From Actinomyces naeslundii (GTDB taxonomy: Bacteria; Actinomycetota; Actinomycetes; Actinomycetales; Actinomycetaceae), in assembly GCF_001956585.1 (NCBI RefSeq), contig NZ_MSRR01000027.1, positions 1 to 64,000 of the forward strand: DNA of 64,000 nucleotides, read 5' to 3'. This document shows positions 1 to 64,000 of this stretch, in pieces (positions within the stretch are counted from its first letter, which is position 1; each line of letters begins with the position of its first letter). The notes beneath the pieces were generated by a model. It saw only the letters and a program-made list of their open reading frames with translations, was not told the origin of the DNA and ran no database searches. A program made the position numbers and the translations under genes.

Positions 1-331
1 CCACCCGCCCCGCATCCCACAGCGCCGTAGCGAGGTTATGGCGTACTGTCAGCGTGCCGGGGTGGTCGGACCCCAGAACCCGCAGCTGATCGGTCAGCAC
101 CGCCTGATATGCCCCGATGGCTTCCTCCACCCGCCCCGCACTCTGCAGCGCCGCAGCGAGGTTATGGCGTACTGTCAGCGTGCCGGGGTGGTCGGACCCC
201 AGAACCCGCAGGTGATCGGTCAGCACCGCCCGGAAAGCCTCAATGGCTTCCTCCACCCGCCCCGCATCCCGCAGCGCCCTAGCGAGGTTATGGCGCGTTG
301 TCAGCGTGCTGGGATGGTCGGACCCCAGAAC
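1..331 (-). repeat. 126-bp tandem repeats encoding 42-residue TPR units
   Basis: Units run 331-206, 205-80 and 79 to the window edge, each 126 bp (42 codons) and nearly identical in DNA. The shared core on the plus strand includes GGTCGGACCCCAGAACCCGC. Identity at synonymous positions indicates recent duplication or gene conversion rather than old TPR divergence. The array continues beyond the window, so the copy number is not known. Confidence 0.9.
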
Positions 332-2659
332 CCGCCCATAGCCTTGAACCAGCAAACGATATTCAGCAACAGCCTCACCCAACTGACTGTCCCGACAGAG
401 CGCCACTGCCAGATTACTCCGAGCTTCAAGCACATTCTGATGATCAGAGCCAAACTTTCTTTCCATATCACCAAGAAGATCACGACAGACGCCAACCGCC
501 ACACCCTCGTGTTTATCACCCATCAAGGCCATAGTTCTGACGAAACCCACAGGGAGGAGATCATGCTCCACCGAATCACTCTCCGGCACATCACCACCAT
601 CGTTGCATAACGCCAGCGATTCTTCCGTGCGACCCAGGCAGTTCAGCAGTTCAACGAGATTACTTCGAGTAGCCCAACTATCAGGATGACCACTTCCCAA
701 CACCGCCGACTGATCCTCAAGAAGACTCCTCAACTCTGCGGCGCCATCTTCGAGTCTACCAGAACCAGCCATCGCCTTTGCTCGACCGTAGCGCACCAGC
801 AACGTCCTTGGGTGATGAATCCCGAACGCTCGCTCAAACGCAGGCAGAAGAGCACTATACCTATTCAAAGCATCTTTCACCACCCCACCCCGAAGAACAT
901 AGTCCGCAACTGTCGCCCTGACATTGAGCATCACCTTCTCAGACAGAGGATTTCCCATAAGTAAAGCAGCTAGCGCTTTCTTTCCATGCTCGACAGCATC
1001 ATCCACCTCATCGCAGGAGTCAGCATTCTGAGCAAGACACCATTGCGCTGCAGCCCGAGCCAGTATCAGTTCTTCCGACTGCCCACCTTCATCCAAGCCA
1101 AGAAACCACCGGCAGACGAAAATCGACACCTCAGTCGGATGAAGGTAGACACCCTCGGCACGATGGCAGATCCATTCCGCCAAAGCATCTTGTGTCAACA
1201 GGCGCAACTGACGCCACCCCTGCTTACCGAAATGACCATCAGCCTTCCTCCGCAGGAATTCAGCCAGCAAAGGCTCAACAAAGAACTCGACTCCCTGCTC
1301 ACTTCGACACCAGCACAGCTTCTCTATAGCTCGCCTCAACCCCATACGTACGTCATAATGCACACCCTCCCCCCTCCGATTGATGACTCCCACAACAACT
1401 TCGGACACGAAACGGCAAGCACTACCATCCACGTCAGGACTGATCGCAGCGGCATAAAGAACACTCAAACTTACCGCGCCATCTAACTCATCCCACCGCC
1501 CCTTCAGAACTGCCATCACATCCTCAGGTAACCAAAAACCTTCATCCTTGAGGACGACCGCACCATGATGACCCTCGATGTGTTCCCAAGTTCGGCGCTC
1601 CGAGAGCCATAGTCTGATCAGGAAGGGGCTGTTCAGGCGGTCGGAGATCCACAACAGGTCCTCCTCACTCGTGCGAGGCGCTTCCTCCTGAATCATACTC
1701 GACAATTCACCACTCCCAAGCATCGGAATCTTTATGCGTTGCGCACCTCCGAGATTTTGCGCTTTGTTCAGCCATCGACGATAGACTCCACTATTCTCCC
1801 CCTCAGGCCACACGGTTCCAACCACCAGGACAGGCGAGCTTCTCCTGGAGGAAACGGCATCCAAGAAAGCAGGCAGCTCACGCCCCATGAGGTGCATGTC
1901 TTCTATCGCAATAATAACAGGTATCTCTCGAAGTGATAGAGAGACAATCACGTCTGCCAGCTCCTGGCTAGCAGTGCGCAGCACGCTACGACCTTGCTCT
2001 CCGAGAAGAATTTCTTTCTTCAGGCGATTGAGCTCCTGAACCCTCCGCCACGACACGCCAAGACCTTGAAATCCCCATTTCACAAGCGTTGGCCCACAAG
2101 GGATACTGATTCCATGCTTTTTCAAGACATCGAAAGCAGCACCTAGCCCCTCATCGACAAAGGCACTCCGTACCTCATCCACCACACCCACGGCCAGCCT
2201 GCGGGTTTTGTCTGTCCAGCCCTCCACCTGGCGTCGGGCCATCGTTAGCGGCAGCGTATGGGCCTCTAACTGCGGTCTCATCGCCGAGACAACATCCTGA
2301 CTGGTCCCTGACGATAGGCGCTCACAGTTCAACCCCCACCAACCAAATGTGGGAAGCGTTCCTGCGGGCCACACGAAGCCACCGATCGTTGGCGCCACAA
2401 GCTTGCGTCCGGCCATCGGATCAGTTCCCGCACCGCCTCGAGTGCGCACAGCATCTCCCATTGCCGGCCAGTACGTGTCCTCCTGCTGTGAGCGGAGGCG
2501 GGCGTAGAGTTCCTGAACTATTCGGGTCTTTCCGCTCCCAGACGGACCACTCAGTACAACAACCCGAGGGAGGTCACAGTCAGGATCCCTCAGCGCCTCA
2601 AGACGCTCGAACAGGAGGTCGACAACATTCTGATGCTCACCCAACAGTGCATGAACCAT
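1..2659 (-). CDS. P-loop ATPase with C-terminal tetratricopeptide repeats (STAND/NLR-like), 3' end beyond the window
   Basis: Reverse-strand reading from the ATG at 2659 is open for about 886 codons with no stop before base 1, so the C-terminus lies outside the window. Residues 38-45 are a Walker A motif (GPSGSGKT), and a hydrophobic strand ending in ED near residue 253 fits Walker B. A helical region follows from about residue 300. From about residue 560 there are TPR-like units of the kinesin-light-chain type, with signature GSDHPxTLTxRHNLAxAL. This domain order is that of STAND NTPases, which switch on ligand-driven oligomerisation; some act as regulators and some in phage defence. No N-terminal effector domain is visible. 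Codon use is more AT-rich than in neighbouring genes, which suggests acquired DNA. It is divergent from pfkA. The family role is inferred and the substrate is unknown. Confidence 0.75.
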   Translation of the reverse strand, partial: MVHALLGEHQNVVDLLFERLEALRDPDCDLPRVVVLSGPSGSGKTRIVQELYARLRSQQEDTYWPAMGDAVRTRGGAGTDPMAGRKLVAPTIGGFVWPAGTLPTFGWWGLNCERLSSGTSQDVVSAMRPQLEAHTLPLTMARRQVEGWTDKTRRLAVGVVDEVRSAFVDEGLGAAFDVLKKHGISIPCGPTLVKWGFQGLGVSWRRVQELNRLKKEILLGEQGRSVLRTASQELADVIVSLSLREIPVIIAIEDMHLMGRELPAFLDAVSSRRSSPVLVVGTVWPEGENSGVYRRWLNKAQNLGGAQRIKIPMLGSGELSSMIQEEAPRTSEEDLLWISDRLNSPFLIRLWLSERRTWEHIEGHHGAVVLKDEGFWLPEDVMAVLKGRWDELDGAVSLSVLYAAAISPDVDGSACRFVSEVVVGVINRRGEGVHYDVRMGLRRAIEKLCWCRSEQGVEFFVEPLLAEFLRRKADGHFGKQGWRQLRLLTQDALAEWICHRAEGVYLHPTEVSIFVCRWFLGLDEGGQSEELILARAAAQWCLAQNADSCDEVDDAVEHGKKALAALLMGNPLSEKVMLNVRATVADYVLRGGVVKDALNRYSALLPAFERAFGIHHPRTLLVRYGRAKAMAGSGRLEDGAAELRSLLEDQSAVLGSGHPDSWATRSNLVELLNCLGRTEESLALCNDGGDVPESDSVEHDLLPVGFVRTMALMGDKHEGVAVGVCRDLLGDMERKFGSDHQNVLEARSNLAVALCRDSQLGEAVAEYRLLVQGYGRVLGSDHPSTLTTRHNLARALRDAGRVEEAIEAFRAVLTDHLRVLGSDHPGTLTVRHNLAAALQSAGRVEEAIGAYQAVLTDQLRVLGSDHPGTLTVRHNLATALWDAGRV

Positions 2660-2849
2660 GAAAATACCCTACCGCACGGGTAGTAGAACCGGTCCTGCCC
2701 ACGAATCAGGCCGCCGTCGTACCTCTACGGCCACTCCTGGGACCACAGGCGGATGACGTGGCGGCGCTCACCAGCAACAATAAGGACCGACGTCCTCCCG
2801 GCCGACGCCGGGAGCCAGGCCCACCGGCGACCTCAGGGAAGGACCCCAC

Positions 2850-5225
2850 ATGCCAGCCGCCATGTCCTCAGACACCGCCCTCTCCCCCACCGGCTCGTCG
2901 GCCGGACCGCTGCTCGGCCTGGACGGCGAGCCTCTGCGTATCGGGGTCCTCACCTCCGGCGGGGACGCCCAAGGCATGAACGCGGCCGTGCGGGCCGTGG
3001 TACGCACCGCGATCCGCCTGGGGGCAAAGCCGTACGCGGTCATGGAGGGCTGGGCCGGCGCCGTGGCCGGCGGCGACGGCATCCGCCCCCTGGAGTGGGA
3101 CTCGGTGGGCTCCGTCCTCCAGCGCGGCGGCACCATCATCGGCACCGCCCGCTCGGCCGAGTTCCGCGAGCGCGCCGGTCAGCTGGCGGCCGCCCGCAAC
3201 CTCCTGGAGCACGGCATCGACCGGCTCGTGGTCATCGGCGGCGACGGGTCCCTGACCGGCACCAACGAGTTCCGCAAGAACTGGCCCTCCCTGCTCGAGG
3301 AGCTCGTCGCCGGCGGCGACATCAGCGCGGAGACGGCCGCCGCCCATCCCGTCCTCATGGTGACCGGCCTGGTGGGCAGCATCGACAACGATCTCGTGGG
3401 CGCCGACATGACCATCGGCACCGACTCGGCCCTCCACCGCATCCTGGAGGCCATTGACGACATCTCCTCAACGGCCGCCTCCCACCAGCGCACCTTCGTC
3501 GTGGAGGTCATGGGCCGCCACTGCGGCTACCTGGCCCTCATGGCGGCCGTGGCCGGGGGCTGTGACTACGTCCTGGTCCCCGAGCTTCCCCCGGGCAAGG
3601 ACTGGGAGGAGGACATGTGCTCCAAGCTCAAGGCGGGTCGGGAGGCCGGGCGCCGCGAGTCCATGGTGATCGTCGCCGAGGGTGCCACCGACCGCGAGGG
3701 CAACCGCATCACCGCCGACGACGTCCGCCAGGTCATCGCCGACAAGCTGGGCGAGGCCGCCCGCGTCACCATCCTGGGTCACGTCCAGCGCGGTGGCCGC
3801 CCCAGCGCCTACGACCGCTGGATGTCCACGCTGCTGGGCTGCGCCGCCGCCCGCGAGGTGGTGTCCATGGAGCCGGGCAGCGAGCCGGTCATCATCGCCG
3901 AGCGTCACAACCGCATCCGCCGCCTGCCGATGATGGAGCAGATCGCCGCCACCCGCGCCGTCAAGGACCTCGTGGCCGCCCACGACTACCTCGGGGCGAT
4001 CCAGGCCCGCGGCGCCAGCTTCGGCAGCATGCTCGAGCTGTTCGAGACCATGTCCACGCCTCCCGCCGAGCCCTCCACCAATGCGGACTCGACGCCTTCG
4101 TCCACTGCTCGCCCCAAGCGGGTCGCCATCATCCACGCCGGCGGCCTGGCCCCAGGGATGAACACGGCGGCGCGTGCGGCCGTGCGCCTGGGCATCGACC
4201 ACGACTTCACGATGCTGGGAGTCTACGGCGGCTTCCCCGGCCTGCTCGACGGCGATGTGCATGAGCTGACCTGGGCCGACGTCGAGGGCTGGGTCGGCGA
4301 CGGCGGCGCCCAGCTGGGCACGCGCCGCGAGGTGCCCACCATCGAGCAGCTCTACGCCCTGGGGCGGGCCATCGAGCTCCATGAGATCGATGCCCTGCTG
4401 GTCATCGGCGGCTACAACGCCTACCTGAGCGCCTTCCGACTGGTCACCGAGCGGGACCGCTACCCCGCCTTCCAGATCCCGATCGTGTGCGTGCCGGCCT
4501 CCATCGACAACAACCTGCCCGGCTCCGAGCTGAGCATCGGCACCGACACCGCCCTCAACAACGCGGTGGTGGCGCTGGACTCCATCAAGCTCTCCGCGGC
4601 GGCCTCGCACCGCTGCTTCGTTGCCGAGGTCATGGGCCGCAAGTGCGGCTACCTGTCCCTGATGTCCGGTCTGGCCACCGGCGCGGAGAAGGTCTACCTC
4701 AACGAGGAGGGCATCACCCTCAAGGGCCTGGCCGCCGACTCCGAGCGGATGGTGGAGTCCTTCCGCTCAGGACGCAGCCTCTACCTGGTGATCCGCAACG
4801 AGCGGGCCAGCGTCAACTACACCACCGACGTGCTGGCCCACATCTTCGCCGAGGAGGGCAAGGGCCTCTACGACGTGCGCGAGGCGATTCTGGGCCACCA
4901 GCAGCAGGGCGGCAGCCCCACGGCCTTCGACCGGATCATGGCGACCAAGCTCGTCGCCTACTCCCTGGAGCTGCTGGCCGGTGCCCTCAAGCGCGGCGAG
5001 CCGACGGCCTCCTACGTGGGCCTGGTGGGGGGCAAGGTCTCCAACCACCCGTTGGACCGGATGAACGACGACCTCGACCGCGACAACCGTCGTCCCCGCT
5101 ACCAGTGGTGGCTGGGCCTGCGCCCCGCCGTGGCCCTGGTCAGCCAGAACAGTGGGACCCTGGCGCTCGAGGACGTCCCCGACTTCGGCGAGGCGGTCGA
5201 CGACGCGGCCGGCGATCAGAGGTAG
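2850..5225 (+). CDS. pfkA: 6-phosphofructokinase, two PFK domains in one chain
   Basis: Phosphorylates fructose-6-phosphate in glycolysis. The 791-residue protein holds two consecutive PFK domains, about residues 30-400 and 425-770. The N-terminal half has the ATP-type GGDGS at 130-134 (Gly rather than the Asp of PPi-dependent enzymes) and the catalytic SIDND at 177-181. The C-terminal half has GGYNA at 520-524 in place of GGDGS and SIDNN in place of SIDND, so it is probably non-catalytic and regulatory. This arrangement matches eukaryotic PFK, in which the C-half became the allosteric domain. Usual bacterial PfkA is about 320-340 residues. The ATG at 2850 follows a GGAAGGA ribosome-binding site. 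The call is firm; the allosteric role of the second half is inferred. Confidence 0.93.
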   Translation: MPAAMSSDTALSPTGSSAGPLLGLDGEPLRIGVLTSGGDAQGMNAAVRAVVRTAIRLGAKPYAVMEGWAGAVAGGDGIRPLEWDSVGSVLQRGGTIIGTARSAEFRERAGQLAAARNLLEHGIDRLVVIGGDGSLTGTNEFRKNWPSLLEELVAGGDISAETAAAHPVLMVTGLVGSIDNDLVGADMTIGTDSALHRILEAIDDISSTAASHQRTFVVEVMGRHCGYLALMAAVAGGCDYVLVPELPPGKDWEEDMCSKLKAGREAGRRESMVIVAEGATDREGNRITADDVRQVIADKLGEAARVTILGHVQRGGRPSAYDRWMSTLLGCAAAREVVSMEPGSEPVIIAERHNRIRRLPMMEQIAATRAVKDLVAAHDYLGAIQARGASFGSMLELFETMSTPPAEPSTNADSTPSSTARPKRVAIIHAGGLAPGMNTAARAAVRLGIDHDFTMLGVYGGFPGLLDGDVHELTWADVEGWVGDGGAQLGTRREVPTIEQLYALGRAIELHEIDALLVIGGYNAYLSAFRLVTERDRYPAFQIPIVCVPASIDNNLPGSELSIGTDTALNNAVVALDSIKLSAAASHRCFVAEVMGRKCGYLSLMSGLATGAEKVYLNEEGITLKGLAADSERMVESFRSGRSLYLVIRNERASVNYTTDVLAHIFAEEGKGLYDVREAILGHQQQGGSPTAFDRIMATKLVAYSLELLAGALKRGEPTASYVGLVGGKVSNHPLDRMNDDLDRDNRRPRYQWWLGLRPAVALVSQNSGTLALEDVPDFGEAVDDAAGDQR

Positions 5226-5231
5226 CAGGGG

Positions 5232-5685
5232 GTGCCTGCCCGCCCCGGTCCGCGGCGCGCGGCGGTCCCACCCGGGGCCGCTGGAGCCTCCACCGGGGCG
5301 GACGCGGCCCGCACTCGGAGGAGCGCCTGGGCGGCCCTGGTCCTGCTTGTCGGAAGCCTGTCGCTCGGCGTCGTCCTGGCTCTGGTGGGCGGCCCCTGGC
5401 AGGTCCTCGCCGTCCTGCACCTGGGGGCGCTGGCGATCTGGTTCCTCGTGTGGCGCCGCGGCTGGCGCGACCTGCTTCGATCCGCAGGGCCTCGCAGTCC
5501 CTGGTTGCTCTTCGCCGTCGGCGCGGGCCTGTGCGCTCTCAGCGCCGTGGCACACCACCCGATCGACCGGATGGAGCCGGTTCACCACTCCGTCCGTCGT
5601 CGCCATGCTCGCCGAGACGCTGGTGACGGCCGCAGCCGTCTGGTACCTGGGACGCCCGAGCCGCATGTCAGCATCCCACCGCTAG
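5232..5685 (+). pseudogene. remnant of a CPBP intramembrane protease gene
   Basis: From the GTG at 5232 the reading encodes a membrane segment ending LGALAIWFLVWRRGWRDLL, which matches LGGLALWFGLAHRGWRDLL of the intact CPBP protease at 7268-8134. Homology then breaks near 5560-5580 and resumes one frame over (SVVAMLAETLVTAAAVWYLG), ending at the TAG at 5685. The catalytic EExxxR and FxxxH motifs are absent. The locus is therefore a frameshifted, internally deleted paralogue of the downstream gene. The frame-0 ORF running on to 5879 is probably meaningless after the break. Confidence 0.7.
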
Positions 5686-5698
5686 ATCCCACCGCTAG
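5673..5698 (+). repeat. exact 13-bp tandem duplication
   Basis: ATCCCACCGCTAG occurs twice in a row (5673-5685 and 5686-5698). The first copy carries the stop codon of the CPBP remnant. It is a small replication-slippage scar between the pseudogene and the CLC gene. Confidence 0.85.
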
Positions 5699-5857
5699 GC
5701 CGGGCTTCGGAAGCCTGTCGGACTCGAGACTGCCCGGGGTCTGGAGGACGCACAGTGGACCTCACGGACTGCGCCCGCGACATCCGTCGTCGAGGGTGAG
5801 GGTGCGTACGCGACGAACCACGTGCTTGTCCGCGCCTGAGCTGCGGGGCCGGGTATC

Positions 5858-7168
5858 GTGCCTGGCGTGCGCGCGCTGACCCGACCTCGGTTCCTTCTGG
5901 CCGCCGCCTTGGCGGGCGTGGCCGCGGGTCTCGTCGGGATCGCGATGGCGCTGCTCCTGGAGCTCTTCGAGGCGCTGTTCTACGGCGTCGTCCACGGCGG
6001 GCTTCTGGAGCGCCTGGCCGCTGCCCCGCCCTGGCGGCGCGCACTCGCCCCGACCGTGGGCGGTCTCGTCGCCGGTGGCGTGTGGTGGTGGCTGCGCGCA
6101 ACCGGTGGGGTGGCCGACGTGGAGACCGCGGTGGCAGACCGCTCGGGTAGGAAGGCGAACCGGATGGGACTGGCACGCCCCTTCCTCGACGCCGTCACCC
6201 AGGTCCTCACGGTCGGTTCGGGCAACTCGGTGGGCCGCGAGGGCGCCCCGCGTCTGGCCGCCGGGGCGGTCGCGGCCGGACTCGCCGCCCGCCTGGGGAT
6301 CGGCAGGCCCGAGAGCGCGATCCTCATCGCCTCCGCCGCCGGGGCCGGCCTGGCGGCCATGTACAACGCGCCGCTGGGAGGGGCGGCCTACGCCGTCGAG
6401 CTCGTCATGGTCGCCGGGATGCGGCGGCACGGGGCCCTCGTAGCGGTCCCGGTGTGCGTCATCGCCACGCTCGTCTCCTGGCTGCACTCCCACGGACGAC
6501 CCGCCTTCGAGGTCGCCTCGCAAGGACTGTCGTCGGGGACCGTCCTCGGACTGGTTCTGCTCGTGCCCGTCGCCGCTGCGCTGGGAGTGGGCGCCAGGCA
6601 ACTGTGGTCGTGGATGCTGGTACGCCGGGTGCGCACCGTACGGCGGCTACCAGTGGCGATCGGGGTGGCGGGACTGGCAACCGGGTTGGTGAGTCTGTGG
6701 GTTCCGGCCGTCGTCGGCAATGGCCGCGACGCCATGGAGGTGGCCCTGGGCGCCCACGTTCCGGAAGACTCGAGCGGCGCCCCGGGTGCGGTCCTGGTCA
6801 TGCTGCTGGGCATCGTGGCCCTCAAGCCGGTCCTCACCGGGCTCACGCTCGGGGCCGGTGCCACCGGGGGACGCCTGGCCCCCTCCCTGGCCGTGGGATC
6901 GAGCGCGGGAGCCGCGCTGGCGATCGCGCTTCAGGCCGGCGGGGTGGAGACCAGCATCTCGGTGCTGGCGATGGCGGGTGCGGGCGCGGTGCTCGCCACG
7001 ACCCAGAAGGCCCCCGTCTTCGGGATCGTCTTCACCTGGGAACTGGCCCGGGCCGGAGCCTGGACGCTGACAGCACTGATCGCCGTCGTCCTGACGGTCA
7101 TGCTGCTGACCTCCCCCACCTGGCGGCAATCCGCAGTATCCCGGCTGCGGGGCTCGGGGAAGCGATAG
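5858..7168 (+). CDS. CLC-family chloride channel/transporter
   Basis: A 436-residue integral membrane protein of the CLC family, which moves chloride with or without proton exchange. Family signatures are visible: GSGNSVGREGAP near residues 120-131, with the gating glutamate at 128 in the GREGxP motif, and GGRLAPSLAVG in the C-terminal half in place of the usual GxFxP region. There is no cytoplasmic CBS pair after the last helix, as in short bacterial CLCs. The GTG start at 5858 is the longest choice; a second GTG lies three codons downstream. The gene sits between a broken and an intact copy of a CPBP protease gene. Confidence 0.88.
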   Translation: MPGVRALTRPRFLLAAALAGVAAGLVGIAMALLLELFEALFYGVVHGGLLERLAAAPPWRRALAPTVGGLVAGGVWWWLRATGGVADVETAVADRSGRKANRMGLARPFLDAVTQVLTVGSGNSVGREGAPRLAAGAVAAGLAARLGIGRPESAILIASAAGAGLAAMYNAPLGGAAYAVELVMVAGMRRHGALVAVPVCVIATLVSWLHSHGRPAFEVASQGLSSGTVLGLVLLVPVAAALGVGARQLWSWMLVRRVRTVRRLPVAIGVAGLATGLVSLWVPAVVGNGRDAMEVALGAHVPEDSSGAPGAVLVMLLGIVALKPVLTGLTLGAGATGGRLAPSLAVGSSAGAALAIALQAGGVETSISVLAMAGAGAVLATTQKAPVFGIVFTWELARAGAWTLTALIAVVLTVMLLTSPTWRQSAVSRLRGSGKR

Positions 7169-7217
7169 CCGAAGCCTCCTGCCACGTGTCAGGGTCATTA
7201 AATCTTCCGATCGACCG

Positions 7218-7223
7218 TATACT
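7218..7223 (+). promoter_or_regulatory. candidate -10 box (TATACT) for the CPBP gene
   Basis: TATACT lies 44 bases upstream of the ATG at 7268, in an AT-richer stretch between the CLC gene and the CPBP gene. The -35 region is weak (CATTAA about 17 bases upstream). Confidence 0.35.
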
Positions 7224-7267
7224 CCTGCGCGGATCGCGACAGACAGACACTTCTCACCGGAATCACT

Positions 7268-8134
7268 ATGGATCGTCACAGGGGCGTCGCCCCGCCCCGC
7301 CACGCGTTACGGCCCTCCACGGCCGACGCCTACACCTTCGAGACCGGGCAGCCCGCTGTTTCCGAGGGCGTCACCCTTGCCGCCGTCGCCCTGCTGGTCG
7401 GCGCCCCGGCGCTGGGAATCGCCCTGGCACTCCTTCGGGGTCCGTGGATCCTCATGCTCGCCATCCTTCACCTCGGCGGGCTCGCTCTCTGGTTCGGGCT
7501 GGCCCACCGCGGCTGGCGCGACCTGCTGGCCGGTGGCGGCATCCACAGCAGGACGCTGCTCTTCACGACCGGAGCCCTGGCCGGGATCGCCTTCGGCGGA
7601 CTGCACGCCTGGATGGGGCCGACAGGTACCGGCCCCCTGTGGAAGCCGGAGATCACCGCATCCACGGCGCTTCACGCTCTGGTCTTCGCCATCTTTGTCG
7701 GCATCGCGTATAACGCGATCCCTGAGGAGATCACGCTGAGACGCACCCTGTTCGCACCGGTGCGAGAGCGCCTCGGCGCCACAGCGGCCGTGCTGTTGAC
7801 GACGGCATCCTTCACCGCCCTGCACCTGCCGACCTGGCTGACCTCGGAGACCAGCCTCAAGGGCTACGCCTGGCAGATTCTCCACAAGGTGCTCTTCGGA
7901 CTGCTCGCCGGCTGGTCGGTGGTGCGGCTGCGGTCGGTGTTCTTCGCGCTGGGCCTGCACGTCAGCGGAAACGCGCTGGGCCTGTTCATCGGCCAGCTTC
8001 AGAGCGAGAACCTGCCCGACTTCGAGATCTCGTGGCTCAACGCGGCGATCCTGCTCACCGGCGCAGCCGTCGCCGCCGGCCTCATCCATCTCCTGGGCCG
8101 ACGGCGGAAGCAGCCCTCTGCGCTCAGTCCTTGA
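7268..8134 (+). CDS. CPBP-family intramembrane glutamic endopeptidase
   Basis: A 288-residue multi-helix membrane protein of the CPBP (CAAX/Abi) protease family. The family motifs are present in order: IPEEITLRR (EExxxR), FTALHLPTW (FxxxH) and HVSGNALG near the last helices. Members process prenylated proteins in eukaryotes; in bacteria many protect against self-made bacteriocins or have unknown substrates. The ATG start at 7268 follows a short untranslated leader. The 3' end overlaps the convergent nitroreductase gene by 11 bp. A degraded paralogue lies upstream at 5232-5685. Confidence 0.85.
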   Translation: MDRHRGVAPPRHALRPSTADAYTFETGQPAVSEGVTLAAVALLVGAPALGIALALLRGPWILMLAILHLGGLALWFGLAHRGWRDLLAGGGIHSRTLLFTTGALAGIAFGGLHAWMGPTGTGPLWKPEITASTALHALVFAIFVGIAYNAIPEEITLRRTLFAPVRERLGATAAVLLTTASFTALHLPTWLTSETSLKGYAWQILHKVLFGLLAGWSVVRLRSVFFALGLHVSGNALGLFIGQLQSENLPDFEISWLNAAILLTGAAVAAGLIHLLGRRRKQPSALSP

Positions 8135-8771
8135 TCGTGAGGATCTCGTCGACGTCGACGCGGTCGGGGGCGAAGGCCGCCAGCGCCGAGTCCGCGGGGT
8201 GGCCCAGCGCGATCCCGACCGCCACGATCTCATCGGCTCCGATCCCCATGGCCTCGCGCACCTCGTCCGGGTACATGACCAGGGCGTAGGCGTTGATAGC
8301 GCCAAGGCCCTTGTCGGCAGCCGCTAGGACGAGCATGGCGGAGAAGGCCCCGAGGTCGTGGAAGGACCACGGAGTGGACTCGACCGGGATCGTCACGTAC
8401 AGGACCGCCTGAGCGTTGAACAACCGTCCCTGCGATGCCTGGAACTCCTGGACGCCATCGCCCAGCTGGGCACCGATCTGCTCGCCGAGCGCGGCCATGT
8501 TCTCCTGGGTGGTCGGAGACCACTCGGTACGAGGCTTCACCGGAAGGTCGGAGTCTCCCTTCCTGCCGGCAGCGACGTCCGCGGCATGGCGCTTCTTGAT
8601 CCCGGCCAACGTAGCCCCAGTGGCCGCATAGACCCGCCAGGGCTGGGAATTCACCCACGACGGCGCCTGCTGGGCGGTGCGGACGACGTCGACCAGGTCC
8701 TCCCGGGAGACGGGCTGATCGGTGAAGTCTCGCACCGAGTGACGATTGGCGACGACCTGGCTGAACTCCAT
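8124..8771 (-). CDS. nitroreductase-family FMN-dependent oxidoreductase
   Basis: A 215-residue flavoprotein of the nitroreductase family. The N-terminus shows the typical RHSVRDFTDQPV FMN-binding motif, followed by QQAPSWVNSQPWR; the C-terminal part has the glycine-rich GIALGHP segment. Such enzymes reduce nitro compounds, quinones or flavins with NAD(P)H; the natural substrate cannot be read from sequence. Its end overlaps the convergent CPBP gene. A second, longer nitroreductase lies at 14402-15121. Confidence 0.88.
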   Translation of the reverse strand: MEFSQVVANRHSVRDFTDQPVSREDLVDVVRTAQQAPSWVNSQPWRVYAATGATLAGIKKRHAADVAAGRKGDSDLPVKPRTEWSPTTQENMAALGEQIGAQLGDGVQEFQASQGRLFNAQAVLYVTIPVESTPWSFHDLGAFSAMLVLAAADKGLGAINAYALVMYPDEVREAMGIGADEIVAVGIALGHPADSALAAFAPDRVDVDEILTIKD

Positions 8772-8884
8772 GGTGCTCTCCTACTTCCGATGTCCACGGG
8801 TTTGTCCACCGAGACCAACGATCGGCCGGCCGGCACTATTCCAGTGACGAGGCCCTCGGGCTGGCGCGGCGAGCACCCAACCGC

Positions 8885-10762
8885 TCAGGCCCGACGGCGC
8901 AGCAGCACCGAGTCCCAGCCGGCCAGGACCGCGGGCAGCCCCGCGTGCCCGGAGCCGGGCTGGACGTCCGGGTCGCCGGCGCGCAGGACCTGCTCGGCCT
9001 CGGTCCACTGCCCCGCCTGCAGCCCCTCGGCCGCGAGCGCGGCCAGCAGACCGCCTTCACCGGTCAGGGTCAGGTCATCGCGGGCGCACTGGGCGATGAG
9101 CAGGAGCTGCTCGACGCGGTTCTCACCCGTCTCATCCGGCTCCGGGGACCGCCACTGACGCAGGATGACCCAGGCGGTGGGGTGGTCGGCCGCCAGGAGC
9201 CGGAAGGTGCCCAGGGCGAGGGCGTCGTCGTCGTGGCGCAGTGCGATGAGGGAGCGGTAGTGCTCGAAGACGCTGCCGGGCACTCCCGCCTGGGCTGCGG
9301 CGTGGACGGTGCCGTGGTCGGGAGCCAGGGCGATCCAGGGCTCGCCGGTGGTGAACCCGGCCTTCTCGCTACCGTCCCAGTGAACGGGGGTGCGGGCGTT
9401 GTCCCGGGAGATGGGGGCCAGACCGGTCAGGACGGCGGCCGGGTCGTCGCCGGCGCGCACGCGCTCGTGGAAGTGGTTGATGGACTCCAGGTCCCGGTAG
9501 TCCTTGATGGAGCGGAAGACCGTGTTGGCCATGCCGAGCTCCTCACCCTGGTAGACGTAGGGCGTGCCGCGGTGGGTGTGGAGGATCGTGGCGAGGGTCT
9601 TGGCCGAGCGGACGCGCCAGGCCGGGTCGTCGTCGCCGAAGCGGGAGACGGCGCGGGGCTGGTCGTGGTTGTCCCAGTAGGCGGAGTTCCAGCCCTTCTC
9701 CGCCGTGACGACGCCGGAGGAGTCCGTGACGGGGGCGAGGGCCGCCTGCCAGTCGGCGAGGTTCTTCTTGAGGACGACCAGGTTGAGGGGCTGCGGGTCG
9801 AACTTGCCTCCGGGCCCGTCGGTGAGACTGACGTGCTCGAACTGGAAGACCATGTCGAGCTCGGCGCGGGCGGGGTCGGTGTAGAGGGCGGCCTCGCTTC
9901 GCGTGGCTCCGGGCATCTCGCCAACGGTGATGACGTGGCCGGGCCGGGGTGCGAGGACCTCTTGGTTCATCTCGTGGAGGAACTCGTGGATGCGCGGCCC
10001 GTTGGCCACCGCGGCGAAGGCGTTGCCGTAGAGGTCGCCCTCGCCCTGGGGCGCGTCGGTGAGCGGGTAGGTCTTGGAGATGAAGTTGATGACGTCCATG
10101 CGGAAGCCGTCAACACCGCGCTCCAGCCACCAGGTCATCATCTCGTAAACGGCGCGGCGCATCTCGGGGTTCTCCCAGTTGAGGTCGGGCTGCTTGGGTG
10201 AGAAGAGGTGCAGGTAGAACTCCTGGGTGTCCTCGTCCCAGGCCCAGGCCGACCCGGAGAAGGCCGATCCCCAGTTGGTGGGCTCGGTGCCCGGCTGCCC
10301 GGGAGCCAGCCCGTCGACCTGCCGGGCGGGTTTCCAGATGTACCAGTCACGCTTGGGGTCCTGCGTCGAGGAGCGGCTGGCGGTGAACCAGGGGTGCTCG
10401 TCGCTGGTGTGGTTGACGACGAGGTCCATGACCAGACGCATGCCGCGGGCGTGGAGCCCCTCGATGAGGGCATCGAGGTCCTCCAGGGAGCCGAAGAGGG
10501 GGTCGATGTCCTGGTAGTCGGAGATGTCGTAGCCGTTGTCGTCCTGCGGGGAGCGGTAGACGGGGCTGAGCCACACGACGTCGACCCCGAGCTCGTCGAG
10601 GTGGTCCAGGCGGTTGGTCAGACCCGGGATGTCACCAATTCCGTCGCCGTCGGAGTCGGCGAAGGAGCGGGGGTAGACCTGGTAGACGACGGCGCGGCGC
10701 CACCAGTCCGGTTCGTCACCGACGTGGTGGGGAGAGACGACCAGAGGTGCGGGACGGGTCAT
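8885..10762 (-). CDS. GH13 alpha-glucosidase (oligo-1,6-glucosidase type)
   Basis: A 625-residue glycoside hydrolase of family GH13, likely cytoplasmic (no signal peptide). Catalytic residues are visible: nucleophile Asp223 in GFRMDV, acid/base Glu282 in TVGEMPG and the transition-state Asp367 in WDNHDQPR. The N-terminus WWRRAVVYQVYPRSFADSDG is typical of exo-acting alpha-glucosidases on maltose, isomaltose or short dextrins. The ATG at 10762 is preceded by GGAAGGAAG, so the longer reading back to 11080 is rejected. It is divergent from a GH31 gene, suggesting a shared sugar-responsive control region. Confidence 0.9.
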   Translation of the reverse strand: MTRPAPLVVSPHHVGDEPDWWRRAVVYQVYPRSFADSDGDGIGDIPGLTNRLDHLDELGVDVVWLSPVYRSPQDDNGYDISDYQDIDPLFGSLEDLDALIEGLHARGMRLVMDLVVNHTSDEHPWFTASRSSTQDPKRDWYIWKPARQVDGLAPGQPGTEPTNWGSAFSGSAWAWDEDTQEFYLHLFSPKQPDLNWENPEMRRAVYEMMTWWLERGVDGFRMDVINFISKTYPLTDAPQGEGDLYGNAFAAVANGPRIHEFLHEMNQEVLAPRPGHVITVGEMPGATRSEAALYTDPARAELDMVFQFEHVSLTDGPGGKFDPQPLNLVVLKKNLADWQAALAPVTDSSGVVTAEKGWNSAYWDNHDQPRAVSRFGDDDPAWRVRSAKTLATILHTHRGTPYVYQGEELGMANTVFRSIKDYRDLESINHFHERVRAGDDPAAVLTGLAPISRDNARTPVHWDGSEKAGFTTGEPWIALAPDHGTVHAAAQAGVPGSVFEHYRSLIALRHDDDALALGTFRLLAADHPTAWVILRQWRSPEPDETGENRVEQLLLIAQCARDDLTLTGEGGLLAALAAEGLQAGQWTEAEQVLRAGDPDVQPGSGHAGLPAVLAGWDSVLLRRRA

Positions 10763-11021
10763 GGGAGGCTTCCTTCCTACCGGCGTGTGGCGGAATCTGA
10801 AGGGGAGACAGGAGCAGGTGAGAGCAGCCCCGTCCGCATCGGGGCTGCAGGCGTCACCCGGGTGCACGACGTCGGGCCCGGCAGCTCGGGAACCGTCCCG
10901 GCTGCACCGCCGCAGTCTTGGCGGCCCCGTGCCGATTGTGTCAGAAAGCGCTGCCAGCCGCGGCCGATTATGATGATCTCTCGCGCCTTGCCCCAGGTGC
11001 CACCTCTCCCATCGTGTCCCT
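10763..11021. promoter_or_regulatory. divergent control region of the GH13 and GH31 genes
   Basis: This 259-bp stretch separates two divergent glucosidase genes. At 10941-10957 the sequence TCAGAAAGCGCTGCCAG resembles the AAGCGCTT core of LacI-family operators, although only one arm fits well. No strong promoter is obvious. Confidence 0.3.
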
Positions 11022-13583
11022 GTGACGACCCCTGTGAAAGGCCGATCGTTGGTTTCTCCTCTCTCCAATGCCCCTGACACGCTGCGTCCGGCAGCAGCCC
11101 CTGCCGAGGCGGTCGTCGTCGGGACGACGCCGGCCGAGTCCCGTTACCGGTTCACGGTGCTGACCTCCCGACTCATCCGCATGGAGTTCTCTCCCTCGGG
11201 CGTGTTCACCGACGCCGCTACCCAGCTGGTCGTGAACCGGGATCTCGGCGAGGCGCCGTTGTTCCGGGTGGTGCGGGGTGAGGACCGATTGGAGATCGTC
11301 ACCGAGCACCTGCACCTGACCCATATCCCCTCGCTGGGCTTCTCCCCATCGGGCCTCAGCGTCAGGCTGCGCTCGACGGCGCTCCACGCCCACGGCGGCA
11401 CCTGGCACCACGGCGACGTGTGGGACCCCGACGAGACCTTCCCGACGAACCTGGGCGGCACCACCCGCACCCTCGATGAGGCCGACGGCGCCGTCGCCCT
11501 CAGCCCGGGACTGCTGAGCCTGAACGGCATCACCGCCCTGGACGACTCTGCCTCGCTGCTGCTCACCCAGGACGAGTGGGTCCGGCCCCGTGAGTCCGGC
11601 AACCGCCTGGCCGACGGGGCGCAGGACCTCTACGTCTTCGGCTACGGCCAGGACTACCGGGGGGCGCTGCGCGACTTCTTCCGCCTCACCGGCCCAAGCC
11701 CTCTCATTCCGCGGGCGCTGCTGGGCAACTGGTGGAGCCGCTACTACCCCTACAGCGGCCAGGAGTACCTGGCGCTCATGGACCGCTTCACCGCCGAGGA
11801 GCTGCCCTTCTCCGTGGCCGTCATCGACATGGACTGGCACCTCACCGACATCGACCCGGCGATCGGCACGGGCTGGACCGGCTACACCTGGAACCGGGAT
11901 CTCTTCCCAGACCCTGCGGCCTTCCTGGCCGGCCTGCATGAGCGGGGCATGCTCACCACGCTCAACGTCCACCCCGCCCAGGGGGTGCGGCGCCACGAGG
12001 AGGCCTATGAGGAGGTCTGCGCCGACCTGGGCCTGGATGCCGGCAGCGGGGAGGATGTGCCCTTCAACGTCGCCGACCGGGTCTTCATGGGCTCCTACCT
12101 CTCGCGCCTCCACCACCGGCTGGAGGACCAGGGCGTGGACTTCTGGTGGCTGGACTGGCAGCAGGGCGGCTCCACGACGGTTCCCGGCCTGGATCCGTTG
12201 TGGATGCTCAACCACGTCCACTACCTCGACTCGGGCCGCGAGCGCCCGACGGAGGCGGGCGGCGTGGAGCGGCGTCGGCCGGTGACCTTCTCCCGCTTCG
12301 CCGATGCCTCGAGCCACCGCACCCCGGTGGGCTTCTCCGGGGACACGATCATCAGCTGGGACTCCCTGCGCTTCCAGCCGCGGTTCACGGCCACGGCCGC
12401 CAATATCGGCTACTTCTGGTGGTCCAACGACATCGGCGGGCACATGCTGGGCTACAGCGATGACGCGATGGCGGCGCGATGGTTCCAGCTGGGCTGCTTC
12501 TCCCCCATCAACCGCCTGCACTCGTCGAACTCGGCCTTCACCTCCAAGGAGCCATGGCGCTACTCTCGCGACGCGCGCGCCACGATGGAGGCGCACCTGA
12601 GGCTGCGCCACCGGCTGGTGCCCTACCTGTACACGTGGGCGCGGCGCTCGGTGAGCGAGGGCGTGGGACCGGTGCGTCCGCTCTACCACGACCACCCGCG
12701 GACGCTGGCCGCCTACGAGCACCGGAACACCTTCTGCTTCGGAGACCTGCTGGTGGTGCCCTTCACCTCCCCACTGGACGAGACCACCGGCCTGGGCCGG
12801 GAGCTGACCTGGCTGCCCGACGGCGTCTGGTACGACCTGCCCACGGGGCGCCGTTATGAGGCCGCCGCCGGCGGGCACGGGCGCATGCTGAGTCTGTCGC
12901 GCCCACTGGACCGCATCGGTGTCCTGGCCAGGGCCGGCTCGGTCATCCCGCTGGCCGGGAACCTGATGGAGGCAGCCGGGGACAATCCGCGCGAGCTGGA
13001 GGTCGTCGTCGTGCCCGGAGACTCGGGGTCCTTCACCCTGGAGGAGGACGATGGCTCGGCCGAGCCGGGGCCGGACCGGGTCGCCCGCACGCACATGGCA
13101 CTGACCTGGCCGGACACCGAGGACGAGGACGGCGGGGACGCGGTGCTGCGTATCCGCCTGGAGGGGGCCGCCGACGTCGTCCCGGACTCACGGAAGGTGA
13201 CGGTACGGCTTCTGTCCTGTCGGGTGGCGGGCGCCTGGCTGGGGGTGGGCGAGCAGGCGTGCCGACTGGCCACCGAGGAGGTCGATGGTGACGGATTCAC
13301 TCTGGGGGCGGGCACGCTCGTGCACGTCGGTGAGCTGTCCCGCCAGGAGCTGGCCGACGGCGTCGGACTGGTGCTGCGCGGCACGCGGCAGGAGCCGATG
13401 GACTGGCGCGACGAGGTCCACACGATCCTGGATACCGCGCGCGTGGAGTACATGGCCAAGGACCTGGCCTGGGCCGCTGTGCAGAGGGGCCTGAGCGGGA
13501 CCGCCCTCCTGGGTGAGATGGAGGCCCTGGGACTGCCTGAGACGCTGCGAGCCGCCGTGGCCGAGGTACTCCCCCACTCCTGA
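11022..13583 (+). CDS. GH31 alpha-glucosidase/alpha-xylosidase-type glycoside hydrolase
   Basis: An 853-residue protein of glycoside hydrolase family 31. The catalytic (beta/alpha)8 domain carries nucleophile Asp378 in WWLDWQQG and acid/base Asp441 in FSGDTIISW. The N-terminal beta domain and C-terminal beta-sandwich regions (to about residue 680) are present, with an extra C-terminal region of about 170 residues. There is no signal peptide, so action is cytoplasmic. The GTG at 11022 is the longest start; a second GTG is four codons in. Substrate preference (maltose, isomaltose or isoprimeverose) cannot be settled. The partner GH13 gene is divergent. Confidence 0.88.
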   Translation: MTTPVKGRSLVSPLSNAPDTLRPAAAPAEAVVVGTTPAESRYRFTVLTSRLIRMEFSPSGVFTDAATQLVVNRDLGEAPLFRVVRGEDRLEIVTEHLHLTHIPSLGFSPSGLSVRLRSTALHAHGGTWHHGDVWDPDETFPTNLGGTTRTLDEADGAVALSPGLLSLNGITALDDSASLLLTQDEWVRPRESGNRLADGAQDLYVFGYGQDYRGALRDFFRLTGPSPLIPRALLGNWWSRYYPYSGQEYLALMDRFTAEELPFSVAVIDMDWHLTDIDPAIGTGWTGYTWNRDLFPDPAAFLAGLHERGMLTTLNVHPAQGVRRHEEAYEEVCADLGLDAGSGEDVPFNVADRVFMGSYLSRLHHRLEDQGVDFWWLDWQQGGSTTVPGLDPLWMLNHVHYLDSGRERPTEAGGVERRRPVTFSRFADASSHRTPVGFSGDTIISWDSLRFQPRFTATAANIGYFWWSNDIGGHMLGYSDDAMAARWFQLGCFSPINRLHSSNSAFTSKEPWRYSRDARATMEAHLRLRHRLVPYLYTWARRSVSEGVGPVRPLYHDHPRTLAAYEHRNTFCFGDLLVVPFTSPLDETTGLGRELTWLPDGVWYDLPTGRRYEAAAGGHGRMLSLSRPLDRIGVLARAGSVIPLAGNLMEAAGDNPRELEVVVVPGDSGSFTLEEDDGSAEPGPDRVARTHMALTWPDTEDEDGGDAVLRIRLEGAADVVPDSRKVTVRLLSCRVAGAWLGVGEQACRLATEEVDGDGFTLGAGTLVHVGELSRQELADGVGLVLRGTRQEPMDWRDEVHTILDTARVEYMAKDLAWAAVQRGLSGTALLGEMEALGLPETLRAAVAEVLPHS

Positions 13584-13648
13584 GCACGGCGCGAGGGCCG
13601 GCTCTGGCGGGTGAGCGCGAACTGGCCGGCGCTACCGCAGCCCGCGGC

Positions 13649-13654
13649 TAGGCT
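13649..13654 (+). promoter_or_regulatory. TAGGCT -10 box of a probable leaderless promoter
   Basis: TAGGCT ends 7 bases before the ATG at 13662. This spacing places the transcription start at or next to the start codon, as in leaderless actinobacterial genes. It also argues for 13662 rather than the in-frame upstream start at 13611. Confidence 0.55.
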
Positions 13655-13661
13655 GTCGGTC

Positions 13662-14306
13662 ATGAGTGAGAGTCCCTCCCCCCGTTTCCCCGAGGCCGAG
13701 CCCTACTTCGTCGGGGACGAGCGCACCAATCGCGAGCGCATGCTCGCCGGTGACTGGTACGTCTCCGACGACCCGGACAGTGCCAGGATCGCGGCGCACG
13801 CCCGCAAGATGCTCTACCGCTTCGAGCGGGCCTTCGCCGAGGGTGAGGAGGACTGCTGGGACCTGCTGCGCTCGGCGATCCCGGGACTGGGTGACAAGGC
13901 TCGCCTGCTGCCGCCGGTGCGTGTGGACTACGGGGACAACATCACCGTGGGTGAGGGGACCTTCGCCAACTACGGGCTCGTGGCGCTCGACGTCGTGGAG
14001 ATCCGTATCGGTGCCCACTGCCAGATCGGCCCGAACGTCCAGCTGCTCACGCCGGTCCATCCCCTGGAGCCGACGCCGCGCGCCTGCTCCCTGGAGGCGG
14101 CCGACCCCATCACGATCGGGGACAACGTGTGGCTGGGCGGTGGGGTGATCGTGTGTCCCGGTGTGACCATCGGGGACAACTGCGTCATCGGCGCGGGCTC
14201 GGTGGTCACCAAGGACATTCCCGCCGGCAGCCTCGCAGTGGGCAACCCGGCCCGGGTCCTGCGCCAGCTGGACGACTCCACCTTCGGGCCCCGACATCAG
14301 TCGTGA
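13662..14306 (+). CDS. maa: maltose/galactoside-type sugar O-acetyltransferase
   Basis: Transfers acetyl from acetyl-CoA to a sugar hydroxyl. The 214-residue protein has the MAC N-terminal domain (about 15-70, with ERMLAGDWY) and a left-handed beta-helix of hexapeptide repeats (TVGEGTFANYG, ITIGDNVWLGGG, VTIGDNCVIGAGS). The conserved catalytic histidine is in TPVHPLEP. It resembles the maltose O-acetyltransferase/LacA/NodL group, and its placement next to glucosidase genes supports a sugar substrate. The start was chosen from the leaderless -10 box. The gene symbol is a family-level assignment. Confidence 0.85.
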   Translation: MSESPSPRFPEAEPYFVGDERTNRERMLAGDWYVSDDPDSARIAAHARKMLYRFERAFAEGEEDCWDLLRSAIPGLGDKARLLPPVRVDYGDNITVGEGTFANYGLVALDVVEIRIGAHCQIGPNVQLLTPVHPLEPTPRACSLEAADPITIGDNVWLGGGVIVCPGVTIGDNCVIGAGSVVTKDIPAGSLAVGNPARVLRQLDDSTFGPRHQS

Positions 14307-14401
14307 CGCTTGCGTACGACGCCGCGTCACACCCAAGACTGAGGCTGCGCCGCAATCGGCCCCGTCAACCGGCTCCATGACCTGTCCAAGGAGACGTCAC
14401 G

Positions 14402-15121
14402 ATGAACCCCGAAGCTTTCTCCGACCTGGCCACTGCCCGGCATTCTGTGCGCGACTTCCGGCCTGACCCGGTGCCGAGCCAGGTCCTCGACGCGATCCTT
14501 GACGATGCCCGTCAGGCCCCGAGCTGGTCGAACACACGGCCCTTCATGGTGGCGCTGGCCACCGGTGAGCGGGCGGATCGCCTGCGCTCGGCCTACATCG
14601 CCGAGTTCGATGCCACACTGCCCTTCCAGCACAAGGAGCCCGGCGCCATGGCCCGCCTGGTCCTGAGCGGCAAGGCGCCCGACGGCGACTACCGCACCTG
14701 GGCGCCCTACCCCGCGGAGCTGCTGCCCCACTCCCAGGCTGTCGGCGGCCGGCTGTACGCGCACATGGGTATCGCGAGGGACGACCGCGAGGCCCGCGAC
14801 GCGGCCGCCCGCCGCAACTGCGAGGCCTTCGACGCACCGATCATCGGTTTCGTCCTTATCCACAAGGGCTTCATGCCCTTCGCAGCGCTCGACGCCGGGA
14901 TCATGCTGCAGACCCTGTTCCTATCGGCCAAGGCCCACGGCGTCGACTCCTGCCCCCTCGGGGTCCTGGCCACCTGGCGCCGCCCCTTCGACGCCGAGTT
15001 CGAGGCACCGGCCGACTACCACCTCATCACGGGCTTCGCCCTGGGGCATGCCTCCGACGCCCCGGTCAACGACTTCCGGGCTGAGCGGCGCCCCGTACGC
15101 CTGGTGCCGACCCGTTCATGA
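14402..15121 (+). CDS. nitroreductase-family oxidoreductase
   Basis: A 239-residue flavin-dependent nitroreductase homologue. The N-terminal RHSVRDF and QAPSWSNTRPF segments match the FMN-binding region of the family, and the C-terminal GFALGHASD segment matches the second flavin contact. The ATG at 14402 follows CCAAGGAGA. It is about 25 residues longer than the nitroreductase at 8124-8771 and clearly a different subtype. Its 3' end overlaps the convergent CPBP gene by 56 bp. Confidence 0.87.
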   Translation: MNPEAFSDLATARHSVRDFRPDPVPSQVLDAILDDARQAPSWSNTRPFMVALATGERADRLRSAYIAEFDATLPFQHKEPGAMARLVLSGKAPDGDYRTWAPYPAELLPHSQAVGGRLYAHMGIARDDREARDAAARRNCEAFDAPIIGFVLIHKGFMPFAALDAGIMLQTLFLSAKAHGVDSCPLGVLATWRRPFDAEFEAPADYHLITGFALGHASDAPVNDFRAERRPVRLVPTRS

Positions 15122-16130
15122 CTGGGGGCGGGCCGTCACCAACCACGCTGCTCGACGGCGCCGCCGGGCGGCGCCAGCAGGGCGGGACGATGAGCCCGCG
15201 CCGGTGAACCGCAACCAGCACGGCCAGACCGGCCGTCGTGCACAGCAGGACTGCAACGACGGATCCCTCGACCCCCATGGATCCGCCAGTGAGCAGATCG
15301 GGGCCGGTGAAGCGGGCCTCGATGAGTCCGCGCCCCGATCCGGTGCCAGAGATGTCGGAACCGAAGACGCCGCCCTGGACGAAGTTCCAGGCGACATGCA
15401 CCCCGATCGCCAGCCACAGGCGCCGGGTGAGCAGGTAGCAGGCGCCCAGCAGGATTCCTGCCTCCAGCACGATCGCCACCGAGCCGAAGACCGTGGCATG
15501 AGAGTTGGTCAGGTGGGCGGCGCCGAAGAACACCGCAGTGATGGCCAACGCCCACCAGGTCCCCAGCCATCCCTCGATGATGCGCAGCATGACACCCCTG
15601 ACGAGGATCTCCTCGGTGAATCCTGCGAAGATTCCGGCTCCGAGACCGGCGAGGATCCCCGTGCTCCAGCCGACGTCCACCACATGGTAGGAACCGAGCA
15701 GGGCCAGAACCCCGATGACGGCGCACATGAGCAGCGCCCCCATGGCGAGGCCGACCGAGAACTCGCGCAGCGCCGCCCCGCGCCCGCCGAGCTCAATGAC
15801 GGGCCGGCCACCGATGAGGCGCACCAGCAGCCAGTACCCGAGCAGGACCAGGGGCGCTGCGCTGATCGCCGTGACGATTCCGCCACCCGACAAGGTCTCA
15901 ACACCACCATTGGCCGTGAGACGCGCGAATCCGGTGATCACTGCGAGAATCACTGCGAAAGTCTGAGCGCCGATGACGACCGGGACTCCCAGAAGGAACT
16001 GGAGCCAGCCGAGGCGCTCCGCCTTTCGCGGAGGGATGCGCCACTGGGGACTGACCGGAACGAGCCGGTCCAGGAGGCGAGGAGTCCGAGGCTCCAATGA
16101 TGAAGCCGGAGAGGAAGCCGGGGTGTTCAT
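15066..16130 (-). CDS. CPBP-family intramembrane glutamic endopeptidase
   Basis: A 354-residue membrane protein with about eight hydrophobic segments and the CPBP motifs FTEEILVRGV (EExxxR), FFGAAHLTN (FxxxH) and GVHVAWNF (HxxxN). The ATG at 16130 was chosen because the upstream reading to 16292 is not membrane-like and is dense in charged residues. It is only distantly similar to the CPBP protein at 7268-8134. The tail after the last helix overlaps the convergent nitroreductase. The substrate is unknown. Confidence 0.82.
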   Translation of the reverse strand: MNTPASSPASSLEPRTPRLLDRLVPVSPQWRIPPRKAERLGWLQFLLGVPVVIGAQTFAVILAVITGFARLTANGGVETLSGGGIVTAISAAPLVLLGYWLLVRLIGGRPVIELGGRGAALREFSVGLAMGALLMCAVIGVLALLGSYHVVDVGWSTGILAGLGAGIFAGFTEEILVRGVMLRIIEGWLGTWWALAITAVFFGAAHLTNSHATVFGSVAIVLEAGILLGACYLLTRRLWLAIGVHVAWNFVQGGVFGSDISGTGSGRGLIEARFTGPDLLTGGSMGVEGSVVAVLLCTTAGLAVLVAVHRRGLIVPPCWRRPAAPSSSVVGDGPPPVMNGSAPGVRGAAQPGSR

Positions 16131-16236
16131 GACCCCAGTGTTTCCTGCCTGCCGGTAGCCACGCCTCCCCCGCCAGGAGGAACCGGCCCTTATCCCGCGC
16201 TCAGCGCAGTTCTCGGTAGCGTGAGAGATTGATCCG

Positions 16237-19179
16237 TCAGATCTTGGCCACGGGGGCGTAGCGCAGGATAAGGCGCTTGGTGGTGGGGGCACCGTCGATG
16301 ACGAACTCGACGCGGGCGGTCAGGGAGCGCCCCTTGCCCTCCAGGCCGACGACGGTGCCCACCCCATAGGAGTCGTGACGCACCTGGTCGCCGGCCCTCA
16401 GCCCGGCCACGGCCGCGGGCAGGTCCTCCGAGGCGGCTGCGTTCCCGGCCGACGAGGGGGTGCTCTGCTTGCCACGGGCCTCGAGACGGGTAGAGGCCCG
16501 TTTGGCGGCCCGGTCCTGGGCGGTCTCCACGCGCCCCAGCTTGCCCGAGCGCTTGGCACCTCCCCCCACGGGCGGGGCGAAGTCATCGTCGTCGGAGTAG
16601 CCGCCGGAGTAGGAGCCCTGCCGAGAACCACCCGAGCGCTGGCCTCCCGAGCCGAAGCCGCCCTCGCCCCAGCTGCTCCCCCAGCCGGTACCGCCGCCGC
16701 GCAGCGCCTCCATGGAGGAGGTCAGGCGCTTCCAGTCGATGGTCTCGCCCGGCACGTCGTCGAGGAAGCGGGAGGCGGGCATGGCGTTGGCGGCGCCCCA
16801 GGCCGAGCGCACGGCGGCGCGGGTGAGGTAGAGGCGCTCGCGGGCCCGGGTGAGGGCCACGTAGGCCAGGCGCCGCTCCTCGGCAAGCTCGGTCTCCTCT
16901 GCCAGGGAGCGGGCGTGAGGGAAGGTGCCGTCCTCCATGCCGGTGACGAAGACGACCGGGAACTCCAGGCCCTTGGCGGTATGGACGGTCATGAGGGTGA
17001 TCTGGCCCTGTTCCTCGGCCCGCCGGGCGTCCTCGTCCTCCAGGTCGGCGCTGGGCGGGAGCTGGTCGGAGTCGGCCACGAGCGAGACGCGTTCGAGGAA
17101 GTCGGCCAGGGTGCCGTCGGGGTTGGCGGCCTGGAAGTCACTGGCCACGGAGTGGAGCTCGGCGAGGTTCTCCACGCGGGTGGCATCCTGGGGGTCGTCG
17201 CTGGCGCGCAGCTCGGCGAGGTAGCCCGAGGCGTCCAGGGCGGAGTCGAGGACGTCGGCGACGCCGTCGCCGGCAGTGACCATATGCCGCAGGGTGGTGA
17301 GCAGCTCGTGGAAGCCGCGGACCTGGTTGCGGGCCCGGGTGGTCAGGCCCTCGACCTCGGGGGGCTCGCCGGACTCGGCGATGGACGGCTGCCCGTCTGC
17401 GCTGTCAGCGCCCGCGGCCCCGCCTGGCTCATCGGCCCGCGCCTCGCGGGGGGCTCCGGCGGCGTCGGCGACGGCCTGCCCGAAGGAGACGGCGTAGCGG
17501 GCGGCGTGCTCGGCCAGGGCGCCCTCGGCCTTGTCCCCCAGGCCGCGCTTGGGGACGTTGAGGATGCGGCGCAGGTTGACGTCGTCGTCGGGATTGTCGA
17601 CGGCGCGCAGGTAGGCGATGGCGTCCTTGATCTCGCGGCGGTCGTAGAAGCGGGTGCCGCCGATGACCTTGTAGGGCTGGCCGGCGCGCATGAAGGCCTC
17701 TTCGAGCGCCCGGGACTGGGCGTTGGTGCGGTAGAAGACAGCGACGTCACGGGGGTGCACGCCGTGCTCGTCGGACAGGCGGTCGACCTCCTGGCTGATC
17801 CAGCGGGCCTCGTCGTGCTCGGAGTCGGCGACGTAGCCGGTGATGGGGGCGCCGTCGCCGGCGGCGGTCCACAGGTTCTTCTCACGCCGGCCGCTGTTGC
17901 GGGAGATGACAGCGTTGGCGGCCGAGAGGATGTTCTGGGTGGAGCGGTAGTTCTGCTCGAGCAGGATGGTGCGCGCCGTCGGGTAGTCCTCCTCGAACTC
18001 CTCGATGTTGCGGATGGTGGCGCCGCGGAAGGCGTAGATGGACTGGTCGGAGTCGCCGACGACGGTGAGCTCGCCCGGGGGCAGGGCCGACCCCGCCCCG
18101 GAGGTGCCGGGGCCGCCGACGAGCTCGCGCACGAGGACGTACTGGGCATGGTTGGTGTCCTGGTACTCGTCGACCAGGATATGGCGGAAGCGGCGCCGGT
18201 ACATCTCAGCCACGGCCGGCCGGGTCTGGAGCAGGGCGACGGTGCGCATGATGATGTCGTCGAAGTCCAGGGCGTTGGCGGCGCTCAGGCGCTCGGCATA
18301 GGCGCGGTAGACCTCGGCGAGGTGGCGCTCGAGGGGGTTGGAGGTGACGGCGCGCTCGGCGAACTGGGCCGGGGTGATGAGCTCGTTCTTGAGGTCGGAG
18401 ATGCGGTGGGCGAAGGTCTTGGGGGTGAAACGCTTGGGGTCGATGCCCAGCTCGCGCACGATGAGGGTGATGAGGCGGGTGGAGTCGGCGGCGTCGTAGA
18501 TGGAGAAGGTGGAGCGCAGGCCGGCGGCCTCGTGCTCGCGGCGCAGGATGCGCACGCAGGCGGAGTGGAAGGTGGAGACCCACATGCGCTCGCCGGCGGG
18601 GCCCACCAGGGCGGTGACGCGCTCGCGCATCTCGGCGGCGGCCTTGTTGGTGAAGGTGATGGCCAGGATCTCGCCGGGGCGGGCGCGGCCGGTGGCGATG
18701 AGGTGGGCGATGCGGTGGGTCAGGACCCGGGTCTTGCCCGATCCGGCCCCGGCGATGATGAGCAGCGGCGCGCCGGCGTGGGTGACGGCGGCCTCCTGGG
18801 CGGGGTTGAGGCCGGAGAGCAGCTCGGCCGGATCTGAGACCGTCACCCCCCAGGCCAGGCCGGAGGCGTGGCCCGACGGCGCGGCGCCGTCGGCTCGGGC
18901 CCGCGCCGCGGCGGCATTGGCCTGAGCCCGGGCGACCAGGGCGGAGATCTCGTCCTGACGCTCCTCCCAGGTGGGGGCTGCGGCGGCCTCGTCCTCGGGG
19001 GACGGGGCCTCCTCGGGGCCCCAGTCCTCCTCCGGCGCCTCGACGTCGGCCCAGGAGTCGTCGTCGAAGGCCCCGCCGGTGGGCACGAGGGCGGGTAGCG
19101 CAGCCTCGGGCGGCGGAGTGGCCGCACCGCCGGAGCCGGGCATGGGCAGGGCACCGAAGAGGGAGTTCATCGCGTTCAT
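16237..19179 (-). CDS. pcrA: ATP-dependent DNA helicase PcrA/UvrD
   Basis: A 980-residue superfamily 1A 3'-5' helicase for DNA repair and fork maintenance. Motifs in order: Q-motif LNPAQEAAV, Walker A AGAGSGKT (Lys149), Walker B LVDEYQDTN, motif III VGDSDQSIYAFRGA, motif IV LEQNYRST and motif V/VI segment TVHTAKGLEFPVV. The C-terminus carries the PcrA Tudor-like RNA-polymerase-binding fold (GDQVRHDSYGVGTVVGLEGK). The N-terminal 110 residues are acidic and low in complexity. The ATG at 19179 lies 10 bases after a TAGGCT box (19195-19190, minus strand), so the message may be nearly leaderless; an ATG at 19170 is an alternative. Confidence 0.94.
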   Translation of the reverse strand: MNAMNSLFGALPMPGSGGAATPPPEAALPALVPTGGAFDDDSWADVEAPEEDWGPEEAPSPEDEAAAAPTWEERQDEISALVARAQANAAAARARADGAAPSGHASGLAWGVTVSDPAELLSGLNPAQEAAVTHAGAPLLIIAGAGSGKTRVLTHRIAHLIATGRARPGEILAITFTNKAAAEMRERVTALVGPAGERMWVSTFHSACVRILRREHEAAGLRSTFSIYDAADSTRLITLIVRELGIDPKRFTPKTFAHRISDLKNELITPAQFAERAVTSNPLERHLAEVYRAYAERLSAANALDFDDIIMRTVALLQTRPAVAEMYRRRFRHILVDEYQDTNHAQYVLVRELVGGPGTSGAGSALPPGELTVVGDSDQSIYAFRGATIRNIEEFEEDYPTARTILLEQNYRSTQNILSAANAVISRNSGRREKNLWTAAGDGAPITGYVADSEHDEARWISQEVDRLSDEHGVHPRDVAVFYRTNAQSRALEEAFMRAGQPYKVIGGTRFYDRREIKDAIAYLRAVDNPDDDVNLRRILNVPKRGLGDKAEGALAEHAARYAVSFGQAVADAAGAPREARADEPGGAAGADSADGQPSIAESGEPPEVEGLTTRARNQVRGFHELLTTLRHMVTAGDGVADVLDSALDASGYLAELRASDDPQDATRVENLAELHSVASDFQAANPDGTLADFLERVSLVADSDQLPPSADLEDEDARRAEEQGQITLMTVHTAKGLEFPVVFVTGMEDGTFPHARSLAEETELAEERRLAYVALTRARERLYLTRAAVRSAWGAANAMPASRFLDDVPGETIDWKRLTSSMEALRGGGTGWGSSWGEGGFGSGGQRSGGSRQGSYSGGYSDDDDFAPPVGGGAKRSGKLGRVETAQDRAAKRASTRLEARGKQSTPSSAGNAAASEDLPAAVAGLRAGDQVRHDSYGVGTVVGLEGKGRSLTARVEFVIDGAPTTKRLILRYAPVAKI

Positions 19180-19243
19180 CGTGAGGCCAAGCCTAGGCCA
19201 GGGCACCGACACGTTCCGTTCTTCTCGACCCCAGCCCGACATT

Positions 19244-19277
19244 GACAGTGTACTGTCGATATTGACAGCGTGCTGTC
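19244..19277 (+). promoter_or_regulatory. two palindromic operators in direct repeat (probable MarR sites)
   Basis: GACAGTGTACTGTC (19244-19257) and GACAGCGTGCTGTC (19264-19277) are near-perfect palindromes with a 20-bp centre-to-centre spacing, close to two helical turns. The second arm pair carries a compensating change (T to C matched by A to G), so symmetry is preserved. They lie just upstream of the DJ-1/MarR operon; autoregulation by the MarR protein is inferred. Confidence 0.7.
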
Positions 19278-19310
19278 AGTAGATGGTGAGCCAACCTGAG
19301 AGAAGCCGAG

Positions 19311-19946
19311 ATGCGGACCATAGCCCTGTACACGACCGAAACCATGGCGGACTGGGAGTACGCCTACCTCACCACTCAGATCGCGGGCGCGGAGCACCTC
19401 AAGCCCGAGCGCTTTCGGCTGCTGCTCGTGGGCGACGGGCTGGAGCCGGTGCGCACGCTCGGGAACCTGCCGCTGGAGCCGGAGGCCGACCTCGACGCGC
19501 TGGATGCACTGGCCGACGATGGCTCGCTCGCAGCCCTGGTCATCCCTGGAGGGGACCACTACGCGGCCGGGCACGAGAAGCTCATCGAGGCGGTCGGCCA
19601 TCTCGTGGATAAGGAGATTCCGGTGGCGGCGATCTGCGGTGCCACGCTTCTACTGGCCCGGGGCGGTTTCCTGGACGAGCGCCGCCACACCTCGAATGCC
19701 GCCTCGTACCTGGAGGCCAGCGGATACCGAGGGGGTGCGCACTACGAGGAGGCCCCAGTAGTCACCGACCGGGGCGTCACCACGGCCTCAGGCATTCATG
19801 CGGTCCCCTTCACCGCGGAGGTCATGCGGATCACCGGGCTTGTGCCCGATGCGATGGTCGACTCCTGGGAACAGGTCTTCCTCAACGGCAAGGAGAAGGA
19901 CTACATGGCCCTGATGGAGGCGACCGTTGCCTGGCAGAACGCCTGA
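19311..19946 (+). CDS. DJ-1/PfpI family (class I glutamine amidotransferase-like) protein
   Basis: A 211-residue protein with the DJ-1/PfpI fold. The nucleophile elbow AAICGATLLLA holds the conserved cysteine, and LVIPGGDHYA is the matching glycine-rich loop. Relatives act as glyoxalases, deglycases, chaperones or stress proteins, and sequence alone does not decide among these. The ATG at 19311 follows GAGAGAAG. The coding end overlaps the MarR start, so the two genes form an operon behind a pair of palindromic operators. Confidence 0.83.
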   Translation: MRTIALYTTETMADWEYAYLTTQIAGAEHLKPERFRLLLVGDGLEPVRTLGNLPLEPEADLDALDALADDGSLAALVIPGGDHYAAGHEKLIEAVGHLVDKEIPVAAICGATLLLARGGFLDERRHTSNAASYLEASGYRGGAHYEEAPVVTDRGVTTASGIHAVPFTAEVMRITGLVPDAMVDSWEQVFLNGKEKDYMALMEATVAWQNA

Positions 19947-20445
19947 GGGGGACGCCCTCACCGCCTTGGTCCTTCCCGTCTTCGCCCTCAACGGGGAGCT
20001 CCTGGAGGCGGCTGCGGTGATTACGGCCCCACATGAGCTGACCCCGGCCCGGTGGCAGGTGCTGGGCGCCGTCCTAGAGGAACCGCTACCGGTGGCTGAG
20101 ATCGCCCGGCGGGTCGGACTGACGCGGCAGAGCGTGCAGCGGGTGGCCAATGATGTCGTCGCGCAGGACTGGGCGCACTGGCAGCCCAATCCCGGGCGGC
20201 GCGGTCAGAACCTGCTCATCCTGACCGGCAAGGGACGGAGAGCGATCACGGCACTCACCGCGGAGCAGCACGCCTGGGCCGACACCGTCGGCCAGGAGAT
20301 CGGAGAGAAGAACCTGAAGACCCTGGGGACGCTGGTCAGCAGGCTTACTGACGCATCACGCCGCTACCGGCAAGCCGCCGGAGAGGAGCCCTCGCCTGAA
20401 GCAGGAGACCACTCCAGCCGCGCCGGCCCCCGAGCGGGCACCTAG
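19927..20445 (+). CDS. MarR-family transcriptional regulator
   Basis: A 172-residue winged-helix regulator of MarR type. The recognition region IARRVGLTRQSVQRVANDV lies near residues 58-76, followed by the wing (RRGQNLLILTGKGRRAI) and a long C-terminal helix. Translation starts at a TTG (19927), supported by GGAGG at 19916-19920 with 6-base spacing; it overlaps the DJ-1 gene by 20 bp. The twin palindromes upstream of the operon are the likely binding sites. The ligand is unknown, perhaps an electrophile or oxidant given the DJ-1 partner. Confidence 0.85.
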   Translation: MPGRTPEGDALTALVLPVFALNGELLEAAAVITAPHELTPARWQVLGAVLEEPLPVAEIARRVGLTRQSVQRVANDVVAQDWAHWQPNPGRRGQNLLILTGKGRRAITALTAEQHAWADTVGQEIGEKNLKTLGTLVSRLTDASRRYRQAAGEEPSPEAGDHSSRAGPRAGT

Positions 20446-20455
20446 GGAGCCGCCC

Positions 20456-20577
20456 GTGTCCAAATCTGCAGCAAAGGAGTCGAGGTTCAGTTCTCCCGTT
20501 GAAGGAAACCGCGAAATCATGCGGTTTTCCTCCGCCGAGACGAGACCGGCAGGGGCCTTTGTTGCAGATATGGACAC
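20456..20577. repeat. 122-bp symmetric palindromic element
   Basis: The outer 22 bases at 20456-20477 (starting GTGTCCAAATCTGC) are the reverse complement of 20556-20577 with two mismatches, and the next outer pair (20455/20578) also matches. The centre is a second hairpin, GGAAACCGC and GCGGTTTTCC around an 8-base loop, sharing the same symmetry axis at 20516/20517. Both strands are open from GTG TCC in mirror phase and encode similar peptides (MS-x-SA-x-K ... RF ... F-x-AD-x-DT). A further copy of the outer core, GCAGATACGGAC, lies at 20595-20606. It could be a MITE-like palindrome or a complex operator. Confidence 0.75.
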
Positions 20578-20801
20578 GACCAGACAGATTCCGGGCAGAT
20601 ACGGACGACGATCCCGGCCCTGTCAGGCGCTCAGGATGCCTCCGGTCTGAAACGACTATCGGTCAAGGGCGACGATTCTGTCCGCACTTCACTTCATGCG
20701 CTCCCTTATACACGAATGCGCATAACGCCGGTTCAGCCCCTGGAAGTCCATCTTCAGCGGGTTCCCTGGACTCGCATCGCTCACGGCTCGACGATAGAGA
20801 G

Positions 20802-21511
20802 GTGTACTCCGAGACAGTCCTGAGTGAGCAGCGCACGCTCTGGCGATCGGCGGGCGGCAGCGCCGCCACCATTCCCGCTGACGGATGCGTCGACCTCATC
20901 GTCGGCAGCGAGCAGGTGCTCCTGTGCGGCCCGCAGACTCGTGTCATCCACGCTCCTGCCAACGACATTGACCCCACCGTCGGCGTGAGGCTGGAAGCGG
21001 GTACCGCTCGCAGGGTCCTGCCCGTGGCGCTCAGCGAGCTGAGAAACCGAGTAGTGGAGCTGCGCACCGCGTTGGGATCGGAGGCGGTTGCCTTGTACGA
21101 CCTGATGATGCGAGCGAGCAACGCTTCCCGGCCCGATCTCGTGCTCTCTGAGCTGCTTGTTGAACAGGCGGAGCCGTGGGTGACGACGGCGCACCGACTC
21201 GCCCGGACCGGAACGTCAGCCCGAGAGGCCGCCCGAGCTCTGGACTGGTCGGAGCGCACGCTGCGCAGACGAATGCTGGAGGCCTTCGGCTACGGGTACA
21301 CCACTCTGGCACGCATTGAGCGAGTATTCCGAGCACGCTCGCTTCTCCAGCGAAGACTTTCGCCGGCCCACGTCTCAGCGATAACGGGTTATGCGGATCA
21401 GCCGCATCTGCCCCGCGAGTTCGCGCACTTGGTCGGGTGACGCCGGCTCAGTTCTCCAAGGCCGCGAAGAGGTCAACGCTATTGCCATCGGGATCGAGCA
21501 CCGTGGCGTAG
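20802..21511 (+). pseudogene. AraC-family regulator with a C-terminal frameshift
   Basis: The current reading gives about 212 residues from the GTG at 20802 and stops at 21440 right after HLPREFAHLVG in the second helix-turn-helix. One extra base in the GGG run at 21435-21437 would continue as VTPAQFSKAAKRSTLLPSG and end at a TAG at 21509-21511. That extended tail is the usual AraC ending (TPxxF), so a one-base deletion or an assembly error is likely. The N-terminal half (ADGCVDLIVGSEQVLLCGPQ) is the sensor domain. The restored tail would overlap the convergent glyoxalase gene. Confidence 0.65.
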
Positions 21512-21840
21512 CGCTGCCCCCAGGGGGCGTCCCACGGCTCGGTACGGCCTTCGTGTCCTGCTCCGATGAGCCTGGCGTAGGTGGCATCCACAGCACTCGC
21601 TGTCCCCTGGTCAAAGGCCAGGGCGATGCGGTGACCTCCCGAGGGCAACTCGTAACCAGGGTCGAGGCTACGAATGAGGTCGATGGTGTCCCACGCCAGA
21701 ACGGTGCCGACTTCGAGCCTGGTATCGACATGCGGCTCGTCGCTCCTTTCAGGAACGGCCGCTCCAAGCAGACGGTAGAAGGCGAGCGAGGCCGACATAT
21801 TGCGAGTCACGATGCCGATGAATCCGAGTCGTAGTGCCAT
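21448..21840 (-). CDS. glyoxalase/bleomycin resistance-like (VOC) protein
   Basis: A 130-residue single-domain vicinal-oxygen-chelate protein. Visible features are MALRLGFIGIVTRNMSAS at the N-terminus, a GGHRIALAF strand and the C-terminal YATVLDPDGNSVDLFA strand typical of VOC proteins. Relatives include glyoxalase I, antibiotic-binding proteins and extradiol dioxygenases; the exact role is unresolved. It is convergent with the AraC regulator and probably its partner, since the restored AraC coding end runs into this gene. Confidence 0.85.
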   Translation of the reverse strand: MALRLGFIGIVTRNMSASLAFYRLLGAAVPERSDEPHVDTRLEVGTVLAWDTIDLIRSLDPGYELPSGGHRIALAFDQGTASAVDATYARLIGAGHEGRTEPWDAPWGQRYATVLDPDGNSVDLFAALEN

Positions 21841-22097
21841 AGCGACACCGTATGCCGCCTACGACATCCCGTCTTGAACAGAACGGCCACGTCCAGCGGG
21901 ACTCCCTGACACGCCTGATCAGTCCGCATACGCTCGAACTGCGGCGTCTCAGCTCACCGAGTGCGAGAGAGCATCACGCAGCCGAATCAAGTACCCGCCG
22001 CGGTCGGGCTCGGGTAGGCCTTCGGCGCCGTCACTCAGGTCGCTTAGCATCCCGGTCCTGCATCACCTGAAATGCATCCTATATGTGAGCATAGGAC

Positions 22098-22403
22098 TCA
22101 GGCCGCATAGACATCCTCAGCACCCCTCAGCACCGAGGACTTGAAGTAAGGATTCTTGACCGACTCTGCAACGACCAGGTCAATCTTCCTGCCGAAGATC
22201 CTCGTCAACTCATCCTGCAGACCGAAGAAATCAGCAAATCGATCATTACGACCCGCTTGGAAATCAACAAGAAAGTCAATGTCGCTGGTATGGGGATCGA
22301 AATGATCGGTAAGTACCGACCCGAAAACACGCAATCGAGCAACACCGAACCGGGCGCATGCCTCCGCCAGCGCCTTGGTATCAATCGTCACTTTAACCGC
22401 CAC
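22098..22403 (-). CDS. MNT-type minimal nucleotidyltransferase (orphan antitoxin-like)
   Basis: A 101-residue minimal nucleotidyltransferase. The diagnostic motif GS-x(10)-DID appears in FGSVLTDHFDPHTSDIDFLV. MNT proteins usually pair with a HEPN RNase as a toxin-antitoxin system, where MNT AMPylates the toxin. No HEPN-like reading is visible in the 250 bases downstream, nor directly upstream, where prmC begins. A weak hairpin (TCCTAT and ATAGGA, 22077-22096) follows the stop. Confidence 0.8.
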   Translation of the reverse strand: MAVKVTIDTKALAEACARFGVARLRVFGSVLTDHFDPHTSDIDFLVDFQAGRNDRFADFFGLQDELTRIFGRKIDLVVAESVKNPYFKSSVLRGAEDVYAA

Positions 22404-22483
22404 AGAACTATGACCAGAGTATCCAGCACGCCGACTGCAGAGGCGGCAGGCGGCCCGAGCACTGCTGGCCCCGACGGCGGGGT

Positions 22484-23389
22484 TTACCGCACCGCGCGCA
22501 GGTAGCGGTCGCGGCCGGTGAGGTCCTGGCCGGTCTCGGCCTGCTTGAACCCGGCCCCGAGCGCGGCCGCTCGCAGCAGCGCCCCCTGCTCGTGGTCGTG
22601 CTCCATGACGAGTACACCGCCGGTGCGCAGTAGCGCGACCGAGCGCACGAGGACATCGATCGGAATATCCAGCCCGTCGGGTCCCCCGCCGTAGAGGGCC
22701 ACGGTGGGCTCATGCTGGGAGGTCTCGGTATCCTCCACGGCGCCGGCCGGAACGTAGGGCGGGTTGGAGACGACGACGTCGACCTGCCCGTTGAGGTCAT
22801 GGAGGACCAGCGGGTCGGTGGCGTCGGCGTGGATCACCTCAACGCGTCCGGGGACCAACCGCTCGCAGTTCTCGCGGGCCAGGGCCGCGGCGGTCTCGCT
22901 GATCTCGACGGCGACCACCCGGGCACCGGGCACCTCCTTGGCGACGCAGGCGGCGATCGCGCCCGAGCCGGTGCACAGGTCCGCAGTCAGGACCACTCCC
23001 CCGCCGCTGGCCATGACCTCGCGGGCGGCCTCAATGGCGGCTCCAGCCACCACCTCGGTCTCCGGGCGCACGATGAACACGCCGGGACGGCTGATGAGCT
23101 CGGCGCCCCGCAGCCACATGCGGCCGATGATGTGCTGGAGGGGCTCACGGCACTCTCGGCGCAGCACCAGCGCGTCATAAGCGGCCGGGAAGTCTCCGTC
23201 GGCGCCGTCGGCCAGCAGCAGCGCCCGCCCCAGCAGGTGCTCGGCCAGGATCCGGGCATCGACCTGGGGACTGGTCACGCCGGCCGCAGCCAGCCGTCCA
23301 GCCGCCTGGCGCACCAGCGCCCGCAGCCCGTAGCGGTCCACCGCGCCCGCCGGCGCACCGCCGCACAACTCAGGAGCCACTGCCCTCAC
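22484..23389 (-). CDS. prmC: peptide chain release factor N5-glutamine methyltransferase
   Basis: Methylates the glutamine of the GGQ motif in release factors. The 301-residue protein has the N-terminal helical release-factor-binding domain and a Rossmann methyltransferase domain with [15 protein letters not shown] (SAM binding) and the catalytic VVSNPPYVP. It lies directly behind prfA with a 20-bp overlap (23370-23389), which fits its substrate and suggests translational coupling. Confidence 0.94.
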
Positions 23390-24464
23390 CCACCTGGGAT
23401 AATCGTTCAGCCTCGTCCATGGCGATGGCCGAGGCGATCACCGGGCCGAGGTCACCGTCAAGAACGGCATCGAGGTTGTAGGCCTTGAAGCCGGTACGGT
23501 GGTCGGCGATCCGGTTCTCAGGGAAATTGTAGGTGCGGATTCGCTCGGAGCGGTCCACAGTGCGCACCTGACTGCGACGGGCCTGTGCGGCCTCGGCGGC
23601 AGCAGCCGCCGCACGCTCGGCCAGGAGCCGGGCCCGCAGGACCCGCATGGCCGCCTCCTTGTTCTGCAGTTGGGACTTCTCGTTCTGCATGGACACGACG
23701 ATCCCGGTGGGCAGGTGGGTGATGCGAACGGCCGAGTCAGTGGTGTTGACGCTCTGGCCGCCCGGGCCCGAGGAGCGGAAGACGTCGATGCGCAGGTCGG
23801 CGGCATCGATCTGGAGCTCGCCGGGGTCGTCGGCCTCCGGCATGACGAGGACGCCGGCCGCGGAGGTGTGGATACGCCCTTGGGACTCGGTGACCGGGAC
23901 GCGCTGGACGCGGTGGACGCCGCCCTCGTACTTCAGGTGCGCCCACACCCCGTCCTGGGGCTCCACCGGTCCGCGGGTCTTGATGGCCAGCCGCACGTCC
24001 TTGTAGCCGCCCAGGTCGGAGTCGGTGGCATCGAGGACCTCGACGGCCCACCCCTGACGCTCGGCGTAGCGGGAGTACATGCGAGCCAGGTCGGAGGCGA
24101 ACAGCGCCGACTCCTCACCGCCCTCACCCGCCTTGACCTCGATGATGACGTCCCGGGCGTCGTCGGGGTCCCGGGGCACGAGGACCTCGCGCAGGTGCTC
24201 ACCGGCCTCAGTCGCAGCGGCCTCAAGCACCGGGACCTCGGCGGCGAAGTCCTCATCCTCCGCAGCCAGCTCGCGGGCATCGGCCAGGTCGGCGCTGGCC
24301 GACTGCCAGGCCCGGTAGGCGGACACGACTCTGCCCAGCTCGGCGTAGCGGCGCCCCAGCCGACGCATGGCGCCGGGGTCGGCGGCCGCGGGCCCGGCCA
24401 TCTCGGCCTCGATGTCCGCGTACTCGGCCAGGAGCGGCTCTGCAGCGGAGAAGTCCTCACTCAT
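23370..24464 (-). CDS. prfA: peptide chain release factor 1
   Basis: Recognises UAA and UAG and triggers peptide release. The GGQ motif is at 235-237 ([10 protein letters not shown]). The codon-reading tripeptide is PVT in [14 protein letters not shown], which identifies RF1 rather than RF2. The length of 364 residues is normal. The ATG at 24464 follows GAAGGAA; a GTG six codons upstream has no good ribosome-binding site. Order is rpmE, prfA, prmC, as in many actinobacteria. Confidence 0.95.
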
Positions 24465-24533
24465 GGACTCGGGTTCCTTCACGGGCTAGGAGTCGTGCTG
24501 ACGGGCGCCTGCGGCACCCGTGCGATATGCAAA

Positions 24534-24573
24534 CGACGCCGACGGCGGCTCTGGGAGCCGGCCGCCGGCGTCG
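24534..24573 (-). terminator. rho-independent terminator after rpmE
   Basis: A strong GC hairpin with arms starting CGACGCCG and ending CGGCGTCG sits 10 bases past the rpmE stop. On the minus strand it is followed by TTTGCAT, a short U-tract. Confidence 0.7.
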
Positions 24574-24583
24574 TGAGACGCGG

Positions 24584-24796
24584 CTACTTGCTGCGCTTGC
24601 CGTACCGGGCCTCGAAGCGGGCAACGCGGCCACCAGTGTCGAGGATCTTCTGCTTGCCGGTGTAGAAGGGGTGGCAGGCCGAGCACACGTCCACGCGGAT
24701 CTCACCGGAGGTGACGGTGGAGCGGGTCTCGAAGGTGTTGCCACAGGTGCACGTGACCGTGGTGGCCACGTAGTCGGGGTGAATGCCCTGCTTCAT
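24584..24796 (-). CDS. rpmE: 50S ribosomal protein L31 (zinc-binding form)
   Basis: A 70-residue large-subunit protein. Four cysteines in the pattern TCTCGNTF and VCSACHPF identify the C+ zinc-binding bL31 type. The ATG at 24796 is chosen over the longer ORF because MKQGIHPDY is the canonical N-terminus, with AAGGAGAAAC upstream. It lies between rho and prfA. Confidence 0.95.
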
Positions 24797-24973
24797 AGGT
24801 TTCTCCTTAAGCGTCAGAGGGTCCCGGGTCCCACGCGGGAGCGCAGGTGAACCGGAGGCCAGCAGCAGATCTTGCCACCGCCCGGAAGGCCCGTGCAAGG
24901 GCTGAGGCTCGTGATAACGGGCACCTGCCCGGGTGGCTGAGGCCCGATTGGTCCCGGGGCGAGCCCTGGAGCG

Positions 24974-27082
24974 TTACTCGTCCTCGCCGTCGGCCAGCGA
25001 GGTGCCGGCCGGGGTGGTCTTGGACAGGACCATGAGGAACTCGGCGTTGGACTGGGTGTCCTTGAGCTTGGAGAGCACTAGCTCGAGGGCCTGCTGCTGC
25101 TCGAGCCCGGCGAAGAGCCGGCGCAGGCGCCACATGATCTTGAGCTGGGCGGGGTCGATGAGCAGCTCCTCGCGGCGGGTGCCGGAGGCCGCCACGTCCA
25201 CGGCCGGGAAGATGCGCTTGTCGGCGAGCTGGCGCGACAGCCGCAGCTCCATGTTTCCAGTGCCCTTGAACTCCTCGAAGATGACCTCGTCCATCTTGGA
25301 GCCGGTCTCCACCAGGGCCGTGGCCAGGATGGTCAGGCTTCCGCCGTTCTCCACGTTGCGGGCTGCACCGAAGAAGCGCTTGGGCGGGTAGAGGGCGGAG
25401 GCGTCCACACCACCGGAGAGGATCCGGCCGCTGGCCGGGGCCGCCAGGTTGTAGGCGCGCCCGAGGCGGGTGATGGAGTCCAGCAGCACGACGACGTCCT
25501 GGCCCAGCTCCACGAGGCGCTTAGCGCGCTCGATGGCCAGCTCGGCCACGATCGTGTGGTCGGAGGCGGGGCGGTCGAAGGTGGAGGCGATGACCTCGCC
25601 CTTGACCGTGCGCTGCATGTCGGTGACCTCCTCAGGGCGCTCGTCGACGAGCACGACCATGAGGTGGGCCTCGGGGTTGTTGACGCTGATGGCGTTGGCG
25701 ATCTGCTGCAGGACGATCGTCTTACCCGCCTTGGGAGGGGAGACGATGAGCCCGCGCTGCCCCTTGCCGATGGGCGAGACCAGGTCGATGATCCGCGGGG
25801 TGACGGCCTTGGGCGTGGTCTCCAGTCGCAGCTGCTCCTGGGGGTAGAGGGGGGTGAGCTTGGCGAACTCAGGCCGGCGCTTGGAGCGCTCGGCGTCCAT
25901 GCCGTTGACGGTCTCGACGCTGACCATGGGGTTGTACTTGACCCGGCCGGCGCGGTTCTGACGGCGGTTGTTGCGCCCGCCCTGGTGGGGCGTGGAGGAC
26001 TCCGAGCCCTCACGGACCCAGCCGGTCACGGCGTCGCCGGCACGCAGCCCGTTGTCCTTGATGAGTTGGTTGGAGACGTAGACGTCCTTGGGACCGGGCA
26101 GGTAGCCGGAGGTGCGCAGGTAGGCGTGCTGGTTGTCGGTGACGTCCAGGATGCCGGCCACCGGCAGGAGGACCTCGTCCTCGCGCGGCTGGTTGCGGTT
26201 GCCACGCCCCGAGCCGCCGTCTCGGCCCTCACGGCCGGAGTCTCGGTCATCGCGGTCGAAGCGGTCGCGTCCGCGCTTGCGACCTCGACGGCGGCGCCCA
26301 CCGCGCTCGTCGTCGTAGCCGTCGGACTCGTCGTTGCCGTCACGGCCCCGGCGCGAGCGCTCCTGGGACTCGACGACGGAGGTCCCGGTGGCGTCGGCCA
26401 GGTCGCGCATGAGGGCGGCCTTGGCGTCGGCGTGGTCCTCGGGCGAGTCGGTGTGAGGCTCGCGTGACGAGCGCTCCTGCTTCTCGGGGGCGCCGGCGGA
26501 GGCCTGGGCACGGCGGCGGCCACGGCGACCCTGATCGCGCGAGGAGCGCTCACCTCGCTCCGAGCGGCCGTGGGAGTCGCGGTCGTCGCCGCCCTCAGCC
26601 GATTCGGAGCGCTCGGCTCGCTCGCGCCACCGGCTGCGAGCGGGACGCTCCTCATCTTGACTGGAGCTGTTACCCGAGTCGTTACCGGAGGAGCCGGACC
26701 GATCAGGCAGGTCGATGCCCAGGTCGAGGGATGGTGCGGACTGGCGCTCCTCGGGAGCGCCGGAGGCCGCGGTAGCCCGACGACGGCGCGAGCGCCCTGA
26801 GCCGGCGGCCTGGGACGGCTCAGGCGAGGACTCATCGGTTGAAGAGCTGGAGGAAGAGGAGTCGGCGCCGTCGTTCACCCCGGCATCGGGCGAGCTCTTC
26901 GACGCGCTGTGGGATTTGGGAGCAGATTCTTCTGAGGAGCCACGCGCCTGGCGGATAGCGGCGACGAGCTCACTCTTTCGCATGCGGGAGGTGCCCTTGA
27001 GGCCCATGGAGCCAGCAAGCGACTGGAGCTCGGCCAGACGCATGGTGGAAAGCGAGGGCTGGGCGCTGGAGGTCTCGGTCAC
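24974..27082 (-). CDS. rho: transcription termination factor Rho with long N-terminal insertion
   Basis: A 702-residue hexameric RNA helicase/translocase. The N-terminal helical domain (about 10-47, [15 protein letters not shown]) is followed by a roughly 250-residue low-complexity insertion rich in Arg, Asp, Gly and Ser, then the OB-fold RNA-binding domain from about 305. The ATPase core shows Walker A PPKAGKT, Walker [12 protein letters not shown] and the R-loop GTGNMEL. E. coli Rho is 419 residues; the extra segment is a known actinobacterial feature thought to bind RNA. The GTG at 27082 follows AGGACACTC. Confidence 0.95.
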
Positions 27083-27359
27083 GAGTGTCCTAACGGTGTG
27101 ATGACGCTCCGCGGGAGGAGACGTTCAACTGGGGAGACTCCCCCGGATTCATTCACGGGGAGGGTCATGCACTGCCGGTTCCTACTGAGGCCTGAGCCTC
27201 AGGTCCGGGGCTGGTGCGGTCAGCGGCGTGGTGCGATCCGCGCGGCCAACGGCCTCAGCATAGCAGCCCCTTCGCGCAGTGCCTAACGAAGTACCGGTGA
27301 GCAACGCCGGGGATGCCACCGTTATTCCACCCAGGACGTCTCTCGCCGCCACCCCAACA

Positions 27360-27397
27360 CCGGTGGGGCCGACCGCGCGTACGACCGACCCCACCGG
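27360..27397 (-). terminator. candidate hairpin after the flavin oxidoreductase operon
   Basis: CCGGTGGGG and CCCCACCGG pair across a 20-base spacer, about 65 bases past the FMN reductase stop. There is no clear U-tract. The rest of the 379-bp gap 27083-27461 shows no coding signal. Confidence 0.35.
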
Positions 27398-27461
27398 AAT
27401 GATTGACTCGGGCACGCCCGAGGCGGCTCTCGTCCCTCCAGCAGTCCTCGAGCTCGCGGCT

Positions 27462-28247
27462 TCAGCGACCTGCGAGAAGCGCACCCATGGGCGTGAAGTC
27501 GGCCAACGGGTCGACCGGCGCCTGGCGCGGGAAGCGCTCCATGAGCGTGGCCAGTTCCCGCCCCGCCCGGGCCACGCGCTGACTCAAAGGAGCCTCGGGC
27601 CTCTCGGAGGATGACGGCGTCTGCCAGGCCGCACCGAAGTCCTCACTGGCTGCGAAGACCGAAGTCTGTGCCGGCAGGGCCTTCATGTAGGCGGCCAGGG
27701 GTCGCAGCGCCATCTCGGTGACGAGGCTGTGCCGCGCCGTACCGGCCGTCGCCCCCAGCAGGACCGGGACGCCCTCGAGCGTGCCGGCCGGCAGCACGTC
27801 CATGGCAGACTTGAACAGTCCGGAGTAGGAGGCCTGGAAGACCGGGCTGACCAGGATGACGCCGTCGGCGGCGGCCAGGGCGTCGATCACCTTCTGCAGG
27901 TCGGCCGGCACCGGTCCGCCTACACTGGCCAGGGCGATTTCCTTGACCAGGGGCCTGAGCCCGATGACCTCGATGCTGGCCAGGCGGGAGTCGGCCTCCA
28001 GGGCCTTGCGGGCCGACTCGGCCAGACGCTCGGCGAGCATCTGGGAGGTCGAGGGCTCCGAGACCCCGGCGTGCAGAGCCACGATCCGGCTCAGACGCCC
28101 CATCTGGGTATTGGCGTAGGCGTCATAGGTCGGCGATCCGGCCAGGGACTGGGTGCCCCCGGAAGGGGCGACGGGCGCAGTCGTGTCAGCGGTCATGTCG
28201 TCCATCTCCTGCTTGTCGCTCGTCGTGGCGAAGGTTTCCCGGGCCAT
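27462..28247 (-). CDS. NADPH-dependent FMN reductase (CE1759-like)
   Basis: A 261-residue flavodoxin-like reductase. The core begins at about residue 53 (RIVALHAGVSEPSTSQMLAE, the phosphate loop) and continues with GVILVSPVFQASYSGLFK. It probably supplies reduced flavin to the monooxygenase encoded upstream. The ATG lies one base after the stop of that gene (TGA-G-ATG), so the two are translationally coupled. The pair resembles the CE1758/CE1759 pair of corynebacteria. Confidence 0.86.
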   Translation of the reverse strand: MARETFATTSDKQEMDDMTADTTAPVAPSGGTQSLAGSPTYDAYANTQMGRLSRIVALHAGVSEPSTSQMLAERLAESARKALEADSRLASIEVIGLRPLVKEIALASVGGPVPADLQKVIDALAAADGVILVSPVFQASYSGLFKSAMDVLPAGTLEGVPVLLGATAGTARHSLVTEMALRPLAAYMKALPAQTSVFAASEDFGAAWQTPSSSERPEAPLSQRVARAGRELATLMERFPRQAPVDPLADFTPMGALLAGR

Positions 28248-28248
28248 C

Positions 28249-29397
28249 TCAGATCCTCACCTTCCGGCCCGTGAGCGGGTCGAACTCGTTGGACATGGAG
28301 AAGGGCTCCTCAGCCGGGGGCTCGGTACCCTCCAACAGGGCCCGGTGGCGCGGGTGGAGCGGTGCGTCCGGAACGCGCTTGGGCTTGGTGGGCTCCAGCT
28401 CGGCGCGCAGTGCCGGGACGATCTCGGAGCCCAGGTACTCGATCTGCTTCATGATCTCCTTATGCGGGACGCCGCCCAGGTCCACGTTGAAGGCCTGACG
28501 CTGGTAGTCGCCGATCGCGTCCCGGTAGGTCAGGTACTTCTCCACGATCTGCTCGGGCGTGCCGACGGCGAGAGGCGTGTGCTGCGTCATCTCCTCCAGA
28601 GCCGCGCCCTGGTAGACGTAGGTGTTGCGGAAGTAGGGGGTGTAGCGCTCGATGGCCTCGGCCTCGCTCCTGGCGGCGAAGATCTGCCCGCCCAGGCCCA
28701 CGATCGCCTGCTCGGGCTCGCCATGGCCGTAGAAGGCGAAGCGCTCGCGGTAGAGGTCGATCATCTTCTTGACGTGGTCGATGGGCCAGAAGATGTTGTT
28801 GTGCAGGTAGCCGTCTCCGTAGTAAGCAGCCTGCTCGGCGATCTGGGGCGAGCGGATGGAGGCGTGCCACACGAAGGGCGGGACACCGTCGAGCGGGCGG
28901 GGCATGGAGGTGAAGTCCTGCAGCGCCGTGCGGAACTCGCCCTCCCAGTCCACGTTGGTCTCACGCCACAGGCGGCGCAGCAGGTCGTAGTTCTCCACCG
29001 CGAGCGAGATGCCCTTGCGGATGTCCTTGCCGAACCAGGGGTAGACCGGTCCGGTGTTACCGCGCCCCATCATGAGGTCGACGCGTCCGTCGGAGAGGTG
29101 CTGGAGGTAGGCGTACTCCTCAGCCAGACGCACCGGGTCGTTGGTGGTGATGAGGGTGGTCGCGGTGGTCAGGAGCAGCTTGTCCGTGCGTGCGGCGATG
29201 TTGGCCAGCAGGGTCGGGGGCGACGACGGCGCAAAGGGCGGGTTGTGGTGCTCCCCGGTGGCGAAGAAGTCCAGGCCCGCCTGCTCGGCCAGGACCGCCA
29301 TCTCAACAGTGTTCTTGATGCGCTGGTGCTCACTGGGGGGCTTGCCGGTGGCCGGGTCGGTGGTGATGTCTCCAACCGTGAAGATTCCGAACTGCAT
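28249..29397 (-). CDS. LLM-class flavin-dependent oxidoreductase (CE1758-like)
   Basis: A 382-residue bacterial-luciferase-like monooxygenase with a TIM-barrel fold. The N-terminus MQFGIFTVGDITTDPATG, the FATGEHHNPPFAPSSP loop and GRVDLMMGRGN are typical of the family. It likely uses FMNH2 from the coupled reductase. The ATG at 29397 follows CGAGGACG; the upstream GTG at 29421 lacks a site. The substrate is unknown. The pair is inserted between rho and thrB, which are usually neighbours in actinobacteria. Confidence 0.88.
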   Translation of the reverse strand: MQFGIFTVGDITTDPATGKPPSEHQRIKNTVEMAVLAEQAGLDFFATGEHHNPPFAPSSPPTLLANIAARTDKLLLTTATTLITTNDPVRLAEEYAYLQHLSDGRVDLMMGRGNTGPVYPWFGKDIRKGISLAVENYDLLRRLWRETNVDWEGEFRTALQDFTSMPRPLDGVPPFVWHASIRSPQIAEQAAYYGDGYLHNNIFWPIDHVKKMIDLYRERFAFYGHGEPEQAIVGLGGQIFAARSEAEAIERYTPYFRNTYVYQGAALEEMTQHTPLAVGTPEQIVEKYLTYRDAIGDYQRQAFNVDLGGVPHKEIMKQIEYLGSEIVPALRAELEPTKPKRVPDAPLHPRHRALLEGTEPPAEEPFSMSNEFDPLTGRKVRI

Positions 29398-29462
29398 GAG
29401 ACGTCCTCGCTGTTCCTGCACTGGTTCTACGTAATCTCTTGTGTACTGATGGAACCGGAGAC

Positions 29463-29485
29463 ATCTATAGTTTATTTCTCAACTA
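29463..29485 (-). promoter_or_regulatory. candidate promoter and inverted repeat of the LLM operon
   Basis: On the minus strand TATAGAT (29469-29463) is a good -10 match, about 65 bases before the ATG. It overlaps an inverted repeat TAGTT-N8-AACTA (29468-29485), a layout that would let a MarR-type repressor block the promoter. No such regulator gene is adjacent. Confidence 0.4.
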
Positions 29486-29558
29486 CATGAGTGTGACGCG
29501 CTTCCCACGACGAGGCTCGATGCCGCTGCCCCGCCCAGGCTCCGAGGCGGACACAGGT

Positions 29559-29590
29559 CGCGGGCGCCCTCGGACTCGAGGACGCCCGCG
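29559..29590 (-). terminator. hairpin after thrB
   Basis: CGCGGGCGCCCTCG and CGAGGACGCCCGCG pair with one mismatch around a 4-base loop, about 36 bases beyond the thrB stop. There is no U-tract on the minus strand. Confidence 0.45.
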
Positions 29591-29625
29591 ATCAAGGAAG
29601 CGGAAGAGGAAGCCGTTCGCACGGA

Positions 29626-30528
29626 TCAGGAGGTCAGCACCGCCCCGCGAGTATCAATACCGGGGCTGAGCACGCTCCAGCCGTGGTTCTCCAGGGCGAA
29701 GCGGGTCTGCTCCGCCAGGGTGGACAGGACGAGCACCGTGGGCCCCGCCCCGGAGATGACGGCGGGATAGCCCTGCTCGCGCAGGGAGTCCATGACCGCC
29801 ATCGAGGCGGGCAGGACCCCGCGCCGGTACTCCTGGTGGAGCCGGTCCTCGGTGCCGGCCATGAGCAGGTCGGGGCGCCCGGCGAGCGCCAGCATGAGCA
29901 CGGCCGCCCGGGAGGTGTTGAACAGGGCGTCCTCGCGCGGCACCGAGACGGGCAGGACCTGGCGGGCCTCCTTGGTGGACAGGCGGGTGGTCGACGGCGG
30001 GATGAGCAGGCTCACCCCGAGCGAGGCGTCCACGGGCATGGGCGCCATGCGCGGGTGTCCGCCGCGCTCGACCCAGGCGACGGTCGCCCCTCCGAAGACC
30101 GCGGGGGCGACGTTGTCGGGGTGCCCCTCGAAGTCAGTGGCCAGGGAGAAGATGCGGTCATCGCTGAGGGCCTCGGGCTCGGAGATGAGGCCGCGCGCCA
30201 GCATGAGCCCGGCCACCGCCGCGCTGGCGGAGGATCCCATGCCCCCGCCGTGGGGGATTCGGTTGACGCAGCGCATCTCGAAACCGGCTTGCGGGGCACC
30301 GACGGCGTCCAGGCCGGCCCTCAGCGCCCGTACAACGAGGTTGTCATCATCAGTGGGCACGGTATCGGCGCCGACACCCTCGACGATGACGCGGGTGGTA
30401 CCGGTGATCGGGCGCACCGAGACCTCGTCGTAGTAGCGGAAGGCCATGCCGAAGGAGTCGAAGCCCGGCCCCATGTTCGCCGTCGTTGCCGGGACGCGGA
30501 CGGCGGCGCGCTCATAGACGATCCGCAT
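29626..30528 (-). CDS. thrB: homoserine kinase
   Basis: Phosphorylates homoserine in threonine synthesis. The 300-residue GHMP-family kinase has the ATP-binding PHGGGMGSSASAAVAGL and the C-terminal ISGAGPTVLVL motif. The ATG at 30528 is one base after the hom stop (TGA-C-ATG), giving a tight hom-thrB operon. The expected thrC (threonine synthase) is not in this window. Confidence 0.93.
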   Translation of the reverse strand: MRIVYERAAVRVPATTANMGPGFDSFGMAFRYYDEVSVRPITGTTRVIVEGVGADTVPTDDDNLVVRALRAGLDAVGAPQAGFEMRCVNRIPHGGGMGSSASAAVAGLMLARGLISEPEALSDDRIFSLATDFEGHPDNVAPAVFGGATVAWVERGGHPRMAPMPVDASLGVSLLIPPSTTRLSTKEARQVLPVSVPREDALFNTSRAAVLMLALAGRPDLLMAGTEDRLHQEYRRGVLPASMAVMDSLREQGYPAVISGAGPTVLVLSTLAEQTRFALENHGWSVLSPGIDTRGAVLTS

Positions 30529-30529
30529 G

Positions 30530-31858
30530 TCACTCGCCCTCGACGCGTTGGATGGAGACGACCTCGGCAACCCGGTCCGAGGATCGCAGCCCCTCGACGG
30601 CGGCGTCGAGGTGGAAGACGGGCGCCGGGTGGGTCACGAAGGTGACGACGGCCTGGTCCTCGCTGCCGTCGGCGGTGACGTAGGCGCTCTGGCGCACCGA
30701 GTTGATGGAGACCCCGTTCTCGGCGAAGACGGAGGCCATAGCGGCCAGGGAGCCGACGGCGTCGTCGGCGCGCAGCTGGATCTGGTAGCGGGTGACGGCC
30801 GCCTCGGGGCCGAGGACCGGCAGGTGGGCGTAGGAGGATTCGCGGGGGGCCTGACCACCATGGACCCGGTGGGCGGCGGCGGCGACGACGTCGGACAGGA
30901 CCGCGGAGGCGGTCGGGGCTCCCCCGGCCCCCTGTCCGTAGAACATGAGGCGCCCGGCGCTCTCACCCTCGACGAGGACGGCGTTGTAGGCGCCGTGGAC
31001 GCTGGCCAGCGGGTGGTCGTTGGGCACGAGGGCGGGGTGGACGCGCACGGAGACGCCGTGGGCGTGCTCGTCCTCGCGGCGCTGGGCGATGGCGAGCAGC
31101 TTGAGCTCACAGCCCGAGGCGTGGGCCTCGCGGATGTCGTCGGCGGTGATCGCGCGAATGCCTTCGACAGAGACGTCGTCGAGACCCACGCGGGTGTGGA
31201 AGGCCAGTGAGGCGATGATGGCGGCCTTGGCGGCGGCGTCCAGGCCGTCGACGTCGGCGGTGGGGTCGGCCTCGGCGTAGCCGAGCTCCTGGGCAGTGGC
31301 CAGAGCGGTCTCGAAGGACAGACCCTTGGTGCTCATCTCGTCGAGGATGTAGTTCGTGGTGCCGTTGACGATACCGAGCACGCTGGTGACGCGATCGCCG
31401 GCCATCGACTCGCGCAGCGCGTAGACGACCGGGATGGCACCGGCGACGGCGGCCTCGTAGTAGAAGTCGGTGCCGGCGGCGGCCGCGGCCGCATAGAGCT
31501 CAGGGCCGTGGGCGGCGATGAGGGCCTTGTTGCCGGTGATGACGCTCGCACCGGACTTGAAGGCGGCCAGGATGAGGGTGCGGGCCGGCTCAATGCCTCC
31601 GATGAGCTCGATGACCAGGTCGTTCCCGGTGGCGACGGCGGTGACGTCATCGGTGAGAAGGTCCCGGCGGACCGCGGTGTCCCGCGGAGCATTGACGTCG
31701 CGCACGGCGACGCCCGTGACCTCCAGGCGCGCACCGGAGCGGGCGGCGAAGTCATCGGCCTGCTCGGTAAGCAGACGGATCACCTGGCTGCCGACGGTCC
31801 CGGCGCCGAGGACGCCGACGGTGAGGGTGCGCTGGGCGGGTGAGAGCTCCTGAGCCAC
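30530..31858 (-). CDS. hom: homoserine dehydrogenase
   Basis: Reduces aspartate semialdehyde to homoserine. The 442-residue protein has an NAD(P)-binding GVLGAGTVGSQV at about 15-26, the catalytic region with GIVNGTTNYIL, and a C-terminal ACT domain (about 360-440) that usually gives threonine feedback inhibition. The GTG at 31858 follows AAGGTGG. It is the first gene of the hom-thrB pair. Confidence 0.94.
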   Translation of the reverse strand: MAQELSPAQRTLTVGVLGAGTVGSQVIRLLTEQADDFAARSGARLEVTGVAVRDVNAPRDTAVRRDLLTDDVTAVATGNDLVIELIGGIEPARTLILAAFKSGASVITGNKALIAAHGPELYAAAAAAGTDFYYEAAVAGAIPVVYALRESMAGDRVTSVLGIVNGTTNYILDEMSTKGLSFETALATAQELGYAEADPTADVDGLDAAAKAAIIASLAFHTRVGLDDVSVEGIRAITADDIREAHASGCELKLLAIAQRREDEHAHGVSVRVHPALVPNDHPLASVHGAYNAVLVEGESAGRLMFYGQGAGGAPTASAVLSDVVAAAAHRVHGGQAPRESSYAHLPVLGPEAAVTRYQIQLRADDAVGSLAAMASVFAENGVSINSVRQSAYVTADGSEDQAVVTFVTHPAPVFHLDAAVEGLRSSDRVAEVVSIQRVEGE

Positions 31859-31871
31859 GGAATGACCACCT

Positions 31872-31899
31872 TGCTGTGTTGCGTACTGCTGTGTTGCGT
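31872..31899. repeat. 13-bp direct repeat upstream of hom
   Basis: TGCTGTGTTGCGT occurs at 31872-31884 and 31887-31899 (15-bp period), within 41 bases of the hom start. It could be a regulator site or a slippage product. Confidence 0.7.
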
Positions 31900-32060
31900 G
31901 CCGCGTGCGGACACGTCGACTTCCTGAGGCGATGGGGACGGGTACGGCTAGGTCACCCGACCGGCTGCCGGTCTGAGCCGACCATCGCTGCGGGCCAGCA
32001 TAAGGGTCATAGACCTCAGCGCGCGTGCGCGTCCGTCAGCGGGAACACGGCCCAGGGTTC

Positions 32061-32228
32061 TCAGCGACGCCAGATGATCTGCTTGAGCAACCGGCCAATC
32101 ACCCGGCTCAGGCCCATGGACATCGGAACCGCGGCGTCGTCGGAGCGGTGCCAGGCCGGGGGCGGCTGCTCCAGGGAGGAGACGAAGGAGGTCAGTGAGG
32201 AGGGTAAAGACGATGTGGCTGCGCTCAT
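32061..32228 (-). CDS. small protein of 55 residues, unknown function
   Basis: A short open frame begins with an ATG at 32228, six bases after a TAACCT -10-like box (32240-32235, minus strand), so the message could be leaderless. The product is serine-rich at the N-terminus, then has PPPAWHRSDDAAVPM and a basic C-terminus ending KQIIWRR. I do not recognise the family. It lies in the 620-bp gap between the adhesin and hom; apart from this ORF, the repeat near hom and the terminator, nothing else is seen in that gap. Confidence 0.4.
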   Translation of the reverse strand: MSAATSSLPSSLTSFVSSLEQPPPAWHRSDDAAVPMSMGLSRVIGRLLKQIIWRR

Positions 32229-32395
32229 GCCTCAAGGTTAGGAACCGGCGCGCCGACGTGGTGACCCCCAAGAGAATGATTGATGGGGAGGGGTACTCAT
32301 CCCTCCGGCCGAGATATCCCGTTGACGTCTCCTGCTTGCGACAGGCACCCGGTGGCAGGGCGGATGACCTCTCGGAGGGACGACACCTGGGAACG

Positions 32396-32436
32396 CCAGT
32401 GGCCCCGTCCCGGCTGAACCGGGACGGGGCCACTGG
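32396..32436. terminator. perfect 18-bp hairpin after the adhesin gene
   Basis: CCAGTGGCCCCGTCCCGG pairs exactly with its reverse complement around a 5-base loop, 46 bases beyond the adhesin stop. It lacks a long U-tract but is strong enough to act as a terminator in high-GC DNA. Confidence 0.65.
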
Positions 32437-32481
32437 GCTCTTGTGACGGAGCGTTCAGGCTCGAGAAGCGGTGACCCGCAC

Positions 32482-34326
32482 TCAGGAGGCCTTGCGACGG
32501 CGAGCCATCAGCAGGGCACCGCCACCCACGCCGGCACCGGCGAGCAGCAGGAGCGCGACGGCGTTAGCACCGGTGTGCGCCAGCGGCGGGTTGCCGGTGG
32601 GCTTCTTCGGGGTGCTGGTCGGCGTCTTCGGGGTGGAGGTGGCCGGCGGGGCCGCGGGCGGAGCCACGGTGGCCGGGGGGTTCGAGGCCGTCGGCGGCTG
32701 CTGCGTGGTCGTCGGAGGCGCGGGCGGAGCCACGGTGGCCGGGGGGTTCGACGCCGTCGGCGGCTGCTGCGTGGTCGTCGGAGGCGTGGTGGCCGGCGGA
32801 GTCGTGGTGGTGGTCGTCGTGTTGGTCAGCGAGACCTTGACGAGCTCCTGGTCGCGGATGGTGAAGGTGTTGGTGTTCTCGCCATCCACAGTGAAGACCG
32901 GCTTGCCCCAGCTGAAGCCGGAAGCGGCGGGCTGCGCCTTGGAGGTGTCCTCGCTCAGCGTGATCTTGGTGCCCACCGGGAAGGTGCCGTCGAAGGCAAC
33001 CGGCTCACCCGGCTTGACCGTGACGGAGGCGGTGCCGGTGCGGCCCTCGCCGCTGGCCTTCTGACCCTCGGGAGCCTTCCAGTCCGGGTAGGAGTTGGCG
33101 GCGGCCGGCAGCTCGTAGGCGACGTCGACGACGAAGGAGGAGCCTGCGGCCTGAGCAGCGGCCTCACCCTCGACGACCTTGGTCACGCTGAAGCCGCCGA
33201 AGCCGGGCTCCATCTGGACCGAGATGTCGAAGTACTGGACGTAGGACTGCTGCTGGGTGCTGGTCAGGTCCGTGCCCTGGAGGTTGACGGTGTTCTCGTA
33301 AGCGGCTCCCCGGGTGGCCGCGACGGCGTTGCCGTTGGCGTCCACGAAGGAGACCGGGTACTCCAGGGTGAAGTTGGTGCCGTTCTTGAACGGACCGGTC
33401 ACCTCGTAGGTAGCGGTGCGGCCGTCCTGGGAGTAGCTGGCCTTGACGTCGAAGTCACCGTACTCGCTGCTGGAGTCCTGGCCGGCGGCGTTGGTCACCG
33501 GGACGGTGGAGCCATCCGCAGGGCGAACGTTGAGGATCGTACGGGTGGCGTCAGCCTGGTTGAAGCTCATGCCCTCACTGAGGGTGTCGGTGAAGACAAT
33601 GGTCTGACGGGAACCGTCGAAGGTCTTGCCGAGCTTGCCACCAGTGGTCTGGTTGGTCCCGAAGTTCACACCCCAGGTCAGCTCCTTGTAGTTGTTGTAG
33701 AAGCTGGAGGCCCACTTGGTGAGCTCCCAGTCGCTCTGCTCGGGGCCGCCGATGCCGCCGCCACCGGGCAGGACAACAGCGGTGGTCACGCCGTTGGCAG
33801 TGAGGTTGACGGACTGCTCATCGGTGGTCTTGGCAACCGCCACCAGGGCGGAGCCGCTGCCCTTGAAGTTGTGGAAGCCAGCGGCCTTGAGCTCGTCAAC
33901 CTTGGAGTTGAAGGTGCAGGTGACCTCCTTGGCGGTCAGGGTGCAGCTGCCGACCTCGACGTTCTGACCGTTGTACTCGACGGTCATCGGGTGGGTGTCA
34001 CTGTTCTGCAGGTTGCTGAAGTAATCACCCAGACCGATGGTGAAGGAGTCGCCCGACTTGAGGTTGGCGTCGACGCCGCTCCAGTCGAAGCTCAGGCGAG
34101 CGAGGTCGTAGATGCTGAGCTTTCCATCGTGCTCAACATTGTTACCGTCCACACGTGTCAGAGACAGGTTGGAAACGTTGACGCTCTTGTTCTCGTCTGC
34201 GCTCGCCTGGGGCGAGAGCTGAGACATGATCGCCACAAGGAAGAGAGCAAGGATGGCGACGAGTCCCCTCACCGCCCCTCGCGAGAGGGCGGGCCGAGAG
34301 GCTGCGCCCACGGACAATGTGTTCAT
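32482..34326 (-). CDS. sortase-anchored surface adhesin (LAxTG type)
   Basis: A 614-residue cell-wall protein. A signal peptide covers about residues 1-43 (hydrophobic core LVAILALFLVAIM, probable cleavage after ASA). The N-terminal two thirds look like adhesin beta-sandwich domains with collagen-binding-type Ig folds, followed by a DUF5979-like domain (FSVTKVVEGEAAAQA). A Thr/Pro-rich stalk contains a 22-residue repeat (TTTQQPPTASNPPATVAPPA). The sorting signal is LAHTG, followed by a hydrophobic helix and RRRKAS. LAxTG rather than LPxTG is used by many actinobacterial sortases. The ATG at 34326 follows CCGGAG. No sortase gene is adjacent. Confidence 0.85.
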   Translation of the reverse strand: MNTLSVGAASRPALSRGAVRGLVAILALFLVAIMSQLSPQASADENKSVNVSNLSLTRVDGNNVEHDGKLSIYDLARLSFDWSGVDANLKSGDSFTIGLGDYFSNLQNSDTHPMTVEYNGQNVEVGSCTLTAKEVTCTFNSKVDELKAAGFHNFKGSGSALVAVAKTTDEQSVNLTANGVTTAVVLPGGGGIGGPEQSDWELTKWASSFYNNYKELTWGVNFGTNQTTGGKLGKTFDGSRQTIVFTDTLSEGMSFNQADATRTILNVRPADGSTVPVTNAAGQDSSSEYGDFDVKASYSQDGRTATYEVTGPFKNGTNFTLEYPVSFVDANGNAVAATRGAAYENTVNLQGTDLTSTQQQSYVQYFDISVQMEPGFGGFSVTKVVEGEAAAQAAGSSFVVDVAYELPAAANSYPDWKAPEGQKASGEGRTGTASVTVKPGEPVAFDGTFPVGTKITLSEDTSKAQPAASGFSWGKPVFTVDGENTNTFTIRDQELVKVSLTNTTTTTTTPPATTPPTTTQQPPTASNPPATVAPPAPPTTTQQPPTASNPPATVAPPAAPPATSTPKTPTSTPKKPTGNPPLAHTGANAVALLLLAGAGVGGGALLMARRRKAS

Positions 34327-34396
34327 GAGATCTCCGGATTCCTGGCATAGATGACAAGGTCTGCCTCGTGAACCATCATGGGGCGCTCCCACCATC

Positions 34397-34739
34397 CGTT
34401 CAGGCGACAGGAAGGCGGTCCCGTGATGACCAAGGCCACTGTGTCACAAACCGACTGTTTGGGAGTAGCGAACACACAAAACACGCACTAGGTCACAATC
34501 TCAACACAACTGTAATCCAGGTTTCAAACAACTGATCACGCTGACAATTGTAGGAAACACACAATAATTATGTGCTGAACCTGTGATGGCACTGTGTCTC
34601 CCCTATCAAGCGGACCGCATTGTGGTTGTTCCAGTCCTCCAAACAGACGTTCTTCAGGTTCGCTGAGACACGGCCCCTCTCAGACCTCTCCCAGGTTGTC
34701 ACCGCTCTCAGGGAAGTCCCACGATCCTGACGGAACATA
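34397..34739. other. AT-rich intergenic stretch upstream of the adhesin
   Basis: This stretch is markedly richer in A and T than the rest of the window, especially 34435-34580. It contains no credible gene. It probably holds the promoter and regulatory sites of the adhesin gene and may mark an insertion boundary within the lysA-hom region. Confidence 0.5.
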
Positions 34740-34792
34740 CGCAGGGGCGCCTTCGTAGCAGGAATTGTTCCTGGAACGAAGGCGCCCCTGCG
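34740..34792 (-). terminator. long perfect hairpin after lysA
   Basis: Arms of 17 bases (CGCAGGGGCGCCTTCGT at 34740-34756 and its complement at 34776-34792) enclose a second stem CAGGAA/TTCCTG. It begins 20 bases after the lysA stop and would separate lysA from the adhesin gene. Confidence 0.7.
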
Positions 34793-34811
34793 ATATGAGG
34801 GAAAGGAAAGC

Positions 34812-36269
34812 TCAGCCCTCGAGGCGCAGGAGGTCCTCGATGGTCTCCGGGCGCAGGATCCAGCCCGACTCACCCTCACGTACCCAGCGCACGCCGGGGC
34901 GGGTGAAGAGGTTGTAGTTGGAGGCCATGGAGCGCCCGTAGGCGCCCGTTGCGGGCACGGCCAGCACGTCACCGACAGCGAGGTCCGCGGGCAGGTCCAC
35001 GTCACGCACGACGACGTCGCCGGACTCGCAGTGCTTGCCCACCACCCGGCTGCGCACCAACCCGGCCTGCGAGTCGGGGCGGCGGTTGGCGACCAGGGCC
35101 GTGTAGGCGGCCTCGTAGAGGGCGGGGCGGATGTTGTCGCTCATGCCGCCGTCGACGCTCACGTAGAGGCGCGAGGCCCCCTCCCCCAGCTCGACGCGCT
35201 TGAGCCCGGAGACCGTGTAGAGCATGACGGTGCTCGGGCCGGCGACGCTGCGCCCGGGCTCGACGGACATGTGCGGGACCGGGTCGCCGAGCTCCGTACA
35301 CAGTTCGCGCACCGTCTCGGCGAGGGTTCGGGCGACCTCGGCCGGGCTGGGCGGCACCGGATCCGCACCGGTGTAGGCGATGCCGTAGCCGCCGCCCAGG
35401 TCGACCTCCGGGCACAGGTGCCCCGTATCCGCAGCAACCTCGTGGCGCAGGGTGAGGACGACGCGGGCGGCCTCACGGAAGCCGGCCAGGTCCATGATCT
35501 GGGAGCCGATGTGGGAGTGCAGCCCGTGCAGCTCGAGCTCGGGGGCGGCGATGATCGCGTCGATGGCCTGCCGGGCAGCGCCTCCGTGGACGGAGAGACC
35601 GAACTTCTGGTCCTCGTGGCCGGTGGAGATGAACTCGTGGCCCCCGGCGTGCACGCCAGTGGTCAGTCGCACCATGACCTTGCCGGTCTCCTCGGGTCCG
35701 TAGACGCCGCTGGAGCGCAGGTCGCGCACGGCGCGGACGGCGAGGTCGACCTCCTCGAGGGAGTCGAGGACGAGGTGGCCCACGTGGTGGGTGAGGGCGA
35801 CGGCGATCTCGGCCTGCGTCTTGCCGTTGCCGTGCAGGCCCACACGGGTGGCGCTGGTGGTGGCCTCCGCCCCGTCCACCTCCTGCAGAGCGGCCAGTCC
35901 CACGGCGAGCTCGCCGCGGCTGGCGGTGTCGATACCCATGCCCTCCTCGAGGACCCACTGGGCGACCTTGGTGGTGAGGAAGGCCTTGCCGGCGTAGAAG
36001 GCCTCTCCCCCGGCCATGCCGTAGCTAGGCCAGAACTCCTCGTGCATGGCGGCGCTCCAGGAGGCGGCGCGACCGCGCAGGTCGGCCTCGTCCAGGACGA
36101 AGACGGGACTGGGGGCGTCGGTGAGGATCTCGGAGACGGTCAGCCCGCCCAGGGCGAGCTCGCCGGCAGGAGTGCGCCGCGCCGTCGTGGGCCACAGATC
36201 GGGTCGGTCCTCGGGTTCGGGGCAGGCCAGCGCCCCCAGGGGCGGCTCAGCGTTGGGAACCTGGTTCAT
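34812..36269 (-). CDS. lysA: diaminopimelate decarboxylase
   Basis: Converts meso-diaminopimelate to lysine with PLP. The 485-residue protein has the PLP-lysine in FYAGKAFLTTK, the glycine-rich VDLGGGYGIAYTG, and EPGRSVAGP. The ATG at 36269 (or the GTG at 36272) lies a few bases after the argS stop, with GAGAGG upstream. The argS-lysA pair followed by hom-thrB is the usual actinobacterial order; here the adhesin gene separates lysA from hom. Confidence 0.94.
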   Translation of the reverse strand: MNQVPNAEPPLGALACPEPEDRPDLWPTTARRTPAGELALGGLTVSEILTDAPSPVFVLDEADLRGRAASWSAAMHEEFWPSYGMAGGEAFYAGKAFLTTKVAQWVLEEGMGIDTASRGELAVGLAALQEVDGAEATTSATRVGLHGNGKTQAEIAVALTHHVGHLVLDSLEEVDLAVRAVRDLRSSGVYGPEETGKVMVRLTTGVHAGGHEFISTGHEDQKFGLSVHGGAARQAIDAIIAAPELELHGLHSHIGSQIMDLAGFREAARVVLTLRHEVAADTGHLCPEVDLGGGYGIAYTGADPVPPSPAEVARTLAETVRELCTELGDPVPHMSVEPGRSVAGPSTVMLYTVSGLKRVELGEGASRLYVSVDGGMSDNIRPALYEAAYTALVANRRPDSQAGLVRSRVVGKHCESGDVVVRDVDLPADLAVGDVLAVPATGAYGRSMASNYNLFTRPGVRWVREGESGWILRPETIEDLLRLEG

Positions 36270-36276
36270 CACGGTT

Positions 36277-37962
36277 TCACATCCTCTCGGGAGCGGTCAC
36301 GCCCAGCAGATCGAGCCCGTTGGCGAGGACCTGCCCGACGGCGTCGTTGAGCCACAGGCGGGCCACGTGGCCGGAGTTGACGGCGTCGTCCCCACGGGGG
36401 GTGACGCGAGTGGCGCCGTACCAGGTGTGGTAGGCGGCGGCCAGCTGCTCGAGGTAGCGGGCCACGCGGTGCTGCTCGCGCAGCTGCGCGGCCTGGGCGA
36501 CGATCGCCGGGAACTGGGCGAGTACGCCGAGCAGTGCGGAGTCCGCCGGGTCGTCCAGAGCGGCGGGCTCGAAGGGGGCCACGTTCGGGTCGCGGCTCAC
36601 GCCGTGCTCGGCGGCGTTGCGGGCCACGTTGCGGGTGCGGGCGTGGGCGTACTGGACGTAGTAGACGGGGTTGTCGGAGGTGGAGGAGGCCAGCAGGTCC
36701 AGGTCGATGTCGATCATGGAGTCCATGGAGGAACGGGCCAGGGCGTAGCGGGCGGCGTCCACACCGACGGCGTCGACCAGGTCCTCCAGAGTGACGATGG
36801 TGCCGGCGCGCTTGGACATGCGCACCGGGACGCCGTTGCGCACGAGGTTGACGAGCTGGCCGATGAGGATCTGCATGTTGGTGCCCGGAGTGTCCCCGAA
36901 GGCCGCGCACATGGCCATCATGCGGCCGATGTAGCCGTGGTGATCGGCCCCGAACAGGTAGAGGGCGCAGTCGGCGCCGCGCTCGCGCTTGTCCAGGTAG
37001 TAGGCGAGATCGGCCGCGAAGTAGGCGGCGTTTCCGTCGGACTTGATGAGGACCCGGTCCTTGTCGTCGCCGAAGTCGGTGGTGCGCAGCCAGGTGGCGC
37101 CGTCGCGCTCCTCGATGACGCCGCGCTCGCGCAGGCGGTCGATGGCGCGCTCGACGGCGCCGGAGGTGTGCAGGGAGTCCTCGTGGAAGAAGACGTCGAA
37201 GTCGGAGCGGAATGCGTGCAGCTCGGCCTTGACGGCGGCGAACATGAGGTCGACGCCGCGGGCCCGGAAGACCTCGGCGGCCTCGGCGTCGGGCAGAGTG
37301 GCCGGGTCGGGGCGGCCGGCGGCGAGCTCGTCGGCGGTCACCTGCTGGGCGATCTCACTGATGTAGGCGCCGCCGTAGCCGTCCTCGGGGGTCTCCTGGC
37401 CGCGGGCGGAGGCCAGCAGGGAGGCGGCAAAGCGGTCGATCTGGGTACCGTGGTCGTTGAAGTAGTACTCACGGGTGACTTCGGCGCCGCAGGCGGACAG
37501 GATCCGGGCCAGGGAGTCGCCGACGGCGGCCCAGCGGGCACCGCCCAGGTGCACCGGGCCGGTGGGGTTGGCGGAGACGTACTCGAGGTTGATGTGCTGG
37601 CCGCTCAGGGAGTCGTTGCGCCCATAGGCCTCGCCGGCCTCGACGATGGAGCGGGCGAGCTCGCCGGCGCTGGCGGCGTCGAGGCGGATGTTGAGGAAGC
37701 CGGGGCCGGCGACCTCCACGGAGGCGAGGCCGTCGAGGGCCTCAAGACGAGGGACGAGGAGCTCGGCGAGGTCGCGCGGCTTGGTACCCGCCTTCTTGGC
37801 CAGCTGCATGGCGACATTGGTAGACCAGTCACCGTGGTCACGGTTGCGGGGACGCTCGACGCGGGGGTCGGGGATCTCTGCTGCGGGCAGGGCGAGGACA
37901 CCCTCGGCGGAGGCCTCTTCCAGGATGGTGCGGATGGCTGCGGCAAGCTCTTCTGGGGTCAC
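36277..37962 (-). CDS. argS: arginyl-tRNA synthetase
   Basis: Charges tRNA-Arg. The 561-residue class I enzyme has the HIGH-type motif in [13 protein letters not shown], a KMSKS-region equivalent in [10 protein letters not shown] and the DALR anticodon-binding domain at the C-terminus. The GTG at 37962 starts the gene; a tRNA-Arg gene lies 132 bases upstream on the other strand. It heads the argS-lysA operon. Confidence 0.95.
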
Positions 37963-38094
37963 GCGCGTCAGCGTACCGTCAACAGGCGGAGCGGATCACG
38001 AGGGATACCGGCGGCCGCCGGGCATCGTGGGACATGTCGCAGTCTCACGCCGGTTTCGCTCCGGGGCCAGGACGCTGGTACAGTCACGCCTCGG

Positions 38095-38170
38095 GCCCCG
38101 GTAGCTCAGTGGATAGAGCGTCTGCCTCCGGAGCAGAAGGTCGCAGGTTCGAATCCTGTCCGGGGCGCCA
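38095..38170 (+). tRNA. tRNA-Arg (anticodon CCG)
   Basis: The cloverleaf folds fully: acceptor GCCCCGG/CCGGGGC, D-stem GCTC/GAGC, anticodon stem TCTGC/GCAGA with loop CTCCGGA (anticodon CCG, reading CGG), and T-arm with TTCGAAT. The discriminator is G and the CCA end is encoded. Length is 76 bases. Confidence 0.97.
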
Positions 38171-38245
38171 TCCCCGAGCCCCCGTCGCCACCCGCGGCGG
38201 GGGCTTGATCGTGCGCGCTGCGGTACAGGCCTCTTGACGCGCTCT

Positions 38246-39004
38246 TCAGCCCAGGGTCTGGAGGGCGAGGGTGGGGACGTCGGTCATGATGGCGTCGACG
38301 TTGAGGTCGGCCAGCTGTCGCATCCGCTCAGGCTCGTCCACCGTCCAGACGTGAACCTCCAGGTCGGCGGCGTGCGCGGAGGCGACGAAGCGCCGAGTGA
38401 CCACCGGGACGCCGTGGTAGCTCTCGGGGACCTGGACCGCGTCGACCCTTCCGCGCGTCCATCCCCAGCGGGTCTGCGGCAACGGGACGGCGGCCTCACT
38501 GCGCAGCATGAGTCCGAGCACGTCACTGACCCCCAGGGAGGTCATGGCCCGGGGCTCCTGGCGGCGCAGGACGGCCAGCCGACGGGCGGAGAAGGAGGCG
38601 AAGCGAACCCGTTCGAGGGCATTGGCGTCACGCACCGTCTGCAGGGCAGCCTGGACGACGTTGGAGTCCTTGAGGTCGATGTTGAACTTCATCGTCGGGT
38701 GGGCGTACAAGGCGTCGTCGAGCCGGACGAAGCCGCGCCCGTCACCGGAGTCGAGGTCGGCCAACTCGGCCCACATGACCTCCCCCACGGCACGGGGGTC
38801 GTCCGCGGTGCGGCGCAGGTCCTCGTCGTGGCTGAGGACAACGATGCCGTCGGCGGTCAGCCGCAGGTCGGTCTCCATCCATTCGAGCCCGAGCGCGGCC
38901 ACGTGCTCAACGGCGCTCCAGGTGTTCTCGGGCACCTCGCTCCCGCCGCCGCGATGGGCGATGACGGCAGGACGACGTCGTGTTCGTGACGCGGCAGGCG
39001 GCAC
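38246..39004 (-). CDS. glycerophosphodiester phosphodiesterase
   Basis: Hydrolyses glycerophosphodiesters to glycerol-3-phosphate and an alcohol. The 252-residue GDPD protein has AHRGGGSEVPENTWSA (HR and EN of the active site), METDLRLTADG and VVLSHDEDLRRT, with the catalytic histidine, then a TIM-barrel end HVWTVDEPERM. There is no signal peptide, so it is probably cytoplasmic. A GTG start is used at 39004. Confidence 0.92.
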   Translation of the reverse strand: MPPAASRTRRRPAVIAHRGGGSEVPENTWSAVEHVAALGLEWMETDLRLTADGIVVLSHDEDLRRTADDPRAVGEVMWAELADLDSGDGRGFVRLDDALYAHPTMKFNIDLKDSNVVQAALQTVRDANALERVRFASFSARRLAVLRRQEPRAMTSLGVSDVLGLMLRSEAAVPLPQTRWGWTRGRVDAVQVPESYHGVPVVTRRFVASAHAADLEVHVWTVDEPERMRQLADLNVDAIMTDVPTLALQTLG

Positions 39005-39016
39005 AGTGGGTCTCCC

Positions 39017-41299
39017 TCAGCTGCAGTTGGTGGTGAGCTCGACAGCGCCGTGCTCCTTGAGCCAGCCCCACGGCTCCACGGTCGACTCGTCCGCGGTGTC
39101 GTCCTTGGTGCGCACCTCGAAGTGCAAGTGCGAGCCGGAGGACCGCCCGGTGTTACCCACGCCGGCGATCATCTGGCCGGCCGTGACGGTGTCACCGGCT
39201 TTGACGTAGATGCCGTCCTCGTACATGTGGAGGTAGCTGGTGTACCAGACACGTCCGTCGATCTCGTGCTTGATGGTGACGGTTCCGGTGCCGTCCACCA
39301 TGCCGGCGGTGGTGACGGTCCCAGCGGCGGCGGCGTAGATGGGCGTCCCGACGGGTGCGGCCATGTCCTGGCCGGCGTGCAGCTTGCGGTAGCCGAGGGT
39401 GGGGTGGGTGCGGTAACCGTACTCCGAGGAGATCTCGTAGGTGCCCGGGAGCATCGGGTAGAACAGCTGCGGCTTGGAGCTGAAGGCGCTCGTGTCTCCG
39501 GAGGCGCCGGTCGTCGAGGAACAGGTCTTGGCGGCGTTCTGGTAGGCCTCGCGGATCCTGGCCCGGGTGGCGGCGTCGGGGACGTTGGACAGCTGGGTGT
39601 CGGGGCTCTCGTCCAGGTCGTCACTGCCGAGCACGGCGCTGGCCACGGACGAGGGCTTCGTCCCGGAGGCGGCCGGGCCCTGCGTGGCGGCATTACTGAC
39701 ATGCATCTTCATCGCCGCCGAGGCCAAGGGCGTGTTGTCGAGGTGACTGGACAGCGGGACGAGGACCGTGGCCACGGCCAGGGCCGAGAGCACCGCGGTG
39801 CGCCCCAGGATCCCGGTTCCGGTACGGCGCCGAGCGGGACGCGCGGAGGCGGGGCCGGTCGAGGAGTCGCGGTGGGTGTCAGGCTTGGATGCCGGAGAGA
39901 CCCGGGCCGACGACGTCGAGGCGGCCGCCTCCTCCGAGGCGGTGTCCGCGGCGGTCGTCTCGGACTTCTTGGCCGACCGGGTCTTCTGGGCGGCCTTGGC
40001 CGCGCGGATGGCCGACTCGTCAGCGAGCGGCACCCCGGCCTTGCGAGCGGCCATGATCTTGCGGACCTCGGGGACCTCAACGGTCTCGGCGCCGCGGAAG
40101 TCCGTGATCCGGCGTGAGAAGCGGATCTCGTGAGGAGCCTCGGGAGCCGACGACGTCGCCACGGCCGGCTCGACGGTCACCTCCGGTATCGGGGTGGAGG
40201 CTGCGCCCGCCGAGGCACTGGTCGCAGTGCTGTAGGAGCCGGTGTGATGAGTGGTGGAGGCGACAACGGGCTTGGCCGAGACGCTGGCGGGCGTTGCCGC
40301 GGACGTGTGCCTCGCACGGCGGCTCTCCGGCCGGGAGGAGGCTGCGGAGACCGACGAGGTGCTGGGCACAGCCGGAGCGGCGTGACTGTGGGGCTCCGCC
40401 GTCCCGGGCGAGGCCGGGACCGCGTCACCGGCGCCCCACCACGGTGCACTGCCGGCGGACTGGCCGGCCGCAGGCTCGAGTCCGGCGGTCGACTCGGCCA
40501 ACGAGGCCGCAACCAGGGGCGTCAGAGCCGAGGGCGCCGACGACGTCGGTGCAGCGGCGGGCTGCTCGGCGGCGTGGGAGCGGTGGCTGCGACGGCTCTC
40601 CGTCTGAGCCTCGTATCGATGAGCCGGGGCCTCCGGCACATCCACCACCGCAGGGTTCTCTCGCGTCTGCTGACTGTCCCCGGAGTCCCGGGCCGCACGC
40701 AGGTCCTTGCGGGAGCGCCGGCTCGGGCGAGCATCCCCCGACGCCTGCGGTGAGGCGGAGCGGGCGGAAGGCGTTGCGGGCGAGGATCCGGCGGCCTCCG
40801 CCGCCGGCGCGCTGACCGCCCCGGAAGGAAGAGCGTGCCCGGTCGCACCGGGCACCTGAGAGCGCCGATCCGCGCTCGGGACGGGCTGCTCGGTGCCGCC
40901 CTGACGGCGTCGAGCCATACGGCTCATCGGGGCGATCGGTTGCTGGTCGGCCCGCCCGGACTGCTCCGCGGGAGCCGGAGCACTGGACGCGTGCATCGCT
41001 GAGCGCGCAGCCGGGGCCGTGGGCCGTTGCGGGCGATTCTGCTTCTGGGGAGCGACCGGGACGTCGGGGAGCGCGGAGGGACTCGGGGCCGTGACGACGC
41101 TGGACGGGGTGCCGGTCGCGGAGCGGTGCGCGGGGAGATCGCGGCGCGAGCTGCGGGTGGTTCCGGCGGCGTGAGTCGTGTGCGCCGTCGGCGGTGACGG
41201 CGGGTTGGCTCCGGCCTCCGCCTCGGCGAGCTGGCGAGCGGCTTCGGCAGCACGTTCCGCCTCGCGACGCTGGCGTCGACTCATGGGCTGCGGGGTCAC
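39017..41299 (-). CDS. membrane-anchored M23 (LytM-type) peptidase with long cytoplasmic N-terminus
   Basis: A 760-residue envelope protein. The first roughly 500 residues are low-complexity, rich in Ala, Ser, Pro and Arg and with no fold I recognise. A single membrane helix follows (TAVLSALAVATVLVPL, about 520-540), then the extracellular M23 domain with HAGQDMAAP and SGSHLHFEV zinc-ligand motifs. It probably cuts or binds peptidoglycan cross-bridges. The GTG at 41299 follows GGAGG; the ATG at 41284 is an alternative. Confidence 0.87.
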   Translation of the reverse strand: MTPQPMSRRQRREAERAAEAARQLAEAEAGANPPSPPTAHTTHAAGTTRSSRRDLPAHRSATGTPSSVVTAPSPSALPDVPVAPQKQNRPQRPTAPAARSAMHASSAPAPAEQSGRADQQPIAPMSRMARRRQGGTEQPVPSADRRSQVPGATGHALPSGAVSAPAAEAAGSSPATPSARSASPQASGDARPSRRSRKDLRAARDSGDSQQTRENPAVVDVPEAPAHRYEAQTESRRSHRSHAAEQPAAAPTSSAPSALTPLVAASLAESTAGLEPAAGQSAGSAPWWGAGDAVPASPGTAEPHSHAAPAVPSTSSVSAASSRPESRRARHTSAATPASVSAKPVVASTTHHTGSYSTATSASAGAASTPIPEVTVEPAVATSSAPEAPHEIRFSRRITDFRGAETVEVPEVRKIMAARKAGVPLADESAIRAAKAAQKTRSAKKSETTAADTASEEAAASTSSARVSPASKPDTHRDSSTGPASARPARRRTGTGILGRTAVLSALAVATVLVPLSSHLDNTPLASAAMKMHVSNAATQGPAASGTKPSSVASAVLGSDDLDESPDTQLSNVPDAATRARIREAYQNAAKTCSSTTGASGDTSAFSSKPQLFYPMLPGTYEISSEYGYRTHPTLGYRKLHAGQDMAAPVGTPIYAAAAGTVTTAGMVDGTGTVTIKHEIDGRVWYTSYLHMYEDGIYVKAGDTVTAGQMIAGVGNTGRSSGSHLHFEVRTKDDTADESTVEPWGWLKEHGAVELTTNCS

Positions 41300-41455
41300 G
41301 CGGGAAGCCTCCAGGTGGCTGGTGTCATGGGGAAGTCGTTGCTGCCGGCGATCCGGTGGTGACGACGTGCTGGCTGCCAGGGCGACAGCCTCGGGTTGTG
41401 CTCGGTTAAAACAGTAGCGGTCTCCTGTGGGTCTTGCCAGGAGAACCAGCACACC

Positions 41456-41483
41456 TTTGTGTGACCTGCACTTCTCACACAAA
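41456..41483. promoter_or_regulatory. 9-bp inverted repeat upstream of the M23 peptidase gene
   Basis: TTTGTGTGA-N10-TCACACAAA is a perfect inverted repeat about 160 bases before the start codon, upstream of a TACTGT -10-like box (41416-41411, minus strand). The half-site resembles CRP/GlxR half-sites, but the spacing is 10 instead of 6. The rest of the 343-bp gap (41300-41642) shows no coding signal. Confidence 0.5.
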
Positions 41484-41642
41484 TATCGAGGCGCTCCCCA
41501 ACGTCGCCGACTCTGAGACGGAAACACGTGTCATACGAACGGATCGGCACCAGTTCACCGTTCCTTGGACAGTAGTCGACGATCGTCGCCCGACGCGGCA
41601 CGAGTTGTGGATATCCGCCGATCAGCGCCCTCAGATCACGAT

Positions 41643-42722
41643 TTAATCACGGCGCTGGTGCTCCTCGCGCTGCATGGCGTCGTTGACCTCGCCGACAAGC
41701 TCTTCGAGGATGTCCTCCAGGAAGAGGACCCCGACGAATCGTCCCTGCGCGTTGCGCACGTGCCCGAGGTGGGCCCCCGAGCGCTGCATGGCAGCCAGCG
41801 CCTCCTCGACCTCGTCGTCGTAGCCGACGGGCACGAGTGCGCGAGCACGCCAGGCGGGCACCGGCTCGGTGCGGTCGGCGCCGTCGGCGTAGAGGATGTC
41901 CTTGAGATGGAGGTAGCCGGTGATGACGGGCTCCGCTCCCCCGTCGGCTGCGGCCTGCTCGGCCACGAGCGGGAAGCGGGAGAAGCCGGTGGAGGCCACG
42001 GCCCGCTCCACGTCCTCCGGGGTGCACTCCTGGGGCAGGGTAACGAGCTCGCTCAGGGGCACCATGACGCTGCCGGCGGTCTCCTCGGAGAACTCCAGGG
42101 CGCCGCTGAGCAGGCCGGTGGAGTCCTCCAGGACGCCCTCGGCGGTGGAGCGCTCGACGATGGAGGCGACCTCCTCGGCGTTGAAGGCGGCGGAGATCTC
42201 CTCCTTGGCCTCGATGCCCAGGACCTTGAGGACCCCGTTGGCGAAGCCGTTGAGAGCGTTGACCACGGGGCTGAAGACGCGCGAGCACCACACCAGGGGC
42301 GGGGCGAGCCAGCGCACGGCCTTCTCCGGGGAGGCGATGGAGATGTTCTTGGGCACCATCTCTCCGGCGACGACGTGCAGTCCCACGACGATGACCAGGG
42401 CGATGACGACGGCGACGGCGTGGGAGCCGGCGTGCCCGACGCCGACGGCCGCGAGCAGAGGCTCCAGGGCATGGGCGATGGCCGGCTCGGCGACGACGCC
42501 CAGGCCGGTGGAGCACAGGGTGACGCCGAGCTGGGCGGTGGCCAGCATGCGCGAGACGTGCTGCAGGGCCCACAGGGCGGTGGCGGCGCGGGTGTCGCCG
42601 GCCTCGGCCAGCGGCTCGAGCTGGCTGCGGCGCGAGGAGGTGACGGCGAACTCGGCGCCGACGAAGAAGGCGTTGCCGGCCAGGAGGATGACGGTGACCA
42701 CCAGGGCCAGGGGCGTGCTCAT
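41643..42722 (-). CDS. CNNM/CorC-type membrane protein (short, DUF21 plus CBS)
   Basis: A 359-residue protein with an N-terminal CNNM (DUF21) membrane domain of about four helices (to about residue 175) and a cytoplasmic CBS pair ending FVGVLFLEDILEELVGE. It lacks the C-terminal CorC/HlyC domain of its neighbour. The family is linked to magnesium and cobalt export. The ATG overlaps the stop of the upstream gene (ATGA, 42719-42722), so the two are co-translated and may form a heteromer. Confidence 0.88.
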   Translation of the reverse strand: MSTPLALVVTVILLAGNAFFVGAEFAVTSSRRSQLEPLAEAGDTRAATALWALQHVSRMLATAQLGVTLCSTGLGVVAEPAIAHALEPLLAAVGVGHAGSHAVAVVIALVIVVGLHVVAGEMVPKNISIASPEKAVRWLAPPLVWCSRVFSPVVNALNGFANGVLKVLGIEAKEEISAAFNAEEVASIVERSTAEGVLEDSTGLLSGALEFSEETAGSVMVPLSELVTLPQECTPEDVERAVASTGFSRFPLVAEQAAADGGAEPVITGYLHLKDILYADGADRTEPVPAWRARALVPVGYDDEVEEALAAMQRSGAHLGHVRNAQGRFVGVLFLEDILEELVGEVNDAMQREEHQRRD

Positions 42723-44065
42723 CGGCGCTCCCCCTCAGCTCCTTGGTGGTCCCCGGGGGTGGCTTCGGGGTCCTTGGGACGCACGTGGAGGCGGGTGACG
42801 CGGCGCCCGTCCATGGCGTCGACGGTCAGGGAGGCGTGAGTCAGCTCGACGACGTCGCCGACGGCGGGGATGCGGCCGAGCTCGGTCATGACCAGGCCGC
42901 CGAGGGTCTCGTAGGGGCCGTCGTCGGGCACCTGGATGGCGGCGCGGGTGGCGAGCTCGTCGGGGCGCATCCACCCCGGGACGACCCAGTGGCCCGAGGG
43001 GTCGAGGTGGGCGCCGGCGCGGCGGCGGTCGTGCTCGTCGGCGACGTCCCCGACGACCTCTTCGACGGCGTCCTCAAGGGTGACGACGCCGGCGGTGCCG
43101 CCGTACTCGTCGACGACGAGCGCCATCTGAGAGCCCTGGGCACGCAGCTCGACGAGCAGGTCGGCCAGTGGCATGGTCTCGGGGACTCGGGGCGCGGGGG
43201 TCATGAGGGAGGTGGAGGCGACGGGGACGTCGGCGCGCCGCTCGTAGGGGACGCCGATGGCGCGGCGCAGGTGGACGATGCCCATGACGTCGTCGACGTC
43301 GCGGCCGATGACGGGGAAGCGGGAGTGGCCGGTGGCGCGGGCCAGGTGCACGACGTCCTCGGCGGAGTCGTCGGCCTCGAGGGTGTGGAGGCGGCCGCGG
43401 TCGGTCATGACGTCGACAGCGGTGAGCGCTCCCAGGCCGATGGAGCGGGTGAGCAGGGTGGCGGTGGAGGCGTCGAGGGTGCCCTCCTCGGCGCTGTGGC
43501 GCACGAGGGAGGCGAGCTCGCCGGCGCTGCGAGTGCCGCTGAGCTCCTCGGCCGGCTCGATGCCCATGGCGTGCAGGACGGCGTTGGCCGCGTTGTTGAG
43601 CACGAGGATGAGGGGCTTGAGCAGGGTGGCGAAGCCCATGAGGAAGGGAGCCACGAGGCCGGCGGCGCGCATGGGGTCGGACAGGGTGGCGTTCTTGGGG
43701 ATGAGCTCGCCCATGACCATGGAGAAGGCGTTGACGACGATGAGCGCGATGACGACCGCGGCGCCGGTGGCCACGGAGACAGCCATCCAGTGGCTCATGA
43801 GGTCGATGAGAAGGTTGGCCAGGGCGGCCTGCATGGTGTAGCCCAGGAGCACCGTGGTCAGGGTGATGCCGACCTGGGCGCCGGACAGGAGTGTGGACAG
43901 GCGCCCCAGGGCCCGCTGGACGACGGTGGCGCGCTTGTCCCCGGTGGCGGCGCGGGTCTCGACGGTGGAGGGGTCGAGGGCGACCAGGGAGAACTCACCG
44001 GCCACGAACAGGGCGGTGCCCACCGTGAGGACCACGCCGACGGCGATCATGAGCCAGTCGGTCAT
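42719..44065 (-). CDS. CNNM/CorC-type membrane protein (full-length)
   Basis: A 448-residue protein with a DUF21 membrane domain (to about residue 190, with GELIPKNATLS), a CBS pair containing VDEYGGTAGVVTLEDAVEE, and a C-terminal CorC_HlyC domain. It belongs to the magnesium/cobalt efflux group formerly annotated as hemolysins. The ATG at 44065 is chosen because GGGGGAG lies at proper spacing; the GTG at 44074 sits too close to it. Confidence 0.9.
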   Translation of the reverse strand: MTDWLMIAVGVVLTVGTALFVAGEFSLVALDPSTVETRAATGDKRATVVQRALGRLSTLLSGAQVGITLTTVLLGYTMQAALANLLIDLMSHWMAVSVATGAAVVIALIVVNAFSMVMGELIPKNATLSDPMRAAGLVAPFLMGFATLLKPLILVLNNAANAVLHAMGIEPAEELSGTRSAGELASLVRHSAEEGTLDASTATLLTRSIGLGALTAVDVMTDRGRLHTLEADDSAEDVVHLARATGHSRFPVIGRDVDDVMGIVHLRRAIGVPYERRADVPVASTSLMTPAPRVPETMPLADLLVELRAQGSQMALVVDEYGGTAGVVTLEDAVEEVVGDVADEHDRRRAGAHLDPSGHWVVPGWMRPDELATRAAIQVPDDGPYETLGGLVMTELGRIPAVGDVVELTHASLTVDAMDGRRVTRLHVRPKDPEATPGDHQGAEGERR

Positions 44066-44335
44066 GCGGGCCACTCCCCCATGTGGAGTACGACGTGGGC
44101 GCCGGAGGCGGACGAGTCGGGGTGGGGGTGGTCAGAGGCGGGCGAGGAGGCGCGGTGCGTGCGGGTGCGGCGCCTGCGGGCCCGGCGGAAAGCCGATCGC
44201 ATAGTGACCGAACGGTACCACCGCGGCGGAATCGAAGCAGAGGTAGCCATCAGGTGTCGCACCGCCATCACCAGAGGAACTGATCTCTCACGTCTCTCAC
44301 GACTGGGAGAACCTGCACCGCAGACCAAGCGAGAA

Positions 44336-44977
44336 TGGAGGTTGCGATGCCACCACGGAGGGCAGAAGACAGTCCGTTCAACCGATCCAGACCAGTCCCC
44401 ATGGTGGCTCCTTGCGCCAGCCCGCGGCACAGTCGTAGGCGCGACCATTCCTTACCTCAGCGCACTCGGTCTCAAGTGGGCCGCAGCATACGTGGCACTC
44501 AATGCCACCGGAGGACTAACCGTCCCGACACCTCAGTTCCGCGAGCGGATCTCAGGAGGCTTCGCGCTCGAGGACGGCTCGAGGACGTCAAGGGTAACCT
44601 GAGGATGCTGCTGCGAAAGAAGACGGAAATAGGAAGTTCGATCTTTATCCAGGCCCAATTTATCGTGACTCCAGAGAATCGTTCCAAGGTCGAGCTCTTC
44701 GAGCCCCACTGGCTTGCAGAGCCAGGAGTCGACCAGGCCGCAATCCGCCACGAACGGGCACATGCGGGACGGACGGTCCGGCATGACCAGTATCAGAATC
44801 GGGAAGAGTTGCGGCAACCTTGCAGGTATCTGTGGGAGAGCGTTGTGATTATGCAGGACGGCACCGCGATGCCCTGCTGCAAAGATTTCGACGCGAAGGC
44901 ACCGCCGGGTAACGCTTTCGAGCAGGACATGGGTGAGATATGGGATGGGGATACAGCATATGAGGGTGTGGGAATAA
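44336..44977 (+). pseudogene. decayed radical-SAM/SPASM protein gene
   Basis: Frame 2 from about 44336 reads to GGFALED at 44575, where an 11-bp tandem duplication shifts the reading; frame 1 then continues as VKGNLRMLLRKK. The later part has the SPASM-like segment PCRYLWESVVIMQDG followed by AMPCCKDFD, with cysteine ligands of an auxiliary Fe-S cluster. The N-terminal CxxxCxxC cluster motif is missing, so the gene is also truncated at its 5' end. Near 44950 a second one- or two-base shift would restore an ending QHMRVWE whose TAA overlaps the next ATG as TAATG. In the present sequence frame 1 runs on into the HprK-like gene. The 44066-44335 gap upstream holds no recognisable gene. Confidence 0.7.
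44566..44587 (+). repeat. 11-bp tandem duplication causing a frameshift
   Basis: GCTCGAGGACG is present twice in a row (44566-44576 and 44577-44587). Removing one copy joins GGFALED directly to VKGNLRMLL in one frame, restoring a continuous radical-SAM protein. Confidence 0.85.
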
Positions 44978-46590
44978 TGGTCAGCACATTGTCGGCGGAG
45001 ATTGTGGCGCGCGTGCGGCAGGAAGTAAATACCAACGAGTACTCCAGGTGCGAAATATTCGCTTCCCCCTTTGCAAATGTTTCGGTGCAGACGCATCCTG
45101 CCCTCACACCCCTTCTGCGCTCACACCTCTATTACCCCGACACACCATCGGCAGCAGACATCTGGTCGGTAAGTGCTGTCGAGAGCGACTATCTCTGGGA
45201 TTTCACAGTCGAACAGTTAAATCCTGCGTGGACGCCTGTCTTGGATTATGGCACAGACGGTCATGTCGTCGATATCGATCAACAAGCCCGCCTCATCATG
45301 ATCCCGAGCACGAGAACCGTAATCGTCCGGGATTGTGCGGAGAAGAAGGTCTACATAGTTGGCAGAGATGTTCGAGGTCTTTTCGTAGAGCTGTATCGGG
45401 TTGTCCGGGGCGTTCACACAGCGTCGGCCATCAACAGCGGGGCGATGGCGTTCCACTCCTCGTCGGTTGTTCGTCAGGGCCGTGGGGTCTGCTTCGTAGG
45501 TGATAAGGGCGCAGGGAAGTCGACGGCGTTGCTCGCTGCTGCCACATCTCATCTCGACGGGCTGAGTATCCTTACGAACGACAGGGCGTTTCTCCATTTT
45601 GATCGTGACCTGGAGATCCTGGCGTGGCCTAGTGCTGTCAATGTGGACGCGGGAAGCCTATTGGCTCTGGGCGGTGACCGCGTTCTCAAGCCGGAGTTTC
45701 ATTACCGGTATGGCGCGATGGCCTACCTACTTCTCGATCTTCCACTGATCGAGAAGTTGTCGACGGGCGATGAAGCTTCGGCGCCCGCCAAAGTGATGTT
45801 ACTGCCGGAAGAGATGCGCCGTGCACTGGGTACCTCGTTTTCCACTGAGGGCCGCGTCGTCGCGATTATCGAGAGCAAGCTCGCACTGGACGAGCCGCAC
45901 AGCCGCTTCGAACTCGTCTTGGACGCCGATGAACGAGCGAACCTCGTCCGCCGAAATGCCTGCACCGACTGGACCAATCATCCCGACTGGCTCGGTCTCA
46001 TCACCACGTCTCCCGGGGAAGAGAGCGTCATAGGTCGGCTAGAGGAGGTGGCGGACGACGTCGCGATAGCAAGACTTCGAGTTGGGCGTGATGGAAAAGA
46101 TGTGACAAGGGGTCTCATCGCCGCTTTCACTTCCTCCAACTCCCCTATCGAGTTGGGTACGGAGATCGCCGCAGGCCCGCTTCCCACTTACCACTTCGGG
46201 GTATATGCGCGCATTGTGCGGGACGGCCGGCTGTTGTGCGTGAAAAAGACACGCGGCCCCTACACTGGTCTGCTCGACCTCCCCGGCGGGCGACCCGAAT
46301 TCGCTGAGAACTGGGAAGATGCCCTCCGACGCGAGTTGGCGGAGGAGGTGGGTGCCGAGTCCGTGTCCATCGCTAATTGCGCTCGGTTCTCGCTACATGT
46401 CGATTTTAACACCGCTGGCGAGAATATCGACTTCCACCACCATGGAGCTGTCGCAGATGTGCACCTATGGGGCGCGCTTTCTGAACACGGAATGTCGTCG
46501 TCGGACACGAATGGATGGGAGTGGTTCGATCTCGGATCAGGTGACCGATTGTGCCTCAGCCCCCTCGCGCGGTCGGTTCTAGACGGATGA
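44977..46590 (+). CDS. HPr-kinase-like P-loop protein fused to a Nudix hydrolase
   Basis: A 537-residue two-domain protein starting at the ATG at 44977. Residues 1-150 resemble the N-terminal part of HprK-related proteins in peptide-maturation clusters. The kinase-like domain has P-loop GDKGAGKS at 175-182 and LTNDRAFLHF downstream. From about residue 405 a Nudix domain follows; its box (438-460) fits GX5EX7REUXEEXGU exactly (GRPEFAE ... RELAEEVGA). HprK-like proteins accompany radical-SAM or lasso-peptide systems, and Nudix enzymes cleave nucleoside-diphosphate-linked compounds. The fusion suggests two steps on one phosphorylated or nucleotide-linked substrate. Codon use is less GC-rich than in flanking genes, suggesting transfer. 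The frame is also open upstream through the decayed radical-SAM gene. Confidence 0.75.
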   Translation: MVSTLSAEIVARVRQEVNTNEYSRCEIFASPFANVSVQTHPALTPLLRSHLYYPDTPSAADIWSVSAVESDYLWDFTVEQLNPAWTPVLDYGTDGHVVDIDQQARLIMIPSTRTVIVRDCAEKKVYIVGRDVRGLFVELYRVVRGVHTASAINSGAMAFHSSSVVRQGRGVCFVGDKGAGKSTALLAAATSHLDGLSILTNDRAFLHFDRDLEILAWPSAVNVDAGSLLALGGDRVLKPEFHYRYGAMAYLLLDLPLIEKLSTGDEASAPAKVMLLPEEMRRALGTSFSTEGRVVAIIESKLALDEPHSRFELVLDADERANLVRRNACTDWTNHPDWLGLITTSPGEESVIGRLEEVADDVAIARLRVGRDGKDVTRGLIAAFTSSNSPIELGTEIAAGPLPTYHFGVYARIVRDGRLLCVKKTRGPYTGLLDLPGGRPEFAENWEDALRRELAEEVGAESVSIANCARFSLHVDFNTAGENIDFHHHGAVADVHLWGALSEHGMSSSDTNGWEWFDLGSGDRLCLSPLARSVLDG

Positions 46591-46763
46591 GGCCGTGTGT
46601 CCGTCCTCCGATAGAACCGCGACTCGCGGACGACTCGGAACTCCAGGAGCTCCGTCCTGCGACGTCGACAGCCCACCACGCCATCCACCTCGGCAACTAC
46701 GCCCAACTTTTCTTCGCCAAGTCGGACGACATGAAAGCGATCATCCTGACTGAAAGGCGATAA
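46587..46763 (+). CDS. small ORF of 58 residues coupled to the HprK-Nudix gene, unknown function
   Basis: The ATG at 46587 overlaps the preceding stop (ATGA), which implies translational coupling. The product begins MRPCVRPPIEPRLADD and ends KSDDMKAIILTERR. I do not recognise it. It could be a separate small protein, a precursor-like peptide, or the first part of a gene now split from the fragment at 46754-47035. Confidence 0.4.
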   Translation: MRPCVRPPIEPRLADDSELQELRPATSTAHHAIHLGNYAQLFFAKSDDMKAIILTERR

Positions 46764-47035
46764 CCCTCGCCAATGATGATGAGCGGTCTTTACTAGCCGA
46801 ATGTCACTTCAACCTGTTTGCCCATTCACCCGAGCACCACAAGGAGTCCGGAAGGGCGCTCGAGAAACTTCTGGCAGACGGTGTGATGGCAGGTGGCTGG
46901 TCATTCGAGATGAACCTGGAGCGGCTCCGGAGCGAGGAGGACCCTCGGACGGATCTGCTCGAGGCGGTGGCTCAGGCACTTGAAGACGGCGACACATCCC
47001 GGCTCGACGCCTTCGAGGAGTGGCGCGACATGTAG
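46754..47035 (+). pseudogene. C-terminal gene fragment, unknown family
   Basis: Frame 2 is open for 93 codons from a stop at 46751-46753 to the TAG at 47033-47035. It has no start codon in its first half; the first in-frame ATG comes after about 40 codons. The product is acidic (ANDDERSLLAECHFNLF, ending DAFEEWRDM). Just upstream, MKAIILT and KAITLAN are encoded by a roughly 20-bp imperfect repeat in different frames, so a small duplication may have split one gene. Confidence 0.4.
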
Positions 47036-47237
47036 GTCACCGTCGTCGGGCCGTTCGACCCAGGGCCGCGAGCGCGTCACAGCCGGGACACGCATGTGTC
47101 CTTGGTCCCGCATTTGCTCGCCTGAGACGCCTTTCACCTCCTAGGATGTCCTACGGACACCGCCGTTCCTCCCCGGGTCCCGCCGAGGTTCCCAGCGCCG
47201 GGACGGCAGACTGACGAGTTCACCGAGGAGACCCGAC

Positions 47238-51086
<3,849 letters not shown>

Positions 51087-51218
51087 GAAAGGGCTGATTG
51101 TTCCCGACTCATTGCAGGCCAAAGCCTCCGAAATGCCGTCAGCCTCCCGCGCAAGACCGCAAGGTCACGATAATGTCAAGACAGCATGAGGGATCGTGAG
51201 TCATGAGGAGGCGCTGCC

Positions 51219-51812
51219 ATGCGTGAGACGAGGCTGAGCTTCATTGGCGACGAGCTGGTGGCCGGTCATGGTGACGGACGCGCTCTGGGCTGGACGGGCC
51301 GGGTCATGGCCCGTACGCCACGGGACGCCGACATCCTGTGGACCTCGCTGGCGGTGCCCGGTGAGACGACCGCGCAGATGTCCGACCGCTGGGGGCCCGA
51401 GGTGGCCCGCCGCTCCACGCACACCGGTATCAACCGGCTCGTGGTGGGGCTGGGCGTGGCCGACGTGCTCGCCGGCATTTCCTATGCCCGCTCCCGCCTG
51501 GCCCTGGCCAACATCCTCGACACGGCCGCCTCCGACCACCGCGAGTGCTTCGTCGTCGGGCCCCCGCCTCTGCCCGAGGCCGATCCCGACGCCACCGCTC
51601 AGCTCTCCCAGGCCGCCGAGGAGGTGTGCCTGCGCCGCAACGTGCCCTACGTGGACGCCTTCGAGCCGCTGCGCAACCACGAGCAGTGGACGGCTGACGT
51701 CGCCGCCGCCGGCGGCACGCACCCGGGCCAGGCCGGCTACGGTCTGCTGGCCTGGCTGGTACTGCACCGCGGCTGGTACGAGTGGCTCGGCGTCGAGCGC
51801 CCCGAGTCCTGA
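51219..51812 (+). CDS. SGNH/GDSL-fold protein lacking the catalytic serine
   Basis: A 197-residue single-domain SGNH-fold protein. Block I reads FIGDELVAG, so the usual GDS serine is Glu12. Block V reads GGTHPGQ, so the usual Asp of DxxH is Gly while His remains. Canonical SGNH esterases need Ser-His-Asp, so this protein is probably a non-hydrolytic pseudoenzyme or uses other chemistry. The ATG at 51219 follows GAGGAGGC. It has no signal peptide and no obvious partner gene. Confidence 0.78.
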   Translation: MRETRLSFIGDELVAGHGDGRALGWTGRVMARTPRDADILWTSLAVPGETTAQMSDRWGPEVARRSTHTGINRLVVGLGVADVLAGISYARSRLALANILDTAASDHRECFVVGPPPLPEADPDATAQLSQAAEEVCLRRNVPYVDAFEPLRNHEQWTADVAAAGGTHPGQAGYGLLAWLVLHRGWYEWLGVERPES

Positions 51813-51830
51813 GGCCTCGATACCCGCCGC

Positions 51831-52565
51831 TCAGGCAGGCGCTGGGGAGCCTTCGTCAGACGACGACTCGGAGGCGGCGAAGATGTCGCCGCTGATCCCC
51901 ACCAGGCGGTTGGAGACGTGGTTGTTGAAGAAACCGACGATAGGGCCGATGAAGAAGCCCATGATGACCGTGCCCAGGGCGACGATGCCCAGTGAGAGGT
52001 CGAACCTGATCAGGAGCAGGGCCAGGAAGATCGTGATGATGTCCTGGACCAGCCGGTAGGCGCGGTAGCGGTAGCGCGGGAAGTGCCGCCTGAGCGAGGG
52101 AGCGATCCCGTCATAGGGGCACTGGCCCAGGTCGCAGGTGATGTACATGGAGACTCCCAGGCAGAACAGCGGCAGCCCGATCGCCAGGTGGAGGAGCATA
52201 CTGCCGACGGAGTACTCGACGTGGAAGAAGCTGCGGTAGATCGGGCGGAAGTAGTCCACGAGGACGCCCACGACGGTGAAGTTGATGACCGTCCCCAGAC
52301 CGAAGATGGACCGGTCGAAGGGGAAGACGAGGATCAGCATGATGATGTTAACGATCGGGACGATCGCCGCGAAGGAGATCCCGGAGACGTGGGAGATGCC
52401 CTGCAGGAAGGCGGTGAACGGGTCGACGCCGCTCTTGCCCTCCAGGCAGATCGCGATCCCGACCGCCGTGATCACCTCCCCCAGGAAGCACACGAGGATG
52501 CGCCGCAGGAGCGAGTTGTCAGAGAGTGTCCACTGGTCTGGTGCTGTCAGGTTCCTCAGGTTCAT
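51831..52565 (-). CDS. YczE/YyaS/YitT-family membrane protein
   Basis: A 244-residue integral membrane protein with five to six helices, including a GVDPFTAFLQGISHVSG loop and TCDLGQCPYDGIAPSL. These features are typical of the YczE/YyaS group, whose biochemical role is not established. The ATG at 52565 is chosen over the 52610 start, as the extra residues are not membrane-like. Confidence 0.75.
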   Translation of the reverse strand: MNLRNLTAPDQWTLSDNSLLRRILVCFLGEVITAVGIAICLEGKSGVDPFTAFLQGISHVSGISFAAIVPIVNIIMLILVFPFDRSIFGLGTVINFTVVGVLVDYFRPIYRSFFHVEYSVGSMLLHLAIGLPLFCLGVSMYITCDLGQCPYDGIAPSLRRHFPRYRYRAYRLVQDIITIFLALLLIRFDLSLGIVALGTVIMGFFIGPIVGFFNNHVSNRLVGISGDIFAASESSSDEGSPAPA

Positions 52566-52781
52566 GTCACACCGCCGTCGTTGGGGAGGAGCCGGCAAGG
52601 CCATACCCACGAGACACCACCGGGTTCCTCGGTGAGAGGTTGGACAGTGCCCCTCACCACGAATCAGGCCGTGTCCCGCGGCTCACACCTCAGCGTCTCA
52701 TCACCGTCAAGGCCGTAGGACCCAAACTGCGAGCGCGAACCGGCGCCTGACCAGGGCGGTTGCGGGACGGCTAAAGGACGG

Positions 52782-52816
52782 CGTCGGCCGGTCACCGCGG
52801 TGGTGACCGGCCGACG
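52782..52816 (-). terminator. perfect 15-bp hairpin after the bL37 gene
   Basis: CGTCGGCCGGTCACC pairs with GGTGACCGGCCGACG around a 5-base loop. It lies about 45 bases past the small ribosomal protein gene and faces no gene on the plus strand. Confidence 0.65.
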
Positions 52817-52858
52817 TCTGTTATGTCTCAGGGCGTTGCGCTCGGCGCGCTCCCCGGC

Positions 52859-52933
52859 TCAGGCGTTGGGACGCTTGCCGTGGTTGGCGCTGGACTTGGC
52901 GCGTGCACGACGCTTACGACCGCGCTTGCTCAT
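52859..52933 (-). CDS. 24-residue actinobacterial ribosomal protein bL37
   Basis: MSKRGRKRRARAKSSANHG followed by KRPNA is a very basic 24-residue protein matching the actinobacterial-specific bL37 first seen in mycobacterial ribosome structures. The ATG at 52933 follows a strong GAGGAGGC site. It lies near rsrA/sigH. Confidence 0.8.
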   Translation of the reverse strand: MSKRGRKRRARAKSSANHGKRPNA

Positions 52934-53113
52934 CACTGCCTCCTCGTGTCTGGACTCGCCCCACGAGGGGGCACGGAACGCCGCTGATTCTCGCACAAGG
53001 CGACGCGACCCGGCCAGTCTCGCACCGCCGACCAGCCGGTGAAGGCGACCACATGTCACGGCGGGCGAGGACGCGGCCGCGGGCCAGCGGCCTCAACCTG
53101 ACCGGGCGCCTCC

Positions 53114-53547
53114 TCAGTCGCGCTCGAAGTGGACGGTCCGGGAGGACTCGACCCGGGACTCCACGATGCGCACGACCCGCCCGGAGGCGGAGGCCTGAGT
53201 CTGGGTCGTGGTCGACGTCGTCGTCACGCTCACCGCGGTGGCACGCAGGGTCGACAGGCGCCCCAGGACCCGGGCACGCAGCTCGGGAGGGGCCTGCTCG
53301 GCGCACCGCGAGCGCAGGATCTCACGCAGGTGGGTCTCGGCGTCGGCGATGCGCGAGCAGTGCGGGCAGGTGGCGACGTGCTGGGCGAGGCGCTCGGTGA
53401 GGTCGGCCGTGCACTCCCGGTCGAGGAATGCCTCCAGGTGGGCGCGGGCCTCGGCGCAGGAGCAGTCCTGGGAGCCGGCTGCCGTCTTGGGATCCTCGGC
53501 GGATTCGGCGCTGTTCTCACCGTTCGTTCCCGGTTCCATACGGTCTC

Positions 53548-53551
<4 letters not shown>
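53114..53551 (-). CDS. zinc-containing anti-sigma factor, RsrA/RshA type
   Basis: A 145-residue ZAS-family anti-sigma protein. The redox motif HxxxCxxC is present as HVATCPHC, with an additional upstream CSCAEAR segment. It would bind SigH in the reduced state and release it on disulfide stress. It overlaps sigH by 4 bp (ATGA), the usual arrangement. The C-terminal tail is Thr/Ser-rich and variable. Confidence 0.88.
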
Positions 53552-54216
<665 letters not shown>

Positions 54217-54587
54217 CGCCCACGAGCCTAGCCCGATCCGGGCCTCCCGGACGTCATCAGCGCCAGGGGGACCGGTCATTGTGGCGGGTCGGTCCGACGA
54301 GCCGCCGGGGAACCGGGTCGGTCCTGGGCCACTGGTGCCGGCGCGCCCGCCAGGACCATCCAGCCGGTCGAGTCGACGCCGCGGGCCGCTCGCGGACGGG
54401 ATCCTCGGCGCGCTCCGGCGTCGGGAGGGCCGGCTCGACGTCGGCACGATCGGCTGCTGAGTGCTCATGTCCTGACCAACAGGACGGTGCCCCGGATTCA
54501 TTCCCCGTCCGCGCTCAGCGAGGCGCGTGCCACGTTCTTGCGGCGAAGTCGCTGGCCCGAGCCGCTCCGGTAGGCCAGGATGGGGGC

Positions 54588-55088
54588 ATGAACATTCTGC
54601 GCTCCTTCGCCCGCCCGATGCTCGCTGCGCCCTTCATCGTCGACGGGCTCGATGCCCTCGCGCGCCCGTCACGCCACGTGGAGAAGTTCGAGAAGGTCGC
54701 CCCCACCCTGGAACGCGCCGGGCTGCCTCCGGTGCTGACCTCCGACGCCCGGATGCTCACTCGCGCCTCGGGCGCCGTGAGCCTCGTGGCCGGGCTGGGT
54801 CTGGCCGCCGGCCGGGCGCCCCGCACGAACGCCACGATCCTGGCCGCCCTCAACATCCCCCTGACCGTGGTCAACAACCCCGTCTGGGCGGTCAAGGGGA
54901 CGACGGCTCGCAAGGAGGCCCTCTCCGGCCTGCTGCGCGGGGCCGCGCTGGGCGCCGGGCTCGTCCTGGCCGCCGTCGACCGCCAGGGCAGGCCGTCCCT
55001 GGCCTGGCAGCTGCGCAACTCCCGTCAGCAGCGCGAGGCGATCGAGGCCGCCCAGGAGGCCGTCCGCCAGCGCTACGTGACCGCCTGA
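54588..55088 (+). CDS. DoxX-family membrane protein
   Basis: A 166-residue protein of DoxX type. The N-terminus [21 protein letters not shown] is the first helix and DoxX signature, followed by a [18 protein letters not shown] helix and a long basic C-terminal tail. Relatives sit in redox or thiosulfate-oxidising complexes, but the role here is unknown. The ATG at 54588 follows AGGATGG. Confidence 0.78.
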
Positions 55089-55232
55089 GACACGCCGCCG
55101 GGGTCAGCCGGTTCGCACCCCGCCCCCGTCATCGCCGTCACCTGGACGTCACAGGTGACGGTTAGCCTCACCTCGTCCACTCCACCCCACCTCACCACGC
55201 GCAGACACGTCATCGACACGCAGGGAGCACCT

Positions 55233-57505
<2,273 letters not shown>

Positions 57506-57509
<4 letters not shown>

Positions 57510-58960
57510 CCGACAGCCCCAGCGCCTCGGGCGCATCCGCCACGGCGGCTGCATCAGCGGACTCATACGAGCCGTGGCGGGCGCCGGTGGCGGCGGGGGC
57601 GCTGGACGCCGTCGTGGAGCTGCCGGGGTCGAAGTCGCTGAGCGCGCGGGCTCTGCTGCTGGCCGCCGTCGCCGACGCGCCGACGACGCTCAGCGGGCTC
57701 CTGCGCTCTCGCGACACCGAGCTCATGCTCGCCGCCCTCACGGCGCTCGGGGCCCGCTTCGAGGACCTCAACGACTCCGGCACGCGGTTGCGCGTCACGC
57801 CGGCTCCCCTGCCACTGCACGTGCAGGCAGCTCCCGACGGCGTCGGCCGTATCGACGTCGGCCTGGCCGGGACCGTCATGCGCTTCGTGCCCGCACTGGC
57901 CGCGCTGGCCGATGCCCCGGTCGTCTTCGACGGGGACGAGGCCGCCCGGCGCCGCCCCATGGCGCCGCTGCTCGACGCGCTGGCAGCCCTGGGCGCGGAG
58001 GTGACCCACCTCGGTGAGCCCGGCTTCCTGCCTGTACGCATCGGCCCCGGCGACGGCGCACTCCTGAAGGCCCAGAACGCCCGCGTGGCGGTCGACGGTT
58101 CGGCCTCCTCCCAGTTCGTCTCGGCCCTCCTGCTCCTGGGCGCCCTCCTGCCCGGCGGCCTGGAGCTCACCCCCACCGGGCCAGTGCCCTCGTTGACGCA
58201 TGTGGCCATGACGGTGGCGACGCTGCGCGAGCGGGGCATCGCCGTCGACGAGCCCTCCCCCGGGGCCGGCGACGGCGAACGCACCTGGCGGGTCCGCCCC
58301 GGCAGCCCCCGCGGCGGGCAGGTGGCGATCGAGCCAGACCTGTCCAACGCCGGCCCCTTCCTCGCAGCGGCCCTCGTGGCCGGCGGCCGGGTGAGCGTCC
58401 CCCACTGGCCGGCGGCCACGACCCAGGCCGGTGACGCCTGGCGAGAGCTCCTACCCCGCCTGGGCGGCGAGGTGACGCTCTCGGGTGACCTGCTCACCGC
58501 CCGCGGCACCGGGCGGCTCAGCGGGATCGAGGCGGACCTGTCCGACGTCGGCGAGCTCGTCCCCACGGTGGCGGCCCTGGCCACCCTCGCTGGGGCGCAG
58601 GGCCACGCCAGCGCCCTCACCGGCATCGCGCACCTGCGCGGGCACGAGACCGACCGCCTGGCGGCCCTGGCCACCGAGATCCGTCTCCTGGGCGGGGACG
58701 CTGAGGAGACCACTGACGGGCTCATCATCCGCCCCGCCCCGCTGCACGGCGCCGCTTTGCACTCCTACGCCGACCACCGGATGGCCACCTTCGCCGCCAT
58801 CATCGGTCTGGGCGTGGACGGGGTTCGCCTCGACGACGTCGAGTGCACCTCCAAGACGCTGCCCGACTTCGTGGGCCTGTGGGCCGCCATGCTCGCCACC
58901 GTGGGCAGGAAGCTCAGCGCTGTGCCTGGCAGTCCGGGATTCCCGGGAGCCGGTGACTGA
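57506..58960 (+). CDS. aroA: 3-phosphoshikimate 1-carboxyvinyltransferase (EPSP synthase)
   Basis: The sixth step of the shikimate pathway. The 484-residue protein has a variable N-terminus of about 30 residues, then [20 protein letters not shown] (substrate binding), [15 protein letters not shown] and [14 protein letters not shown] (catalytic DHRMA). A GTG start overlaps the icd stop (GTGA), and its stop overlaps the rsgA ATG (TGATG), so aroA and rsgA are coupled. Confidence 0.95.
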
Positions 58961-60066
58961 TGGCCCGACGCGATATCGGCACCGACGACCCCCGGGTGCG
59001 GGTCCGCCCCGGCCGGGGCTCGCGCCCCCGCACCAAGCAGCGCCCCAGCCACTCCGATGCGGTCCTGGGCATGGTCACCCGCATCGACCGCGGCCACTAC
59101 CGCATCCGCCTCGACGATCCCGGACTCACCGAGGACTCCAGCGGCGACATCACCGCCATGAAGGCCCGCGAGCTCGGTCGGGGCAAGGTCGTCGTCGGCG
59201 ACCGGGTCGCCGTCGTCGGGGACACGAGCGGACGCACCGGGACCCTGGCCCGCATGGTGCGCATCGAGGAGCGCGCCACCCTGCTGCGCCGCAGCGCCGA
59301 GGACGGCGACGCCGCCGGCACCGAGCGGGCGATCGTCGCCAACGCGCGCCAGCTCGTCATCGTCACCGCCGTGGCCGACCCCGAGCCGCGCCCACGGATG
59401 ATCGACCGCTACCTCGTGGCCGCCTACGACGCCGGCATGGAGCCGCTCATCGTGCTGACCAAGACCGACCTGGCCGACGCCGCCCCCCTGACGGACCTCT
59501 ACGGCCCCCTGGGCGTGCGCTGCCTGGCCACGCGAGTACACCCCGGCACCTCAGAGCGCGGGGCCGATCCCACCGAGACCGGCGGGCCACAGGAGCAGGC
59601 CGACGACGACGGCGTCGAGGCGGTCCGCCGGGCGCTCAGCGGCACCGTCTCAGTCCTCGTGGGTCACTCCGGGGTCGGCAAGTCCACGCTCATCAACGCG
59701 ATCGTTCCCGGCGCCGACCGCGCCACCGGCCACGTCAACGAGGTCACCGGCCGCGGCCGCCACACCTCCACCAGCCTCCAGGCCCTTGCCCTTCCCGGCG
59801 ACGGCTGGGTCATCGACACCCCCGGAGTGCGCTCCTTCGGGGTCTCCCACGTGGGCAGCGCCGACGTCCTGCGTGGCTTCCCGGACCTGGACTCCGTGGC
59901 CGAGGACTGCCCTCGCGGGTGCACCCACGAGGACGGCGTCGTCGACTGCGCCCTGGACGAGTGGGTGAGCGATCCGGCCGCGCCCGAGGGGCGCCGGGCC
60001 CGCGTGGAGTCCTTCCGCCGGTTGCTGGCCCCGTCGCTGGAGGCCGAGGATCCCACCAAGCCCTGA
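58960..60066 (+). CDS. rsgA: ribosome small subunit-dependent GTPase A
   Basis: A late 30S assembly GTPase. The 368-residue protein shows the circularly permuted G-motif order: G4 LTKTD before G1 GHSGVGKST and G3 DTPGV. An N-terminal OB-fold precedes the GTPase domain, and the C-terminus has the zinc region CPRGCTHEDG and VVDC. It is translationally coupled to aroA; the aroA-rsgA order recurs in actinobacteria. Confidence 0.93.
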   Translation: MARRDIGTDDPRVRVRPGRGSRPRTKQRPSHSDAVLGMVTRIDRGHYRIRLDDPGLTEDSSGDITAMKARELGRGKVVVGDRVAVVGDTSGRTGTLARMVRIEERATLLRRSAEDGDAAGTERAIVANARQLVIVTAVADPEPRPRMIDRYLVAAYDAGMEPLIVLTKTDLADAAPLTDLYGPLGVRCLATRVHPGTSERGADPTETGGPQEQADDDGVEAVRRALSGTVSVLVGHSGVGKSTLINAIVPGADRATGHVNEVTGRGRHTSTSLQALALPGDGWVIDTPGVRSFGVSHVGSADVLRGFPDLDSVAEDCPRGCTHEDGVVDCALDEWVSDPAAPEGRRARVESFRRLLAPSLEAEDPTKP

Positions 60067-60422
60067 ACAACATCCCACGGCGAGCCCCTGCCGCCCGTGG
60101 GCGCCTGGCGGCGGGACGGAGACCCGCCTGAGCCCGCCTCCGTCGGCGGGTTGTCCCGGGACGACACCGACCGCCTGCCGGACTCGACCCGGTCCTTCCA
60201 GGGGACGCCGAGGGGCGGTCGCCCAGCGGGAGGCCACGACGCGCCGGGCGACGTCCTTCCATGAGCATCACGGTTTCGTTGATAGCGCGATCCTTAACTC
60301 TGAGGACCGTTTGCCCGACTACTGGGCGACGACCCACCCAAAACGGCGCCAGTACTGAGTTTTTTCACGTTTCAACGGAACCCTTATTGGACACCATGTG
60401 CTAAAACTCACATCACATAGCC

Positions 60423-60483
60423 GTTGCAGGTTTCAACTACAAGCCGATTTTGACGGTTCCCACAAGCGAAAGCGCGTTAGTCT
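60423..60483 (+). promoter_or_regulatory. candidate control region of the HTH regulator
   Basis: A TAGTCT -10-like box (60478-60483) lies six bases before the ATG at 60490, implying a leaderless message. Upstream, GTTG-N7-CAAC (60423-60437) is an inverted repeat, and GTTTCAAC also occurs near 60368. The gap 60067-60489 is AT-rich from 60340 on and has no other gene. Confidence 0.4.
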
Positions 60484-60489
60484 CATGAC

Positions 60490-61230
60490 ATGCACAACCG
60501 TCCGATCCCTTCACTCCCACGTCCTGCCCTGGGCGACCTGTCCGCACGCGCCAACCTCTCAGCGGCGCGCCGGCGCGTCCTGGAGGTCGTGGAGGCTTCA
60601 AACGACGCGATGACGGCCGTCCAGGTCGCCAGCGCACTCAACCTGCACCACAACACCGTCCGTGAGCACCTCGACGCCCTGGTGGACGCCGGGTTCGTCA
60701 CGGTGTCCACCAAGCCGACGGGCAAGCGGGGCCGCCCGGCCCTGCGCTACGCCTCAACGGCTCCCGACCCCCAGCAGATGGTCGACGCCTACCTGCTGCT
60801 GCTCGATGCGATCGCCGACACCCTGGGCGAGGGCGAGGAGGCCCGCACCACCGCTCTGGAGATCGGTCGTCGCTGGGCCGAGCTGACCCCCGGCACCATC
60901 GCCGAGCCCGTGGTCGACGGCGAGGAGGTGGACCGGGTCACCGCCCTCATCCCCTACCTCGCGGTCATGGGCTTCGCCCCGGAGGTCTCCGGCGACACCG
61001 TCGTCCTGCGCTCCTGCCCGCTGGTCACGCGCAACCACCGGCCGCGCGACCTGGTGTGCACCATGCACGAGGGGTTCCTGCGGGCCGTCGTCGGCCCCGA
61101 CCCGGAGGCCTACGAGCGCATCAAGTTCCTCCCGAACGGGCCCGACGGCTGCCAGCTCAGCCCGGCTGAGCCCGCCCAGCCGGCCCAGGAGGAGCCGGGG
61201 CTGAAGATCGTCCACGCCGACGTCGCCTGA
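60490..61230 (+). CDS. winged-helix regulator with three conserved-type cysteines (SufR-like)
   Basis: A 246-residue transcriptional regulator. The N-terminal winged helix (ALNLHHNTVREHLDALVDAG, recognition helix near 55-70, and KRGRPALRY wing) is followed by a dimerisation domain. Cys176, Cys190 and Cys221 in the C-terminal part are placed like Fe-S ligands of SufR-type proteins. It is convergent with the nitrite reductase operon, so a nitric-oxide or Fe-S sensing role is possible but inferred. Confidence 0.8.
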   Translation: MHNRPIPSLPRPALGDLSARANLSAARRRVLEVVEASNDAMTAVQVASALNLHHNTVREHLDALVDAGFVTVSTKPTGKRGRPALRYASTAPDPQQMVDAYLLLLDAIADTLGEGEEARTTALEIGRRWAELTPGTIAEPVVDGEEVDRVTALIPYLAVMGFAPEVSGDTVVLRSCPLVTRNHRPRDLVCTMHEGFLRAVVGPDPEAYERIKFLPNGPDGCQLSPAEPAQPAQEEPGLKIVHADVA

Positions 61231-61288
61231 CCTCCACGGCTCCGACAACACCATCTGTCCACCCACCAACCACTACTCAGATCGCAAG

Positions 61289-61324
61289 GCTTCGGCCCCG
61301 GGCACAGTCGCCCGGGGCCGAAGC
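61289..61324. terminator. bidirectional terminator hairpin
   Basis: A perfect 15-bp stem, GCTTCGGCCCCGGGC with its complement around ACAGTC, sits between the convergent regulator and nitrite reductase genes and can serve both. Confidence 0.8.
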
Positions 61325-61367
61325 GCGTTCGGTGGCTCTCAAGGCCGCGTCACGAGGCGCGCCCGGC

Positions 61368-63023
61368 TCAGGCGGTGACCTCCAGGACACCGTGAGCGCC
61401 CTTCTCCATGTCGGCGAAGGAGTGGGAGACGAACACGTAGTGGCCCGGCTCGGAGGCGACGCACTCGACGAAGCCGCCCTGGGCCGGCTGCAGGCCGAGG
61501 GCCTGGGATCCGCAGGACCAGGCGGCCCCGATCCGGTTCGGGCCGCCGAGGGTCCAGGCCCCCTCGAAGAAGACCTGGTCGAAGTGCAGGCCGACGGCGT
61601 GGAACGACGTCGGCAGGGAGGGCCCCGCGGCCATGACCCAGAAGCGCACGCGCTCACCCACCTTGGCCTTGAGCGGCTGCTGGTGGTACTGGAAGGCCAC
61701 CCCGTTGAAGGTCATGAGGTCGGGGGTCTTGGCGGCGATCTTGTCCGTGTTGGGCTCGCCGCCCTCGGGGCCGAGGTAGACCTCGGAGGCGACGATGGCG
61801 TACTCGCGGTCAACGGCCGGCAGACCCGGCGGGTCGATGATGACGGCCCCGTGCATACCGGCGGCCAGGTGCAGGCTCATCGGCGATGTGGAGCAGTGGT
61901 AGAGCCAGATCCCCGAGTGCTGGGCCTTGAAGGTGTAGACGAGGGACTCCCCGGGGTTGATCGAGCGCATCGCCTTATCGGGCGGGGTGATGCCGGCGTG
62001 GAAGTCGAGGGAGTGGCTCATGGTGCCGTCGTTGACCAGGGTGATCTCGAAGGTGTCCCCCACCTTGCCGCGCAGGACGGGGCCGGGGACCTGGCCGTTG
62101 AAGGTCATGCGCCGCTGGGTGACACCACCACCGACCTGCATGACCTGCTCCTTGACGGTGAAGGTGTGCCGGTGGGTCATGGGTCCGCCGTCGGGGCTGC
62201 TCGGGGTGGGCGGCAGTGCGGCGTCGAAGGCCTTGAAGTCGGCGGGCAGGTGGGCGGAGTAGTCGGGGACCGCATCCTTGCCCGAGCCCGTCTGCGTGCT
62301 CTGGCCGCCGCCGTGCTGGTGGGCACCGGCAGCCGTCCCGCCCGCGGTGACGTGGAAGACCATGCCCTGGGCGCGGTGGCCGGCGATTGAGCACCAGCCC
62401 TCGACGGGCCCCGCGACGACGCCGGCGTCGAGCGTGCCCTTGGCACCGGCGGCCACGCGGCCGGTGGTCTGGCCAGTGGCCAGGACGAGGTCGTGGACCT
62501 GGTCGGCGGTGTTGTCCAGGGTGATGACGAGTCGGTCGCCAGGGGTGACGTCAACCGTGTCCGGCACGAAGCGCATGCCCTCCACCTTGATGGTGGCGTT
62601 GACGGTGTTGCCGGTGGCCTCGATGTCCTGGGTGGCCCCGCCCTGGCCTCGGTTGCCGATGACGCTGCCGACGACGACGGCCGCTCCGGCGGTGAGCAGC
62701 CCCATGAGGATGCCGCGGCGGTCGGCGGAGTGCAGCAGGCCGCCCGATGACGCTGACCCGGCAGATGCTGTCGCACCGGCCCCCGCCGTCGAGTTGGCCC
62801 TGCTCGCCAGGGGGCGGCGGTTGCGGTCGATGGCCGGAGCGGTGCCGGCCGTGACCGCCCGGCGGTGGGCGGCCTCGGGCTTGTCGGGAGCCGTCTCGGC
62901 GCTGCCGGCTGCGGCACCACCGGCGCTCTGAGCGGCAGTGCTCTCGGCGGCGCCCGAGGCGGTGTTCTCAGAGGTGGCGGCCTCATCCGGGGATGGTGCC
63001 TGTGCGTCGGGCGTCTTCGTCAT
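61368..63023 (-). CDS. nirK: copper-containing nitrite reductase with extra N-terminal cupredoxin domain
   Basis: Reduces nitrite to nitric oxide outside the cell membrane. The 551-residue protein has a low-complexity cytoplasmic N-terminus (1-100), a membrane anchor with RRGILMGLLTAGAAVVVG (about 102-123), an N-terminal cupredoxin domain with type-1-like ligands (VHDLVL, GWCSIAGHRAQGM), then the two NirK domains. Type-1 copper ligands appear in HSLDFHAG and LYHCSTSPMSLHLAAGM; type-2 histidines are in the same motifs and in SFHAVGLHFDQ. The extra domain may pass electrons internally. The start overlaps the membrane partner gene (ATGA). Confidence 0.9.
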   Translation of the reverse strand: MTKTPDAQAPSPDEAATSENTASGAAESTAAQSAGGAAAGSAETAPDKPEAAHRRAVTAGTAPAIDRNRRPLASRANSTAGAGATASAGSASSGGLLHSADRRGILMGLLTAGAAVVVGSVIGNRGQGGATQDIEATGNTVNATIKVEGMRFVPDTVDVTPGDRLVITLDNTADQVHDLVLATGQTTGRVAAGAKGTLDAGVVAGPVEGWCSIAGHRAQGMVFHVTAGGTAAGAHQHGGGQSTQTGSGKDAVPDYSAHLPADFKAFDAALPPTPSSPDGGPMTHRHTFTVKEQVMQVGGGVTQRRMTFNGQVPGPVLRGKVGDTFEITLVNDGTMSHSLDFHAGITPPDKAMRSINPGESLVYTFKAQHSGIWLYHCSTSPMSLHLAAGMHGAVIIDPPGLPAVDREYAIVASEVYLGPEGGEPNTDKIAAKTPDLMTFNGVAFQYHQQPLKAKVGERVRFWVMAAGPSLPTSFHAVGLHFDQVFFEGAWTLGGPNRIGAAWSCGSQALGLQPAQGGFVECVASEPGHYVFVSHSFADMEKGAHGVLEVTA

Positions 63024-64000
63024 CGGGTTCCTCTTCGGGGCTGGGCGGGTTGACGGCCCGCGGGATCTAAGGTGGGGGCGGCGCCCGCCGGGGTGCGCAG
63101 CGTGCGCTTGCGGCGGGAGAGCTCGCGCAGGCAGAGGATCATGCCCACCAGCAGGTAGGAGGTGACCAGGGCCGCCAGCGCCCCGGCGACGAGACGCACC
63201 TGCCAGGGCATCGTGGGGGTGATGGCCAGCAGGAGGCAGGCGTTGGCGGCGGTGACCCGGTACGCGGCATGACGATCCATGATCGTGTTGGTGGCCCGGG
63301 TGGCCGCAGGGCCGCCGCCGAGCATCACCGGGGCGAGATAGCTCAGGGCCGCCACGAGGATCTGGAGGGCGAAGCCCGCCGCCAGGGGCAGGCGCAGGGC
63401 GTGGACGACGTCACGGGCGGCGGCCGCGTCGTCGGCCAGAGCCATACGGGTCCCCAGCACGGCGACGCAGCCGACGAACCAGAACACCGAGGCCGTGGCT
63501 GACGCCGTGGCGAAGGATGTCGGCGGGACCCGGCGGGCCGTCCTGTAGGCGGGCACGAGGACTCCGCAGGCACCGCCGAGGTAGACCAGGGTGCCCAGAC
63601 CTGCCAGGGGAGGCCACAGCCCGGAGGAGGCCACGAGCGCGGTGCCGCCCACGAGATAGGGCAGGCCGCGGGTGGTCCAGCGCGGCGCCATGGGCTCCAT
63701 GGGGGTGCGCAGCATCGTGGGCCACAGAACGGTGAGCGTGCCCAGGACCGTGGTGCCCACGAAGCCCAGCAGCATGGTGGTCGTGTGGGCCAGGTAGAAG
63801 ATGTCGGCCAGCCCGGAGCGCCCGCGGGCGTTGGACCAGGAGATGAGGAAGCCCAGGAGCGCACCGGTGGCCAGCAGGACCAGGGCGACGGCGTAGTGGA
63901 CGGCCAGGGACGCCAGTCGCGGGGCGATGGCGCGCCGGTACTGCACGGTGATGGCCACGACGCCGGCAATGGCCTGGGCCATGACGATGCCCGCCCCGAT
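63020..64000 (-). CDS. multi-helix membrane protein of the nitrite reductase operon, 5' end beyond the window
   Basis: The reading is open to the right edge (the six codons before the internal ATG at 63982 are hydrophobic), so the true start is outside. It has at least eight membrane helices. The segment LAHTTTMLLGFVGTTVLGTL resembles the helical proteins encoded next to actinobacterial NirK, distantly like heme-copper oxidase subunits, with few metal-binding histidines. It could anchor NirK or pass it quinol electrons, but that is inferred. Its stop overlaps the nirK start. Confidence 0.7.
   Translation of the reverse strand: MGAGIVMAQAIAGVVAITVQYRRAIAPRLASLAVHYAVALVLLATGALLGFLISWSNARGRSGLADIFYLAHTTTMLLGFVGTTVLGTLTVLWPTMLRTPMEPMAPRWTTRGLPYLVGGTALVASSGLWPPLAGLGTLVYLGGACGVLVPAYRTARRVPPTSFATASATASVFWFVGCVAVLGTRMALADDAAAARDVVHALRLPLAAGFALQILVAALSYLAPVMLGGGPAATRATNTIMDRHAAYRVTAANACLLLAITPTMPWQVRLVAGALAALVTSYLLVGMILCLRELSRRKRTLRTPAGAAPTLDPAGRQPAQPRRGTR

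Follow-up and report, generated by a model that had tools for sequence, protein, structure and literature searches.

An HprK-like kinase domain and a Nudix hydrolase domain are joined in one protein of Actinomyces naeslundii, encoded by an uninterrupted open frame of 537 aa at 44977-46590 on the plus strand (positions are those of the window, the whole stretch of 64,000 nucleotides that was analyzed). Together with the stump of a radical-SAM gene directly upstream, this fusion gene forms an alien, low-GC insert of about 2.1 kb in a wrecked TPR gene. The domains themselves are known, their pairing is new, and the fusions form a small clade whose partner has been lost. We tentatively favor the reading that the two-domain enzyme is the surviving half of an acquired coupled pair, in which the kinase would phosphorylate the product of the partner and the Nudix domain would trim P-O-P bonds.

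Architecture and constraint of the fusion protein

Residues 408-519 (46198-46533, plus strand) matched PF00293 in a profile search with 42.5 bits, above the cut-off of 21.1, and contain a strict match to the Nudix box Gx5Ex7REUxEExGU from residue 438 (46288), at whose end the two known homologues, G026 and G012, carry Ala for Gly. The P-loop GDKGAGKS lies within the first 400 residues, at residues 175-182 (45499-45522), and alignment to the HprK loop places the other kinase motifs at His160 (45454) and Asn201-Asp202 (45577-45582), so that all of them fall within 45454-45582 on the plus strand. A first-pass annotation of the window had reported an HprK-like P-loop domain and a perfect Nudix box in one protein, and both the pairing, with exact coordinates, and the box held up. 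Single-sequence AlphaFold2 modeling of the fusion gave a mean pLDDT of 31.4. The PADLOC candidate model PDC-S07 also matched the protein (E 6.4e-8), in residues 410-472 only, and a defense role was rejected because this match is confined to the Nudix stretch.

Searched directly, the kinase half resembles HprK weakly. The models TIGR04355 (19.4 bits, E 4.6e-4) and TIGR04352 (15.8 bits), both for HprK-related kinases A/B, did not reach their cut-off of 200, nor did TIGR04249, for ScmC of the SynChlorMet cassette (14.7 bits), reach its cut-off of 125; the matches concern the P-loop region, and the models describe no Nudix domain, unlike the fusion. PF07475 gave no match to the fusion at E up to 1 and none in the whole genome at 0.01, a profile of the three fusions matched no HprK structure, and a motif resembling [EQ][VIL]RGxG, which we take to be the HprK/P signature of HPr kinase/phosphorylase (PF07475, TIGR00679), is absent from all three. 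The link becomes firm through a two-step chain, since the three-fusion profile aligns with one built from ten HprK-like proteins of Streptomyces (hhalign 98.5%, E 3.4e-15, 230 columns, 30% identity), which in turn matches the HPr kinase structures 1jb1/2qmh (E 1.6e-5). On these comparisons the label HprK-like, already given by the first-pass annotation, is correct, and the fusion is a non-member of the HPr kinase/phosphorylase family that is nevertheless related to it via the Streptomyces proteins. In the loop alignment, ADDRV of HprK corresponds to ANDRV in Streptomyces and TNDRA in the window, Asn for the first Asp being common to the fusion and its Streptomyces relatives. The catalytic set, His-Lys-Asp-Asp in lasso kinases, reads His, Lys, Asn, Asp in the window's genome (G000) and G026, and Cys, Lys, Gly, Asn in G012.

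Despite much divergence, the three species all retain an uninterrupted frame (537, 542, and 538 aa). Between G000 and G026, dN/dS is 0.12 for the kinase core (residues 121-300) and 0.12 for the Nudix domain, 0.10 for residues 1-120 and 0.21 for residues 301-400, and against G012 it is 0.33-0.36 for the core and 0.08-0.13 for the Nudix domain, which is low in all three pairs (0.08-0.13); these ratios are rough because dS is 0.7-1.5 for core and Nudix domain. The motif His, the P-loop Lys-Ser, and the Asp are kept in both G000 and G026, and both domains look constrained between these two species. Changes unique to G012 fall on 47 of 180 core positions vs. 7 of 135 Nudix positions (Fisher p 3.7e-7) and those unique to G026 on 4 of 180 vs. 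8 of 135 (p 0.13), while in residues 1-120 G012 has no such surplus (14 changes unique to G012 vs. 13 to G026). In G012 the motif His has become Cys, the P-loop Ser has become Ala and Asn-Asp has become Gly-Asn, and the Nudix box is kept apart from the Gly-to-Ala end that it shares with G026. The G012 kinase core is probably dead and, as the Nudix domain is kept beside it, the kinase would seem dispensable at least in that species.

A lost radical-SAM partner and the insertion site

The fusion gene is preceded by the 3' remnant of a SPASM radical-SAM gene (44564-44976, plus strand), in which the SPASM match lies at about 44821-44961 (PF13186 with 34.7 bits, above the cut-off of 21.5, at residues 163-209 of a 751-codon frame) and the motif C-x12-G-x4-C is present. 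The radical-SAM core is missing, CxxxCxxC being absent from the six frames of 44075-44976. The first-pass annotation had placed the fusion beside a radical-SAM gene, which stands as far as the adjoining SPASM remnant goes and fails for a working gene, as only a C-terminal stump is left; its wording that the two were originally coupled had already implied this. The best named model for the stump is the KxxxW cyclic-peptide maturase (20.4 bits, E 1.7e-4, cut-off 500), and its structure matches are 5v1q (E 7e-4), presumably the streptide cyclase SuiB, followed weakly by BtrN (E 0.013), an enzyme that acts on a sugar-like substrate. Searches with the stump returned the window itself and a decayed copy in G012 within the genus, and the window only in 296 class genomes. 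The G012 copy has 34% identity and two stops, and in G026 only the tail of the radical-SAM gene is left, LCxGCSEWRGEP being common to this tail and the G012 copy.

An ancestral coupled pair of radical-SAM and fusion genes, as the first-pass annotation had proposed, is well supported by the sequence, because a remnant lies upstream of the fusion in all three loci and because the stop codon of the former radical-SAM gene runs into the start codon of the fusion as TAATG in two of them, G000 (junction 44960-44979, plus strand, from alignment and locus comparison) and G026, with no others among 124 loci. The evidence is against a working pair at the three loci today. No full-length homologue (0 of 3) has an intact radical-SAM gene beside it, and when the small frames in the 3-kb flanks of the fusions (71, 106, and 74) were compared, the two cross-matches were both old radical-SAM pieces, with no common small-peptide gene beyond these. 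The working cassette with a conserved small peptide that had been envisaged was therefore not recovered; the homologues now sit with neither a radical-SAM nor a small-peptide gene, yet the remnants show that the former link existed.

GC content is 0.53-0.61 across the insert vs. 0.67-0.75 in its flanks. The 5' stump of the interrupted TPR gene, which carries a P-loop-like motif by eye, is frameshifted (44335-44563, plus strand) and has a two-base gap relative to both G001 and G020, while the 3' stump lies with the next intergenic stretch at 46660-47060 (plus strand; stump end approximate). G001 and G020 hold at this site a TPR-repeat gene with a P-loop-like motif (by eye), intact in L123/L124, and share the 5' flank of the window up to 44458 and 44563, respectively, and the 3' flank from 46788 and from about 46660. 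The flanking genes, named by eye, are a CNNM/hemolysin-type gene and an oxoglutarate decarboxylase gene. In two further genomes the matching flanks are separated by only 28 bases (G030, window 44225-47062 without counterpart) or 49 bases (G021, 44226-47082 without counterpart). Because stump and fusion interrupt the TPR gene, the 751-codon frame from 44335 is a chimera, and a single three-domain protein was rejected, its first 76 codons being a frameshifted piece of another gene and its SPASM part a stump. The three fusion loci have no DNA in common beyond the fusion gene and some 20 bases; the neighbors in G026 and G012 differ, and the part of the window's site that G012 shares lies elsewhere in its genome.

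Some further observations concern these sites. The stretch 44225-47083 (L121-L124) is variable in the genus, being nearly empty in G030 and G021, occupied by the TPR gene in G001 and G020 and by the fusion insert in G000, and the G020 TPR gene contains 17 copies of a 105-base repeat. At the G026 fusion locus (L029), transposase-like genes were seen by eye downstream (5844-8935) and a tRNA-Ala gene (11356-11429) lies about 300 bases upstream.

Distribution and relatives of the two domains

Full-length fusions occur in 3 of 49 genus genomes, that of the window, G026 (about 68-69% identity) and G012 (59%), and the end-to-end alignment of these homologues from two other species indicates that the fusion did not arise by chance. 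Some match at E 0.001 or better is found in 26 of the 49 genomes, and those other than fusions and standalone Nudix genes are short, weak Nudix matches. No further fusion was found in 213 family, 396 order, 394 class (kinase part), or 396 phylum genomes, sets that overlap and of which the last three are samples, in agreement with the earlier remark that a Nudix partner in the same chain is unusual. The six order matches besides the window's are confined to the Nudix part and the stretch immediately upstream, and in the five of these loci examined by eye the neighbors are unrelated. The fusion has no match in phages, and on plasmids only its Nudix part is matched (nine records). Two scans of genome contigs and two of viral contigs for an intact cassette confirmed no relative, weak negatives since each scan was based on two to six peptide patterns. 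Among the literature matches listed, taken at the level of titles and abstract openings, the fusion is not described in those on Nudix with HPr kinase, lasso peptides or radical SAM, or in those on HPr kinase with radical SAM/PqqD and on HprK-like/HprK-related/SynChlorMet.

Standalone Nudix genes with 52-57% identity over the whole fusion Nudix domain are present in four other genus genomes (G004, G027, G028, G041); unlike the fusion they encode single-domain proteins, and their neighbors are unrelated by eye, with no HprK or radical-SAM gene. The fusion Nudix domains, these standalone genes and four order genes form one clade vs. Firmicutes (100/100), within which the branching order is mostly not settled; G048 was left out of both trees as too short, G015 was removed as a long branch and G010 was not included. 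A CRISPR-type-like array, recognized by eye from repeats in the translation, lies just before the G004 standalone gene (L031, 8400-9179). A Streptococcus salivarius megaplasmid (L044) carries, some 5 kb from lacticin-481-type lantibiotic genes, a standalone Nudix gene that is also related (40% over 92 residues).

The closest detectable relatives of the kinase half are in Streptomyces. When 394 class genomes were searched with the kinase part, matches at E 1e-4 or better came from 19 genomes in addition to that of the window, the best of them being partial matches of HprK-like genes. A tblastn search with one Streptomyces relative returned 30 plasmid records; 20 were listed, three of these, near-duplicates by their listed entries, were set aside, and the neighborhoods of 17 were examined. 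A recurring order of phosphotransferase, LDH-like and HprK-like genes (L079-L083, L092-L108), for which no name was found, is seen in Streptomyces. Counted from a PLSDB gene table that is incomplete, and to be read without a background rate, 15 of the 17 plasmids have an annotated LDH-like or NAD(P)-binding gene immediately ahead of the HprK-like gene, and 7 have a phosphotransferase ahead of it (in 9 others an unnamed gene similar in length takes that place). Annotated radical-SAM genes lie within 7 kb on 4 of the plasmids (L095, L096, L102, L104, of which L102 and L104 look alike), a NUDIX gene is annotated on 2 (at 2.2 kb in L096 and 6.5 kb in L092) and an FxLD methyltransferase on 1 (L097; also in the chromosomal L079). 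Around class-level matches, some of them doubtful, a Nudix box occurs in 4 of 14 loci (L081, L084, L085, L090). The cargo beside the module varies (radical SAM, FxLD methyltransferase, dTMP kinase, sugar genes), one neighborhood holding dTMP kinase, MazG-like and NUDIX genes and another UDP-galactopyranose mutase, aminotransferase and NTP transferase genes. Unlike in the fusion, the Nudix of the module is a separate gene where present, and the fusion has no LDH-like or phosphotransferase gene adjacent to it; three radical-SAM proteins taken from L095 and L096 do not resemble the SPASM stump. A more distant HprK-like relative (318 aa, hhalign 93%) from a genome of the same family (G137, L040, 1138-2094, minus strand) lies beside genes that look lasso-type by eye, namely a transglutaminase-type protease, an asparagine-synthase type and an ABC transporter.

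What the fusion protein may do

According to PMC9266682, three kinases of lasso peptides, PadeK, ThcoK, and SyanK, act on a serine in the precursor peptide, which ThcoK and SyanK phosphorylate more than once, and the His-Lys-Asp-Asp set is essential; PMC13381572 has LppK acting likewise on linear polyphosphorylated peptides and HprK kinases traveling with NTP transferases. HprK-like tailoring kinases can place several phosphates on one serine (PMC9266682, PMC13381572). The fusion resembles these enzymes in its HprK-like P-loop domain, motif His, P-loop Lys, and second Asp and, like paeninodin-type lasso kinases and LppK, was formerly tied to a peptide-type modifying enzyme; it differs in being joined to a Nudix domain, in having had a SPASM radical-SAM partner rather than lasso enzymes, in the Asn at the first Asp of the set, and in that no peptide gene was found. 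The substrates in which Nudix enzymes can cleave P-O-P bonds include compounds other than nucleotides. We infer the substrate, the order of steps, and the action of both activities on one molecule as follows. A horizontally acquired, translationally coupled pair would have comprised a SPASM radical-SAM enzyme and then the fusion, whose kinase domain would phosphorylate, with ATP as donor, a hydroxyl of the radical-SAM product (most probably on a serine), sometimes repeatedly, and whose Nudix domain would cut P-O-P bonds in the phosphate chain, or an attached nucleotide, and so set the final state. With the radical-SAM gene lost, the fusion protein is now alone, and Nudix activity is what it has kept most firmly.

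We favor kinase action followed by trimming because the fusion is conserved end to end in three species, because core and Nudix domain share a low dN/dS between G000 and G026 with their motifs kept, because of the recurrent radical-SAM remnant and TAATG overlap, because some Streptomyces relatives have radical-SAM (4 of 17) or NUDIX (2 of 17) genes nearby and because HprK-like tailoring kinases are reported to phosphorylate one serine several times. The same reading is weakened by the lack of an intact partner or peptide gene at the three loci, the Asn in the HprK loop, the probable death of the G012 core beside a kept Nudix domain, the dissimilarity of the stump to the radical-SAM proteins of two Streptomyces neighborhoods, and the roughness of the ratios. 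Its most specific form is distinctly improbable; here one chain would both write and trim, the HprK-like kinase polyphosphorylating a serine in a peptide modified by the radical-SAM enzyme, and the Nudix domain of that same chain cutting P-O-P bonds to a defined end.

The decay in G012 and the standalone genes make it nearly as likely, if itself doubtful, that the selected task is that of a Nudix pyrophosphohydrolase on free nucleotides or small molecules, the HprK-like half being vestigial or an aid to folding or regulation. The concentration of G012 changes in the core, the loss there of motif His, P-loop Ser, and Asn-Asp with the Nudix box kept, and the existence of close standalone Nudix genes among unrelated neighbors would all fit, whereas the comparison of G000 with G026 shows equal constraint on kinase core and Nudix domain, with P-loop and motif residues intact. 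It is unlikely that the fusion belongs to a small-molecule pathway, with the kinase phosphorylating a nucleotide-like or sugar-like metabolite and the Nudix domain cleaning up or activating a nucleotide conjugate. The phosphotransferase, LDH-like, HprK-like module, the nucleotide and sugar genes near it, and BtrN among the weak matches of the stump point that way, but the stump matches the peptide-cyclase model (far below its cut-off) and 5v1q better, neither an LDH-like nor a phosphotransferase gene was seen next to any of the three fusions, and the FxLD methyltransferase genes adjoining some module copies point to peptides. Quite unlikely, too, is a decaying, functionless insert, an alien fragment in a broken gene and soon to be lost: a partner destroyed in all three species, the wrecked TPR gene and low GC, the broken G012 core, and the absence of any promoter-like match on the plus strand of 44050-47240 are in keeping with it, while the three intact frames after much divergence and the low Nudix dN/dS in every pair argue against it.

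A separate study is merited by the unnamed module of Streptomyces, some copies of which have radical-SAM genes nearby. The G012 copy, with its broken kinase core and conserved Nudix domain, amounts to a natural domain-separation experiment. Should kinase action and trimming indeed be combined in one chain, the fusion would be a ready-made device for controlling a phosphate chain, in a protein that can be tested directly.
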